Origin: a virus
IMG/VR virus record: IMGVR_UViG_3300044701_002167
Span: 1-49,745 of that record
DNA: 49,745 nucleotides
Reading direction: 5' to 3' (one strand)
In this document: positions 1-49,745 of the stretch, in pieces
How positions within the stretch are numbered: the stretch's first letter is position 1
Layout of the letters: each line of letters starts with the position of its first letter
Notes under the pieces: model-generated
What the model was told of the DNA's origin: nothing
The model's database searches: none
Seen by the model: the letters and a program-made list of their open reading frames with translations, nothing else
Made by a program: the position numbers and the translations under genes

Positions 1-139
1 ATACGTTAATACCGAACCCAACGCTTGGTGATGGCGAGCCCATTGTGGTTGTGTACAAAGCCCCAGTTTTGTCTGGTTTAATCTCTGTGCGTGTTGACGT
101 GTAGTTACCACCTGACTTAGTGATGTCGATAAATTTCAT
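1..139 (-). CDS. Unknown protein, N-terminal part only
   Basis: The reading frame starts with ATG at 139 behind an AAAGGAGC Shine-Dalgarno site and runs off the left edge of the window. Only about 46 residues are visible, beginning MKFIDITKSGG and rich in Thr, Gly and Ser. No family is recognised. It is the last visible member of the minus-strand series that includes the GT2 glycosyltransferase and the tRNA. The clean start site makes it a credible gene, but nothing can be said of its function. Confidence 0.6.
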   Translation of the reverse strand, partial: MKFIDITKSGGNYTSTRTEIKPDKTGALYTTTMGSPSPSVGFGINV

Positions 140-148
140 AGAGCTCCT

Positions 149-325
149 TTACGCCGCATAAACTCCGGCGTATTTTTCTGGTATTTCAAATTCTACTATT
201 CCTCGAGAGGTGTAGTAGTTTAGTTGTTGAGTAACTTTCCGACGGACTTTTCTCGTTTGCGCGAGGTACTCTTGGTGACGACGACGAGCCATTCGGCATT
301 GAGTGCAAAGACAATTAAGAATCAT
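149..325 (-). CDS. Small Cys-pair basic protein, unknown function
   Basis: A 58-residue protein starting MILNCLCTQC. I chose ATG 325 over an upstream in-frame start at 352 because AAGGAG lies a few bases before it. The N-terminus carries a CxxC pair (CTQC), and the next 30 residues are rich in Arg and Lys, so it may be a small metal-binding or nucleic-acid-binding protein. Only one CxxC is present, so a complete zinc site would need dimerisation. It lies between the GT2 gene and an unknown partial gene on the same strand. Confidence 0.6.
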   Translation of the reverse strand: MILNCLCTQCRMARRRHQEYLAQTRKVRRKVTQQLNYYTSRGIVEFEIPEKYAGVYAA

Positions 326-335
326 ATAAAACTCC

Positions 336-947
336 TTACTCCGGGGTACCACTACCGCCCGTGGTTACGTAGTTATCTCCGATAATTGTATCAACGTGCT
401 TAATAGGATAGCGACGGGCTATTTCTTCGTATATATATCCGTCACTGTCCGGCTCGTACCGATACCACCCGCCAATAGCGTCCCAGACTTCTTTTTTCGC
501 AATCATCTGCATACAGTCGATGTTCCAAGGCTTCACAGGAATTCCTGGAAAATATTTTCCATCCCAGCGAATGCTACACACAATTGCAGGCGGTCTATCC
601 GGAGTGATTGCGTCGCGGATTATTTCAAACGCATTTGGTTCTAAGTAGTTATCGCAGTTAAAATGAAAAATGTAATCACCGCGAGCCATCTGTACTCCGA
701 GGTGCCTTTGCGGATGTCCCCAAAGATTAAATCGTTGATGGGTGCTAATGTAACGAATGTCCATCTTGGTGTGCGTTAGGTCTAGGTCTGCTTTGACATC
801 GCGTGTGCGTGGTCCATCGTGAAAGAAAAGCACCTCAAAGTCCTGCATTGTTTGTGCTTCCAGACTTTTCATACCTTTCTTTGCGCCGAGACGTTTAACC
901 CAGCCGTCATAGTCGACGGCAACTACAGTAATGAGTGGTGTGTGCAT
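336..947 (-). CDS. GT-A fold (family 2-like) glycosyltransferase
   Basis: A 203-residue protein starting MHTPLITVVAVDYDGW at ATG 947, directly after AAAAGGAGG. An upstream start at 995 would run into the tRNA, so it is rejected. The N-terminal beta strand, the early segment SLEAQTMQDFEVLFFHDG, and GDYIFHFNCDNYLEPNAF (a DxD-like metal/nucleotide-sugar site) are typical of family 2 glycosyltransferases. A conserved-looking WDAIGGW segment follows. The protein is short for the family and has no membrane segment. It probably moves a sugar onto a phage or host acceptor, such as modified DNA, a virion protein or a wall polymer; the acceptor cannot be told. A GT4-type enzyme is encoded at 12650-13846. 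Confidence 0.8.
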   Translation of the reverse strand: MHTPLITVVAVDYDGWVKRLGAKKGMKSLEAQTMQDFEVLFFHDGPRTRDVKADLDLTHTKMDIRYISTHQRFNLWGHPQRHLGVQMARGDYIFHFNCDNYLEPNAFEIIRDAITPDRPPAIVCSIRWDGKYFPGIPVKPWNIDCMQMIAKKEVWDAIGGWYRYEPDSDGYIYEEIARRYPIKHVDTIIGDNYVTTGGSGTPE

Positions 948-958
948 AATCCTCCTTT

Positions 959-1034
959 TGGTACCGATAGAGGGACTTGAACCCCCACTATGCAACTTAG
1001 AAGGTTGCTGTTTTATCCCTTAAACTATATCGGC
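959..1034 (-). tRNA. tRNA-Arg (anticodon UCU)
   Basis: Read on the minus strand, the 7-bp acceptor stem (GCCGATA with TATCGGT) has one G-U pair at position 1-72. The D arm is GTTT/AAAC. The anticodon arm is GCAAC-CTTCTAA-GTTGC with anticodon TCT, and the T arm is GGGGG-TTCAAGT-CCCTC. The body is 73 nt with discriminator A at 962, and CCA is encoded at 961-959. It decodes AGA and probably AGG. It sits inside a transcription unit between the gene ending at 1064 and the GT2 gene. The Shine-Dalgarno site of the GT2 gene starts immediately after the CCA. Confidence 0.93.
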
Positions 1035-1038
1035 GCAT

Positions 1039-1058
1039 GGGGTGTATTTCTACACCCC
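1039..1058 (-). other. Hairpin directly upstream of the tRNA
   Basis: A perfect 8-bp inverted repeat (GGGGTGTA / TACACCCC) with a 4-nt loop lies between the upstream gene's stop and the tRNA 5' end on the minus strand. No T-run follows in either direction, so it is unlikely to be a strong terminator. It may be a processing or stability element for the 5' side of the tRNA transcript. Confidence 0.5.
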
Positions 1059-1063
1059 GTAGT

Positions 1064-1372
1064 CTAGGCAATCTTTGCTTTTTTCTTTTTACCCAGTCGT
1101 TGCTCCCAGGTTTCGTGATAGGCAGTTACAAATTTCTTGAACTGCTGGATTGCAGCGTCATCGTCCTTACGGTAAGGAAACCAGTAGTCCCGCAGGCGTG
1201 GTGTATACTGGCCCTTTAGTTTACCCTTCGTTCTCAACATTGAGAAGTACACACAACACTCTGTTTCATTATCCTCTAGGATTAATTCAAAGCGGATTAC
1301 TTTGAGTACATCAATCGTGTGGATAAGTCGGCCGGTTTTCTTTTCGTACTTACGCTTCTGCGTCATCCTCAT
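1064..1372 (-). CDS. Small basic protein, unknown function
   Basis: A protein of about 100 residues with basic ends (MTQKRKYEKKTGR at the start, GKKKKAKIA at the end) and a mixed central part with a Cys pair (ECCVYFSML). Two ATGs are possible: 1372 (3 nt after AAGGAG) and 1366 (9 nt after it). The second has the more usual spacing. It overlaps the end of the zinc-ribbon gene upstream, so the two are probably translationally coupled. I do not recognise a family. The basic tails suggest nucleic-acid binding. Confidence 0.6.
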   Translation of the reverse strand: MRMTQKRKYEKKTGRLIHTIDVLKVIRFELILEDNETECCVYFSMLRTKGKLKGQYTPRLRDYWFPYRKDDDAAIQQFKKFVTAYHETWEQRLGKKKKAKIA

Positions 1373-1559
1373 AGTCTCCTTCTAATGTGCGTACCATCTG
1401 CACAACCCCATTATAACAGATACCACACAAAGTAATTGGAAGAATTCCAATATACCCATATACCCAGTACACACCATCACCATCTTCTTTACCATCAGTA
1501 TTATCAGTACCACACACGGTACAGGGTTTACCAAATGGACTTAATGCGTCATCAGACAT
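1350..1559 (-). CDS. Small zinc-ribbon-like protein
   Basis: A 69-residue acidic protein with two Cys pairs, CTVCG near residue 13 and CGICY near residue 45, which looks like a zinc-ribbon fold. Its ATG overlaps the stop of the thioredoxin gene by 8 nt, so translation is likely coupled. The C-terminus is strongly acidic (LEGDYEDDAEA). The metal site is inferred from Cys spacing only. The partner and role are unknown. Confidence 0.65.
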   Translation of the reverse strand: MSDDALSPFGKPCTVCGTDNTDGKEDGDGVYWVYGYIGILPITLCGICYNGVVQMVRTLEGDYEDDAEA

Positions 1560-1809
1560 TCGACATCTCCTTCAGTAAGTAGCGCAACGCTTCTTTATTT
1601 GCTTGAGGGTTTACCATCTTCTTTGTTTCTGGATTAAGTAGTGTAGGCACTGACATTACATTGTACTCGTGAAGCATCTCGCGATGCTCGTCAGCGTCGA
1701 TAAACACGACGTTTACATCAGGAAACTCCGGCAAAACTTCTTGCAACAACGGCTTCACTCGTCTACACGGTGTACACCACTCTGCGGTAAAATACAATAA
1801 TGTTTTCAT
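1552..1809 (-). CDS. trxA: Thioredoxin
   Basis: An 85-residue minimal thioredoxin. The active site is WCTPC at residues 11-15 (the usual form is WCGPC), followed by a basic helix. The cis-proline segment SVPTL has its Pro at residue 55, and the VVFIDADE strand lies between. It would act in the cytoplasm as a dithiol reductant. A likely client is the phage's own B12-dependent ribonucleotide reductase (39842-41986), which ends in a redox Cys pair; that link is inference, since the genes are far apart. It follows the lytic transglycosylase-like gene with a 4-nt overlap. Confidence 0.88.
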   Translation of the reverse strand: MKTLLYFTAEWCTPCRRVKPLLQEVLPEFPDVNVVFIDADEHREMLHEYNVMSVPTLLNPETKKMVNPQANKEALRYLLKEMSNV

Positions 1810-2180
1810 TTCGCGACTGCTCTCCCATCTTTAATTTCTAACCATTGACTCCAGCAGGGTTGTGATGCTGACCAATGGGTGTGTCCATACCCATCATTCC
1901 AAAGTTTGTAAAACGCCGCAAGTTGTGCTGAATGCGGTGCATCAATCGCCCTGTCAGTGCGTCCTGTTAACCACTGCCAAGTCCGGTCATTAAATTGAAA
2001 TGCACCTGTATCGTTTGTTGCACTTACCGCATCCCACTTAATTGTACCGAAGTGGTGCCCATCACCAGATTCACAAGATGTGATTGCAATCACCGCTGTA
2101 TCCACAGGGGTTAACTTACAGTACCCAAAGTCACAAACACGCAAATAAAGACTAAGAAACACACTCATTACACTAATCAA
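1806..2180 (-). CDS. Lytic-transglycosylase/Rpf-like cell-wall enzyme
   Basis: About 124 residues. The N-terminal 20 or so residues are hydrophobic (signal or anchor). The rest matches the lysozyme-like transglycosylase/resuscitation-promoting-factor pattern: TSCESGDG with the putative catalytic Glu, NDTGAFQFNDRTWQWLTG, a mid-helix SAQLAAFYKLW, and a terminal SASQPCW. Such enzymes cut the glycan strands of peptidoglycan. The track start is a TTG at 2180 with GGGAG 9 nt upstream. An ATG at 2168 is the alternative, but its spacing is poor. Its own promoter (2206-2234) lies just upstream, so it is the first gene of a lysis/thioredoxin unit. Confidence 0.72.
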   Translation of the reverse strand: MISVMSVFLSLYLRVCDFGYCKLTPVDTAVIAITSCESGDGHHFGTIKWDAVSATNDTGAFQFNDRTWQWLTGRTDRAIDAPHSAQLAAFYKLWNDGYGHTHWSASQPCWSQWLEIKDGRAVAK

Positions 2181-2205
2181 TAATCAATACTCCCTTCTGT
2201 TGTAC

Positions 2206-2234
2206 AGTATACCACTACAAAAGCTCCATGTCAA
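2206..2234 (-). promoter_or_regulatory. Sigma-70-type promoter P2.2
   Basis: On the minus strand, TTGACA (2234-2229) and TATACT (2211-2206) are separated by exactly 17 nt. This is a near-perfect sigma-70 promoter. The -35 lies inside the 3' end of the glucosaminidase gene and the -10 just past its stop. Transcription would begin near 2200 and lead straight into the transglycosylase-like gene. The GTGG just before the -10 also occurs at the 38776 promoter. Confidence 0.85.
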
Positions 2235-2766
2235 GTAGTCTTGGATTCTCGGACAAGTTCATAATGGTCTCTGCGATTTTTTCAATACGTTGTGCATATG
2301 TTGTGCCAGGCCAGGCCCATTTTCCATTGAGGTCTACCCAACGAGGAGCACTGCCTAGTAAATTTTTCTGCAGTAAAATTCGATACCGTGGCGATAAGTT
2401 TACCAATACTCTTTGCGTAGCAGTATAGTCTGCGGGGTCTACTGCGTAAGCGATTAAGTGTGCGTACTGCGCAATAATACCTTCGGCGGGATTTTTCCAA
2501 TCATTTCCAACAGCACCGTCGTTGGTGGCTCCGATACCTGCTGGATTAAAGTTCTTAGTCCAACGCCAGGAACTAAACCAGCCTGTCTCGTGTATGGCCT
2601 GTGCAAATGGCATGAGGTTCCCGATACGTGTGAGTTTACCATACACTGTGTAAGCTTCTACAATTTCGTCTAGGCGGGCAACTTTCTTGTTGAGAGCCTT
2701 TACCGCCTGTGCTAACACAAGCGGCGATACCTGAGGCCCGTAGATAATGTTTTGGAGTGAATACAT
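2215..2766 (-). CDS. Glucosaminidase-like endolysin
   Basis: A 183-residue protein whose centre matches the glucosaminidase (GH73-like) lysozyme fold: AQAIHETGWFSS (around residues 56-67, with the candidate catalytic Glu), NFNPAGIGATND, the segment IAQYAHLIAYA, and near the end LGSAPRWVDLNGKWAWPG. Such enzymes cleave N-acetylglucosaminyl bonds in peptidoglycan. No signal peptide is evident, so release would need a holin or a phage tail. It follows the metallophosphoesterase gene directly. A second wall hydrolase gene follows it and a third (an amidase) lies at 46651-47367. Confidence 0.8.
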   Translation of the reverse strand: MYSLQNIIYGPQVSPLVLAQAVKALNKKVARLDEIVEAYTVYGKLTRIGNLMPFAQAIHETGWFSSWRWTKNFNPAGIGATNDGAVGNDWKNPAEGIIAQYAHLIAYAVDPADYTATQRVLVNLSPRYRILLQKNLLGSAPRWVDLNGKWAWPGTTYAQRIEKIAETIMNLSENPRLLDMELL

Positions 2767-2767
2767 G

Positions 2768-3730
2768 TTAATCTCCTAAGTGAATAATTTTATCAACGCT
2801 TGCAGATTCGCCATCCCAGGCCATAAGTCGCAACGTTGTTTTGTTCTGGAGGACTGCATACCCGCGGTCAATTGCTGGGTATGAGTTAAAGGATGCGTTC
2901 TTGTAGTAAATATTTGCAGGAACCAGTGAAGCCCCTACAGAAACACCGTAGTATTTATTATCGCGCTCTGAGTAGACTCCTCGGATATGGTCATGATTCA
3001 CAATCGCGTGACGTTTAAACTGCTGGGCAATTTTCCACGCCAGATACCCCGGAGTTTCATTCCATTCTTCCAGATGCCCCACTACAATGTTATCATTGAT
3101 ATACATGTAACCGTACTTAGAAATATGTAGGTTATTGTTTGGGAGCATTGTATTGATGAGTGTAGTAAAATCCATATCAAAGTAATCAGTGACCCAGCCA
3201 TCATGATTACCCGGCAATACATAGACCTCGGCAAATTCACGCTCTAGATAATCTAGATAGTACTGCATATATTCTAACTCATGAATTGCCGGAGCTACAT
3301 ACTCAGGGGGATTCTTATGACGGCCGGTAAACTGCCCGTCGATAATGTCACCTGCGAGAACTACCGTGTCAATATTACAGGTCAGACTTTCGCGAAGGAC
3401 TTGCTGTACGAGTCCTCGGTCAACGTGCGGACAGTGCAGGTCTCCAAAGATAATTGCGCTTGTTACATTAGCCTGTAATGGTTTTGGTAAGTGCATCTTG
3501 TACTGTTCTGGAAGTTCCGTAATCTCTGGAAGCTCTTGTGGAATAACTCGGCGGCGTTCATTTTTCAATACACTATTTTCAGAATCCCGTTGCTGGTCTG
3601 TGATGCTCTTACGCAGAGCAGTCGCAAAATCCCCATCTCCAAGAAGTTGTTCTGCGACTTGACGAAACGTCATGCGAGGATTCTCTGCACGAAGTCGCAG
3701 GGCTTCCTGGATAATCTCTTCTGTAATCAT
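2768..3730 (-). CDS. Calcineurin-like metallophosphoesterase with N-terminal helical domain
   Basis: A 320-residue protein. The metallophosphoesterase motifs appear in order: GDLH at 96-99, GDIID at 127-131, GNHD at 174-177, then a VGH segment and NHDHI for the last metal ligands. The first 60 residues look like a helical, HTH-type domain (a helix with RQVAEQLL), so it may bind nucleic acid. Members act on phosphodiesters or phosphomonoesters with two metal ions; the substrate cannot be told. In a replication block, a nuclease or nucleotide phosphatase role is plausible. It overlaps the sigma-like gene upstream by ATGA. Confidence 0.87.
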   Translation of the reverse strand: MITEEIIQEALRLRAENPRMTFRQVAEQLLGDGDFATALRKSITDQQRDSENSVLKNERRRVIPQELPEITELPEQYKMHLPKPLQANVTSAIIFGDLHCPHVDRGLVQQVLRESLTCNIDTVVLAGDIIDGQFTGRHKNPPEYVAPAIHELEYMQYYLDYLEREFAEVYVLPGNHDGWVTDYFDMDFTTLINTMLPNNNLHISKYGYMYINDNIVVGHLEEWNETPGYLAWKIAQQFKRHAIVNHDHIRGVYSERDNKYYGVSVGASLVPANIYYKNASFNSYPAIDRGYAVLQNKTTLRLMAWDGESASVDKIIHLGD

Positions 3731-4089
3731 TCTACCTCCGTAAAGTTTGTGTAAATTCTATTAAGAATATCTTCAGCGACTTCTTTTAAAGGTTTCTGCA
3801 CCTTGCGGATAAGCATTTCATCATCAAGTTGAAGCACTTCTCCAAGCAACGCGTAGCAGTAATGCAGGGTTCGTTGCACCTCATCTACAGTGTGGCCGTA
3901 CAGGTCTGCAATCTCCTCACAGGAGTATCCGATACTGTACCGATACAAGTACGCAGGCGCAAACGCATTGTGGTCAACAAAGACCCCGTACAATGAACCA
4001 AGTGCATCCTTTATCTCTAGACGCTCCTCAGAAGATAAACCTTCTTTAAAATAATCGCGCAACTTTTCTCTAACTATTGCTTTCGACAT
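3727..4089 (-). CDS. Sigma-region-4-like HTH protein
   Basis: A 120-residue helical protein. I chose ATG 4089 (MSKAIVREK) over an upstream start at 4143 because GGGGTGG precedes it. The middle reads YSCEEIADLYGHTVDEVQR, a helix-turn-helix like region 4 of ECF-type sigma factors (IA-x-x-x-G-x-T-x-x-x-V). There is no clear region 2. It may be a transcription activator or sigma-like appropriator of host RNA polymerase, or simply an HTH DNA-binding protein. It overlaps the Cas4-like gene by 20 nt and the phosphoesterase gene by 4 nt, so it is made with replication proteins. Confidence 0.65.
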   Translation of the reverse strand: MSKAIVREKLRDYFKEGLSSEERLEIKDALGSLYGVFVDHNAFAPAYLYRYSIGYSCEEIADLYGHTVDEVQRTLHYCYALLGEVLQLDDEMLIRKVQKPLKEVAEDILNRIYTNFTEVE

Positions 4090-4810
4090 TTTCACCACCC
4101 CAACACTTGTCATGGAAATGACAAACGTTTGTACAGAATCCATTCTTCTCTATTTTATCATATTGCTCATCAGCAATAATAGTTTTCACATCTTCAGTAA
4201 TTCGTGCAATACGTGCATCTAAATCAGTTAGTACATCCGCTTCAATAAGTTCTTGTGTGCGTAGATGATGCCAGTATACCTTACTTGGTAAGTGTCCGTG
4301 AATTTCTCGGTAGGCCCAGGCGTAGATTGAGAACTGGTAGTTCTCTGCCAACTTCTTTTTACTTGGCTTGACTTTACTCGACTTGTGGTCTATGATAATA
4401 TCATCACCGATAATCATATCAATGATACCGCGCATAGTACACACGGGGTTTTCTTTATTTGGAAATGGAAGTGAGAACGATTGTTCTAATGCGATAGGCT
4501 TAAACGACCAGTCCATCGCTTCGATAATAGACTTACCAAGAACAGCTACTTGTACTGGACTCTCCTTCCCTTTGATACCGAGTAGTGTACCCTGGGCGTA
4601 ACTTACCTGGTTAAAAAACTCACGGTTAAATGTAGCCTGAGGGTCTTTCCCATCCTCGTAAAAATGTTCAATAGCCTTATGTAGTGCGCTTCCCATCAGT
4701 GTGAGGACATGCCTCGGCTCTTCTGCTTTCTCCACATAATTGTAGTAAAAGAGCCGAGGGCACGTCATATACGTATTGATGCGGGAAGCACTAAACTCCC
4801 CTTTATTCAT
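4070..4810 (-). CDS. Cas4/RecB-like PD-(D/E)XK exonuclease with Fe-S cysteines
   Basis: A 246-residue nuclease. The N-terminus SRINTYMTCPRLFYY holds C17, and GSALHKAIEHFY follows. The catalytic core shows D131 in RGIIDMI and D141/K143 in IIIDHKSSK. The C-terminus holds C226, C230 and C236 (CTNVCHFHDKC). One early and three late cysteines form the 4Fe-4S staple typical of Cas4 and AddB-type nucleases. It would resect or process DNA ends during phage recombination. There is no CRISPR array or cas1 near it. It sits two genes after the RecA-like gene, which fits a recombination unit. Confidence 0.85.
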   Translation of the reverse strand: MNKGEFSASRINTYMTCPRLFYYNYVEKAEEPRHVLTLMGSALHKAIEHFYEDGKDPQATFNREFFNQVSYAQGTLLGIKGKESPVQVAVLGKSIIEAMDWSFKPIALEQSFSLPFPNKENPVCTMRGIIDMIIGDDIIIDHKSSKVKPSKKKLAENYQFSIYAWAYREIHGHLPSKVYWHHLRTQELIEADVLTDLDARIARITEDVKTIIADEQYDKIEKNGFCTNVCHFHDKCWGGENVESNS

Positions 4811-5150
4811 TCGCTTCTATGACCTCTAATCGTAATTTAGTCGTGTATGCAATTGACGCATACATAGATTTACGGTATTCAAGGGACTTGACTAGGGCCT
4901 CTTGTATTGCTGTTTCTGCCTCAAAATCTGATAGTGAGTCCTTGAGTACTGACGTTGCTTGTAAACGCCGACTCCTGGCCTCGTTCGAGCGTGGGCGTTC
5001 CGCTTCGATGGACACTTGTTCTTCAATGCGTTCTATCTCCCGCTTTAATTTGATGACTTTTGCCCGAAGTTCACCAAGGCGTTGATAGGCGGTGGTCATG
5101 TCGTAATAATCCGGCGGGTTTTCTAACCAGTCACTTACGCGTGAGGTCAT
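4803..5150 (-). CDS. Coiled-coil protein of the recombination cluster
   Basis: A 115-residue, highly charged helical protein with heptad-like patterns from about residue 25 to 110 (LRAKVIKLKREIERIEEQ). It overlaps the RecA-like gene upstream by 20 nt and the Cas4-like gene downstream by 8 nt. The position suggests an accessory factor for recombination or a nuclease partner, but this rests only on context. No family is recognised. Confidence 0.68.
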   Translation of the reverse strand: MTSRVSDWLENPPDYYDMTTAYQRLGELRAKVIKLKREIERIEEQVSIEAERPRSNEARSRRLQATSVLKDSLSDFEAETAIQEALVKSLEYRKSMYASIAYTTKLRLEVIEANE

Positions 5151-6096
5151 TGGATAGTTCAGCCTCCACTTTCATTCTAATTTCAGCCATTGGGAACTGG
5201 GCAATTGCAGAATCTGCGCCTTGGGCTTTGTGCCCGTCATACTCAAACCAACTACCACTCTTACGAATAAGCCCAGCATCTACAGCACAGGCAAACACGT
5301 CGTGCGCCGCAGACATGCCCTGACCCTTGCGCATGAGGTACTCTACTTTCTGACCTTCCGGAGCTTGTTTGTTTTTGCTCACAGTCATTTGAATAGTAGA
5401 GCGGTCTTCCTCATTTTTAATCTTCACTAGCTCCAGGATAATCTTAGAGAAGTACCGCAGTGCTCGTGTACCGTATGGCTTTTTCTCAGAGCGGGCCATT
5501 GGTGAAATATTTGCGCGGTATTGATTGATGAATACAAACAGTGCGTCTGCATTATCAACTAAACCCAGTAGACGAACAAGCCAACGCGCAAGCAGATTTG
5601 CAGAACCAGCCATACGAGCTGGCTCATCAACATCTTTGTCAAATTCATCCTTCGTAATCATCGCAGGTACACTATCAAATACCACAAGCTGAAGTCCCTG
5701 CTCAAGTAAGTGCTCAATAACTGGAAGGGCTTGTTCTGCATAGTTCGGCTTGTACACGGCGAGCTTGTTCACATCCACACCTATACGACTAGCGTACTCT
5801 GCATCAAACGTTCGCTCTAAATCAACGAACAGCGCATTAATTATGCGCATACCCTTATCAATTTTAACCTCTATTTCCTTAAGCTCGCCTTTTTGCTGTG
5901 CTTGTGCGATAAGGTCTAAGGCCATGGTTGTTTTGCCATGCCCAGGCTCAGCGAGTAGCATCACAATACTACCACCTTGAATACCGCGCATATCACCCAG
6001 CGCGTAATTCACACTTGGGAGACTAGAGGGGAACCACAAGTGTTCCCGCACTGTCTCAGCCATACTCATTCCCTCGAAGCTAACACTTTTTGCCAT
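5131..6096 (-). CDS. recA: RecA-like recombinase
   Basis: A 321-residue RecA/UvsX-type strand-exchange ATPase. Walker A is AEPGHGKT at 49-56 and Walker B is LVVFDS at about 137-142. The later FINQYRANISPM and PYGTRALRYFSK segments correspond to the L1/L2 DNA-binding region and the following strand of RecA. The N- and C-terminal extensions of bacterial RecA are short or absent, as in phage forms. It would load on ssDNA with the phage SSB for repair and replication restart. Upstream is a small unknown gene and the polymerase; downstream a coiled-coil protein and a Cas4-like nuclease. Confidence 0.9.
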   Translation of the reverse strand: MAKSVSFEGMSMAETVREHLWFPSSLPSVNYALGDMRGIQGGSIVMLLAEPGHGKTTMALDLIAQAQQKGELKEIEVKIDKGMRIINALFVDLERTFDAEYASRIGVDVNKLAVYKPNYAEQALPVIEHLLEQGLQLVVFDSVPAMITKDEFDKDVDEPARMAGSANLLARWLVRLLGLVDNADALFVFINQYRANISPMARSEKKPYGTRALRYFSKIILELVKIKNEEDRSTIQMTVSKNKQAPEGQKVEYLMRKGQGMSAAHDVFACAVDAGLIRKSGSWFEYDGHKAQGADSAIAQFPMAEIRMKVEAELSNDLTRK

Positions 6097-6287
6097 TCTA
6101 CCCCTCCTAAATATGCACGTAGTGCTGTGCTAAGCTTTATTCCAGATTCTGCGCGATTTCTTCCAGATAGTCTTTCCCGAAAAACCACAGTATCAGTGGT
6201 GTAACAATAAAAAATAATATCGTAATTATAACTACCTTCATGTTCGTATCCGTGTATTGAGATTTCATACTGCTCCCTATTTGTCAT
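6066..6287 (-). CDS. Small unknown protein between polymerase and RecA
   Basis: A 73-residue protein starting at ATG 6287, which overlaps the last 11 nt of the DNA polymerase gene. Its end overlaps the RecA-like gene by 31 nt. The sequence is Tyr-rich (SIHGYEHEGSYNYDIIFY), followed by a basic segment. The tight overlaps on both sides make it a credible gene. No domain is recognised. Confidence 0.6.
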   Translation of the reverse strand: MTNREQYEISIHGYEHEGSYNYDIIFYCYTTDTVVFRERLSGRNRAESGIKLSTALRAYLGGVEWQKVLASRE

Positions 6288-8214
6288 ATTTGTCTGATAT
6301 TGCGGGCGTTACTTCTACCGTTGGACCAAGGTTCGGTAGTACAGCTTGCGCCGCTTTCTCCATTTCTTCCTTGAGTATTTGCGCCGCATCTTCTGCGTAG
6401 CTCTTCGTGGTTTCGAGAATGATTTCGTCATGCACCGTTGACACAATACGACCTCGTGAGGGGTCAAGGCGGTCAAACGTACCAACCAATGCTAACTTAA
6501 CCATTGACGCTGACAACGCTTGGATTGGGAAGTTCATCGCTTCTCGCTCCGCGGCCAGTCGTCGCCACTTATTACCAAACTCGCTTCGGTCCCAGAAGCG
6601 TTTGCGCCCATAACTATCTGCTACCCATCCGTAAAGCATCACTGACCGTGCACTATTACGAAGCCACTGTGCGGCCTGGGGGAAGCGTCCCTTCCAATCC
6701 TCAATAATCTTCTCAGCACGTTCCGCAGAAATCTTCTCACCCAGAGGGGATAGGGCAATCGACATCTGCTTACCAAGACTATCACCGCCGACGTTGTAGG
6801 CGATTGAGTAGTTCACCATCTTGGCTACATCGCGCCAGAGTTTATAGGGATGCTCTTTCTTATTCTTATTGTTAATATCTTTAACGCCAAGAACTTCACG
6901 AGCAACAAACGTATGCAAGTCATCTAGATTCTTAATCAGACCTTCATCACCACTTGCATCTGCAATAATGACCAGCTCAATAGTTGAGTAGTCGGCGATG
7001 ATTAACTTACGCCCTGGAGATGACACCTTGAACGCATGACGGATACTTGATGAGATTCCCAAGTTTTTCATCTTCTGGTCTGACGGAATGTTTTGCAGAT
7101 TTGGAGATGAGCTTGAGAAACGACCGGTAGCCGCACCATACTGATTAAACGAACAATGAATCCGTTTTGTTACAGGATTCCGCAATTCAGGAAGAGCCTT
7201 GATATACGTGGAATAAATCTTCTTAGCCGCAGTGTAGAACGCATACGCTTGTAGGTATTTGTTCTCAAAGCTACCGAACCTATCCATCGCCTCACCCAGG
7301 TCAGCATCCTGTGATAACTCAGCAAAGTCCACTGTGAAATCTTTTGCCTTCTTCTTGTTCTTAAAATCCCACTGCATAACGACACGAGCATTAAGACTCG
7401 TTACGTTGATACCTACCTTATTGAATATCTCTACCATTTGTTGGGATGACCCAGGGTTGATTGCACGATAGCCGTCTCGACTAAATACAATCTGGTCACA
7501 AACCCCTGCACTGATGAATACGTCTTGAAGTACTTTATCAGATTCTTCAATAAGACGAATAAACGTCGGGGCGAGTTCTTTCAGATGCTCATCGTCAAAT
7601 GGCATACCTGTGTACTCAATCATCGCTGTTACAGGACACAAGCGCATTTCTAACTCGTGTACTTTCTGCAGGCTGTGCTCCTGAACCTCGCGCATCTGTT
7701 GTTCATGGATAGGCTTAAGCACAAATACGTCGTTGACTGCATAGTCAAGTTGCTCCTGACTTAAGACTGAAATCTCGCTGGTTGTAAAGGTACTTCGTAC
7801 CGATTTATCCAGCTTGATTTGCAGACGACGCTCAGCGACTGCTCCTAAGGCCGACGAGTACAGTGCGCTAGGAAATCCTGCGGTAAGCATACGCTCGGTA
7901 ATCATGGTATCATACACATCACGGATAAGATAATCAAAGTTCTTGTAGATAATCTTTAGGTCATACGCCGCATTGTGAAATACCTTCAGGGCAGTTCCTG
8001 TGAACAGCGGAGAAATTACCGAAATATCTGACAAGGACGTGCAGTCGATTACATAGGCTTCCTCACCGTCGTATACCTGCACTGTAAGTAAGCGTGCTCG
8101 ATGTGGGTCCAGGTGAGTGGTCTCTGTATCAAGGTACAGAATAGGGCGATTGCGGAGGGAGTGAACTACCGAGGAAATCTCGGTAGTTGTTCGTAAAATA
8201 GTGTATGTGTTCAT
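6277..8214 (-). CDS. polA: Family A DNA polymerase with 3'-5' exonuclease
   Basis: A 645-residue replicative polymerase. The DEDD exonuclease domain opens with YLDTETTHLD (D29, E31), followed by FHNAAYDLK and YAVNDVFVL. The polymerase domain has motif A with D408 (DYSTIELVIIA), the O-helix RDVAKMVNYSIAYN (R461, K465, Y469) and motif C STVHDEIILE (H595, D596). No 5' nuclease domain is present, as in T7 gp5. The O-helix position that is Phe in E. coli Pol I is Tyr here, as in T7. The start overlaps the previous gene by ATGA. It would copy the phage genome with the helicase, primase and SSB encoded upstream. Confidence 0.95.
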   Translation of the reverse strand: MNTYTILRTTTEISSVVHSLRNRPILYLDTETTHLDPHRARLLTVQVYDGEEAYVIDCTSLSDISVISPLFTGTALKVFHNAAYDLKIIYKNFDYLIRDVYDTMITERMLTAGFPSALYSSALGAVAERRLQIKLDKSVRSTFTTSEISVLSQEQLDYAVNDVFVLKPIHEQQMREVQEHSLQKVHELEMRLCPVTAMIEYTGMPFDDEHLKELAPTFIRLIEESDKVLQDVFISAGVCDQIVFSRDGYRAINPGSSQQMVEIFNKVGINVTSLNARVVMQWDFKNKKKAKDFTVDFAELSQDADLGEAMDRFGSFENKYLQAYAFYTAAKKIYSTYIKALPELRNPVTKRIHCSFNQYGAATGRFSSSSPNLQNIPSDQKMKNLGISSSIRHAFKVSSPGRKLIIADYSTIELVIIADASGDEGLIKNLDDLHTFVAREVLGVKDINNKNKKEHPYKLWRDVAKMVNYSIAYNVGGDSLGKQMSIALSPLGEKISAERAEKIIEDWKGRFPQAAQWLRNSARSVMLYGWVADSYGRKRFWDRSEFGNKWRRLAAEREAMNFPIQALSASMVKLALVGTFDRLDPSRGRIVSTVHDEIILETTKSYAEDAAQILKEEMEKAAQAVLPNLGPTVEVTPAISDKYDK

Positions 8215-8543
8215 ACTGTATATTCTACCACATCTACTGTAGTATTGTCAAGTACTAGACGTACACCTTGATGCCGTGCAAGGATTTTTGTATCCTCTTC
8301 TACGAATACAAGGCGGGCGTTATTTTCAAATAACAACGCGAAACAACCTGGGGTATAGGACTTGTCGTTTGCAGTACGCTTCTCAGGCGCATTCTTCATA
8401 CCGGTAAGCTTCTGCTTTTCTACACCAAGAAACACAATCGGACCGAGGACATGCGAAACAACGTCGCCCTGTTTAATACTAATAGATACTGACTTCCCTT
8501 GTAATGATTCAAACAATCCGTTATCAATCAGTAACTTTTGCAT
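8211..8543 (-). CDS. Unknown protein upstream of DNA polymerase
   Basis: A 110-residue protein of alternating hydrophobic and charged residues, suggesting a beta-rich fold (GDVVSHVLGPIVFLGVEKQK near the middle). It ends VDVVEYTV and overlaps the polymerase start by 4 nt. It lies between another unknown gene and the polymerase, so it may be an accessory replication factor. No family is recognised. Its last codons contain the weak promoter-like sequence listed separately. Confidence 0.65.
   Translation of the reverse strand: MQKLLIDNGLFESLQGKSVSISIKQGDVVSHVLGPIVFLGVEKQKLTGMKNAPEKRTANDKSYTPGCFALLFENNARLVFVEEDTKILARHQGVRLVLDNTTVDVVEYTV
8222..8251 (-). promoter_or_regulatory. Weak candidate promoter before DNA polymerase
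   Basis: On the minus strand TTGACA (8251-8246) is followed after 18 nt by TAGAAT (8227-8222). The -35 is perfect and the -10 moderate. Transcription would start almost at the polymerase ATG (8214), giving a leaderless or near-leaderless message. It may be a chance match within coding sequence. Confidence 0.35.
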
Positions 8544-8546
8544 TGT

Positions 8547-8894
8547 TTACTCCTGCTCCGGTTCTACAATCTTAGTAATACCCTCAGACTTCACGAACTC
8601 CAAGAAATAATACATGGCAAACGCCTTGAAATTTGTTGGATTATTAATTCGTGCATCGTTAAACTCTGCAACACAGACCACTTCCATATCCAGCTGGTCA
8701 TCAAACTGAAGCATGTAAATAGAAGTCTGGTCTTTGCTATAGTAAGCCTCAAATGTCCAGCGGTCAAAGAACGTTACGGACTGAATAGCCGCATCCGCAT
8801 CAATATCTCCAGGCCAGTCATCTCGAATTACTCCAGGCTCTTGCTCAATAATCGACCACACAGGAAGCAATACCTTCTCGTTCATAGTGTCCAT
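8547..8894 (-). CDS. Unknown acidic protein
   Basis: A 115-residue acidic protein starting at ATG 8894, 7 nt after AAGGAG. It has aromatic-rich stretches (FFDRWTFEAYY, FAMYYFLEF) and ends EPEQE. No motif is recognised. It sits in the replication block between a PD-(D/E)XK nuclease and another unknown gene. The clean start and tight packing support it as real. Confidence 0.65.
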   Translation of the reverse strand: MDTMNEKVLLPVWSIIEQEPGVIRDDWPGDIDADAAIQSVTFFDRWTFEAYYSKDQTSIYMLQFDDQLDMEVVCVAEFNDARINNPTNFKAFAMYYFLEFVKSEGITKIVEPEQE

Positions 8895-8895
8895 A

Positions 8896-9498
8896 CTAAA
8901 TCTCCTTCATTATATCCCTAAAGTATTCTAACGTCATACAATAGTATACCACATCATTAATGATAATTACAATATAGTAGGGCGGTTTCTTTGTGGTATC
9001 CGCATGTCGTGAATGGATTTTAAACGACTTTGCCGTTGTATTATATGTTTTGACGAATGCCCCAACTTCATCAAACGTAATGCCTAACTTAAGCAGCCCT
9101 TCCTTTGGCGCAACTACATAGTCGCCTTGGCGATTGTGGTAGTGAATTACCAAAATAGGAAACAGCGCACGCATAGCCCTTGCATCTTTATACATCTTAT
9201 CAAACCACAGTTTATATGCAGTGATTGAAGCCTCTCCATCAGTAGTCTCTGAGGACATCTTACATTCAATCATGTATTTTCCGGGGCGGTTTACAAAGTC
9301 AATAAGAATATCTCCCTTTGCAGAGCCAGCCCCGGACTGTGGTGTTTGCGTACCATCCAGGTAGCGAGCTACTCGCTTTTCCATAGCTTTCGCTCGCTGT
9401 CGATTCAGGCGATTAATTTCTTTGCGGTTCTTTTCCAACTGTGCAAATCTCCTTTTGCTTGTGATTGGCACAGGCTTTACGATTCGGTTAACGGTCAT
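8896..9498 (-). CDS. PD-(D/E)XK nuclease, resolvase-like
   Basis: A 200-residue protein. The first 50 residues are basic and helical. The core has the segment SGAGSAKGDILIDFV, then KYMIECKMSSET, which gives the D...ExK signature of Holliday-junction-resolvase-like and related PD-(D/E)XK nucleases. The C-terminus is rich in aromatic residues. It overlaps the helicase gene by ATGA, so it is translationally coupled to the replisome. It probably cuts branched or replicating phage DNA; a restriction-like or recombination nuclease is the alternative. Confidence 0.75.
   Translation of the reverse strand: MTVNRIVKPVPITSKRRFAQLEKNRKEINRLNRQRAKAMEKRVARYLDGTQTPQSGAGSAKGDILIDFVNRPGKYMIECKMSSETTDGEASITAYKLWFDKMYKDARAMRALFPILVIHYHNRQGDYVVAPKEGLLKLGITFDEVGAFVKTYNTTAKSFKIHSRHADTTKKPPYYIVIIINDVVYYCMTLEYFRDIMKEI
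8943..8948 (-). promoter_or_regulatory. Possible extended -10 promoter
   Basis: On the minus strand TGGTATACT supplies a TATACT -10 with a TGn extension, close to the end of the nuclease gene. No TTGACA-like -35 is found 17 nt upstream (TGTAAT instead). The same GTGGTATACT string occurs in two stronger promoters of this genome, which is why I list it. It would serve the unknown gene starting at 8894. Confidence 0.3.
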
Positions 9499-10682
9499 GA
9501 AATAAACTTTTGGAAGGCTCCATTAAAAGCAACGGAACTCTTTCCAAGTCTCCCATTACGATTTTTGTGAAAGTCAATACTGATACCACGGATACCATGG
9601 TCATCAGCAAACTCGTCAATTGGCGAGAGTTGAATAACGGTGTCGGCAATTTGTGCGATTTCTCCTGAGTCTCGAATAGCGTCAAGACCTTCACCTTTAT
9701 TCATCTGTGATAACGCAACAACTGCGATGTTGTTTTCTTTCGCACTTTCCTTTAATGCCTGTGCAACCTCACCGAGGTCATAGTTTTTAATCCCAGTGTT
9801 CATGTGGTTCACAATCTGCACATAGTCCAGAAAAACCACACGCCCACCACGCTGTGCGAACTCTTTAATCTCTTTCTTGATTTGGTCAAGACGGAGTGTT
9901 GGTGTATCAATGACATGGATGGGAAGTTGCTGTAACTCAAGCACAGCCTCTTCAACCTGGTCACGTTGGTCCTTTGTGATACGCCCTACAAGCAAGTTGC
10001 TTGAATCAATCTCGAGCATATACGATACCCATCGAAGTACCAACTGCTCTTTTGCCATCTCAAGACTAATCAACATAGACGGTACGTTGTATTGACGAGC
10101 CATCTCAATCATTGACTGCCCCACAAGTGCAGTCTTACCAGTCCCTGGCTTTGCCATGATTACCGTAAGCGTCTTTGGCATCCACTCACCGCCCATCATA
10201 GAATCCAGAAACTTTAGACCAGTGCGTAGGAATTGATACTGTCCGTTGGTCTTTTGAAACAAATCTCCAAGCATCTTTTGCGCACCTGGTACAATGGTTG
10301 TATCAGCCGTTGATGCGAGTGGCTCAAAGGTAAGACTACGTTCAATCTCTACCTCATCGGGTACAAACAAACGGCTCTGCTCCTCAAGCTTTTGCGCCGC
10401 ACGGTATAATTGACGACGGCGTGCAATAAGTACTAATTCGTCTACGAGTGCTTGTTGATTTGCCACAACTCCACTAGTAAGTTGGGGCGGAATATTTCCG
10501 TGTAAAGCCAAGCGTACACTTTCGTATGTCAGCTCGCCGTACTTAATGTAGGCACCGCGCATGGCCTCTAAAATATCCTGACGCTCCTCCGTGAAAATCT
10601 CCCTTGTGAGTTTATGGAGCATCGCAGGGCTGTCCATCAGTGTAGAAAGTAGTCGCCATTCTGCTGTTGTGTCAGTGTACAT
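9495..10682 (-). CDS. dnaB: Replicative DNA helicase, DnaB-like
   Basis: A 395-residue protein. I chose ATG 10682 (MYTDTTAEW) because AAAGGAG lies 5 nt upstream. The N-terminal helical domain covers about residues 1-110. The RecA-type ATPase core has Walker A AKPGTGKT at 177-184, Walker B VVFLDYVQIV at 281-290, then ALSQMNKG and the terminal FHKNRNG with an arginine-finger-like segment. It is shorter than bacterial DnaB. It unwinds DNA as a ring ahead of the phage polymerase. It overlaps the primase gene by 11 nt. Confidence 0.93.
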   Translation of the reverse strand: MYTDTTAEWRLLSTLMDSPAMLHKLTREIFTEERQDILEAMRGAYIKYGELTYESVRLALHGNIPPQLTSGVVANQQALVDELVLIARRRQLYRAAQKLEEQSRLFVPDEVEIERSLTFEPLASTADTTIVPGAQKMLGDLFQKTNGQYQFLRTGLKFLDSMMGGEWMPKTLTVIMAKPGTGKTALVGQSMIEMARQYNVPSMLISLEMAKEQLVLRWVSYMLEIDSSNLLVGRITKDQRDQVEEAVLELQQLPIHVIDTPTLRLDQIKKEIKEFAQRGGRVVFLDYVQIVNHMNTGIKNYDLGEVAQALKESAKENNIAVVALSQMNKGEGLDAIRDSGEIAQIADTVIQLSPIDEFADDHGIRGISIDFHKNRNGRLGKSSVAFNGAFQKFIS

Positions 10683-11547
10683 TTGGTCTCCTTTGTAGTG
10701 TAGCCCACTCGTTGTACGGTAGGGCATTTTGTATAATCAAACGGTATTCAGATTCACCGTAAGTTAGGATGTAGGTATCAATATCCATCTTCTCATTCCC
10801 GCGTAGGGGAAGCATAGCTACATATGGATTTACGAGCTTACTTGCAAGCGAGTCGATTGCACGGAGTGTAATCTCGCGCGTACTACGGTTTGTGGTGGAG
10901 TCAAACACAATAACCTGCTTTTCTCCGCACCGTAATCGGGGTCTCCATGAAACAATTCCAGGCAGTGCCACTGCCGGAACGCCAGCCTGGCTAGAGATTG
11001 CAGCCTTAATCTCACCCTCAGTCACTACGTGTGTTGTATGTGCGTCATCAAAGTTGTAGGGGAATATCGCGCCACGTACCTCAGAAGAACCAAGCGGTGA
11101 CTTGTACTTAACTGGATGGGTCTTATCAAGAGACCGTCCTCGAATATCCGTAACCGCGTCCTTTACCAGATAGGGAAACGAGATACGCCCAGCAAGTACA
11201 GACTTACCATCTACAAAAAGCCCAGTATCTCGCGCTAGGGCTTTATCAAACATCTTCGGACACTCTTCGGTAATATATCCTAACTTAAGGCGTTGGATTG
11301 TTGTGTCATCAAATCCTCTGCTGTTAAGATAAATGCGTGCAGTTTCTGTAAGCGATGAGTGGTAGTAGTCGGCGAGATATTTATACGCCCCACGAACCGC
11401 TTCGATAGAATACGTTAACTGTGTAACCTCGCGAGATTCTCCACTCTTCTCTAAGTACGTACAATGGAAACAATAACCCATCCCATTATGCGGTGTTACG
11501 TAGAAGTCATTTCCGCCACAGCGTGGGCAGGTTGTTTTATAATTCAT
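10672..11547 (-). CDS. DNA primase (zinc ribbon plus TOPRIM)
   Basis: A 291-residue DnaG/T7-type primase. The zinc ribbon uses C7, C10, C26 and C29 (CPRCGG and YCFHC). A short RNA-polymerase-like linker contains LKLGYITEE. The TOPRIM core has E177 in VVTEGEIKAA and D216 in VIVFDSTTN. The second TOPRIM acid is written D-S-T rather than D-x-D, which is unusual. It makes primers for the helicase-primase replisome. Its start follows GAGGTG, after a terminator-like hairpin separating it from the SSB gene, so its level is probably lower than that of SSB. Confidence 0.88.
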   Translation of the reverse strand: MNYKTTCPRCGGNDFYVTPHNGMGYCFHCTYLEKSGESREVTQLTYSIEAVRGAYKYLADYYHSSLTETARIYLNSRGFDDTTIQRLKLGYITEECPKMFDKALARDTGLFVDGKSVLAGRISFPYLVKDAVTDIRGRSLDKTHPVKYKSPLGSSEVRGAIFPYNFDDAHTTHVVTEGEIKAAISSQAGVPAVALPGIVSWRPRLRCGEKQVIVFDSTTNRSTREITLRAIDSLASKLVNPYVAMLPLRGNEKMDIDTYILTYGESEYRLIIQNALPYNEWATLQRRPNVH

Positions 11548-11571
11548 AGCACACCTCTAATAAAAATAAGT

Positions 11572-11594
11572 GGGGCGTAGTATTAGTACGCCCC
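11572..11594 (-). terminator. Rho-independent-type terminator/attenuator after SSB
   Basis: An 8-bp stem GGGGCGTA/TACGCCCC with a 7-nt loop is followed on the minus strand by ACTTATTTTTATT. It lies in the gap between the SSB stop and the primase start. It probably ends part of the SSB transcripts so that SSB is made in excess over the replisome proteins. The T-run is interrupted, so read-through is likely. Confidence 0.65.
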
Positions 11595-11609
11595 TTGTTC
11601 CATTGTATC

Positions 11610-12488
11610 CTAGAATGGCAGGTCATCCGAGTCAGCAACAGCCGTCTTAGAATCAGTTTGAGTCATCTGCGGTACCATTGACAAGCCGAAGTTCTTCACA
11701 ACCTCGGTGTACTCAGTACCGTTCAACAACAAGCCAATTGCGTCAATCGGCCATGCCTTCGTGAAAGCCTTAAGGTCGTACACCGGCAACGTGGCTGGGT
11801 CAGCAGGGAATGCCTCACGGTTCATTCCAGGGTGTACGGTCCGGCTGGTTGCAAGGCCAGTACCTTTCGTAACCATCTCAATGTCTACATGAGTAATTGG
11901 AACCAACTTGGTACCACTCTCATCGTAAATCATCTTCGACAAGTCGTCCAGGTCATTAAGCAAGCCACCACGACGGTCAGCGCGGAGTGAGACAGAGCCC
12001 TCCAAAACCATTACCGTGTTGTTTGGTTGTGGAGTACCAGCAATCTGATTCATCTTGCCTTCAGCACTCTTCTGCCAGTACTCGTTCTTCAAGTTCGGGT
12101 ACACAATCGTACCCTCAGGCAACTTGATAACACGAGTGCGGTCGTAGACATTCAGGAAGAAGCGACGCTTAATCTTACTAGCCCACGCGGTATCACCATC
12201 ACGTCCAGCCGCCTTGTCTGCTTCGTTCAACAAGCGACGACCCTGCTCATCAATAAACACACGACGCTCTACGAGTTTCCCATCCTTCATCACAGGAATC
12301 CACACGCTCAACACGATTTCGCCCTGTAATGGCTCCCCAGGATTCTTTGGGTCAGGGATAAAGCGGAACGTTCGCTTCCCCTCACGCACATCCAAAAACG
12401 CATTCGGCATACGAACACCATCACCCATCGACTCTTTCACTGCACTCTTCGCAACATCAAGCATACTTCCGAATCCCATACGGTTCAC
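11610..12488 (-). CDS. ssb: Single-stranded DNA-binding protein, gp32-like
   Basis: About 292 residues. The C-terminal tail ADSDDLPF is the acidic SSB tip that recruits partner proteins. The N-terminus (FGSMLDVAKSAVKES) and the body, with FRFIPDPKNP and DGKLVERR, resemble the large gp32-type SSBs of phages rather than the small bacterial OB-fold SSB. The start is either GTG 12488, 4 nt after AAGGAG, or ATG 12479. It has its own near-consensus promoter (12590-12618) and a terminator behind it, which fits high early expression. It coats ssDNA for the primase, helicase, polymerase and RecA-like proteins. Confidence 0.85.
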   Translation of the reverse strand: MNRMGFGSMLDVAKSAVKESMGDGVRMPNAFLDVREGKRTFRFIPDPKNPGEPLQGEIVLSVWIPVMKDGKLVERRVFIDEQGRRLLNEADKAAGRDGDTAWASKIKRRFFLNVYDRTRVIKLPEGTIVYPNLKNEYWQKSAEGKMNQIAGTPQPNNTVMVLEGSVSLRADRRGGLLNDLDDLSKMIYDESGTKLVPITHVDIEMVTKGTGLATSRTVHPGMNREAFPADPATLPVYDLKAFTKAWPIDAIGLLLNGTEYTEVVKNFGLSMVPQMTQTDSKTAVADSDDLPF

Positions 12489-12507
12489 AACTCTCCTTCA
12501 AAAGATT

Positions 12508-12669
12508 TTATTTAGTCTTATCGGTATTGGATAACTCTCGGGCAAGATTATTCATCTCGTCTAGAACGTATTTCCTCACGACAGGATTAAGTATACCAAG
12601 TTCTTCCAACTTTGTCAAGAGTCTGCGCGCGTATTTTTTCGCGAGCCCCTCAATCACTGACTTTTCCAT
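12508..12669 (-). CDS. Small helical protein containing an internal promoter
   Basis: A 53-residue frame from ATG 12669 to TAA 12508, missed by longer-frame searches. It starts MEKSVIEGLAKKYARRLL and is helical and charged throughout. It overlaps the end of the GT4 gene by 20 nt, with GGAG-like purine runs upstream. The region also carries promoter P12.6, so the DNA serves two purposes if the protein is real. No family is recognised. Confidence 0.5.
   Translation of the reverse strand: MEKSVIEGLAKKYARRLLTKLEELGILNPVVRKYVLDEMNNLARELSNTDKTK
12590..12618 (-). promoter_or_regulatory. Sigma-70-type promoter P12.6 for the replication block
   Basis: On the minus strand TTGACA (12618-12613), a 17-nt spacer and TATACT (12595-12590) form a near-consensus promoter. 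It lies inside the 53-codon frame upstream of SSB. Initiation near 12583 would give a leader of about 95 nt to the SSB gene. It should make SSB and replication genes independent of the structural transcript and is a likely early promoter. Confidence 0.85.
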
Positions 12670-13846
12670 TTTTCATAATCTCCAAGAACTGCGAACCAAT
12701 GCGCTCCCAGTCAAACTTTTTATTTTTCATGTGCTTCTCAGCACGCTCACTGTACACCTTACGCACAGACTCATTTTCGTAGAGATACTGTAACGCTTGG
12801 ATAGCCGCCTCCACATCAATCAAATGGTGAATTGTATTCAAGCCACGGTCGGTAAGAATAGGGAACTTTACGCAATCAACTTCAATTGCGTTCCCTTCAG
12901 GCCATTCTGCAAGAGCTGAGTGGCGAGGTACAATTGTCGGAAGTCCTACAGCCATCGCTTCTGCAACTGGAAGACCCCAGCCTTCTGCTTGTGCGGTTGT
13001 GAGAAATACATCCGCCGCATTGTACACCATATTCATCTGTTCATCAGTGATACCTTTATCCGGCGTGAGGTCGGTTGACGTAATTGCCAGACGGTCTTCA
13101 ATCTGAAGATACTGACACCATTGAATAATATCAATACCAACATCCTGCAACGCGCCGTGATAATAGACGCGAACAGTCTTCGGAAGATTGTACCGTTTTA
13201 CCCATTCTGCAAAGATGTAGAAGTAAAGGTCAAGACGTTTGCGTGGTTGATTACGACTTACATTAAGTACAAGAAAATCATCAACACCAACTCCCATGGT
13301 CTTCCGTAGTTTAGCTTTATCCAATTTGCGGAAGTTCTTCAAGTCAACTCCATGTGGAATAACGTGGAGTTTTTCTGCGGAGATTGCGTGCTTAATCTGG
13401 TCTCGCCCAAATTCAGTGTACGTAATTACGTGGTCATATTGAACAATTCCATCAAGAAACATCTTCTTAATGTTCTCTGCATCAATAGGAGTGTAAAGAA
13501 TAAATTTAGTTTTTGCGTCTGGAAACTTTTCTCGATACATTGTAATAATACGTGAATAGTCCATCGCAATCCAAACGTCGTTAAGAACAAACACAACGTC
13601 TGGTTTAATTGTAAACAATAAATCTTGAAGTTTCGGTCCGCCATACACATCACCAGTACCCGCCGAAGCCGGATAGACCTTTAAACCCTCACACAACGGG
13701 TCATAATCACCATAGTAATTAATTCCCACGATGTACATATCGTAGTGCTTACGAAACGTTTTAATCAAATTTCGCGATACGATGCCGAACCCTGTAGGTG
13801 CTGGAAAGTCTCCAACATACAGCATCTTTGGTAATTCCCTTGCCAT
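12650..13846 (-). CDS. GT-B fold glycosyltransferase, family 4-like
   Basis: A 398-residue enzyme. The N-terminal Rossmann half opens LYVGDFPAPTGFGIVS (acceptor side with a glycine-rich loop). The C-terminal half has LNVSRNQPRKRLD and the EGWGLPVAEAMAVG segment, giving the E-x7-E signature (E288, E296) of family 4 retaining transferases. It uses a nucleotide-sugar donor; the acceptor is unknown. Encoded between a connector-like virion gene and the SSB gene, it could glycosylate virion proteins or alter the host surface. It is transcribed from P14.45 or by read-through from the tail genes. Confidence 0.88.
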   Translation of the reverse strand: MARELPKMLYVGDFPAPTGFGIVSRNLIKTFRKHYDMYIVGINYYGDYDPLCEGLKVYPASAGTGDVYGGPKLQDLLFTIKPDVVFVLNDVWIAMDYSRIITMYREKFPDAKTKFILYTPIDAENIKKMFLDGIVQYDHVITYTEFGRDQIKHAISAEKLHVIPHGVDLKNFRKLDKAKLRKTMGVGVDDFLVLNVSRNQPRKRLDLYFYIFAEWVKRYNLPKTVRVYYHGALQDVGIDIIQWCQYLQIEDRLAITSTDLTPDKGITDEQMNMVYNAADVFLTTAQAEGWGLPVAEAMAVGLPTIVPRHSALAEWPEGNAIEVDCVKFPILTDRGLNTIHHLIDVEAAIQALQYLYENESVRKVYSERAEKHMKNKKFDWERIGSQFLEIMKNGKVSD

Positions 13847-13856
13847 ACTTTCTCCT

Positions 13857-14435
13857 TTAGTATACCTTCGTTCCGGTAATAATATTAACAGGCTGACGAC
13901 TCACTACTGGTTGTGCAATACGTGTAGCGAATACAGTGTTCAGCTCCGTTTGTAATGTTTCTAAAACTGCACGCATAGTATTTGCGGCGGTTGTGTTTGT
14001 GTAGCGAATATCTTCAGTAGACCAGGATACAAATGTACTTGAGCTATTTGTAAGCTTAGCCAAATGTACAATGTACGCAGTAGCCAGTACGATTGCGTCC
14101 TCGTCGTTCTGTTCAATAACTGGTGGTTGTGTAGAATTAAACGTAATGTACGGATTACGGAATACGTCGTTATTTACGAGTCCGTCTGGAATGTAGGCCA
14201 TACCGTCAATAGTATTCGCTTGCGCAAATCCACTTGGGGCTAGCTCATTGTTCCCTGTGTACGTTCCCGAGGTGACTACCTGGTACTTACTTCTCCATCG
14301 TTTTTGCAAGTACTTGATTGCCGAAACTAACGCAGTGCGTACTAGCGTGTCTGAGTAAACCGTGCCATCAAAATCACCAAGACGCAAGCGCACTTGGTCA
14401 ATCATGTAATCAATGTTTGTGGGTGTTGTAATCAT
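13857..14435 (-). CDS. Connector-like virion protein, tentative
   Basis: A 192-residue protein. The N-terminal half (DQVRLRLGDFDGTVYSDTL, then ALVSAIKYLQKRW) resembles helical head-tail connector/adaptor proteins that start with an arrayed LGD...YSD...A...LQ pattern. The rest is Thr- and Asn-rich. It lies away from the neck genes at 30-32 kb, after the fibre genes, and has its own promoter at 14446-14474. It may be an adaptor displaced from the head module or a tail-tip/fibre component. The function call is weak; the gene itself is sound (its ATG has AGGAG upstream). Confidence 0.55.
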   Translation of the reverse strand: MITTPTNIDYMIDQVRLRLGDFDGTVYSDTLVRTALVSAIKYLQKRWRSKYQVVTSGTYTGNNELAPSGFAQANTIDGMAYIPDGLVNNDVFRNPYITFNSTQPPVIEQNDEDAIVLATAYIVHLAKLTNSSSTFVSWSTEDIRYTNTTAANTMRAVLETLQTELNTVFATRIAQPVVSRQPVNIITGTKVY

Positions 14436-14445
14436 GCTTCTCCTG

Positions 14446-14474
14446 ATTGTACCAGATTTTTATCTCCCTGTCAA
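14446..14474 (-). promoter_or_regulatory. Sigma-70-type promoter P14.45
   Basis: On the minus strand TTGACA (14474-14469), 17 nt and TACAAT (14451-14446). The -35 lies in the last codons of the 66-residue gene and the -10 in the short gap. Transcription would start close to 14440, just ahead of the ATG at 14435, giving a very short leader. It would serve the connector-like and GT4 genes. Confidence 0.7.
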
Positions 14475-14660
14475 GTCCTGGGCCACCTCTACCGCTTCTG
14501 CTTGGATATTAATTTTTGGCTCGTTAATTGCCGCGATAATTACTTGATACGCTTGTAGAATAAGCTGGTGGTCTTGTAGCGTACCTTTAAACTGACTCGT
14601 AGCCTGTTGTAAGAGAGTGAGAGCTTGTTCTACTGTCATATTATTAGCAGTCTGTTGCAT
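14460..14660 (-). CDS. Small helical protein after the tail fibre
   Basis: A 66-residue protein rich in Gln and Ala (VEQALTLLQQATSQFKG), probably all-helical. Its start overlaps the preceding gene by 17 nt. Its position after the fibre gene suits a fibre chaperone or a small virion component, but no family is recognised. Confidence 0.6.
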   Translation of the reverse strand: MQQTANNMTVEQALTLLQQATSQFKGTLQDHQLILQAYQVIIAAINEPKINIQAEAVEVAQDLTGR

Positions 14661-14922
14661 CTTGCCACTCCGGTAATCGTTTTAATTTTTCGTAAACTTG
14701 TTCGCTAATGTTACCAGTAATATCAAACGTGAAGTTATCTTCTGTAAACTCGTGATAGGAAGTAGATAGCGGTGATTTTTCTTGCTCCCTCGTATCTTGA
14801 TTTAAGTAACTAAAAACGTCAACAAAACAAGTCCTGAAGTGCCACGAGATATTAATTGTACCTAGCTTATGATACGTGGTATCAACACCAAAATTAGTAG
14901 ATTTTGTTTTAGCTAAAGCCAT
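14644..14922 (-). CDS. Small protein following the tail fibre
   Basis: A 92-residue protein starting MALAKTKSTNFGVDTTYH at ATG 14922, 5 nt after AAGGAGG. I have the impression that similar short proteins with a KTKxTNFG...YH start sit beside phage tail-fibre genes, but I cannot name a family. It ends with a DC dipeptide. A fibre-associated or baseplate accessory role is inferred from position. Confidence 0.6.
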   Translation of the reverse strand: MALAKTKSTNFGVDTTYHKLGTINISWHFRTCFVDVFSYLNQDTREQEKSPLSTSYHEFTEDNFTFDITGNISEQVYEKLKRLPEWQDATDC

Positions 14923-14931
14923 AAGTCCTCC

Positions 14932-16992
14932 TTAAGTATTGTACAAGGCAATCCAGCGAACTGTGCCGTTTACCTGTACTCTTGCCTTTCCGTAGTAAGT
15001 TCCTAGTGCCGACGTTTGTATGGGTGTAGTCGCTGTGATGGTATTAGAGACAAAATTAATATACGCGCTTGCATCATTAAACTGTCTCCATGTAGTTAAG
15101 TTTCGAGCAGTTCCATTTGGTACTTCAATAGTTAGCTGACCATTACTGTTAGTTGTGGAAATTAGTACTTGCCCAGCTGCGGCCGCAGTGAGAATCTGAT
15201 TACCACCTGCTGATAAAGCTACAGCGTTAGCCGCACTCCGGAACATACCAGTATCGTTATCATTTACAAATGTATAGGAGGGTAATGCTTCTGTTCCTGA
15301 TGCCATTTGAATTTGATTTGTAGCAAACAGTCCGGTGAAGTTACCACCTGTAGCAATTCTTATAGCATTGTCCTCTGCTTTGTAGAATCCGGTATCTGTG
15401 TCGTTTCTAAAGGAAAGTGTAGGAGCTGAAACAGAACCATCAGATACTTGAAGTACACCCGTACCAACAATGTTACCGCTAACAGTTAAAGCACCGCTAA
15501 TTGACACCTGACCCTCGGCTGTAATACGTAATCTCTCTACCGCAGGCGAGCCTAAACCGGCACTTGGTTTACTGTAGACAAAGTTTGTACTGTCTACAGA
15601 AAGCACATCTGAGTACATTTCTATGTAAGGGAAAGACTGAGAAATATCTTTCGAGACTTTAAAGCTATCAACAGAGCGTATTATCGGGCTGTTTAATTGT
15701 ATTCTGTGAGTGCTGGTTATGTAAGTCTCGCCGTTTTCTAAGTTTATACTAGAGGACTCGGGGGTTAAACCTGTATAGTAACCTCTACTGTACAAGCTTA
15801 GTAGAGAGTACCCAGAAGCTATCACCCCTATTTTAAAAGAACTATAATTACTATTAAAGTCATCAACTATGTCTGGTGAGAATCCTAATCTAATATCGGC
15901 GTTGTATCCATTAAACGCTGACTGTGATTGATTTATTTTACCGAACTGATTAGCAACTATTTGAAAGTAGTTAAGTTCACCGGAATAAGGACTAAGAGTA
16001 TACAAAGGATTTGAAAGTGTACCACTAGGAGTAGTAAAATAAGTAGGGGGATAGGCAACTGTTTTGGCAGCGTCATCCAAGTCACCAAAGCTTACAACAC
16101 TACCACCACCAGGGAAGTAAGCCTCTGCACCAACAGTAAAAGAATTTACTACTCTAACTCCCTTTTTTGAGAGTGTATACTCACCGCTTTTACTATAACC
16201 AGTCCACAGAAATCCATCTTGACCCAAAGTAAGACCACTGTTGACTGTTAAAGTACCCATATTAGACGCTAAAGCATCCAACTGAGTTACGTTAATTTCG
16301 TTTGCGGTAATAGTGCCCGGGGTTATTAACACTCCCGATATAGTACCCGCAAGAATTTTTTCACCAGTAATACTTCCGGGGGCTAAATCATCAGCACTTA
16401 CTACAATACTATCCGATACACGAATAGTCACCGCGTCGATTACGTCAGCTTCTAGGTCGTCTACTTGAATAAGTGTGCGCGGTAGAAATTGATAGATACG
16501 ATAGGCTTGTCCGCTTACTACTGATTCATGATGTAACCGTACCCAGTCAACTGCTTGAATAGAGGGTAGTGTATAAACGCGTATGTTATCATCGGGAGCT
16601 TGAAAGACTACGGGAGTTTGCTGCGCGTCAGTTTCTAGGTCATAAGCGGTGAGTACCGAGTATGCCCCCGAGCTGGTAACGGGACCAGAATAATACGTAG
16701 ATAGCTCGCCAGAAGGAATACTGATATAAAAGTTAAAAGAATCCCCAGAGTACGCTCGGATACTAAAGTTTCTATAACGCCCCTCTTTTTCTCGTGCCAC
16801 TAAAAGAGATTGCCAGGACCCACTGTATGTAATATACTGAGAGGGGTCATCCGTGTATAATTCGTTCGCGGCTCTTTTTGTCTGCATTTGCGATATAATC
16901 AACGGCCAGTATGTAGGTTCTACATCGGATTCGTTGTTATACACGAAGTCGTAATACGGACTAGAGCCAGGGCTTAAAGCATCAGGTTCCAT
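14932..16992 (-). CDS. Tail fibre / receptor-binding protein
   Basis: A 686-residue protein. The middle (about residues 200-260) has a run of short Gly/Thr beta turns (GSITGEKILAGTISGV, TPGTITANEINVTQLDALAS) typical of trimeric fibre or minor tail proteins with a short coil. The C-terminus holds two homologous repeats starting near residues 519 and 566 (SAPTLSFRNDTDTGFY and the diverged copy LPSYTFVNDNDTGMF), a motif common in phage fibre tips. It ends in a beta-rich tip with GTVRWIALYNT. Located last in the tail block, it probably recognises the host surface. No C-terminal autoprotease domain is evident. Confidence 0.78.
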   Translation of the reverse strand: MEPDALSPGSSPYYDFVYNNESDVEPTYWPLIISQMQTKRAANELYTDDPSQYITYSGSWQSLLVAREKEGRYRNFSIRAYSGDSFNFYISIPSGELSTYYSGPVTSSGAYSVLTAYDLETDAQQTPVVFQAPDDNIRVYTLPSIQAVDWVRLHHESVVSGQAYRIYQFLPRTLIQVDDLEADVIDAVTIRVSDSIVVSADDLAPGSITGEKILAGTISGVLITPGTITANEINVTQLDALASNMGTLTVNSGLTLGQDGFLWTGYSKSGEYTLSKKGVRVVNSFTVGAEAYFPGGGSVVSFGDLDDAAKTVAYPPTYFTTPSGTLSNPLYTLSPYSGELNYFQIVANQFGKINQSQSAFNGYNADIRLGFSPDIVDDFNSNYSSFKIGVIASGYSLLSLYSRGYYTGLTPESSSINLENGETYITSTHRIQLNSPIIRSVDSFKVSKDISQSFPYIEMYSDVLSVDSTNFVYSKPSAGLGSPAVERLRITAEGQVSISGALTVSGNIVGTGVLQVSDGSVSAPTLSFRNDTDTGFYKAEDNAIRIATGGNFTGLFATNQIQMASGTEALPSYTFVNDNDTGMFRSAANAVALSAGGNQILTAAAAGQVLISTTNSNGQLTIEVPNGTARNLTTWRQFNDASAYINFVSNTITATTPIQTSALGTYYGKARVQVNGTVRWIALYNT

Positions 16993-17000
16993 TAAATCTC

Positions 17001-18842
17001 CTATCTAGTAAATTGTATTCTGGTAAGACTTGTGGTTGATTCATAGTATAGAGAATACGCCGCATTAATTTTCGGCTCGGCAAGTACTCGATAAGTTCCC
17101 CGCGCGCTAGTTAATCTAGCGATAGAGATACTACTAATCTGATTTCCCTGTGCGTTAAAAATGCGTACCCCAGTATAATCAGGGTTATACTCCATTGTAC
17201 ATTGAATAATCCCATTTGTCAATGTGACCCATCTAGTACCAACAAGTCGCTGGACAACTAAATTAAAATCCGTAATTGCCTCTAAAGCATTACCCCTCTT
17301 ACCGAACTCATTGAATACTATTGAGTTTTTATCGGTGCTCAATTTAATTGTTTGATTAAAATACCCCACATTCTGTGTTTGAGTTGGTATCAGTTTTTGT
17401 AAACGAATACGTGGCGGGGAGTTAAACTGCACAACCACACTACCAACGTGCGCGTTACTTAATAGTGTATAGATTGTAATCCTCAAGTTTGCTTGTGGGA
17501 TAGGGTAAAATTTAGAGGTTAGTCCATCAACGATAACGTACCGCGTTTCGTCAGACATAGCCTGTGTTTTTTTAGGAATTACTCTTGAAAAAGAAGGGTA
17601 TGTTATACCACCGTCAGAAGATGCACCTGTGTATATAATAGCAAAACCTACAACGTCCTGAGTAGGTCCTCCAGTGTCAACAACAAAAGTACGAGTACCT
17701 TTTGTAAAAGAATATTTCATACTATAACGCATAGATGGTTTTACGAAACTTTCTTGAGTAGTATCCGCGGTGTAGAATTCATCCAGGCCATACCGCTCAC
17801 GTAGTGTAGTCCCTGTATAAGATACATTTTTTGCAGTTACTACGCGGTCAATAGACAATTGTAGATTTCTACTATACCTATGTAAAAACTCCACAAGTTG
17901 CTGCTCGCTTCCAGCAAGATTATTAATCCAGCTAAAGTCGGTAATAGACGGTGTGTACTTTATACTTTCTTTAAACTGGTCTTGTTCAGCACGTAGCGGG
18001 CCAATAAATCCTGTAAGTACCTTTACACGCGCTCCAAAAGATATAGAATAAACACTGTATTCAATACGCGAGATATTCTTTTTTGTAAACTGAATTATTT
18101 TTTCGGTGCCTTCTACAGAAAAATTTATATCACCTAAGCTATCCTCTTGTAAACGCTCATCACTAAAAGTAAATTGGACTGTTGTATTTGTTCGTTTTAC
18201 ATAGGGTACTTTTCTACCGGCTTTAAGGGGTACAAGGTCTTGAAAACCTACTTGACAATGTAGCACAAGACGAGATTCATTCGCTTTAAATAATCTCAAC
18301 AAGTCATCTGAGCTTAAGCCCTCTGTTGTTGAAGCAGCTCCTACTAAAATTACTAAATCAGCTAGCGTGTATTTTCGGAATAACCGTGCGATGTGTGCAC
18401 TTATCTCTAACGCACCTTGACCACTTGTATTTCTAAGAGAAAGTACTGAAGTACTATCAAGTGTAACTATTTTATCTAGGTTGTCATCATTCCCAAGAAA
18501 GTACTGTGATTCAAGATATTGATTAAAAACTTCAGGCGAGAACGTAAAGAAGAACTTTAGTTTTTCTAGAGTGTAATTAGGGTTATCTAACCGCACAACG
18601 ACGTTTGGGATAGCGATACGAATAAAGACTAGTCTAGTGTCTGTTGCTGAAATTGTAACAGGGATAGTGCGGGTTAATCCACCCCCTGTACTACGTAGCC
18701 AAACGCCATATGATTTGGCCTCACCTTGTTTAATAAGTGAGCCTGTGTATGGATTGAATTTAGCAGTAGTTGCAGGGGGGTTTTTTACAAGGGGCGTTCC
18801 CTTCTGGTCAATAATACGAACTGGACTATTCTTATTCGTCAT
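17001..18842 (-). CDS. Minor tail / baseplate protein
   Basis: A 613-residue, largely beta-rich protein. It starts at ATG 18842, overlapping the preceding gene by ATGA, with GAGGAG upstream. Its middle has a segment LAGSEQQLVEFLHRYSRNLQ that looks helical. I do not recognise a named domain. Between the 802-residue tail protein and the fibre, it most likely forms part of the tail tip or the fibre anchor. Confidence 0.65.
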   Translation of the reverse strand: MTNKNSPVRIIDQKGTPLVKNPPATTAKFNPYTGSLIKQGEAKSYGVWLRSTGGGLTRTIPVTISATDTRLVFIRIAIPNVVVRLDNPNYTLEKLKFFFTFSPEVFNQYLESQYFLGNDDNLDKIVTLDSTSVLSLRNTSGQGALEISAHIARLFRKYTLADLVILVGAASTTEGLSSDDLLRLFKANESRLVLHCQVGFQDLVPLKAGRKVPYVKRTNTTVQFTFSDERLQEDSLGDINFSVEGTEKIIQFTKKNISRIEYSVYSISFGARVKVLTGFIGPLRAEQDQFKESIKYTPSITDFSWINNLAGSEQQLVEFLHRYSRNLQLSIDRVVTAKNVSYTGTTLRERYGLDEFYTADTTQESFVKPSMRYSMKYSFTKGTRTFVVDTGGPTQDVVGFAIIYTGASSDGGITYPSFSRVIPKKTQAMSDETRYVIVDGLTSKFYPIPQANLRITIYTLLSNAHVGSVVVQFNSPPRIRLQKLIPTQTQNVGYFNQTIKLSTDKNSIVFNEFGKRGNALEAITDFNLVVQRLVGTRWVTLTNGIIQCTMEYNPDYTGVRIFNAQGNQISSISIARLTSARGTYRVLAEPKINAAYSLYYESTTSLTRIQFTR

Positions 18843-21247
18843 AGTGGCTCCTCAAAAAACTCTGCCGCATAAATTACCTCTCCTTGTAGATGATAGCGTG
18901 AACCTAGCGGTATGCCTAAAGCGTCTAGATTTACAATGACCGTTTCCTCTGTGTCCCCGCTAATAAGTCCTGTACTATCACTAAACGTGAGGTTTACCGA
19001 TGAAGCTGGGTAAAGACTTCCTTTAATCTCGTCAGTAAGATTTACTTCTTCTACCTCTCCCCAATACATTGTAACATCTTTTCCTCTTAGAATCAAGTAG
19101 TTACCTTGCCGTTGCCCACTAAAATAGAAAAATTTTTCTTTGTACTCCGTTAGTAATGGCATGTAGTCAGTGGGTGATTTTGGAGCACCCCAGAACATGT
19201 CGTACCGAGAAAAGTAAGGATTCACTGAAAACAGTTCTGTATAATACGTATTTAACTCTGTGTGAATACTGGTTAACTCGTTAACTAAACCACTATAGGT
19301 TAGTTGTTGTTCCGCACTGTAGTCCACAGGGGTTGCATAATCTCTATACTCTGGAGAACCAGTACTCATACCAAAAACATGTATAAAGCTTGTATAATTT
19401 TCTTTATTAACGTTATCAGTACCTGAGTGGTCGTATAAATTAATAAATACAGGGGCATATCCACGAACACCATTTGCAGTAACCCACTTCCAAGTAGGGC
19501 CGTTATAGATAGCCTGGTACGAGTGAGCATAAAATCTTTCACCATTGGGTACGGGAATTTCTAAAGGGAACGTGCTATTAATAATAGCAGGGTCAAGGTC
19601 ACTGCGAAAACCAAACTGCACTGTTTGATTATCAGATTTAAATAAACCCCACGAAGTGTATATACCGTCAACAACGTCTTCAGTGAAGCGTATAGGTATA
19701 GAGTCTTCCCATAATCCGCTTGCTAGATAGTAATTAGTGCGTGCGTTATTTTGGTTTGAATAAACTTGTAACTCTGGTGAATATACCGGTGTGTATGGCG
19801 ACGGTATACGCACGTTAAACGCTTTATTTAAATAAGTTTTAAACCTAGCCGCATTATAAGGCTCCTCAACACCCGCGGATAACGCACTTGCTGAACCATA
19901 AGCCCCGTAAAAAGAACTGTTTGCATCACTTGAGATAACATCTCCAAGTATATAAGGATACAATTTACTAGCGTCGTCTGCCCTGCGGACACGCCTAAAC
20001 GATGACAACCCCGTTGGTTGTTCTGCTAAATCTGCTAATAGTACTTGTCGTGTATTTCCTCTACCAAAGAACCGCATATCAAAATAAATAGTATCGTATT
20101 TAGATAAATAGGGATTCCATGAAAAAGAAGCTAAACAAGAGTTAATATTATAGCCGGTTACCATGTTTACAGAATCTGCGTACATCGGTTCAAACGTTGT
20201 AGAACTTCTTGGCATCCAGTAATTTTCTTTAGTGTAGTCAGGGTCTCCAAGGTTATGGTCTCCCTTTGGGTAAAATAAAGAAGCAGTTCCACCTCTAGTA
20301 CCTATGTACACAATGGAACCTGTAAGCGGTCTAGGTCTTTGCTGTATGCGTTCCTTGATATAAGATTGTTTTTTTGTAATTATACCTAAATCATTCTGGG
20401 ATAATGTTCCTGAATAATTAGTACTAGGCCAGTTAGCTGTATATGATAAGTCACCGTCGGTTTGTGCGTACAAAACCCCGTAGTTGATAAAGTATGTATC
20501 GAAAAAACCAGGAATCGACCCAGGATTAGTTGTGTTACTTCTTAAAACGTCTCGTATAGACGCAAATTGGTCGAAATATGTTGCATACCTTGAGTATGTG
20601 CCTATCCATAACCGAACAGTAACAATCTCACCATCAGAAAATCCCATATTACCAATATCCATGCGCACGGTTGATACACGAGAATTTGGTGTAATGTACG
20701 TTTGTCCAGCATTAACTTGCGTACTCTGTGAACCAGAACCCGCACCTTCACGAATAGTAATCGTGTGTTGAAACTCCTTCCCCTCCGTAGTGGTTCCCGT
20801 AGTGTTAGTGGTCAATGCACGAGAAGCGTCTGCAAATGCAAAGTACTGCACGCCGGTGTTGCTGTAGCTCACAGGACGCTCCTTTGAATTTAAAGAAGCA
20901 CAGATATGCAAAGCCATCTGGGTTGGCGAGGGGTCTCCTCGCAAGTTACCCAATGCAAACTCATTTGTAATGTCTAATGCGTTTTCCAATTTATACCAAA
21001 ACCCAATGTACGCGTATCGCATACCCTCGCGGTACAAAAACGACCCTTCCCAGAAGTTGTAGTCAGAATCAAGCCAAGACGCAGGAAGAAACGTCGGCGA
21101 GTATGCGTGACTCATCATAAACAAAGGTTGATTTGAGTTTGCAATTCGCTCGATTAGCGAGTTGTTATATAGCAGGGCGTTTAAATCAGACGCTGAAATT
21201 GCCTGTCCGTTATTAAACTGCGGTACTGCTTGAAAATCAGTAATCAT
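18839..21247 (-). CDS. Large minor tail protein, tip-associated
   Basis: An 802-residue protein rich in Tyr, Asn and Ser. The N-terminus (FNNGQAISASDLNALLYNN) resembles phage minor tail and fibre proteins that begin with an F.nG..ls..dLN element, thought to attach to the tail tip. The rest looks beta-rich with many aromatic residues. It follows the hub-like protein and precedes two further tip proteins. A host-adhesion or carbohydrate-binding role is possible; no catalytic motif is visible. Confidence 0.65.
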   Translation of the reverse strand: MITDFQAVPQFNNGQAISASDLNALLYNNSLIERIANSNQPLFMMSHAYSPTFLPASWLDSDYNFWEGSFLYREGMRYAYIGFWYKLENALDITNEFALGNLRGDPSPTQMALHICASLNSKERPVSYSNTGVQYFAFADASRALTTNTTGTTTEGKEFQHTITIREGAGSGSQSTQVNAGQTYITPNSRVSTVRMDIGNMGFSDGEIVTVRLWIGTYSRYATYFDQFASIRDVLRSNTTNPGSIPGFFDTYFINYGVLYAQTDGDLSYTANWPSTNYSGTLSQNDLGIITKKQSYIKERIQQRPRPLTGSIVYIGTRGGTASLFYPKGDHNLGDPDYTKENYWMPRSSTTFEPMYADSVNMVTGYNINSCLASFSWNPYLSKYDTIYFDMRFFGRGNTRQVLLADLAEQPTGLSSFRRVRRADDASKLYPYILGDVISSDANSSFYGAYGSASALSAGVEEPYNAARFKTYLNKAFNVRIPSPYTPVYSPELQVYSNQNNARTNYYLASGLWEDSIPIRFTEDVVDGIYTSWGLFKSDNQTVQFGFRSDLDPAIINSTFPLEIPVPNGERFYAHSYQAIYNGPTWKWVTANGVRGYAPVFINLYDHSGTDNVNKENYTSFIHVFGMSTGSPEYRDYATPVDYSAEQQLTYSGLVNELTSIHTELNTYYTELFSVNPYFSRYDMFWGAPKSPTDYMPLLTEYKEKFFYFSGQRQGNYLILRGKDVTMYWGEVEEVNLTDEIKGSLYPASSVNLTFSDSTGLISGDTEETVIVNLDALGIPLGSRYHLQGEVIYAAEFFEEPL

Positions 21248-21255
21248 TTAACCCC

Positions 21256-22953
21256 CTAAAAAGAAAGTACCTTTACATCGGTGTTTGTATAAGAATTACC
21301 TACAATGAACAAATCATCCTGCATGTATAAGCCTGAAACAGAAATTACCTCTAGGTCCATACGACTAAATGCATCTGTGTGTGTTATCTGCGTTACTTTA
21401 AAATAATCATCTAACTCATTTAGCGCACTATTGATACGTACCACACTCCCAAGAACAAGACCGCTTATAAACGGAACATCCCCAAGACCGACGCGCATAC
21501 GATTATTTTCCATAAGGTACTTTGAAACAACCGCAAGTCTTTGTATGTGGTTCGATGATTGAACGTATGGGTTATCAGGGAGAGTTAGTTCTTTAAATCC
21601 ACTGATTGTTGCATACTGTCTTATTGGAAGGATATACCGCTGTTGTGTAGCAGACTCTAGCGAACGGCCATATAGCTTAACTTCACCTATGTATAAACTT
21701 GAAAAATCACTTACTTGATTGTTTAGTATATCTAGGGTCGTTGCTTGACTGGACACTACATTTAAATCCTGAACTAACGCAAAATTACCAGCAGTTCCAG
21801 AAGCTACGTACTTAGTAACACAAAAAGTAGTATGGGGAAGTATTCTAAAGGAAATTGGACGAGTTGTTCCGACGTAATCTAATGACTCAATTTGCTCAGA
21901 GTCATTAACTACTCGGTAAGAACTACTTACTACGGTATCACTAAGTTGTCCAGAAACCGTAGTGTTTAAAATTTTCCAGACGGGTTTTTCAAAACTAATC
22001 TGTCTAGTAAGGCTTGAGTTGTACGATAAATTATCGCGTAAGGCTTCTGAGTATACTATTTGAGAACCACTAAGATACCTTGGTGTATACGTTCCTACAA
22101 TTCGATTATATGGTTCTGTACCAAGTTCTTCAATAGCCAGCGTAGAGTAATGAGCATCCGTTAACGTTATTCCACTAAATTGTTTTCTAAAGTTAAGTAT
22201 GTTTTCAAAACGAATAACTCCGTTCCCGTCTTGGCGTAAAATACCCCCTGAAGCTTTACAGAGTGAATTAATATCCTCAAGTAAATTTTCATAATTAAAC
22301 CAAACCCATTCAGGGTTTAGTACTGATGCATCCATGTCAAAGTAAAACTTAGGGTACTCACCTGAAACAGTTGTGTACTGATTATCATACAGTGACTTGT
22401 AGTTATAAGGACGGCCGCCAATTGCCCAGAGAAGTGCATTTAATACCCCAACTCCTGCGCCTGCTAAAATGTACGGATTTTGTGTTTGTAGTAAACCTGC
22501 TTTTTCCGCGTCAGTAGAGCCGGTGGGGATTGTTGTGGCAACTTGACGATTGCGGAATAGTGGACTTTCTACTAATGTAATATTGAATAAATCAAGATAA
22601 CCACGGATAGTAAAAGTTACATCAACGTTAGTCTCTTGTCGAACAAATATTAAACCCTCGTTTACTTTAAAAAAGTTTTGACCACTATTATCACTGTAAA
22701 ACATTTCAACCTTGGTCATACGCCAGTCAAACGAGCGTGAAAGAAATGCAGTTAGTTGAGGAAAATCACTTGGACGCAAGATACGTACCTGTGCGGTGCT
22801 TGGAGGAGCAATCCCCGTCATTAACTCCGTGTTTGGATTAAACTCAGCTGAAAAACTTCCTTGCACATCTGCGATGTACCTGGGTGGAATAACGAGTGAT
22901 GTTACTCCGTCGTTGTATGTAATCTTTAAGTACTGTCGCGAATTTTTAATCAT
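21256..22953 (-). CDS. Tail hub / tail-associated protein
   Basis: A 565-residue protein coming after the distal-tail-like gene, with an ATGA overlap. The order tape measure, distal tail, hub is typical of siphophages. Its N-terminal part (VQGSFSAEFNPNTELMTG, then RILRPSDFPQ) and middle (GGILRQDGNGVIRFENI) look like the beta domains of gp27-like tail hub proteins. No peptidoglycan-hydrolase domain is visible. It would close the tail tube and carry the fibres. Confidence 0.7.
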   Translation of the reverse strand: MIKNSRQYLKITYNDGVTSLVIPPRYIADVQGSFSAEFNPNTELMTGIAPPSTAQVRILRPSDFPQLTAFLSRSFDWRMTKVEMFYSDNSGQNFFKVNEGLIFVRQETNVDVTFTIRGYLDLFNITLVESPLFRNRQVATTIPTGSTDAEKAGLLQTQNPYILAGAGVGVLNALLWAIGGRPYNYKSLYDNQYTTVSGEYPKFYFDMDASVLNPEWVWFNYENLLEDINSLCKASGGILRQDGNGVIRFENILNFRKQFSGITLTDAHYSTLAIEELGTEPYNRIVGTYTPRYLSGSQIVYSEALRDNLSYNSSLTRQISFEKPVWKILNTTVSGQLSDTVVSSSYRVVNDSEQIESLDYVGTTRPISFRILPHTTFCVTKYVASGTAGNFALVQDLNVVSSQATTLDILNNQVSDFSSLYIGEVKLYGRSLESATQQRYILPIRQYATISGFKELTLPDNPYVQSSNHIQRLAVVSKYLMENNRMRVGLGDVPFISGLVLGSVVRINSALNELDDYFKVTQITHTDAFSRMDLEVISVSGLYMQDDLFIVGNSYTNTDVKVLSF

Positions 22954-23324
22954 ACTTCACATAAGTCGAATGTAACGGTGTACAATCTTACCCCTTGTAG
23001 AGACACGGTCGTTGCCGAAATAGTCCGGCGGAATGTATTTGCGTCGGTAAATACACTATATGTATTACCTTCTATGTCCTGAAACACAAACTCGTCAGGC
23101 GTGGTGAAGATTCGGTCTAATGTATTCGCAATTCCTGAAGAAACATTTTGAAAAGACAAACTCCACTTACGCTTATAGGCGCGGTGATAGCGATGATTAG
23201 TACCGTCTAAAGCGCGTACATCATCCCCAAAGTTTTCTATGGACATGTTTATACTGTTGGGTTTAATTTCGTAGTGAAAAGGGGTACTACCGGAGTAGTA
23301 CCCGCTAATAAATATTTGTGGCAT
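22950..23324 (-). CDS. Distal tail (Dit-like) protein
   Basis: A 124-residue beta-rich protein starting at ATG 23324 with AAGGAG upstream. The pattern YKRKWSLSFQNV, then LDRIFTTPDEFVFQD and GNTYSVFTDANTFRR, resembles small tail-tip proteins (lambda gpM/Dit N-terminal fold). It lies between the tape measure and the hub gene, as expected. It would form the ring joining the tube to the tip. Confidence 0.65.
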   Translation of the reverse strand: MPQIFISGYYSGSTPFHYEIKPNSINMSIENFGDDVRALDGTNHRYHRAYKRKWSLSFQNVSSGIANTLDRIFTTPDEFVFQDIEGNTYSVFTDANTFRRTISATTVSLQGVRLYTVTFDLCEV

Positions 23325-23333
23325 AAGTTCTCC

Positions 23334-26300
23334 TTAACCAACTGCTGAACTTCCTGGTTGTATAGGACGATTTAATGGTGGCGCAGGACGCTTTTCTAGA
23401 ATATCTCCTAAACGTTTTATAGCCTCTGTAGACTTTTTGATAGCACTCGTGTTAGTCTCCAACTCGCCCGTATTAGAAATAAGAGCTGCTTGGAACGGTG
23501 CAATTGCTGGTGCAGCCATCATATCTTCTTTAGAAACTCCAGCACGGAGCATCTCCTCTAGATATGGGTTATTTTGAGTACTAGTCCCGATTGCACTCGC
23601 TATCGCTGGATTAAAGCCTTGTTGTATTCCTGGAGGTAATGTTTCAAGCTTTGTTAAGGCTTCAAGAATAGCTCTGGCCGCAGGTGTGTTTCTCTGTGAA
23701 AAATAATCTTTAACTGATGATAACTGCCCGCTCAATTGTTTTTGAATATCCTCTCGATTACCACCCTCGGCTGCAAGTCTAGCAGCCTCCATCGCAATAT
23801 AACCAGCTTGTCTAAACTTCATCATATCGTCAAAGGATATAATCTGCGCTTTTTCAGCCTCTATAGTTGCGTCTTTTTGTTTATTAAGATTCTTTTGAAA
23901 CTCATCATCCAGAGTAGTTAACGACTCCTTGAAGTCTGCCTCACGCTCAGTTAACGATTTTTTATAATCCTCATCCATCTCTCCAAGACTTTTCTTATAG
24001 TCGTCATTCATTTCGTCAAGCATGTCTTTGAACTCAGTCTTTTCTTTATCCCGTAGTTTACGAGCCTGCTCTAAACGAGTAAGGTCCTCGTCATATTGCA
24101 GTTGTTGAAGTACTTTCAAGTCTTTAATACGCTGTTCAAGACGTGCAATTTCTTCTTGAAGATTTTTAGAATCTTCTTCCAGTTTGTCTTTTTCTTTTGA
24201 TAAACCAGTACCAAAAATACCTGACTGCGAGGTTTTTGTAATCTCGGTAAGTTGCTTGCTGGTTTCCGCTAACTCTTCTTGACTTTGATTAAGCTGGTCC
24301 AAAAGATTAATTTGATTTGTTAGTAATTCAAGGCCTGACCGTAACACTTGTTCAGCAGCTTCAAAGCTACCACCCTCACGCAATCTTGCAGCCTCTTCTA
24401 CTAGTTTATCATATTCACCAGTAAACCTATTTCTATCAGCCTCGGTTAAAGTTTCAGCACCTATTAATGCACTAAAAAAGTCTGTGCGGTTTTCTTTTAC
24501 CGACAGTTGTGCATCAAGAATTGCTTGGAGTTTCTTCTTTTCAAAATCTTCTACAAGGTCAGTTTTCTTTTCCTCGTAGTCCTCAAGAAGTTTTAACTTC
24601 TTATCCTCATAATCTTTTTGTAAATCTACACGGTCTTTTTCAGCGTCTTTAATTAAGTCATTACGGTCTTTCTCGTATTCAACGCGGTCTTCGTCTGCCT
24701 TGCGTGCCTCCTCGGCTCTTTCTTGCGCGAGATTTTTTTCTTCAGCCGCAAGGTCTAAACGTTCCTGCTCTTTTTCGAGTATTAATCCTAGAATAGAATC
24801 TAAATTACCAAGTACGTCACTTTGATTCTGCATTGACATCGGATTAGAATACTCACCTTGGAAGAATCGCAATCGGTCATCTAAAGAAAGTTGCCCAAGC
24901 ATTGTACCTGATACAATCCCTTGAACACCCTCGTTAAATTCCATGGCAAGCCTAACCGCGTCCTGAAGGGTAATCTGCATTCCAGACATCTGGGCATTCA
25001 AGGCACCGTATGCAGAAACGCTTTTGTTCGCCTCTAACGTAAGCTTAGCTTGTCTACGTTCTAATTGAGACATATAGTATAACTGCTCGCGCGTTAATCC
25101 ATACATTTCCTCCGCAGATTTGACTAGTGCGCGTAGTTGAGGGGACATACCTGCCGCGGACGCACCACCACCAAGGCCTAAGTACATTTGTGATATAATC
25201 TGCTGAGCGACTGATGCATTGTCTTGAGTAATCTGGTTGATTCTTCCAACCAAACTTTCATTAAGAGCTTGACCGCCGAAAGAAGACGCTGTAGCTAGAT
25301 TCTGTGTAATGTAGTCCGACTCGTAGCGAACTCGCTCCTCTGTTACTTCTAGAAGTTTTTTGTTTAACTCAATAAGTTTAAGGACAATTGCATTCGCTTC
25401 TTCTTGTGACAACTCACCGGATTGAAGTTGTCGTTGGTACTCAGCTGCGGTTTCTGCATAATTAATCCCTGTTTGCTCTTCCAGAACTCTTGCTTGTGCT
25501 TCATAAAATCCTGTATTAGTATCTAGTGCCTTTGTTTGTGCTTGTAGTTGCTCTAAGTATGCAGGGGCGACCTTATCCAAGTTCTTTTGTAAATCAAATC
25601 CAACCATAGGAATTAGTCCGCCAAAGATACCGTAGTCTTCTTGTACACGATTCATGGACTGTTCTGAAAAATACTTTTCCGCTAAAAATAATGGGTCTGT
25701 AAACTGACGAATACCTGCAAGACCACCTTGACCTCCAGGTCTACCAGCGAGAGCTGCAATATCATTTCTGCGCCGTACATTCTCCGTTTCATACGCAAAC
25801 AAGTTTGCAAGAGCCTCTTCCCACCACGCGACTTGCCCAGAAGCTTGTTGAAAGGTCTGCTCTGTAGAGAGCATCTGACCTGTAATAGGGTCACGACCCT
25901 CAAGCAAACTCATTACAGATATTCCAGTACGATTGCTTAATGCAACTAAGTCTTGGATGAGTTGTGTATCTTGCTGACTAAACAAGGCGAGCAGTGGCTT
26001 ACCCTCTAAAGCGCGTAGTCTATTTAATTCTATAATTAAGCTGTTCCACTCATCTACTAACTCAGAAACTGACTTCGCATTTTTATCTACTAGTGCATCT
26101 AAGTTTACAAAGTCGCCTGTGTACTTAGTTAATGGGTTTTCAATTTTTTCTGTTTCTGTTTGCAGCATGTTAATTTTACGAGAGACTCGTTCAATATTTG
26201 TAGATAAGTTAATATAGGCTTGCTCGTTTGCAAGTGCTTCATTTAGTGTATTGGTCACATCTAAACTGTTAGTCATCGCAAGAACTAGCCCCTCAAAACC

Positions 26301-28907
26301 ACCTTGTAATCGTTTACCAACCAGTGTCGTAAAATTGCTAAGTGTCGCGCCGAATTGGTCATAGGTTGCCGCTGTTGTTTGGGTTCTCGCCTCAAGCACC
26401 GCATTGGAAATACCCAAATCAGCAAGTACTTCGTCAAGCTTCTGGAGCTGTTCTAACTGACCACCCGCGTCTTTAATGCTGTTAAGAGTCTTACGGTCAA
26501 TTTCAAAACGCCGTGAAAGTGAAGTGATGTCGCCAGAAAAGAATTCTTTAAGCGCAATAGAAGCACCTGCAAACCCTTGCAAAGGGTCAATCACAGCTAA
26601 ACGCCGAGCGATATTATCTAATTGCAGTAAGTCTGCGCCGTATCTTTTTGAGATAGGAATAAGACTGTTAAAACCCTGCAAGTTCTGCTCTAGCGTACCA
26701 CCAAACTTTGCTTGTTGAGTAGCCGCAAGCGTCAGAACCTGATTAAATCCTTTAAAAGAACCTGACAATGCATTAACCGTAGCTGCTGCTCTATCTAGCG
26801 CGTTAGCTTGTTCAACTAAAGTTCCGATAGCTTGAGCCGTACCGCCAATAGCAAACTGCAAACCACCGAAGATAGACAGCGCACGGCCCGCAAAACGGCC
26901 GAGTCGAGTAAATAATCCATCTCGATTTGCACGATTTTGAGCACGTTCAATATCACGCTCAATTCTATCAATGTTTTCTTCGTAGTTAATTAAGCCTTTA
27001 GGAGATAAATCACCCGCTACCTGAGCAGTCATTTGTGCTTCAGTAGTAAGCGGGGCTTTTCTACTTGTAGGTACTGTTGTTGTAGTATAGTTCTGTAAAT
27101 CAGTAATTGCTGCGCGAGCACCTGCGTAGTCACCTGTTGCAATAGCTCTCTCTGCTCTAGCTCTTGCAGCTTCAAACTGCACCGCGTTAAGACGGTTTGC
27201 TGTAGAGATGACTGGCTCATACGACTTCATTACCCGCAAAAGAACAGCACGTAACTGCTCTGACGCATCAGCAAGCTCCTGCCCACTTAGACCGAGTGCT
27301 TTTAACTTCGGCTCTACCTGGTCTACTGCCTGGCCTAATGCGGATATTCTACCCTCCGCAGTAGCTTCTTTAAAAAATCCTGTTGGAGCAAGAACCTGAT
27401 TGGTTAGGAAGTTCGCTTTTGCACCAAGACCACCGCCCTTACCGGGAAACAGTTGTGCAAGGCTCTGCCCACCTAAGGACTGAAATTGCACATTTGCAAA
27501 CGATTTATTAGTAGCTTGAAATAAGTCTCCAATATACCCAGTAAGGCGATTGTTGTATTCAAGTAATCCTTGGCGGGTTGTTATTCCGGCCCTATCTCCA
27601 CCAGCCCCTGATACAGAGTCGGTGAAGGTTTTAAGAGATGCGTCCAGCTGACGCATCATGCCGGTTTGAATAGAACGCTGTGCGCCAGTTACCTGATTTA
27701 GAAGCTTTTGTTGCGCCTCGTTAGCAGTTACACGCAACTGATTAATCGCCGCTTTTAAGTCGTTGTCTCCACTAGCCTCAGCTATTTTTGTAAGCTTTGT
27801 TAAGTCTTCCTGTACAGCCCTTATTCTGCGTTGGATTGCCTTTTCTGCGGCTACTAATGCGGTCGCTACTTGTGCAGGGTCTCCTCCAGCACGAGCACTG
27901 GCTAAGGCTTGTAACTGCGAAATATTCCGCGCGTCTAATTGACTTCGGATAGAGCTTGGTGCGGTTGCCTTAATCTGGTCTCTAAACACAGACATCGCCA
28001 TTTGATTGGGTAAGGAGCTTTTATCAAAAGTAGCCGCGCCACTTAAAAAGTCCGCAATTTTACCGAAGCGGTCTTCAAAAACTCTTGTAAATGAAGTCCC
28101 CATTCTGCGGTCAGACCTGCTGGTTTGCCGTTGGATAGCCGCTTCTAATTCTCTTTTCTGAGAATCAACTTGTTTTAAACCTTCACTTGCGATTCTTTGA
28201 AATTGTTTTGTATACTCCTGCGGGTCTAAGTTCTCTACATTAGCTGTAAGCATTGAAATAGACCCAGCAACTCCAGGACTAATCGTTGATAACTGAGAAG
28301 CAAACTTCCCTAAGTCACCTATTGAACCAACGTCTAAACCTAATCGGTTGTATTGGGAACGGACTCTCTCTAGATTTTCAAGAACTTTTGGTTCTTGTAA
28401 GGATTGAAGTGCGGATTTTCTTGAGACTGCTAGTTCTTGATACGCAGATAATTGCGCCTGTAAATCGTCGGCAGTCTGTGTTATGTTCGCAGCTATTGCA
28501 GGGCTTGTTGATGATGCGGCTTGCTCTCGTAAACGAGCGATAGCCTGTTTAATGGGGCGCATGTTTTCATTGACGAGATACCCAATACCTTGTTGGAGTT
28601 CTTTTCCAAGTACACCGCCAATCATAGTCCCGGCCATCGTGGCTGTGGCTTCCAGTTGTGTTCCTAAGCCAGCCTGACTTGCAGCTCTAATGACGTTCTG
28701 TGAGCCAGGTCGTGTCATATCCGCACGGTTAATCTGCTCAGCTACAGCCCCAATAGCCGTGCGCGATTGACCTGACACAGCTCTTCTTCTTCCGGAGCCT
28801 TTTCTATTAATATCGCTAAGGACATTCTCCAAATCCTTAACTTGCTTCGCAACTGACTTTGCGTTTGAGTCAAACAGAATACTAATTCTGGGTGATGGTG
28901 TAGTCAT
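23334..28907 (-). CDS. Tape measure protein
   Basis: A 1857-residue protein, the longest in the window. The N-terminal 600 residues are helical and Gln/Ala-rich. Near residues 670-720 is a hydrophobic stretch (ALSIFGGLQFAIGGTAQAIG) followed by the conserved-type tape-measure region. Around residues 1380-1480 and 1540-1640 lie long, highly charged coiled coils with repeated KDYEDKK/DEDYKKS-like units. In siphophages this protein sets tail length, fills the tube and is injected first. It follows the tail-assembly chaperone genes, with GGAGG 10 nt upstream of ATG 28907. The length implies a long tail. Confidence 0.93.
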   Translation of the reverse strand: MTTPSPRISILFDSNAKSVAKQVKDLENVLSDINRKGSGRRRAVSGQSRTAIGAVAEQINRADMTRPGSQNVIRAASQAGLGTQLEATATMAGTMIGGVLGKELQQGIGYLVNENMRPIKQAIARLREQAASSTSPAIAANITQTADDLQAQLSAYQELAVSRKSALQSLQEPKVLENLERVRSQYNRLGLDVGSIGDLGKFASQLSTISPGVAGSISMLTANVENLDPQEYTKQFQRIASEGLKQVDSQKRELEAAIQRQTSRSDRRMGTSFTRVFEDRFGKIADFLSGAATFDKSSLPNQMAMSVFRDQIKATAPSSIRSQLDARNISQLQALASARAGGDPAQVATALVAAEKAIQRRIRAVQEDLTKLTKIAEASGDNDLKAAINQLRVTANEAQQKLLNQVTGAQRSIQTGMMRQLDASLKTFTDSVSGAGGDRAGITTRQGLLEYNNRLTGYIGDLFQATNKSFANVQFQSLGGQSLAQLFPGKGGGLGAKANFLTNQVLAPTGFFKEATAEGRISALGQAVDQVEPKLKALGLSGQELADASEQLRAVLLRVMKSYEPVISTANRLNAVQFEAARARAERAIATGDYAGARAAITDLQNYTTTTVPTSRKAPLTTEAQMTAQVAGDLSPKGLINYEENIDRIERDIERAQNRANRDGLFTRLGRFAGRALSIFGGLQFAIGGTAQAIGTLVEQANALDRAAATVNALSGSFKGFNQVLTLAATQQAKFGGTLEQNLQGFNSLIPISKRYGADLLQLDNIARRLAVIDPLQGFAGASIALKEFFSGDITSLSRRFEIDRKTLNSIKDAGGQLEQLQKLDEVLADLGISNAVLEARTQTTAATYDQFGATLSNFTTLVGKRLQGGFEGLVLAMTNSLDVTNTLNEALANEQAYINLSTNIERVSRKINMLQTETEKIENPLTKYTGDFVNLDALVDKNAKSVSELVDEWNSLIIELNRLRALEGKPLLALFSQQDTQLIQDLVALSNRTGISVMSLLEGRDPITGQMLSTEQTFQQASGQVAWWEEALANLFAYETENVRRRNDIAALAGRPGGQGGLAGIRQFTDPLFLAEKYFSEQSMNRVQEDYGIFGGLIPMVGFDLQKNLDKVAPAYLEQLQAQTKALDTNTGFYEAQARVLEEQTGINYAETAAEYQRQLQSGELSQEEANAIVLKLIELNKKLLEVTEERVRYESDYITQNLATASSFGGQALNESLVGRINQITQDNASVAQQIISQMYLGLGGGASAAGMSPQLRALVKSAEEMYGLTREQLYYMSQLERRQAKLTLEANKSVSAYGALNAQMSGMQITLQDAVRLAMEFNEGVQGIVSGTMLGQLSLDDRLRFFQGEYSNPMSMQNQSDVLGNLDSILGLILEKEQERLDLAAEEKNLAQERAEEARKADEDRVEYEKDRNDLIKDAEKDRVDLQKDYEDKKLKLLEDYEEKKTDLVEDFEKKKLQAILDAQLSVKENRTDFFSALIGAETLTEADRNRFTGEYDKLVEEAARLREGGSFEAAEQVLRSGLELLTNQINLLDQLNQSQEELAETSKQLTEITKTSQSGIFGTGLSKEKDKLEEDSKNLQEEIARLEQRIKDLKVLQQLQYDEDLTRLEQARKLRDKEKTEFKDMLDEMNDDYKKSLGEMDEDYKKSLTEREADFKESLTTLDDEFQKNLNKQKDATIEAEKAQIISFDDMMKFRQAGYIAMEAARLAAEGGNREDIQKQLSGQLSSVKDYFSQRNTPAARAILEALTKLETLPPGIQQGFNPAIASAIGTSTQNNPYLEEMLRAGVSKEDMMAAPAIAPFQAALISNTGELETNTSAIKKSTEAIKRLGDILEKRPAPPLNRPIQPGSSAVG

Positions 28908-28912
28908 CTTTC

Positions 28913-29287
28913 TTAGCCTCCGTTAATCATACGGACGACTGCCTCCTCTTCAAGTATTTCTTGTTTCTCCTTCTCCGCAAGTTTTTTGCGCTTTCGTGCA
29001 ATCTCAGCCTCTTTGTCGATAGTGCGTAGTTTTAGCAAAATACCGATGTCAACGACTGATATGTCTCTTATCCTTTTAATATGGAGAATGTTTATTTTAT
29101 CTGATGGTATAAACGAATATACCCATTGGGCGGTTTCTTCGTAAATAAGTAACGCTTTTGTAATTGTATGATGTAGCCCATTATAACTACTCGTCGGTAG
29201 GTAGGTCGCTGGACTCTTGTAGTGCTTTGATGTACTGCTCAAAAGCACCGCGTGATACTCTTCCAAGTTGCCAGATTGAGTCTGCAA
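28913..29287 (-). CDS. Tail assembly chaperone, frameshift extension (T part)
   Basis: An open frame that overlaps the preceding gene (29187-29585) by 101 nt in another frame and stops just before the tape measure. Its 5' end has no ATG: the track start is TTG and no good Shine-Dalgarno site is seen. The only Met lies close to the C-terminus. This is the usual arrangement for the G-T tail-assembly chaperone made by ribosomal frameshifting. The C-terminal 40 residues are a charged coil (EAEIARKRKKLAEKEKQEI). Relative to the first frame it is offset +1 (equivalently -2), not the common -1. Confidence 0.72.
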   Translation of the reverse strand: MQTQSGNLEEYHAVLLSSTSKHYKSPATYLPTSSYNGLHHTITKALLIYEETAQWVYSFIPSDKINILHIKRIRDISVVDIGILLKLRTIDKEAEIARKRKKLAEKEKQEILEEEAVVRMINGG

Positions 29288-29585
29288 TTTCCTTCACCGT
29301 TTCTCCGTGGGCATCCAGGAGCCTTCGTGCTTGTGCTGTATTTAACTTCGGGCGAACAATACCTTCAACGAGCGTGTTAAGAACAAACTCAGTGTTATCT
29401 ACCTTGTTGTCTACAATGGATGCCTTGTTAATTCGCTCCATCTGTGCAAACGTCAATGCTCGAATACGTAGTCGCTTTCGCATCCCGGTCGCCTTTACGT
29501 CTACTTCAAGTGTAGGGTCGTCCTTCAAAAAATCATCAATATCCTCGTAATATTCACCTTGCCCTACTACGTAATCTAATACCAT
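29187..29585 (-). CDS. Tail assembly chaperone (G part)
   Basis: A 132-residue protein from ATG 29585 with AAAAAGGAG upstream. It is acidic at the start (EYYEDIDDFLKDDP), then basic and helical (RKRLRIRALTFAQMERIN), which fits chaperones that coat the tape-measure protein during tail assembly. Position between the tail tube and tape measure, and the overlapping second frame, support this. Its last codons are LPTDE-stop. A fusion with the downstream frame would be made at low frequency by frameshifting. Confidence 0.78.
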   Translation of the reverse strand: MVLDYVVGQGEYYEDIDDFLKDDPTLEVDVKATGMRKRLRIRALTFAQMERINKASIVDNKVDNTEFVLNTLVEGIVRPKLNTAQARRLLDAHGETVKEIADSIWQLGRVSRGAFEQYIKALQESSDLPTDE

Positions 29586-29617
29586 TTGTACACTCCTTTT
29601 TTATCTATGTAAATTAA

Positions 29618-29639
29618 CCCCCCAGAATACTCTGGGGGG
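29618..29639 (-). terminator. Terminator/attenuator after the tail tube gene
   Basis: A 9-bp stem CCCCCCAGA/TCTGGGGGG with a 4-nt loop lies between the tail tube gene and the chaperone gene. On the minus strand it is followed by TTAATTT; on the plus strand by ATTTTTGTTTT. It probably trims transcription after the abundantly needed tube protein, and it could also block transcription arriving on the plus strand. Confidence 0.75.
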
Positions 29640-29652
29640 ATTTTTGTTTTAC

Positions 29653-30099
29653 CTACGATGGGTACTCAGTATTACTGTTGGTAGTCGTTGAGTTCTCCAC
29701 CACAAATCCGCCGTTATCCGTAAAGTCAAAGCTCATGGTAACAGCGTCCCCCGCACTATTCGTGACGTTATAGTTTGTAAGGATACCGCTTGGAACAGTC
29801 CAAGTGTACCCACCCTTTGAAATCAGGCGAAGGCCTACTTCAATACCGCTGTTCGCGGCATTAATCAAGGCCGTGTGTACATCAGTACGGTTAATCGGCA
29901 AGGTCACATCAAACGAGCCAGTGATTCGCTTTGAAGTCGTGAACGTGTAGATTTTACCCTCATCGTTCAAGAAAGGACCTTGGTCCACCTGTGCGGTCTG
30001 CAACGAGGCGTTCCATGAACTCACAAAGCGAACGTTCTCATAACCGCTTGCGCTGGTGCGTACCTTCAACCAGCCGTCAAGACCTCTAATAATGGTCAT
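29653..30099 (-). CDS. Major tail (tube) protein
   Basis: A 148-residue protein, mostly beta strands, starting at ATG 30099 behind AGGAG. Segments RITGSFDVTLPINRTDVHTA and AVTMSFDFTDNGG match the tube-protein fold of siphophages. It is encoded after the tail terminator and before the chaperones, and it is followed by a strong hairpin, as often seen behind highly expressed structural genes. Hexamers would stack to form the tail tube. Confidence 0.75.
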   Translation of the reverse strand: MTIIRGLDGWLKVRTSASGYENVRFVSSWNASLQTAQVDQGPFLNDEGKIYTFTTSKRITGSFDVTLPINRTDVHTALINAANSGIEVGLRLISKGGYTWTVPSGILTNYNVTNSAGDAVTMSFDFTDNGGFVVENSTTTNSNTEYPS

Positions 30100-30108
30100 T
30101 CTTTTCTC

Positions 30109-30540
30109 CTAATAATCGGTTGGAAATATAACTGTTTCCGTAGTAATTGCGGCGGTGTATATATACCCGTCGGTCAATCGCTCTACAGGGAAACTCGGGG
30201 TTTCGCGTATCGTATACTGCACTGTGTAAGGATTTAATCCGCTAATTGTAACGGGTTTTACTACTCCGTCGAGATACACAGCTACCGTACCTAAAAGTTC
30301 TTGCGCTTCAACAAAGCTCGGCGCAATACTGCGAAAAATAACAGCACCTTCCCAGTAACTATCATTTAGCATTAAGTTTGCGTAGGCTTGATTAACTACC
30401 GGCTGATAGACTAGAATGGGAAATGTTGTATTTAATGGGGCCGCTTGATAATATACACGCCCACTATACGTAGGTAAAATGCCTGATAAACTGCGGCCAA
30501 TTATTCTCCAGACATTCGCGTAAAGAACGGGGTCGTGCAT
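30109..30540 (-). CDS. Tail terminator-like protein
   Basis: A 143-residue protein starting at ATG 30540 with AAGGAG upstream. It has an alpha/beta pattern with YYQAAPLNTTFPILVYQPV followed by a helical ASFVEAQELLG-type segment and a final beta strand, resembling the DUF3168/gp17-like tail completion proteins. Located directly before the tail tube gene, it would cap the tail and join it to the neck. Confidence 0.62.
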   Translation of the reverse strand: MHDPVLYANVWRIIGRSLSGILPTYSGRVYYQAAPLNTTFPILVYQPVVNQAYANLMLNDSYWEGAVIFRSIAPSFVEAQELLGTVAVYLDGVVKPVTISGLNPYTVQYTIRETPSFPVERLTDGYIYTAAITTETVIFPTDY

Positions 30541-30548
30541 AAATCTCC

Positions 30549-31616
30549 TTACTCATCAATTAAAAAACTAAAGCCAGGCTCAAATGGACGATTTTGATTG
30601 AGCGACGTAGTCACGCCTTTAAGTTTATTTCCGAGATTCATCCACGAGTAGGGGTTTTCAGGGAATTGTAATGGTAAGTCAATGTTAATGTTTGTAACAT
30701 TACCATAAGCCAAAGCTCTGTCTGGAATTGGTGCTTTCTGCTTTAATTTATCAATTCCTTTGTAGTACGCGGGGAGTTTTTGCCCGCGTAAATATTTTGC
30801 AAGAAGCTTAGTGTAGGCTTTTACCATCTCGGCTTCAATTGTTTTCTCGTAACGGACTACTTCCGCGTCTGTAACATTAACATTGTAGTTTACCGAGTCC
30901 TTCGTTAGGGATTTCGCTGCAAGTACTTGTCCTAAGCGTAGATAACCTTTACCTTCAGGACCCTTTTTAGCATTTGGGTTTGGTTTATACGGACCCCAGT
31001 ACGTTGTTTTATATGGATACCCAAACTCTTGCATATTCGCACGAATTTTACCACCGCCGTCTCTATATGGGTTATAGTTTTTACCGCGTTGAAACGATTT
31101 AGTAACTTTATACTTTTTTAAGTATCCTTTGCTCAAAAGTGCGTTTACGCGGTCATCCTCTTCCTTCACCGCCTGATTATACGAGTCCATGTCTTTTGCG
31201 TACTCTTCAGATGATTTTTCAAGGACATTAAAAAAGTCATCCGGGTCATCTTTATACCTACTAGGCTTTTCTATTTTACGTCTTTTTAAAAACTTCGGGC
31301 GATATTTTTCAGGAGTTGAGCTGTAGTTAAGTACTCCTGTATAAGTTTTTGTGGTGCGTACCGCGGCTTTACCTGAACTAATGCTATTGCTAACACCTAA
31401 AGTAAACCCATTTGGAGTGGACTTAGAAATTTCAATTGCTTTCTTAAGACCGCCAGCCCGTTCAGGAGCAACCTCTTTTGCAGCTCGCAAAGAACGTTTC
31501 TCCAACTCATACCGCATAATTTCACTATTTTCTACAAACTGGGCAATACCGTTGATAATTCCCATATTTTTTGTTTTCAGCGTTGGTTGAATCTGGAGAT
31601 TAAACGCCTGTGCCAT
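30549..31616 (-). CDS. HK97 gp10-like neck/tail protein with a large insertion
   Basis: A 355-residue basic protein. The start (SLRAAKEVAPERAGGLKKAI) resembles the HK97 gp10-like family (a helix, then A..R.GGL...I). The family is normally about 110-150 residues. Here residues 100-260 look like an inserted Lys/Tyr-rich segment (KFLKRRKIEKPSRYKDDP, GPYKPNPNAKKGPEGKG). It overlaps the previous stop by one base (TAATG). It probably completes the tail or neck. Confidence 0.6.
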   Translation of the reverse strand: MAQAFNLQIQPTLKTKNMGIINGIAQFVENSEIMRYELEKRSLRAAKEVAPERAGGLKKAIEISKSTPNGFTLGVSNSISSGKAAVRTTKTYTGVLNYSSTPEKYRPKFLKRRKIEKPSRYKDDPDDFFNVLEKSSEEYAKDMDSYNQAVKEEDDRVNALLSKGYLKKYKVTKSFQRGKNYNPYRDGGGKIRANMQEFGYPYKTTYWGPYKPNPNAKKGPEGKGYLRLGQVLAAKSLTKDSVNYNVNVTDAEVVRYEKTIEAEMVKAYTKLLAKYLRGQKLPAYYKGIDKLKQKAPIPDRALAYGNVTNINIDLPLQFPENPYSWMNLGNKLKGVTTSLNQNRPFEPGFSFLIDE

Positions 31617-31996
31617 TAGTCAAGCTCCTCAATGAAGAGTATTTGTGCGCCCATCATTTCATGTTTGATGGGAACATATTTAATATCGTAAAACCGCCCA
31701 TTGTATTTAATTCTATCTTTAATATTTACCGTTAATGAATATGGAATCTGTAATCGGTATAGTTGGCGGGCGGTTGATTGTTGAAGTGCTCTAAACTGAG
31801 CAGCCACGGAACTGGTCACGTCACCTGAGCGATTAATAATTCTACATTGAATAGCTTCAGGCTCGCTATATGCTACGGTAATTTCACCATCTACGGCGGT
31901 GGTACCTTGATAGCGGTAAAGTTCAGCAGTGCTTAAAAGAAACTCCTCTGCTTTCTGCCGAATAAGTAAAATATCGTTTGGGTTAATTATTGCCAT
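31616..31996 (-). CDS. Head-tail stopper / head closure protein
   Basis: A 126-residue protein; I chose ATG 31996 (MAIINPNDILLIRQKAEEF), 9 nt after GAGGTG. A helix is followed by a beta barrel (GEITVAYSEPEAIQCRII, then LTVNIKDRIKYNGRFYDIK), close to SPP1 gp16-like head closure proteins, in which a DRI..NGR.Y.I.. segment is typical. It lies two genes after the major capsid protein and would gate the portal after packaging. Confidence 0.7.
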   Translation of the reverse strand: MAIINPNDILLIRQKAEEFLLSTAELYRYQGTTAVDGEITVAYSEPEAIQCRIINRSGDVTSSVAAQFRALQQSTARQLYRLQIPYSLTVNIKDRIKYNGRFYDIKYVPIKHEMMGAQILFIEELD

Positions 31997-32492
31997 TGTC
32001 AAGCACCTCAATACGAGAATCAATCATTTGAATACGCTTGATTGACTTTCCCGCATCGGTTGCCATATGTTTCATGCGAATAAGAGTGAGTGGGCTTGTA
32101 ATCTTTTCAAGCTCGTTCTGAAAATCAGTATTTGCGCGGATATTAATAATCTCAAGTACCTGTGTATCACTCATGGTATTTACTTCATTCACTTGATTAT
32201 TCACACCTTCATAAACTTTGAGAAGTCCTTGCGCAATCAATTTTCGATTAAGACGGATAAACGCCTCAGCCTCAAACTCACTATAGAGTTCAATAACCTC
32301 GTCCTCGTATTCAAACGTGCGGGCTTTTGTCTTCACATCGTAGTTCTCAGGTCGTGTTGCGAGCAACCACGCGACTTGTTTACGGGTATCATACGGGTCA
32401 ATGCGGAAGCCTGAGACCATATGCACTGGTACCTTTGCGTACCGTTTTACCACTTTATCAGCAAGTTCTGGATAAATATTTTCTTTAGACAT
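31983..32492 (-). CDS. Head-tail adaptor-like protein
   Basis: A 169-residue, mainly helical protein following the major capsid gene. I chose ATG 32492 (MSKENIYPELADKVV) because the upstream in-frame GTG at 32522 lies inside a hairpin; AAAGGA precedes the ATG but is very close to it. The position suits the gp6/gp15-like adaptor that binds the portal. It overlaps the stopper gene by 14 nt. The family assignment is from position and helical content, not from a clear motif. Confidence 0.6.
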   Translation of the reverse strand: MSKENIYPELADKVVKRYAKVPVHMVSGFRIDPYDTRKQVAWLLATRPENYDVKTKARTFEYEDEVIELYSEFEAEAFIRLNRKLIAQGLLKVYEGVNNQVNEVNTMSDTQVLEIINIRANTDFQNELEKITSPLTLIRMKHMATDAGKSIKRIQMIDSRIEVLDNGNN

Positions 32493-32502
32493 ATCCTTTA
32501 AA

Positions 32503-32519
32503 GGGGAGCAAAGCTCCCC
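32503..32519 (-). terminator. Hairpin after the major capsid gene
   Basis: A perfect 7-bp stem GGGGAGC/GCTCCCC with an AAA loop lies between the major capsid stop and the next gene. On the minus strand it is followed by TTTAAAGG. It is a weak terminator or mRNA-stabilising hairpin that would raise capsid protein over the neck proteins. It also lies just before the next gene's start and may limit its translation. Confidence 0.55.
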
Positions 32520-32536
32520 CACTCCTTTTCTTTATA

Positions 32537-33487
32537 CTAAGCAGTCAACTTAATGACACCCAAATTCTCTGGCATATCAACAATCATACCGTATGACATC
32601 CACGCGTTGAGGATATAGTCGGCGGGTTGAATGGTCATGTCGGTGTAATCCTGGAACTCCACGCCACCGTACATGAGAATCTCACCAGCGTTTCCACCAA
32701 CAACAAGAATCTTGTCGTCAGGAATCAAACGCTCGCGCATGTTTGGAAGCTGGTTCTTGAACACCTGTGGCAGCTCAACAAGCGTAATACCCTTGTAGGT
32801 TGAAACGCGGTTGGTGTTGAGGTACTCGAGCAACTTAGGAGTTACTGGATAGGCAATATCACTGATGGTGTTATCCATGTACTGATACTCACGCCAGCCA
32901 GCGAACTGATAGATTGGGAGCAAAGCTCTACGAGTACCGATAATGGCCCGTACATCGCCCGAGAAGTCAAGAATGTTCTCAATCATCGTATCCAAAGTTG
33001 GGTACGTAAGTGAAGCGGTCTCAACGTAGTTTGATGGGGTGTCAGTTGTGTTCCAGACCGAGGTCAAGAGATTGAACACCTTTGCAATCAAGTTGTCCGT
33101 AAGGTCAAACTGCAACTGCTGACGCATACCATCAATCGTGGTCAAGTCGCCATTACGAAGATTCCACGTTGACTCACGTACACCACCAATAAGGCGGTCA
33201 AATACGTAAGTGTGGTAATCTTGTACATCGGTTGGTTGCGACACCAAGTGATTGGTGCCAGGAACCATCGTCTGCACACCATAACGACCGCGACGAACAC
33301 GCTTAATAATCGTATCGCCAAGAGCGGCCTGTCGAGTTGGCATGAAGGTGCTGAACAAGTCAAGTGACAAGTGGTTCGGCTCTACCAACTGAATAATTGT
33401 TTCTGCGAAGGCTGACTTACCAAAGGGACTTTGACCCGCAGTCTTAGCCATCTCTGCCAATGCCTTCAAAGTATCGTTCTTTTCCAT
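32537..33487 (-). CDS. Major capsid protein, HK97-type
   Basis: About 316 residues. I prefer ATG 33487 (MEKNDTLKALAEM) to an upstream TTG at 33508, which lacks a Shine-Dalgarno site. The long N-terminal helix, the RRGRYGVQTMVPG segment (E-loop-like), the GTRRALLPIYQF spine region and the C-terminal P-domain strand suit the HK97 fold. Its size and place after two decoration-like proteins and before the neck proteins support the call. It has no large N-terminal delta domain, since the scaffold seems to be part of the protease gene (34840-36057). It would form the icosahedral shell. Confidence 0.8.
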   Translation of the reverse strand: MEKNDTLKALAEMAKTAGQSPFGKSAFAETIIQLVEPNHLSLDLFSTFMPTRQAALGDTIIKRVRRGRYGVQTMVPGTNHLVSQPTDVQDYHTYVFDRLIGGVRESTWNLRNGDLTTIDGMRQQLQFDLTDNLIAKVFNLLTSVWNTTDTPSNYVETASLTYPTLDTMIENILDFSGDVRAIIGTRRALLPIYQFAGWREYQYMDNTISDIAYPVTPKLLEYLNTNRVSTYKGITLVELPQVFKNQLPNMRERLIPDDKILVVGGNAGEILMYGGVEFQDYTDMTIQPADYILNAWMSYGMIVDMPENLGVIKLTA

Positions 33488-33510
33488 TTTTTCTTTTATA
33501 TTCTCCAAAG

Positions 33511-34038
33511 TTAGTAAAGGATAATGTACAACGTGTCGGTCTGGGCATCGTAACGGTCAATTTCACCAACGGCGTAGGTGCCTGAGGTGTACTCAAAAAG
33601 ACCGCTGGCGGCAACCTTAATCTTGTTTCCAGGTACGCGAATATCGGCAGAGGCGATGAAACAACCGCTGGTAATACCAATCTTGCCATGATGCAAGCCA
33701 ACCAACTCACCGCTGTAAACCATCGGCTCGCGCCACTGTGAACGTGGGACAAGGTACTGCGTCTGGGTCAAAGTTGGGTCGCCGTACAATGCAGCGTTAT
33801 TCAAATTGTAGCTTTGAATAAACGGAGCGGTGTAGTAATCCGCAATAGTTGGGCGCGGGAAATTGTCTGGGGGAAAGAAGGCCACGTAAACGCCCTTCTC
33901 AGTGTTTGCCGTCGCATACGTCACATTTGGCAGGTCGTTTCGGACACCCGAAGCACCTACCACTACAGCACGGCCTTCTACAATCGTAGCGGCAGCCACG
34001 CCTTGACGTGAGCGGAGACTTGTAACAAGTACAGCCAT
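33511..34038 (-). CDS. Head decoration-like protein, paralogue B
   Basis: A 175-residue beta-rich protein starting MAVLVTSLRSRQGVAA. It is clearly related to the gene just upstream (34086-34622): shared positions include the MAV start, VEGRAVV, DLPNV/DLPGV, the PxDNFPxPT motif, TAP...SY and GITxxC. Placed immediately before the major capsid gene, it is probably an outer capsid decoration or stabilising protein. A tail or collar role is the alternative. No lysin or enzyme motif is seen. Confidence 0.7.
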   Translation of the reverse strand: MAVLVTSLRSRQGVAAATIVEGRAVVVGASGVRNDLPNVTYATANTEKGVYVAFFPPDNFPRPTIADYYTAPFIQSYNLNNAALYGDPTLTQTQYLVPRSQWREPMVYSGELVGLHHGKIGITSGCFIASADIRVPGNKIKVAASGLFEYTSGTYAVGEIDRYDAQTDTLYIILY

Positions 34039-34069
34039 TTTTATTAATACCTCTTTTAAAGTTTGGCTA

Positions 34070-34087
34070 AACCGTAGCCTACGGGTT
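34070..34087 (-). other. Intergenic hairpin between the decoration paralogues
   Basis: An imperfect inverted repeat (AACC-GTA/TAC-GGGTT, one bulge) begins right at the stop of the first paralogue. Only a short T-stretch follows on the minus strand. It may stabilise or separate the two messages. It is a minor element. Confidence 0.35.
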
Positions 34088-34622
34088 AAAATACGTTGAT
34101 GTAAAGCATTCCAGTACTGTGTGAATAATACACGGTCTGCGCTACAACAATGGGATGATTTTTATCTGATTTTCTAAACAACCCATTTGGATTGATTGCG
34201 AGTAAAGCTCCCGGAGTTTCTACTTCTACGCTTTCTTGGTAACATTCAATAGTAATACCAACAACTCCTCGTACTAGCGCAACTTTCTCATAATGGTGAA
34301 TAACAGGAACAGCTATTGCTGAATGAGGGATTAACCAATCCTCTCCCGTTAGTATTGGGTTTGTGTAAATCGCAGGGTCAGTAACTCGGTAACTTCGCGT
34401 GGATGGTGCAGTGAATAAATCGTGCGGAGTTGGTAGCGGGAAGTTGTCTGATGGCATCATCGCAACCCATACGCGCGTTGGGTTTACGTGGTCTGGATAT
34501 TCCACACCAGGTAAGTCACCTACAGCATAGGCGTTCGTGAGTACCACTGCTCGTCCCTCAATTACAGAATGCTTACCTGCAACCGCTTGCGTTGTATACC
34601 GTGCGGATACAATTACCGCCAT
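34086..34622 (-). CDS. Head decoration-like protein, paralogue A
   Basis: A 178-residue beta-rich protein starting MAVIVSARYTTQAVAGK, paralogous to the gene at 33511-34038 across its whole length. Diagnostic segments are VIEGRAVVL, DLPGVEYPD, PSDNFPLPTPHD and VGITIECYQ. The two genes sit in tandem, so a duplication followed by divergence is the simple reading. It overlaps the small upstream gene by 10 nt. It probably decorates the capsid surface. Confidence 0.7.
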   Translation of the reverse strand: MAVIVSARYTTQAVAGKHSVIEGRAVVLTNAYAVGDLPGVEYPDHVNPTRVWVAMMPSDNFPLPTPHDLFTAPSTRSYRVTDPAIYTNPILTGEDWLIPHSAIAVPVIHHYEKVALVRGVVGITIECYQESVEVETPGALLAINPNGLFRKSDKNHPIVVAQTVYYSHSTGMLYINVF

Positions 34623-34840
34623 TTATTTTTTAGCGATTCCTTAATAAATGCGGCGAGTTCTTTTGGAGAGTACTCTTTTGTACCAGCTTCAGAAGACGTA
34701 GCATCTGCAATTGTCAGAGCCATCCAGTACGCCTGGGCTTCCTCCGCAGTTTCAAAACACTGCATCGGTTTCTCATCTCCCTGGCGGTACACGCAGTAAT
34801 CAAAAATCCTTCCCTCGTTCTCTCGGTAATCGTAAGGCAT
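34613..34840 (-). CDS. Small protein of the head module
   Basis: A 75-residue protein (MPYDYRENEGRIFDYCVYRQ at the start) with a helix AEEAQAYWMAL and a basic end. It overlaps the protease/scaffold gene by one base (TAATG). Its tight packing supports it as real. No function is recognised; small head-assembly factors are common at this place. Confidence 0.6.
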   Translation of the reverse strand: MPYDYRENEGRIFDYCVYRQGDEKPMQCFETAEEAQAYWMALTIADATSSEAGTKEYSPKELAAFIKESLKNKWR

Positions 34841-36057
34841 TACTTACGAATAATCTTCTTAAGTTCTCGAGCGATTGTAGCAGGGTCCAACACGGCATCG
34901 GGCTCACGAGGCTCCGGAATTGCTACATCAGGTTTTTGACTTGATTCACTGCGTTTGATTTTCGAGAAATCCTTTACAATAACGTCAAGGGTTTCATCGT
35001 TGAGTGTAAGGTAAAAATCAAGTTTTTCTTGAATCTCAGCCTCACTAAAACCTGCTTGAGCCAGACGCGTGACTACGCTCTGCTTCTTTTCGGCTTGCTT
35101 CCGCCGCTCATCGGCTTCTTTGAAGGTTTCGTTTTCTTTCCGTAAGCCATCTAATTCTGCCTCCTTCTCGGCAAGTGAAGCTTTAATAAGCTCCAGTTCT
35201 TTTTGTAATTCTTCCATTTTCTTGTTTTCTGCAACCTTTAATAATTTAGTACGTTCACCATATGCAGGGCTGTTTACAATACACGTTCCCGCAAAGGTTA
35301 CATTCTTGAGCCACGTTACGCCGTCAATCTCTTCCGAACCTTGATGGTATAACTCCCAAGAAGTACCTATATATTCACGCTCCCCTGCTTCTGATTTGAG
35401 GAGCGAATATATATCTGAGAATTCATCACTCCAGATAAGGGCTTTCGCCATAATTACGAGCTTGTCTTTATATGTACCTTCGTACACATCAATAATAGGC
35501 CCGATAGGAATTGCACCGTCGTGTCCACCATAAGAAGCCTTTGAAGCTGCAATCTTAATTGGTGAGTACTTCGCGGTGCGAATAATGTTGACCGTCTCGG
35601 ATTGAGGAATTGCCTCGTTGTTTGCGTTTACCTCAAAGTCGGTCAGAATCATCTCTACAACTTTATGAAGTGGGTGCGTATAATCCTCAGCCAAGCGAAG
35701 GTATCCGTTGACTGTCGTTGACGCACTTGATTTTGCTTTGTCTGCGTTATCCATTTGCCTCACTAAACTGGCGAACCATGCTCTACCAGCACCGCCACCC
35801 CATAAAAGCCAACTGACCCATGCCGGAGAATCTTTCGGTGCTTTCGCAAACCGTGCATTTCTCCCAAAGAATCGGTTACCCATACGAGCGCGTTCTGGGC
35901 TGACATTGTCACCACTAACGTATTTTCTCGCCCAAGCAACGGTTGCGGCTTCTAACCCACCACCACTTAGGCCTTTCTCGTGCAACTCTAATCCGCGTTT
36001 TGCGGCACTGCGAACACCCTCTGGAGGATTAAAGTTAATGTTAGAGTACTTGCTCAT
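34840..36057 (-). CDS. Prohead protease fused to scaffold, putative
   Basis: A 405-residue protein; I chose ATG 36057 because GAGGAGG lies 6 nt upstream. Residues 1-95 hold a helical domain (RSAAKRGLELHEKGLSG, then DSPAWVSWLLWGGGAGR). Residues 110-265 look like an XkdF/prohead-protease-type beta domain (VFAGTCIVNSPAYGER near the end; SDEFSDIYSLLKS). Residues 280-320 form a charged coiled coil, and the rest a linker and short helix, which fits a built-in scaffold. It would cleave capsid or scaffold during maturation. Catalytic residues cannot be assigned with confidence, so an inactive scaffold form is possible. Confidence 0.65.
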   Translation of the reverse strand: MSKYSNINFNPPEGVRSAAKRGLELHEKGLSGGGLEAATVAWARKYVSGDNVSPERARMGNRFFGRNARFAKAPKDSPAWVSWLLWGGGAGRAWFASLVRQMDNADKAKSSASTTVNGYLRLAEDYTHPLHKVVEMILTDFEVNANNEAIPQSETVNIIRTAKYSPIKIAASKASYGGHDGAIPIGPIIDVYEGTYKDKLVIMAKALIWSDEFSDIYSLLKSEAGEREYIGTSWELYHQGSEEIDGVTWLKNVTFAGTCIVNSPAYGERTKLLKVAENKKMEELQKELELIKASLAEKEAELDGLRKENETFKEADERRKQAEKKQSVVTRLAQAGFSEAEIQEKLDFYLTLNDETLDVIVKDFSKIKRSESSQKPDVAIPEPREPDAVLDPATIARELKKIIRK

Positions 36058-36601
36058 CGTCGTCCTCCTCATTGTCTTCTTCCTCAGGCATACCTGTGCC
36101 TAAGTATTCCTCTTCAATAACCCAAAGTTTACATGCGGCGTTTTCTTCAATCTCGCCACTAACGATGGAACATGAACCAGAGTCCTCTGCGTAGAATACA
36201 CAGTTCTTACAGGCAATACCTTCAGATGCAAACACATTCTTTTCTGCTGGGATGTAATGCGCTCCATCAGCACCAACGCCCTTGTTAAACATACCCATAT
36301 ATTCTACTGTAGTAATATACGATTCGATTAACATGCGCTGTCTGTTATTAAGCATCTCATCCTCAGCGAGTGATTTAATGCCTCGAAGTTCTGTGAGCTT
36401 ATGCCCTACAAATGTATCTGTTGCTTCATAGTTACCATCTGAATCTTCTCGGTATACTTGAATACGCGCAGCGGGGGCTTCTTTCGTGCCTGTAATCTTA
36501 GCGTCAATGTTTGGTACAGTTCCATTACGGATAATTTGGGTAATTTTCCCGCGGGCTGTACCTCCCGAGGAATCCCATTCTACAAACTGTCCAACTCTCA
36601 T
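36041..36601 (-). CDS. HVA1 (DUF2945)-like and Cys-rich head-module protein
   Basis: A 186-residue protein. The N-terminal 70 residues (VGQFVEWDSSGGTARGKITQ, then PAARIQVYREDSDG and GHKLTELRG) resemble the small HVA1/DUF2945 barrel often attached to phage head-maturation proteins. Residues 125-165 hold four or more cysteines in an order CKNCVFY...GSC...CKLW, similar to short Cys-rich domains, perhaps metal- or Fe-S-binding. It ends in a run of Glu/Asp. It overlaps the protease gene by 17 nt. The two halves may act in capsid assembly; the metal site is inferred. Confidence 0.6.
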   Translation of the reverse strand: MRVGQFVEWDSSGGTARGKITQIIRNGTVPNIDAKITGTKEAPAARIQVYREDSDGNYEATDTFVGHKLTELRGIKSLAEDEMLNNRQRMLIESYITTVEYMGMFNKGVGADGAHYIPAEKNVFASEGIACKNCVFYAEDSGSCSIVSGEIEENAACKLWVIEEEYLGTGMPEEEDNEEDDDEQVL

Positions 36602-36609
36602 TGAAACTC

Positions 36610-37395
36610 CTATGCTGACTTACTCGCGTATAATTCAAAGGCTCCAGTAACTGACTCACTTGGTGCAAGTGTAAAAATAATCCCTGCTACTGGGCTATCA
36701 AACTCAGGCATGTACTGGTAGTTTACACCAGAAGTTGTTGGCTGATAGCTGAGAAACGCACGACTTACTGAATCACCAGCAACACCACTAACAGTGCCGT
36801 AATACACAGGGAAGTCAGTATCAAATTGCCCAAAGTCTAAATACACACTAATTGGAACAACTGCCCCAGTACTCGTTGAGTCATTAAGTAGCGTGTGTCG
36901 GAAAAACAAGTTTAATCGCCGAAATCCAGCGCGGGAAATTGGGATGTAGACATGCCGCTCTGAATTACTATTTGTGTACGTAAAGAAACCTGCGTATGCA
37001 GGAACTACATTACCATCAAATGTACCAGAAGCTACTACTGTGTCGTGAAAGTTAGTGATGGCGGAATTATTTAAAATTGTTACTTGCCCATCTGAGGCAG
37101 TAAGCATAGCTCTGCGTGAATTTACACGCACAGTGCCTACCTCACCGTCAAGCATTTCCACAAAATCGCCACCAGCCATATCGTTGATGTAGACACCGCC
37201 AATAGGAACAACCGTTCCCTGATACGTTGAAGCTGTTCCTGAGTATCCTGAAACGGATACGGCCACAGGAAGTGGCGTTGCTTCGGTAATTAACTCGCCG
37301 ACACTATTTGCAATTGTAAACGTTTGATAATACTCATCATTCGCCTGTACAGCAGAAATAGTAATGGGCGTTGAACTCGGAACATTAATTCCCAT
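36610..37395 (-). CDS. Beta-rich structural protein, first of the head operon
   Basis: A 261-residue protein, almost entirely beta-type with many Gly, Ser, Thr and Val (VSVSGYSGTASTYQGTVVP). It starts at ATG 37395, 4 nt after AGGAGG. It is first in the structural operon, before the head-maturation genes. It could be a head fibre, spike or decoration protein. No enzymatic motif is visible. Confidence 0.6.
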   Translation of the reverse strand: MGINVPSSTPITISAVQANDEYYQTFTIANSVGELITEATPLPVAVSVSGYSGTASTYQGTVVPIGGVYINDMAGGDFVEMLDGEVGTVRVNSRRAMLTASDGQVTILNNSAITNFHDTVVASGTFDGNVVPAYAGFFTYTNSNSERHVYIPISRAGFRRLNLFFRHTLLNDSTSTGAVVPISVYLDFGQFDTDFPVYYGTVSGVAGDSVSRAFLSYQPTTSGVNYQYMPEFDSPVAGIIFTLAPSESVTGAFELYASKSA

Positions 37396-37438
37396 GGAAC
37401 CTCCTAAAAAAAATATCTCTACACTCTTCTACTCTGTT

Positions 37439-37466
37439 TTTATACAGCAGGTTAAGTTTATGTTAA
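37439..37466 (-). promoter_or_regulatory. Candidate promoter for the head operon
   Basis: On the minus strand TTAACA (37466-37461), a 16-nt spacer and TATAAA (37444-37439), lying in the gap between the GIY-YIG gene and the first head gene. The match is moderate. A small inverted CTGT...ACAG repeat surrounds the -10. It would drive the structural operon apart from the homing-endonuclease genes. Confidence 0.45.
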
Positions 37467-38150
37467 TTTTACAGCATTCATTAAACTTCTTACAGTTTCT
37501 CGAGATACATTAAACCCCTTCGATTTACAAAGCCTCCATAACTGTCTAACGGATAGCGAAGGATTTTCTCTGTATAAATCTTGGATTGAATTTCTTACAA
37601 TATCCGGCATTGAGGGTCTCCCGCGTGGTATAATGGAAATAACGATACGCTCCTTTTTATCAAAAGACCAGCAGTAACCGCCTGCTATACTTTTACCAGG
37701 ACGACGAACGCTACCGTCAATCTTTGCATTAACTGCTCTTGATGCGTCACTTACACTAGGAAACTCTTGTATAAATTCACCAGTAACCCCATCGTACTGA
37801 TAAACTTTCTTGCGTACACTGCCTGGATTACTGCCTGAATAGGGGACTTTTAAAACATTTACAAGATTGTGTCCGTTTTTAAAATGCTCTTCAAGTAAAT
37901 CCTGCTCTAGGTTATATGCCTCATCAGCAGTATTCGTTATAAATACGCGAAAAATATCCATGCGCGGTTTTTTATTCTGCGCAAGTAAACTTTTTATCCA
38001 GTTTGCTTTCCATGTATTTTTCTCTTTACCTGTTTTTGCATCATGTATGTGGTCGTAATACCTATCTTTAGGACGTAGTGTAATTCCTATGTACCGAATT
38101 TCTTCTGTACCTGGGTCTCTGAGATAGTAATAGTAATATTTGCGGAACAT
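37458..38150 (-). CDS. GIY-YIG homing endonuclease with NUMOD and HTH
   Basis: A 230-residue protein. The N-terminus (YYYYYLRDPGTEEIRYIGIT) is a GIY-YIG nuclease motif with the first Gly replaced by Tyr/Leu context; a conserved Arg and Glu follow downstream (RPKDRYYDH, LEQDLLEE). The middle (KKVYQYDGVTGEFIQEF, then SVSDASRAV) is a NUMOD1-type DNA-recognition repeat. The C-terminus (RGRPSMPDIVRNSIQDLY, then SVRQLWRLC and SRETVRSL) is an HTH resembling that of the upstream gene. It probably nicks a specific site and spreads itself. Here it is free-standing and first after the divergent promoter, overlapping the upstream stop (TAATG). Confidence 0.8.
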   Translation of the reverse strand: MFRKYYYYYLRDPGTEEIRYIGITLRPKDRYYDHIHDAKTGKEKNTWKANWIKSLLAQNKKPRMDIFRVFITNTADEAYNLEQDLLEEHFKNGHNLVNVLKVPYSGSNPGSVRKKVYQYDGVTGEFIQEFPSVSDASRAVNAKIDGSVRRPGKSIAGGYCWSFDKKERIVISIIPRGRPSMPDIVRNSIQDLYRENPSLSVRQLWRLCKSKGFNVSRETVRSLMNAVKLT

Positions 38151-38524
38151 TATTCTTTATACTCAAGAAGTATTTTGCGGATAGTTCCTATAGAAACCGA
38201 CACACCGCTGTTCTTACAAATCTTTTCAATTTCGCGTAAGGATAATACATGGTCTCCTCTGTAAATAGATAAAATTAATTCTTTTACAATCAAAGGAACT
38301 GGGGGTCTTCCTATCTTCGCTCTCCGTGCTTTAACCCTACGACCATTTTCTACATTGTGTAGACTAAATCGTTCCATATCATCAATATAACGCTGCTTTT
38401 TCATCATTGTTGCGAGGTCTTTAAACCATTGTTCTTGTTCCATCCCCTGATATAATATACTACACTCGCTACAGAATTGCGTATTCCGTACTACAAAATT
38501 ATCGCAAATAATACATTTTTTCAT
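38150..38524 (-). CDS. Zinc-finger plus HTH protein, paralogous to endonuclease tail
   Basis: A 124-residue protein starting MKKCIICDNFVVRNTQFCSEC: four cysteines in two pairs form a zinc ribbon near the N-terminus. The C-terminal half (GRPPVPLIVKELILSIYRG, then SLREIEKICKNSGVSVSIG) is an HTH clearly related to that of the neighbouring GIY-YIG enzyme. It lacks the nuclease domain. It may be a transcription regulator of the divergent region it borders, or part of the mobile element. It is the first gene from the leftward promoter, with AGGAG upstream. Confidence 0.68.
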   Translation of the reverse strand: MKKCIICDNFVVRNTQFCSECSILYQGMEQEQWFKDLATMMKKQRYIDDMERFSLHNVENGRRVKARRAKIGRPPVPLIVKELILSIYRGDHVLSLREIEKICKNSGVSVSIGTIRKILLEYKE

Positions 38525-38568
38525 AATAACTCCTGTATAAATAGAGGGTATAATATTACCCCACTAAA

Positions 38569-38597
38569 ATTATACTACGCAATTGAAAAAAAGTCAA
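38569..38597 (-). promoter_or_regulatory. Leftward sigma-70-type promoter of the divergent region
   Basis: On the minus strand TTGACT (38597-38592), 17 nt and TATAAT (38574-38569). The -10 is perfect and the -35 has one mismatch. It faces the HTH gene starting at 38524. Its -35 is 14 nt from the -35 of the rightward promoter, so the two cannot easily be used at once. Confidence 0.85.
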
Positions 38598-38616
38598 GTG
38601 TACAAAAGTACTTGAC
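38593..38616. promoter_or_regulatory. Dyad spanning both -35 boxes (operator candidate)
   Basis: GTCAAGT-g-TAC, then AAAA, then GTACTTGAC forms an inverted repeat with one bulged base, centred between the two divergent promoters. Since it contains both -35 hexamers, part of the symmetry follows from their back-to-back layout. The additional AGT/TAC arms make a binding site for a dimeric regulator plausible. The neighbouring HTH protein is one candidate ligand. Confidence 0.5.
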
Positions 38617-38640
38617 AAAACTTTCAAGATGTGATATAAT
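38612..38640 (+). promoter_or_regulatory. Rightward sigma-70 promoter P38.6
   Basis: TTGACA (38612-38617), 17 nt, TATAAT (38635-38640): a perfect consensus. It points toward the nucleotide-metabolism, packaging and lysis genes. Initiation near 38647 would give a leader of about 215 nt containing the AT-rich segment. Confidence 0.9.
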
Positions 38641-38775
38641 CTGGATAAGCCCCCGGGGCTATTAACCCTAGTTATTAATATAGTTATATTACTATTGTTT
38701 TATTTATATTATTATAATTATTATTCTAGTTATATTACTAGGGGGTATATAGGGGGATTTTTTTTTTGAAAGTAC
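38641..38775. other. AT-rich intergenic segment with repeats (possible origin)
   Basis: This is the main coding-free stretch of the window (38525-38862). After the near-palindrome AGCCCCCGGGGCT come about 90 nt of almost pure A/T, with TTATATTA-type repeats. A 14-nt block TAGTTATATTACTA occurs twice. CCCTAGT and ACTAGGG bracket the segment as an inverted repeat. A T-run follows. Such low-melting DNA with bracketing repeats can be a replication origin, or an upstream regulatory leader. No gene fits in it. I see no classical DnaA box array. Confidence 0.5.
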
Positions 38776-38804
38776 TTGACACGCAAAAGTATCTGTGGTA
38801 TACT
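38776..38804 (+). promoter_or_regulatory. Rightward sigma-70-type promoter P38.8
   Basis: TTGACA (38776-38781), 17 nt, TATACT (38799-38804). It lies about 60 nt upstream of the first rightward gene (ATG 38863, with GGAGG before it). It is preceded by AAGTAC, as is P38.6 (AAAGTACTTGACA occurs at both), so a shared upstream factor could act on both. Confidence 0.88.
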
Positions 38805-38862
38805 TAGTCATGTTGTTAAGTTGTGTTGAGGGGCATAACTTCACAAACTTTATGGAGGTATT

Positions 38863-39189
38863 ATGAGCGAGAAGAAGACTGCGTATGCACCGTTCCCAGA
38901 ACAAGAGGCTGAGATTGACGAGATTATTGAAACACTTCGTCATATTCTCACCGTCAAAAACATTGACTACTCGCCCTACAATATGCTGGGCACTGGAGAA
39001 GTTGGTGCGGTCGTTCGCATCTGGGATAAAACAGCCCGCCTAATGAATCTTTATGGATTCGATATTACGACGGGGGAATTCAAGGGTAAACGTTCGCCAA
39101 AGAATGAAAGTATTGAGGATAACTTGCTTGACCTGGCGAATTATGCTATAATTGCATTAGTATTACAACGAGGAAAGTGGGGGAAGTAA
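38863..39189 (+). CDS. Nucleotide modification-associated (Nmad1/DUF1599-like) protein
   Basis: A 108-residue protein. KNIDYSPYNMLGTGEVGAVV followed by RIWDKTARLMNL and EDNLLDLANYAIIALV matches the Nmad1/DUF1599 family, a small all-helical fold related to MazG-like nucleotide hydrolases. Family members are found near nucleotide-modification or nucleotide-metabolism genes. It starts at ATG 38863 behind GGAGG. It is followed by a MazG-like gene with an overlap and then the ribonucleotide reductase. It probably cleans or alters nucleotides. The exact substrate is unknown. Confidence 0.78.
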   Translation: MSEKKTAYAPFPEQEAEIDEIIETLRHILTVKNIDYSPYNMLGTGEVGAVVRIWDKTARLMNLYGFDITTGEFKGKRSPKNESIEDNLLDLANYAIIALVLQRGKWGK

Positions 39190-39539
39190 TGGAAGAGTTA
39201 CCAAATGAGTTTAAGAGTCTGGAAGATTACCAGCGGTTTGTGAAGTCAACCAAAGTATACGACAAGGAGTACGAGCTGGTTTATCCTATTCTCGGTCTTG
39301 CAAACGAGGCAGGAGAAGTCGCTGGTAAGCTCAAGAAGATTATGCGCGACGAGGATGGTCAGTTGAGTCAGGAAAGCTTTGAATCGTTGATTGCTGAGCT
39401 TGGGGATGTTCTCTGGTACGTTACTGCAACCGCAGACGACCTTGGTGTACAGATTAGCGATATTTTCTATGATAACTACATGAAGTTACAAAGCCGACAA
39501 GCACGCGGTGTGCTCAAGGGAAGCGGGGATAATCGCTAA
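39189..39539 (+). CDS. MazG-like NTP pyrophosphohydrolase
   Basis: A 116-residue protein from ATG 39189, which overlaps the previous stop (TAATG). The segment LGLANEAGEVAGKLKK, then IAELGDVLWYVTATADD, gives the E-x-x-E and E-x-x-D metal sites of the MazG-like all-alpha NTP pyrophosphatases. It would turn non-canonical or excess NTPs/dNTPs into monophosphates. Together with Nmad1 and the reductase it forms a nucleotide-pool unit. An ATG 12 nt upstream in a GTG context (39177) is less likely. Confidence 0.87.
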   Translation: MEELPNEFKSLEDYQRFVKSTKVYDKEYELVYPILGLANEAGEVAGKLKKIMRDEDGQLSQESFESLIAELGDVLWYVTATADDLGVQISDIFYDNYMKLQSRQARGVLKGSGDNR

Positions 39540-39832
39540 TGAGCCGACATAAGTTTTCAGTTACTCACTGGACCTACGATAGCACGACAAGTACGTTCAC
39601 CGTGGCCTTTTGCGTTGCGAACCAGGAGACTGAGCATGTCGAATTTCATAAAGTTCCTATTCAGTATACGTTTGAAGACCCGTATGAATTCGCACAAAAA
39701 GTACAGTCGGTTATTACGATGTACATTATGAACCTACGGCGACTACAAGTAACGAAAATGAAACTCATGGACTTAACGTGGACAACCGACGTTCAAGCGA
39801 GTTTCATTGATATAAATAACACACAGGAGTAA
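39539..39832 (+). CDS. Unknown protein of the nucleotide cluster
   Basis: A 97-residue protein overlapping the MazG-like stop (TAATG). It is beta-like in the first half (FSVTHWTYDSTTSTFTVAF) and helical later (YEFAQKVQSVITMYIMNLRR). No family is recognised. It lies directly before the ribonucleotide reductase gene, so it may be an accessory factor; that is inference from position. Confidence 0.65.
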   Translation: MSRHKFSVTHWTYDSTTSTFTVAFCVANQETEHVEFHKVPIQYTFEDPYEFAQKVQSVITMYIMNLRRLQVTKMKLMDLTWTTDVQASFIDINNTQE

Positions 39833-39841
39833 ATAAGAGTT

Positions 39842-41986
39842 ATGTATTTGAGCGAATCGTTTCTTGCGAAGTATCCTGACAATCCCCAGTGGAATTCTCT
39901 ACTGGGGCAATTTGTCTACTTGCGCACCTATTCACGCTGGAACAACGAGGCAAAGCGTCGTGAGCACTGGAAAGAGACCTGCCAGCGTGTTGTAGAATAT
40001 AGCATGTCATTGTATAACGGTCCGGCGGATATTACAACACTGCGCGTTGACGCTGAGTCCTTTTTCGATAATATGTTCCACTTGCGTATTTTCCCCGCGG
40101 GGCGTACCATGTGGATTGGCGGTACTGAAGCCGCAAAGAAATTCCCGCTAGCTAACTTCAACTGTTCATTCACAGTTGTAGATTCATTTCAATCGTTTGT
40201 GGATGCGTTCTACTTGATGATGCTCGGTACTGGTGTAGGATTCCGTGTGCTTCCAAGCGATGTTGCGGAGCTTCCGGAAATTAAAAATAACGTTGTGGTT
40301 GCGCATAAGCCTTACCACCAAAAAGCCAAGAGCGAGCGTTACGAGGACACTCAGTTGTTTGAGGACGCAGGAGACAAGTACATCGTAGTTGGGGACTCAA
40401 AAGAAGGCTGGGTTCGTGCCCTTGAAATCTATTTCGAGCTGTTGACTGGTGATGCACATGTTGAATCAATTATCATTAGCTACGACAACGTCCGTCCTCA
40501 AGGCGAAATCTTGAAGACTTTCGGTGGGCGTGCCTCAGGGCATACCGCACTTCGTACTATGTTCAAGCAAATTCACGAAGTAGTCTGCCGTGGTGGTACA
40601 AAACTTTCAACAGTCCAAGCCATGGACATCATGAACATTATTGGCTCATGCGTTGTTGTTGGTGGTGTGCGTCGTTCATCAGAGATTACCCTTTTTGATA
40701 TTAACGACACAGAGGTTATGGACGCGAAGGTTGACCTGTGGATTGACCGTGCGAAGGAAAAGTATTTCTATCGTGGTATGAGTAACAATTCGGTGTACTT
40801 CACTGAAAAGCCTACGCGAGAGCAGTTGGTAGACATCTTTAACCGCGTGCTGAACAATGGTGAGCCAGGTTTTATTAATGCCGAAGCCGCAAGCCGTCGT
40901 CGCCCGTGGTATGCTGGTACGAACCCCTGTGCCGAGATTTTGCTCGCTGACAACGGGGTCTGTAACTTGTCCGAAGTCAATGTTGCGGCATTTGTGAAGA
41001 TGCATAACGGTAAGAAGGTCATTGACCTCGATGCACTTGGCTGGGCTGTGGAGACTGCAACCCGTATTGGGTTGCGCATGACTAATGTAACTCTTGAACT
41101 TCCTCACTGGGATAAGGTTCAGAAGCGTGACCGTCTGACGGGCGTTTCTCTTACTGGGTATGTGGAGGCTATGGATGCGGTTGGTGTGGATAGTACTGAA
41201 GAACTTTCACGAGTACCAGTACTTTGGGGCGGTTACGATTCAGACATTACGCTTTATGAGTTCTTGGCTGAGTTGAGTAGTGGCGCAAATACAACTGCAC
41301 AGGTGTACGCATCAGAAATGCGTATCCAAACGCCTTTGCTCGTTACCGCTGTGAAGCCATCGGGTACGATTAGCCAACTCCCAACTGTGTCGTCAGGGGC
41401 ACATAGCTCATACGCGCCATACTACATCCGCCGTGTTCGTATTTCGTCGTTTGACCCATTGGCTAAGACGATGTTGGCCGTTGGCTATCCAGTCTATCCA
41501 GAGGCCACGACCATGCGCCCTGAAGAGTTTATTAAGCTCTCAAACTTCGAGCGCATGAAGGTACTCGATAGTGCGCAGACGTGGGTAATTGAGTTCCCAA
41601 TTAAGACCTCAGCACCACGTTCAGCAAACACGGAGTCAGCAATTGACCAGCTCAATCGCTATTTCATTTTGCAGAACAACTATACCGACCACAACACGTC
41701 AATTACAGTGACGTTTGCTCCTGAGGAAGTTGATGCGATTATCGACTTGATTCTTGAGCGGTGGGATAGTTACATTGGCGTATCGTTCCTTCCAAAGAAC
41801 ACCGGCGCATATCCTCTCATGCCCTATGAGGAGATTACCGAGAAGGAATATACGAAGCGTAAGAATGAAGTTGAGCATGTAACCTGGGAGCGTATTGTGC
41901 AGGAATTGTCACAGCGCGAGTTTATTATGTTTGATGAGGATGAGTTGGATGCTGACTGTGTTGGCGGTGCCTGTCCAGTACGGTAG
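39842..41986 (+). CDS. nrdJ: Class II (B12-dependent) ribonucleoside-triphosphate reductase
   Basis: A 714-residue enzyme close in layout to the monomeric Lactobacillus-type reductase. It reduces NTPs to dNTPs with adenosylcobalamin. FVYLRTYSRW and FPAGRTMWIGG mark the N-terminal part. Redox Cys C108 lies in NFNCSF; the active site TNPCAEI gives N361, C363 and E365, with C374 11 residues after C363 as in the Lactobacillus enzyme. The C-terminal pair C706/C711 (CVGGAC) is the thioredoxin-facing relay. A VKPSGTISQ loop binds phosphates. It follows MazG- and Nmad1-like genes. It needs host cobalamin; no B12 gene is seen nearby. Confidence 0.95.
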   Translation: MYLSESFLAKYPDNPQWNSLLGQFVYLRTYSRWNNEAKRREHWKETCQRVVEYSMSLYNGPADITTLRVDAESFFDNMFHLRIFPAGRTMWIGGTEAAKKFPLANFNCSFTVVDSFQSFVDAFYLMMLGTGVGFRVLPSDVAELPEIKNNVVVAHKPYHQKAKSERYEDTQLFEDAGDKYIVVGDSKEGWVRALEIYFELLTGDAHVESIIISYDNVRPQGEILKTFGGRASGHTALRTMFKQIHEVVCRGGTKLSTVQAMDIMNIIGSCVVVGGVRRSSEITLFDINDTEVMDAKVDLWIDRAKEKYFYRGMSNNSVYFTEKPTREQLVDIFNRVLNNGEPGFINAEAASRRRPWYAGTNPCAEILLADNGVCNLSEVNVAAFVKMHNGKKVIDLDALGWAVETATRIGLRMTNVTLELPHWDKVQKRDRLTGVSLTGYVEAMDAVGVDSTEELSRVPVLWGGYDSDITLYEFLAELSSGANTTAQVYASEMRIQTPLLVTAVKPSGTISQLPTVSSGAHSSYAPYYIRRVRISSFDPLAKTMLAVGYPVYPEATTMRPEEFIKLSNFERMKVLDSAQTWVIEFPIKTSAPRSANTESAIDQLNRYFILQNNYTDHNTSITVTFAPEEVDAIIDLILERWDSYIGVSFLPKNTGAYPLMPYEEITEKEYTKRKNEVEHVTWERIVQELSQREFIMFDEDELDADCVGGACPVR

Positions 41987-42008
41987 TGTATAAAAACTTG
42001 TTATAAGG

Positions 42009-42052
42009 TTAGGGAGGGTTTTTCTCTAGTTTTGGAGACTTACCCTCCCTAA
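42009..42052 (+). terminator. Long hairpin between reductase and small-terminase genes
   Basis: A perfect 11-bp stem TTAGGGAGGGT/ACCCTCCCTAA with a 22-nt loop that is T-rich. It is followed by AAGGGGTTTTT and the ATG at 42064. It could be a partial terminator separating the metabolic and packaging genes, or a hairpin that sets access to the start of the next gene (AAGGGG is the probable Shine-Dalgarno site). Confidence 0.55.
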
Positions 42053-42063
42053 AAGGGGTTTTT

Positions 42064-42702
42064 ATGGCGAAAAAGAAGAGATTTGATGAGATTTTGCAGG
42101 AGTATGGGCAGAAATACGATATTGAAACGTTAGATTCACCCAACGACAAGGCAAATCTCACCATGCTTATCAATAATCAAGTAATTATTGAACGACTTCA
42201 AGCAGAGATGCTTGCGGTCACAGAGGTATCCGCCGTTGATAACATTGAGGAAGTAAAGCAAATCGGTAATGCGATGCGCGATTTGATTGAAAGAAACCTG
42301 CAAATTGAACGTGCACTTGCGCTTGACCGTAAGACACGCAAGTCGGAAAACACAGATAGCCTTGCTACGTACATTACTGACTTAAAAGTAAACGCGCAGA
42401 ACTTTCTTGAGAAACGGTTGATTAAAGTGTACTGCCCAGATTGTAAAATACTGTTGGCGCGGTTTTCTCCAGTAATGGACCACACAGCGTTTCACTTCGA
42501 GTGTCAATGCAGTCAGTGCAGCAAGCGCGTTACGGCCTCGCGGAAAGCGGCTTCGGAAGGGGTGCTTTTTGATATTAAGGACTACAAATGGCGCAAGCAG
42601 TATTTGTACGAGGTAATTCAGCCCGAAACTAGCGAAGATAAGCTAATTCCAGAAACTGATGAGGAGGTAATTCTGAGCGATGCCACTCCAGAAAAAGATT
42701 GA
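42064..42702 (+). CDS. terS: Small terminase subunit candidate
   Basis: A 212-residue protein directly before the large terminase, overlapping it by 23 nt. The first 120 residues are helical, and residues 120-160 contain CPDCK and CQCSQC, a zinc-ribbon-like knuckle. The C-terminus is acidic. Small terminases are helical oligomers that pick the packaging site. The zinc-ribbon tail is unusual for them, so the call rests mainly on position. A DNA-binding regulator is the alternative. Confidence 0.6.
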   Translation: MAKKKRFDEILQEYGQKYDIETLDSPNDKANLTMLINNQVIIERLQAEMLAVTEVSAVDNIEEVKQIGNAMRDLIERNLQIERALALDRKTRKSENTDSLATYITDLKVNAQNFLEKRLIKVYCPDCKILLARFSPVMDHTAFHFECQCSQCSKRVTASRKAASEGVLFDIKDYKWRKQYLYEVIQPETSEDKLIPETDEEVILSDATPEKD

Positions 42703-45283
42703 AGAGCCAGAGTTAGCTCTCCTTGAGATTATGGAAGACCCTATCTGGCTTAATGAGTTTCTCCGTTCTACAAATAACGGGGACATGAACAAGAATAACT
42801 GGCCTGCGGAAGAATTCAAACACCGACCATATCAAAAAGAAATCCTCACCGACCAAAACAAGCACATTATTATTACTGGCGGGCGTTCCATCGGTAAGTG
42901 CCAACCACTCAACGCGAAAATCTACACGATTGATGGATTTAAGTCTATCCGACAACTTGAGCAGAAAGGCTCCTTTATTACCTACGCGTACACAACTGAC
43001 GGGAAGTTTCGTCAGCGTCGAGGGGTAGTAACTCCTGACAAATGGACATACACGTACACATATGAGTTTCCTACTGGACACGAGCTAGAATGTACTGAAA
43101 ATCACCCCGTACTCACTCCGCATGGATTTGTACTGGCTGGTGACTTAAAACTCGGCGACTTAGTCGGTATTGCAAATTACCTCCCTACTGACCACTGCGT
43201 AAACGATTCGTACAGCTGGTTTGAGTTACGCCTTTTGGGGTATGATGCCCTCTCTCGTATGCGGCTAAAGAGTCATTTAAAAATCAAGCCGAAGTACAAG
43301 CAGATTGCAGAAGAGTTAAAGTTTATTAACGATAACATCTTTACAAAACTGCGTATTGAGGATGGGTATTATTACTTCGACCGTTATAACACGGGGCAAT
43401 CGAGGCACTACCTTTTTCAAATTCAGCAAGAGATTGGTACATTAAAGAGAAGATACCGCCGGTCGGCTACTTTGGACTGGTTAAAGAAAGAAAAACTTGA
43501 TAATATTAAAATCTTTCTTGAGGCGGTATTCGCCCAGTATGGAACACTTAGTCTTGAAAAAGTCAGCATCCCTGTGTTTAACACACGATACGCAAAAGAC
43601 TTCCAAGAAGTACTGTCCTACTTTGGCGTAGCGACTAAGCTGGTACACATCGGAATGCATGATGAGTATAGCGCGCGAAACTTACGGTACAATCGCGATA
43701 TGTGGCGCGTAGAAACAATCAGCAAAGAGTTTGCAACACGGTTCTGGCAGACGTTTAAAATCCCTGGGGTTAGAGTTGAAGCCAACTATGACGACATTGA
43801 CCCACCGCCATTAGTGCGCTGGGAACCGCTTCAAAAACGCACACAGCGTCCGTACAAAGTCGCTACGTATGCAGTGTCTGTCTATACTGATGAAACCTAT
43901 ATTTCTGAGTACGTCATTGTGCATAACTCGGTAATTATTGAAGATTTACTCACGTACCAGATTGTAAACAATGACATCGAGTTTCCAAAAACAGCAGAAC
44001 AATTACTAGTCACGCCAAACACAAACCAGTTAACACCGCTTCTCGACCGCGTAATTCTCAAATTCACTACGTCACCGCTATTACGTGAGTTCTTAGGGAA
44101 TAATGTGAATAGGTCAAAAGGTACGCTTGACTTTAAGTTTGGTGGGCGGAATCATCGCTTCTACGCGCGTATTGCGGGTACAAAGGAATCGAACAACTTG
44201 GTCGGTCTGCATATCCCTAAGATTGCTGGTGATGAGATGCAGTTATTCCCAATGACCGCGTTTAATCAGCTTCAACCCACGTTGAATACCTGGGAACCAA
44301 AGGTACAGGAAGTGTACTGCGGCGTGCCAAACGGCCTCAGAAATTCAGCACTATACGACTTAGATATGCGAAGAGCGAAGTACAAGAAGTACCGCATCCC
44401 TTCTCCGAACAATCCGTACTTCACGCTAGATGACTGGAACGATTCTTTACGGAAATACGGTGGTATTGAGGAAGACATTTTCCAACAACTCGTACTTGGT
44501 AAACACGGTAGTGCAAGCTTCCAGGTAATCCCTCGCGATGCGTTTGTAACCGAAGCGTTTGACTTTTACAGTTATCGCTTTAGTAACAACGATAAGATGA
44601 AGGGAAAAAGCTACGAAGAAGTGCTAAAACTACACAACGTCAAGAACCAAGAAACAATCATTCTGTCTATTGACACAGGGTTTACCGACCCGACGATTAT
44701 TCAAGTTATTGGATTGTACGAAAATACGTATAGAACATTTGTGCGATACCGACTTACCAAGATTGACTATCCAGAGCAAGAACGTATTATTCACTATCTT
44801 ACAAAACACTATAACCCCAGTCGCATCGCTATTGACGTAGGTGCTGGTGGTGGAGGTCCTGGCATTATCCAATCTTTAACAACAAGGCCTGAATATGCAA
44901 ATAATAAATATTCTGAACGAGTGGTTAGCGTACTATTTAACGAGCGTGTGCCAGTTGGGCGAACCGAGGACGATACTGAACTCACTGAAGTTTTCCGTTC
45001 ATGGGGTGGTAAGGAGCTTGCCAGAATGGTTACAGAAGGGCGCGTGGTATTTTCGGAAATTGATGTGGAGGGTATTTCGCAACTCGAGCGATTAACCCGA
45101 CAGCGTAGAATTACTGGAAACGACCACTACTTCATTATGAGCGACCGTGGAAGCGGGGCTGCTGATGATGACCACATCTTTGCAAGTTACTTGTGTTTTA
45201 TTTACGCACTTCGTGGAAAAATTGATAACATCGCACAATCGGTCGCCCTAGGCAGACCATCCGCAAAGACTACAGAGAGGTAA
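42680..45283 (+). CDS. terL: Large terminase subunit interrupted by an intein
   Basis: An 867-residue precursor. Residues 74-416 are an intein; the exteins total 524 residues, the normal size for TerL. Walker A is GGRSIGK plus S417 after splicing, and a Walker B-like site is AGDE (D518, E519). The RNase-H nuclease shows D665 (ILSIDTG), D719 (IAIDVG) and D829-D831 (ADDDH). This motor packages DNA and cuts it. Splicing must restore the ATP-binding P-loop, so packaging activity depends on the intein. The start, ATG 42680, follows GAGGAGG by about 12 nt. Confidence 0.95.
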   Translation: MPLQKKIEEPELALLEIMEDPIWLNEFLRSTNNGDMNKNNWPAEEFKHRPYQKEILTDQNKHIIITGGRSIGKCQPLNAKIYTIDGFKSIRQLEQKGSFITYAYTTDGKFRQRRGVVTPDKWTYTYTYEFPTGHELECTENHPVLTPHGFVLAGDLKLGDLVGIANYLPTDHCVNDSYSWFELRLLGYDALSRMRLKSHLKIKPKYKQIAEELKFINDNIFTKLRIEDGYYYFDRYNTGQSRHYLFQIQQEIGTLKRRYRRSATLDWLKKEKLDNIKIFLEAVFAQYGTLSLEKVSIPVFNTRYAKDFQEVLSYFGVATKLVHIGMHDEYSARNLRYNRDMWRVETISKEFATRFWQTFKIPGVRVEANYDDIDPPPLVRWEPLQKRTQRPYKVATYAVSVYTDETYISEYVIVHNSVIIEDLLTYQIVNNDIEFPKTAEQLLVTPNTNQLTPLLDRVILKFTTSPLLREFLGNNVNRSKGTLDFKFGGRNHRFYARIAGTKESNNLVGLHIPKIAGDEMQLFPMTAFNQLQPTLNTWEPKVQEVYCGVPNGLRNSALYDLDMRRAKYKKYRIPSPNNPYFTLDDWNDSLRKYGGIEEDIFQQLVLGKHGSASFQVIPRDAFVTEAFDFYSYRFSNNDKMKGKSYEEVLKLHNVKNQETIILSIDTGFTDPTIIQVIGLYENTYRTFVRYRLTKIDYPEQERIIHYLTKHYNPSRIAIDVGAGGGGPGIIQSLTTRPEYANNKYSERVVSVLFNERVPVGRTEDDTELTEVFRSWGGKELARMVTEGRVVFSEIDVEGISQLERLTRQRRITGNDHYFIMSDRGSGAADDDHIFASYLCFIYALRGKIDNIAQSVALGRPSAKTTER
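42899..43927 (+). mobile_element. Intein in TerL Walker A, with decayed LAGLIDADG region
   Basis: 343 residues from C1 (CQPLNAKIYTIDG, block A) to a C-terminal VIVHN before Ser+1. Block B is ECTENHP with the T-x-x-H pattern; blocks F/G read YISEYVIVHN with the penultimate His kept. All splicing residues (Cys1, TxxH, His-Asn, Ser+1) are present, so splicing looks intact. Residues 180-360 resemble a LAGLIDADG-type endonuclease: FLEAVFAQYGTLS (279-291) matches a second-motif helix, and LLGYDALS the first. The acidic catalytic residues are replaced, so cutting is probably lost. Confidence 0.92.
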
Positions 45284-45284
45284 C

Positions 45285-46724
45285 ATGACTTTAGCGCAAC
45301 CTAAACGAAGTGTAGCGGCATATATGCCGTCTCCATTCTTCGTAAATAACCAATTCGTTGCTGGGTATTATGACCCCACAACGTTGCCTTTTGATAATTC
45401 TAAAAAGTACACCTACCACGAGTTAATTAAGTTCTGCCGGTTTTACTACGATAACGATACCATTGTCGGTACCGTGATTGACCGCATGGTAGATATGTCG
45501 ATGACGCAACTTCGCAATCGCCGTGATAAAGATAATCCTCAAGAGGGTGTAAAGTACTTCGATGCGGTCGCAGAGTTTCTTCAGCCGTATCTCAAGATTG
45601 TTGCGTTGGATTACTTCATTCATGGAATGAGTGTTCCTGAAATGACCACGCAGTCTATCATGGGAAATAAAGTTGATTCTACGCTGGGGCGAAAGCGTGT
45701 ACAGTTCCCGAATGAGTTCTGGGTGCGTAATCCTGAGTTTATTGAGCTGAAGCGTCGCCCTATCGGTACGTCTCGCCTGGTATTCTTCAAAGTACCAGAC
45801 GCTGAGGTAGACTTTATTCTGACCAAGGGAAAGCGCAGAGACGGTACCAGCGATAAGCAAGGGTATCAAGAACTCGTGCGCGAATTCCCTGCATTTGTCC
45901 GTGCAGTAGAAAAAGGGCAACGCCTTTTCCCGCTGGAAAATGTGCGCCCAATTTACCGAAAGCTCCGTTCTTACGACGATTATCCAAAGCCATTTCTTCA
46001 AAATGCACTCTACGCACTCCAGCATAAGTACTATTTGAAACAAATGGACCGCAGTATTGCTGCAAGAGCGAGTGAGCTTTTGCGCCATGTAAAGATTGGT
46101 AGCGACACATTCCCCGCAACGGATGATGACATCAATGCAACCGAGACGGTCCTAGCAAACGCCGCAGTGACTGGTGATAGGGTGTTTAACCTCTTCACGA
46201 ATCATACGGTAGAAATCAGCTGGGTATTTCCGCCAATGGAAGCCCTGTTAAATGAGGCTAAGTACGTAGAACCAAATGCGGACATCTTCCTCGCCCTCGG
46301 GTTCCCGCGAATCCTAGCCGTGGGGGAAACGTTACGCAGTAATTCAACTGATAATAAGACCGCAAGTCTTGGACCAATTTCCACACTCAATGACCTACGC
46401 GAAGCGATTCTTCTATGGGTTGAACACGCATACAAAGAGCTTGCAGAAGCCAATAACTTTTCTTGGTACCCAAAGCCATTCTTTAGTCCAATACCCATTC
46501 AAGATATTACTGCGCTCACTCAGCTGGCGATACAAGCACAGCAGATTGGGGCTATCAGTAAAGACACAATTGCTCAACTTTACGGTACTACCTATGAGGA
46601 TGAGCAGGAGAAAATTGATACCGAAGTCGTACAGGAGGTGCCAACCGAAAATGATAATAGTTCGCCCCGAGTTCCAGAAGAACAATCGCCTCCCGCCAGG
46701 GACGGGGTACAGCCAGAGGAGTAA
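45285..46724 (+). CDS. Portal protein
   Basis: A 479-residue protein starting right after the terminase stop, with GAGAGG upstream. NDTIVGTVIDRMVD in the first 60 residues, the long helix region with LGFPRILAVGETLRS and the ending EEQSPPARDG are typical of dodecameric portals. Portals gate DNA entry and bind the terminase during packaging. The 3' end overlaps the amidase gene by 74 nt. It is on the opposite strand from, and about 8 kb away from, the capsid and protease genes, which is unusual. Confidence 0.82.
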   Translation: MTLAQPKRSVAAYMPSPFFVNNQFVAGYYDPTTLPFDNSKKYTYHELIKFCRFYYDNDTIVGTVIDRMVDMSMTQLRNRRDKDNPQEGVKYFDAVAEFLQPYLKIVALDYFIHGMSVPEMTTQSIMGNKVDSTLGRKRVQFPNEFWVRNPEFIELKRRPIGTSRLVFFKVPDAEVDFILTKGKRRDGTSDKQGYQELVREFPAFVRAVEKGQRLFPLENVRPIYRKLRSYDDYPKPFLQNALYALQHKYYLKQMDRSIAARASELLRHVKIGSDTFPATDDDINATETVLANAAVTGDRVFNLFTNHTVEISWVFPPMEALLNEAKYVEPNADIFLALGFPRILAVGETLRSNSTDNKTASLGPISTLNDLREAILLWVEHAYKELAEANNFSWYPKPFFSPIPIQDITALTQLAIQAQQIGAISKDTIAQLYGTTYEDEQEKIDTEVVQEVPTENDNSSPRVPEEQSPPARDGVQPEE

Positions 46725-47367
46725 CGCAATTCCATATCGAAGCCTTGTTATCCATACTACGAACGGACGAGTAGGAACGAAGTTTGAGAATGAGCTTAAT
46801 TTTCTTTTAAACTCCCCCGATGTATCTGCACACTATCTTGTTTCAAAACAAGGTGAGGTAGTACAGATGCTTGACCCTGCAAACTACATGGCGTGGCATA
46901 CAGGACGCACCAGAGACTTAAATAAATATGGAAATCCTCATGCAGTTGGTGTAGAGGTTCACTTTACGCCAGGCGAGGGGTTTTGGACTGGAGAGATGTG
47001 GATGGGTATCACCACGCTAGCGCGTAAGTTCCCTCTTTTAGAAAGAGTTACCCACCGCTACATCGCTACTCCACCAGGGAGAAAGATTGACCCATCTGGG
47101 GTTACTGACGAATTTTTTACATACTGGTCGAAGCACTTTTTACGCCCATATACTATCTATAAAACTAACACACGCACGAATGTACGAAAAAGTCCTACAC
47201 GAAATTCCCAAGTAATTACAACACTCCCAGAGAATTCCTCAGTGTTTTCTTTTGGTGGTGATGTAGTTTTTGGTGAGGAGATTACCGGAAATAACCGGTG
47301 GCGATACGCACTTGGCCTCGGCTATATCTTTGAGCCACTTTTATCTCATCATCACACTGTGGAGTAA
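46651..47367 (+). CDS. N-acetylmuramoyl-L-alanine amidase endolysin with SH3-like domain
   Basis: A 238-residue enzyme. I chose ATG 46651 (MIIVRPEFQKN), 12 nt after AGGAGG; a longer frame upstream is only a shadow over the portal. The Amidase_2 domain has H35 (LVIHTTNG), H135 and D147 (THRYIATPPGRKIDPSG), the expected zinc ligands. Residues 165-235 resemble a bacterial SH3 wall-binding domain (NTRTNVRKSP, GNNRWRYALG). It cuts the bond between muramic acid and the peptide stem. It precedes the coiled-coil membrane protein and the holin candidate, so this is a lysis cassette. Confidence 0.9.
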   Translation: MIIVRPEFQKNNRLPPGTGYSQRSNAIPYRSLVIHTTNGRVGTKFENELNFLLNSPDVSAHYLVSKQGEVVQMLDPANYMAWHTGRTRDLNKYGNPHAVGVEVHFTPGEGFWTGEMWMGITTLARKFPLLERVTHRYIATPPGRKIDPSGVTDEFFTYWSKHFLRPYTIYKTNTRTNVRKSPTRNSQVITTLPENSSVFSFGGDVVFGEEITGNNRWRYALGLGYIFEPLLSHHHTVE

Positions 47368-47370
47368 CTT

Positions 47371-47691
47371 GTGTCAGAAAACTTTAATTTAAGCGATGCG
47401 CTCACCGCCCTTGTCAGTCTTATTGTTGGAGCAGTCGGTTCTCTTGTTGCCTTTAAAGGGAATAAAAATTCCGCCGAAACAAACTTTCGAGATGACCTTC
47501 TCCAACTTATTAAACAACACAGCGAACGCATCAGTGCTCTAGAAGAAGATAATCGCAGACTCTCTGAGCGTAATCAAGAGCTTGTGCAATTAAACGCCCA
47601 ACTTACCGCTGAGCGGCAGGCCTTGATTGCACGAGTAGAACATTTAGAAAAGAAACTCGCCGAAATGAGCGAGAAAATGGAGCATCTATGA
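47371..47691 (+). CDS. Membrane-anchored coiled-coil protein (lysis-linked)
   Basis: A 106-residue protein starting at GTG 47371, 6 nt after GGAG. Residues 7-28 form one hydrophobic transmembrane segment (ALVSLIVGAVGSLVAF). From residue 45 to the end runs a long coiled coil (LEEDNRRLSERNQELVQLN). Such one-span coiled-coil proteins occur beside endolysins and may act as holin partners or spanin-like links. It overlaps the next gene by ATGA. Confidence 0.72.
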   Translation: MSENFNLSDALTALVSLIVGAVGSLVAFKGNKNSAETNFRDDLLQLIKQHSERISALEEDNRRLSERNQELVQLNAQLTAERQALIARVEHLEKKLAEMSEKMEHL

Positions 47692-48116
47692 ACCCAGAAA
47701 TGCAACTCGCCCAAACGATTAGTATGGTGTTGAGTGGTACCGTTATCCCTATTGTTATCCTGTGGCTAAAGCGTTTGAGCTGGCCGAGTCACTATAAGTT
47801 CGGTTTAGCGGTGGCTCTTTCGGTTGTACTCGCGACACTTACCGCGTATATTGAAGGGCAATTAACCCCCACATCGCTTACCGCAAACTTCCTGACTATC
47901 TTTACGATTAGTCAGGGTGTATATCAAACGTTCTTTAAGGCACTAAACCTGCATTGGTTTATCTATCCCCAGGACGTGGTAGCGAGCCACGCAAAACAAC
48001 TCGCTGTAGAGAACATGGAACCCGTGTTAACAAAGGAAATTGCCGAGAATATTCTTCGGCAAGACAAGCCTGAACAACTCGTTGTCGAGATTGGCATTCA
48101 GAAAGCGGAGGGTTAA
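47688..48116 (+). CDS. Holin candidate
   Basis: A 142-residue membrane protein. Three likely membrane spans lie at about 8-26 (SMVLSGTVIPIVILWL), 38-54 (GLAVALSVVLATLTAYI) and, weaker, 66-84. The rest is a soluble tail of about 55 charged residues. Its place after the amidase and the coiled-coil protein, and before a terminator, fits a phage holin that lets the endolysin out. The soluble tail is longer than in classical holins. Confidence 0.75.
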   Translation: MNPEMQLAQTISMVLSGTVIPIVILWLKRLSWPSHYKFGLAVALSVVLATLTAYIEGQLTPTSLTANFLTIFTISQGVYQTFFKALNLHWFIYPQDVVASHAKQLAVENMEPVLTKEIAENILRQDKPEQLVVEIGIQKAEG

Positions 48117-48118
48117 GA

Positions 48119-48147
48119 AACGCCCCTTCGGGGGCGTTCTCTTTTTA
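48119..48147 (+). terminator. Rho-independent terminator of the rightward operon
   Basis: A perfect stem AACGCCCC/GGGGCGTT with a TTCG tetraloop (48119-48138), followed by CTCTTTTTATTTT. It ends the operon right after the holin candidate. The DNA methyltransferase begins only 15 nt later with its own Shine-Dalgarno site, so it depends on read-through or on a promoter I cannot see. Confidence 0.92.
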
Positions 48148-48161
48148 TTTTAAGGAGTTAT

Positions 48162-49361
48162 ATGATTGATTTACGAGTAGGAAATAGCCTAGAAGTGCTA
48201 AAAGAGTTTCCGGATAACAGTGTTGATTCAATAGTAACTGACCCACCCTACGGGTTAAGTTCTTTTGATGAAAAGAAAATCCGCACAACGCTTACTACAT
48301 GGCTAACAAATGACCCAGCCTACATTCCTGAAGGAAAAGGGTTTATGGGGAAAGACTGGGATGGCTTTGTACCCCCACCTGCTATTTGGTCTGAAGTATT
48401 TCGTGTATTAAAACCCGGCGGACATCTTATTTGTTTCGCAGGGACACGTACTGTTGATTTGATGACTATATCACTTCGTTTAGCAGGCTTTGAAATTAGA
48501 GATACAATTATGTGGCTGTATGGCTCGGGGTTTCCGAAGTCGCACGATGTCAGCAAGGCGTTGGATAAGCAGGCAGGTGCGGAGAGGGAGTTAATAAGAA
48601 CTCCAATTACTCCAAAAAGTACAGCCGGAAAAGGTTTATCAAATGAACTTGACGAAAGACCCCGGCTAACTAAAGCAAGAGAAGTTGGCTATCACGAACA
48701 CGCTGGAAACACTCCCGCCACCGACCTCGCAAAGCAGTGGCACGGTTGGGGCACTGCCATCAAGCCAGCTCATGAGCCTGCCGTGCTTGCCCGCAAACCA
48801 CTGACCGGCACCGTTGCCGACAATGTTTTGACGTGGGGCACCGGTGCGCTCAACATTGATGGGTGCAGGGTGGCGACGGATGATGATTTGAATGGTGGTT
48901 CATATGGAAATACCACACGAGAAGTAGACCAGTACTTCAATGGTAAAAAGCCAGGTGGAGCGGGCCAATTCGTGCAACCCTCCGGCCGCTGGCCTGCCAA
49001 CGTCATCCTCGACGAGAGCGCAGGCGAGGCATTGGACGAGCAGAGTGATGCAACGCCGTCACGCTTTTTCTACACCGCCAAAGCGTCGAAGGCTGAGCGG
49101 GAGGCTGGGCTGGATGCGAGCGATGCACGAGCCAACCACCACCCCACCGTCAAACCTATTGCCCTCATGCGCTACCTCGTGCGCCTCGTCACGCCACCAA
49201 ATGGAGTTGTATTAGACCCGTTTATGGGGAGTGGAAGTACGGGATGTGCGGCTGTATTAGAGGGGATGCAGTTTATTGGAATTGAACTTAGCGAGGAATA
49301 TAAAGAAATCGCCGAGAAACGTATTGCACATTGGCAAGCACAGAACCCAATGAACCTTTAA
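48162..49361 (+). CDS. Site-specific DNA methyltransferase (N6A/N4C type)
   Basis: A 399-residue enzyme. Catalytic motif IV DPPY is at residues 27-30 and the SAM-binding motif FMGSGSTG at about 354-361, so the catalytic half precedes the SAM half (beta-class order). The middle, about residues 120-330, is the target-recognition region. It likely methylates adenine N6 or cytosine N4 at a fixed site, protecting phage DNA from host restriction. No restriction endonuclease gene is nearby. The base composition is patchy: the centre is visibly more GC-rich than both ends, suggesting recombination. Confidence 0.9.
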   Translation: MIDLRVGNSLEVLKEFPDNSVDSIVTDPPYGLSSFDEKKIRTTLTTWLTNDPAYIPEGKGFMGKDWDGFVPPPAIWSEVFRVLKPGGHLICFAGTRTVDLMTISLRLAGFEIRDTIMWLYGSGFPKSHDVSKALDKQAGAERELIRTPITPKSTAGKGLSNELDERPRLTKAREVGYHEHAGNTPATDLAKQWHGWGTAIKPAHEPAVLARKPLTGTVADNVLTWGTGALNIDGCRVATDDDLNGGSYGNTTREVDQYFNGKKPGGAGQFVQPSGRWPANVILDESAGEALDEQSDATPSRFFYTAKASKAEREAGLDASDARANHHPTVKPIALMRYLVRLVTPPNGVVLDPFMGSGSTGCAAVLEGMQFIGIELSEEYKEIAEKRIAHWQAQNPMNL

Positions 49362-49365
49362 TCTC

Positions 49366-49394
49366 TTGACAAGGGAAACAAAACCTGCTATACT
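49366..49394 (+). promoter_or_regulatory. Sigma-70-type promoter for the lipoprotein gene
   Basis: TTGACA (49366-49371), 17 nt, TATACT (49389-49394). It begins 5 nt after the methyltransferase stop. Initiation near 49401 would create a leader of about 190 nt before the next gene. Its sequence is of the same class as the phage promoters at 2.2, 12.6 and 38.8 kb. Confidence 0.88.
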
Positions 49395-49407
49395 ATCTAT
49401 AGGTTAA

Positions 49408-49561
49408 GCGTAGTTTCTACTATTCTTGGTAGCTTTGGCACGGCCGAAGTGCACATGATAGCGAAGTACTAGCCATACGAGTACTATCATGACTTTATGA
49501 AAACGTAGCTAGAAGAACCTACAGGTGGCACCTGTGAACGGCCCACGGCGGGCTACTACGC
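49408..49561 (+). ncRNA. Structured 5' leader RNA, unidentified
   Basis: A 7-bp closing stem GCGTAGT (49408-49414) with ACTACGC (49555-49561) encloses at least five hairpins: CTAC/GTAG (49417-49432); CTTTGGC/GCCGAAG (49433-49449); ATGAT/ATCAT with inner AGTACT/AGTACT (49455-49490); ACAGGT/ACCTGT (49521-49535); GCCC/GGGC (49541-49553). Such nested, closed architecture is typical of riboswitches or other functional RNAs. It sits between a strong promoter and the lipoprotein ATG, about 30 nt before it, with no terminator. I cannot match a known riboswitch class. The hairpins are from inspection only. Confidence 0.6.
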
Positions 49562-49590
49562 ACTTTGCCGTACCATATTTTTGAGGAGAA

Positions 49591-49745
49591 ATGATTTTGC
49601 GAACAGTACTGATGGCGATTATCGCCGTAATGCTCATGGCCTGTGGGGCAAGTCCCGCAGAAACCCAGACCACCACGATTGGTATGGTGTTGGTCGGGCC
49701 AATTAACGACGGCGGGTGGAGCCAAGCACACCACGATGCCATGCT
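49591..49745 (+). CDS. Bmp/PnrA-type ABC solute-binding lipoprotein, N-terminus
   Basis: The frame runs off the right edge. From ATG 49591 the first 20 residues are hydrophobic (RTVLMAIIAVMLMACG) and end in an LMAC lipobox, so the mature N-terminus would be a lipid-modified Cys. Then IGMVLVGPINDGGWSQAHHD matches the start of Bmp/PnrA-family binding proteins, which capture nucleosides for an ABC transporter. A TTG at 49597 has better spacing to GAGGAG. The coding is more GC-rich than the phage genes, suggesting host chromosome or recently acquired cargo. Confidence 0.75.
   Translation, partial: MILRTVLMAIIAVMLMACGASPAETQTTTIGMVLVGPINDGGWSQAHHDAM

Follow-up and report, generated by a model that had tools for sequence, protein, structure and literature searches.

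A putative pseudoknotted leader RNA upstream of a Bmp-type lipoprotein gene in one clade of phages

The bmp locus and its phage

The window, meaning the whole stretch of DNA that was analysed, is IMG/VR record IMGVR_UViG_3300044701_002167 (49,745 b). At the end of this contig there are a strong promoter, a leader RNA of about 172 nt, and the 5' part of bmp (Table 1). The promoter, which the initial annotation had called near-consensus, scores 11/12. It is the best of four sites on both strands of 48000-49745, where shuffled sequences average 1.7 sites of at least 9/12. A like promoter architecture is found upstream of bmp in L005 (L030) and in L008/L009 (L021). Counting from the -10 box, TAGGTT starts at base 6 in the window and at base 8 in both L005 and L008, and the fold is accordingly predicted to begin at or close to the 5' end of the transcript. 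In the window, the ATG of bmp stands just 2 nt past AGGAG (49584-49599). L005 and L008 have an ATG directly before an aligned TTG and the window reads ATT there; thus, the window's bmp may start poorly or at another codon.

Table 1. Features of the promoter, leader, and bmp start (window positions)
Feature	Position	Strand	Remarks
Promoter	49366-49394	+	TTGACA-17-TATACT, TG ahead of the -10 box
TTGACA box	49366-49371	+	17-nt spacer to the -10 box
-10 box	49389-49394	+	TATACT
P0, 5' strand	49401-49405	+	AGGUU; at or near the predicted transcript start
P1, 5' strand	49408-49414	+	GCGUAGU; 7-bp base stem; invariant
P2 hairpin	49417-49432	+	CUACU/GGUAG; stem invariant
L2	49422-49427	+	Pyrimidine loop of P2
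P3 hairpin	49433-49449	+	CUUUGGC/GCCGAAG; both-sided change in 4/6 core pairs
P4 with P4b and loop L4	49454-49491	+	
P4 strands	49454-49461/49484-49491	+	Both-sided change in 1/6 core pairs
P4b strands	49466-49468/49476-49478	+	Inner helix; both-sided change in 1/3 core pairs
GCCA of L4	49472-49475	+	Invariant
P0, 3' strand	49516-49520	+	AACCU
P7 hairpin	49521-49535	+	ACAGG/CCUGU; both-sided change in 5/5 core pairs
L7	49526-49530	+	UGGCA
P8 hairpin	49545-49571	+	ACGGC (49545-49549)/GCCGU (49567-49571); both-sided change in 3/5 core pairs
P1, 3' strand	49555-49561	+	ACUACGC; within the P8 loop
Ribosome-binding site	49584-49588	+	AGGAG, 12 nt past P8; direct reading
bmp, 5' part	49591-49745	+	Bmp/PnrA-type substrate-binding lipoprotein; start ATG at 49591; 385 aa in L002 (4998-6152)

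The bmp reading frame exits the edge of the window and is complete in L002, part of a record of 68,926 b (68.9 kb). L002 is identical to the window over 445 b across the leader, and the portal protein is 100% identical between the window and the L002 record. Further phage genes lie downstream of bmp in L002, and some of these have same-order look-alikes in L026 (by eye). Because this longer record of the same phage holds a complete bmp with phage genes behind it, bmp is phage cargo. This was one of two options in the initial annotation; the other, that bmp is the first host gene, is ruled out. Apart from the window, 17 IMG/VR records contain phage bmp genes. In INPHARED, bmp matched only two unannotated human-gut phage records (29% and 24% identity) and the whole terminase reading frame had no match.

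The complete Bmp protein of L002 belongs to PF02608 (E = 2.8e-17, 63.1 bits, where the Pfam gathering score is 24.1 bits). PF02608 is matched by all nine members of the phage Bmp set A1, and no PHROG match was found for the protein. Its closest PDB relatives are AtzT (6pi5) and 3s99, of which 6pi5 is the best (E 1.6e-23 by profile). In excerpts of its published description, AtzT was found with guanine bound (PMC6834077). By eye, an alignment retains the Ser, Glu, and Trp of the AtzT pocket in the phage protein, and Asn218/Asn220 are replaced by Gly/Asp and Phe98 by Asp. Purine-type binding is thus plausible from the alignment, and the substitutions mean that the ligand may differ from that of AtzT. 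As for the ABC transporter genes that the initial annotation proposed to look for beyond bmp, neither a PF02653 permease nor a PF00005 ATPase was found in any of six phage records including the window, though these records may be fragments. Several bmp loci of Chloroflexales have adjoining ABC ATPase/permease genes (L032, L033, L034, L039, and L040; by eye).

The top four cellular relatives, among the best 80 of 490, are 58-60% identical to the phage Bmp; three carry the name Roseiflexaceae in their titles, the fourth Thermoflexus. A tree of 27 proteins was made from 12 phage proteins, with near copies left out, and 15 of the 80 cellular loci. In this tree 11 of the 12 phage proteins group together and L028 stands beside the Roseiflexaceae rows. 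The three proteins whose genes have the long leader form one clade (support 98/96). With the cellular relatives of Bmp and this tree as the sole basis, it appears that the carrier phages probably infect freshwater Chloroflexota.

The proposed fold and its conservation

Three distinct homologous sequences were compared: the window (with L002), L005, and L008, which equals L009. All of them lie directly before bmp. The RNA is 61-67% identical among them, and the distance from the leader start (TAGGTT) to AGGAG is 184, 185, and 184 nt in the window, L005, and L008. Eight helices (P0, P1, P2, P3, P4, P4b, P7, and P8), including the hairpins P2, P3, P4/P4b, P7, and P8, can be drawn at nearly equal positions in each of the three. 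The initial annotation had described a closed set of hairpins on a 7-bp base stem. That stem, P1, is present and invariant in the three sequences; the multiloop is not closed, because P8 crosses the stem. Since the loop of P8 encloses the 3' strand of P1, the leader is a predicted pseudoknot. P0, with 4 pairs common to the three homologues, also crosses P1. A loop-loop contact between GCCA of L4 and UGGC of L7 is likely, judging from the aligned letters. The UGGC is invariant although every core pair of P7 around it has changed. P0, P1, P2, and the L4 by L7 contact never vary among the three homologues and are thus without covariation of their own. Conserved letters between P4 and P7 are left unpaired in the model.

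Compensatory changes were scored on two alignments. When aligned by hand, 135 of 135 cells were paired over 45 pairs (the L4 by L7 contact included) and 14 pairs were changed on both sides; this alignment was anchored on the proposed structure and is hence biased towards it. When the partners were slid by 1-3 positions as a control, 34-66 cells were paired with 0-2 both-sided pairs. On a plain MAFFT alignment, a hand-written seven-helix structure was 91.1% paired and had 10 both-sided pairs, neither of which was reached by any of 500 shuffles. The number of further pair types was reached in three of 500. RNAalifold on the sequence-only MAFFT alignment gave -27.45 versus -15.25 +/- 3.29, and one of 500 column shuffles was as good. 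The fold that it chose retains P1, P3, most of P2, and roughly P7, and is without P4 and P8. It pairs GCCA of L4 with the 5' strand of P8 instead of with L7; this strand is a possible competing partner. Part of this discrepancy comes from one-base slips of MAFFT at P3, P7, and P4b and from the program, which cannot show pseudoknots.

The stability of the window sequence by itself is unremarkable (-54.8 kcal/mol, z = -0.78, with 43 of 200 shuffles at least as stable), and the minimum-free-energy fold is a different structure. One sequence alone would therefore not have revealed the proposed fold. The covariation that the initial annotation had looked to among homologous bmp leaders does appear, as compensatory changes beyond the controls, on three sequences and with an RNAalifold fold that partly differs. 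These three distinct sequences argue for a conserved structured RNA.

In L005 and L008 the pyrimidine loop L2 complements the ribosome-binding site; in the window it does so only weakly. The duplex energies are -8.0, -7.6, and -3.2 kcal/mol, respectively. Shuffled letters of L2 reach these energies in 8% (L005), 5% (L008), and 63% (window) of cases, and 23% of random loops pair with the ribosome-binding site of the window as well as its own L2 does. No + strand terminator-like site was called between 49400 and 49590.

Distribution of the leader and the leaders of other bmp genes

A covariance scan, which the initial annotation had named as the way to recognise a known RNA class, found no Rfam 15 family at the gathering threshold and no credible match at E up to 10. 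The sole weak match covers 20 nt of the promoter region with a lncRNA model (E = 1) and is ascribed to chance. A covariance model, R1, was built from the three homologues themselves. It matches five of 18 phage records including the window, once in each and always before bmp. R1 matched none of 80 cellular bmp loci (the best 80 of 490, of which at least L076, L085, and L089 hold less than 300 b before the match), none of seven whole genomes, and none of 82 genomes of the probable host order under stricter filters and without a positive control genome. It also had no match in the 12 loci L132-L143 or the 13 loci L144-L156. No second target gene was found, R1 gave no second copy in the same phage records, and in the records searched the leader was seen nowhere but before bmp. 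As far as was searched, the leader is restricted to one phage clade.

A search with the portal protein gave 16 loci. R1 matches four of the 15 loci L117-L131, all in records that were already known, and does not match the sixteenth, L027. Loci L119, L121, and L130 end before the position of bmp and L118 stops within a methyltransferase gene, so these four are uninformative on the leader. Four DNA patterns compared with viral contigs gave no new copy. L013 and L015 were rejected as homologues, being chance matches in coding sequence of other phages (partial model matches, E 0.8). Matches of 24 bases in 12 INPHARED records (E = 8) were likewise taken as chance. A tRNA or tmRNA reading was dropped, as the single ARAGORN call in the window is a tRNA-Arg outside the leader. 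Two further resemblances were also dropped, with Rfam as the one tool check. These were an HDV-like ribozyme, for which there is little to cleave between the promoter and the RNA, and a Cas12a repeat (UUUCUACU), whose letters L008 does not have. Titles and opening lines of the open-access literature, among the matches listed, do not describe this RNA or any Bmp protein in Chloroflexota phages. Many non-coding RNA genes are reported in a cyanophage in excerpts of one article (PMC9964418).

The long leader was not found ahead of bmp in sister phages, where short hairpins prevail. A single 5'-proximal hairpin follows the same kind of promoter, in the same slot, in all eight short phage bmp leaders that were folded (L003, L004, L006, L010, L011, L024, L027, and L029, where L027 equals L029). 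This count leaves out the copies L007, L025, and L026 and also L012 and L023, upstream of whose bmp no such promoter was seen. Leaders of both kinds, long and short, have a similar A/T-rich stretch at their 3' end, ahead of AGGAG. The short hairpin in this slot suggests a cis role at the 5' end of the bmp mRNA. The sister phages are a natural control, with the same gene, promoter, and position, with or without the knotted RNA.

Sister phages also possess arrays of tRNA-like RNAs behind strong promoters (L026:9053-9340, 9505-9655, and 9897-10200; also L024 and partly L025). By eye, terminator-like hairpins follow these RNAs, which show a T-arm GGUUCGA(A/U)UCC, a CCGURGGURCGG hairpin, and a loop, GAUUCUAGA, that recurs. 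In the L026 region they gave no ARAGORN tRNA and no Rfam match at the gathering score. Their 5' ends, AUAAGGUURAG, resemble AUAGGUURAG of the leader. R1 shows no convincing kinship between the two: without filters it gave only partial matches, the best at RNA starts having E 0.38 and 0.87 and one on the reverse strand E 0.25.

Five Roseiflexaceae-type bmp genes have a conserved leader of their own (L032:2888-3022, L033:5696-5820, L034:3132-3256, L035:2172-2296, and L036:5824-5958). Some 50 nt ahead of the start it has a terminator-like hairpin, GGTCGAC..GTCGGCC-TTTT, with CCCC/GGGG or CCCAG/CTGGG as flanks. No Rfam match was found for these leaders. It is possible that they are host attenuators or riboswitches for purine uptake.

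Possible roles of the leader

The RNA is, with moderate confidence, a phage-encoded, clade-specific 5' leader of about 172 nt, which would form a compact pseudoknot and act in cis on the cistron of the Bmp lipoprotein. It probably controls bmp translation and/or the life of the mRNA. The promoter, conservation, compensatory changes, pseudoknot topology, phage origin, and clade restriction (as far as searched) have computational support, and gating and/or shielding are inferred. Transcription would start at or within a few bases of the leader start. The fold, whose P1/P8 knot ends 12 nt before the ribosome-binding site, may then gate the start of translation, and L2 could add to the gate by pairing with AGGAG, strongly in L005 and L008 and weakly in the window. 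In addition or instead, the fold may guard a strongly transcribed mRNA against decay at its 5' end, as the short hairpins may.

Cis action is favoured because of the fixed distance to the ribosome-binding site, the lack of a called + strand terminator, and the link to bmp wherever the leader is found. A small RNA that acts in trans, transcribed from its own promoter with read-through into bmp, would suit the strong promoter, the compact fold, and the 5' end at the fold. No + strand terminator-like site was called between the RNA and bmp, however, the 184-185 nt to the ribosome-binding site are fixed, and no copy was seen away from bmp in the records searched. The phage small RNA that was initially proposed has thus become the least probable of the readings weighed here. 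More can be said for a rigid domain that only guards the strongly transcribed phage mRNA from 5'-end-dependent decay, with no switching, as an elaborate version of the sister hairpins. The leader begins 6, 8, and 8 nt past the -10 box in the three homologues and all eight folded short leaders hold a hairpin in this slot. According to excerpts of one study, 5' roadblocks stabilise mRNA (PMC3997798). The leader is like such 5'-terminal stabilisers in that a strong promoter is followed by a structured 5' end, and unlike them in its length of about 172 nt, its knot, and its conserved loops, in place of one hairpin. A simple hairpin would suffice, as the sister phages indicate, and protection would not explain the conserved loop letters or a knot near the ribosome-binding site. 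Protection alone is thus unlikely, although it is the foremost of the alternatives.

In a riboswitch, binding of a purine, nucleoside, or nucleotide to the folded domain would expose or mask the ribosome-binding site of bmp. The gene downstream does encode a transporter component, and the guanine-bound AtzT is its closest solved relative. The fold is complex, with a pseudoknot and invariant loop letters, and two of the three homologues allow pairing between L2 and the ribosome-binding site. In the leaders of cobalamin-type riboswitches, loop-loop docking occurs onto the ribosome-binding site. These share with the present leader a 5' multi-hairpin architecture, a pseudoknot, and a loop complementary to the ribosome site (here in two of three). 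The present leader differs in having no Rfam match, in being found in phages only, and in the weak L2 pairing of the window. Known transporter riboswitches usually travel with their gene family. The leader is missing from the cellular bmp loci (0/80, best 80 of 490) and from sister phage bmp genes, which counts against a general nucleoside riboswitch, as do the lack of a second target gene or second copy in the same phage records and the lack of an Rfam match. Recurrence before linked genes in different genomes, by which a riboswitch would be recognised, was not seen; the leader occurs only before bmp of one phage clade. The initial idea that it senses a nucleoside or nucleotide is so far unsupported, and a riboswitch is judged unlikely, more so than protection alone. 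More doubtful still is a narrower form, a phage-only riboswitch class with a double-knotted aptamer, probably for a purine, that would tune a purine-catching lipoprotein displayed on the infected cell. If this is true, nucleobase uptake by way of the host transporter could be adjusted by the phage.

Another possibility is that a translational repressor, from the phage or the host, binds the leader, as happens in that of T4 gene 32. The target in that leader is a pseudoknot. There is phage precedent in that T4 gp32 represses its own mRNA, as stated in excerpts of one paper (PMC535899), and the conserved unpaired letters between P4 and P7 would fit a protein site. Both would be phage mRNA leaders acting in cis on translation. 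The present leader is, however, much larger and multi-hairpin, and the gene product is a lipoprotein substrate-binding protein rather than a nucleic-acid-binding one, with no expected affinity for RNA. A protein target ranks below both forms of riboswitch and is improbable, if less so than a small RNA.

The RNA lies outside the catalogued families, is so far found only in phages, and precedes a plausible auxiliary gene for a lone purine-type binding protein. A phosphate-binding protein is also carried by some phages, and cyanophage pstS (PMC10976474) is similar as a lone substrate-binding protein in a phage; the present case differs in its Bmp/purine type, its probable Chloroflexota host, and its knotted RNA leader. 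Comparison of knotted and hairpin leaders could show how a phage benefits from such intricate RNA-based control of one surface protein.

Other features were seen in these phages. The large terminase reading frame of the window (42680-45283, 867 aa) has an apparent intein in its ATP-binding motif, GRSIGK|C...VHN|S (by eye). GIY-YIG-like endonuclease reading frames are present in relatives of the window phage (L118:79-831 and L121:235-948), beside broken-up ribonucleotide reductase frames (by eye). Divergent strong promoters are found at 38597-38850 of the window, 12/12 at 38612 (+), 11/12 at 38776 (+), and 11/12 at 38597 (-), and each has a predicted hairpin within the first bases of its transcript.
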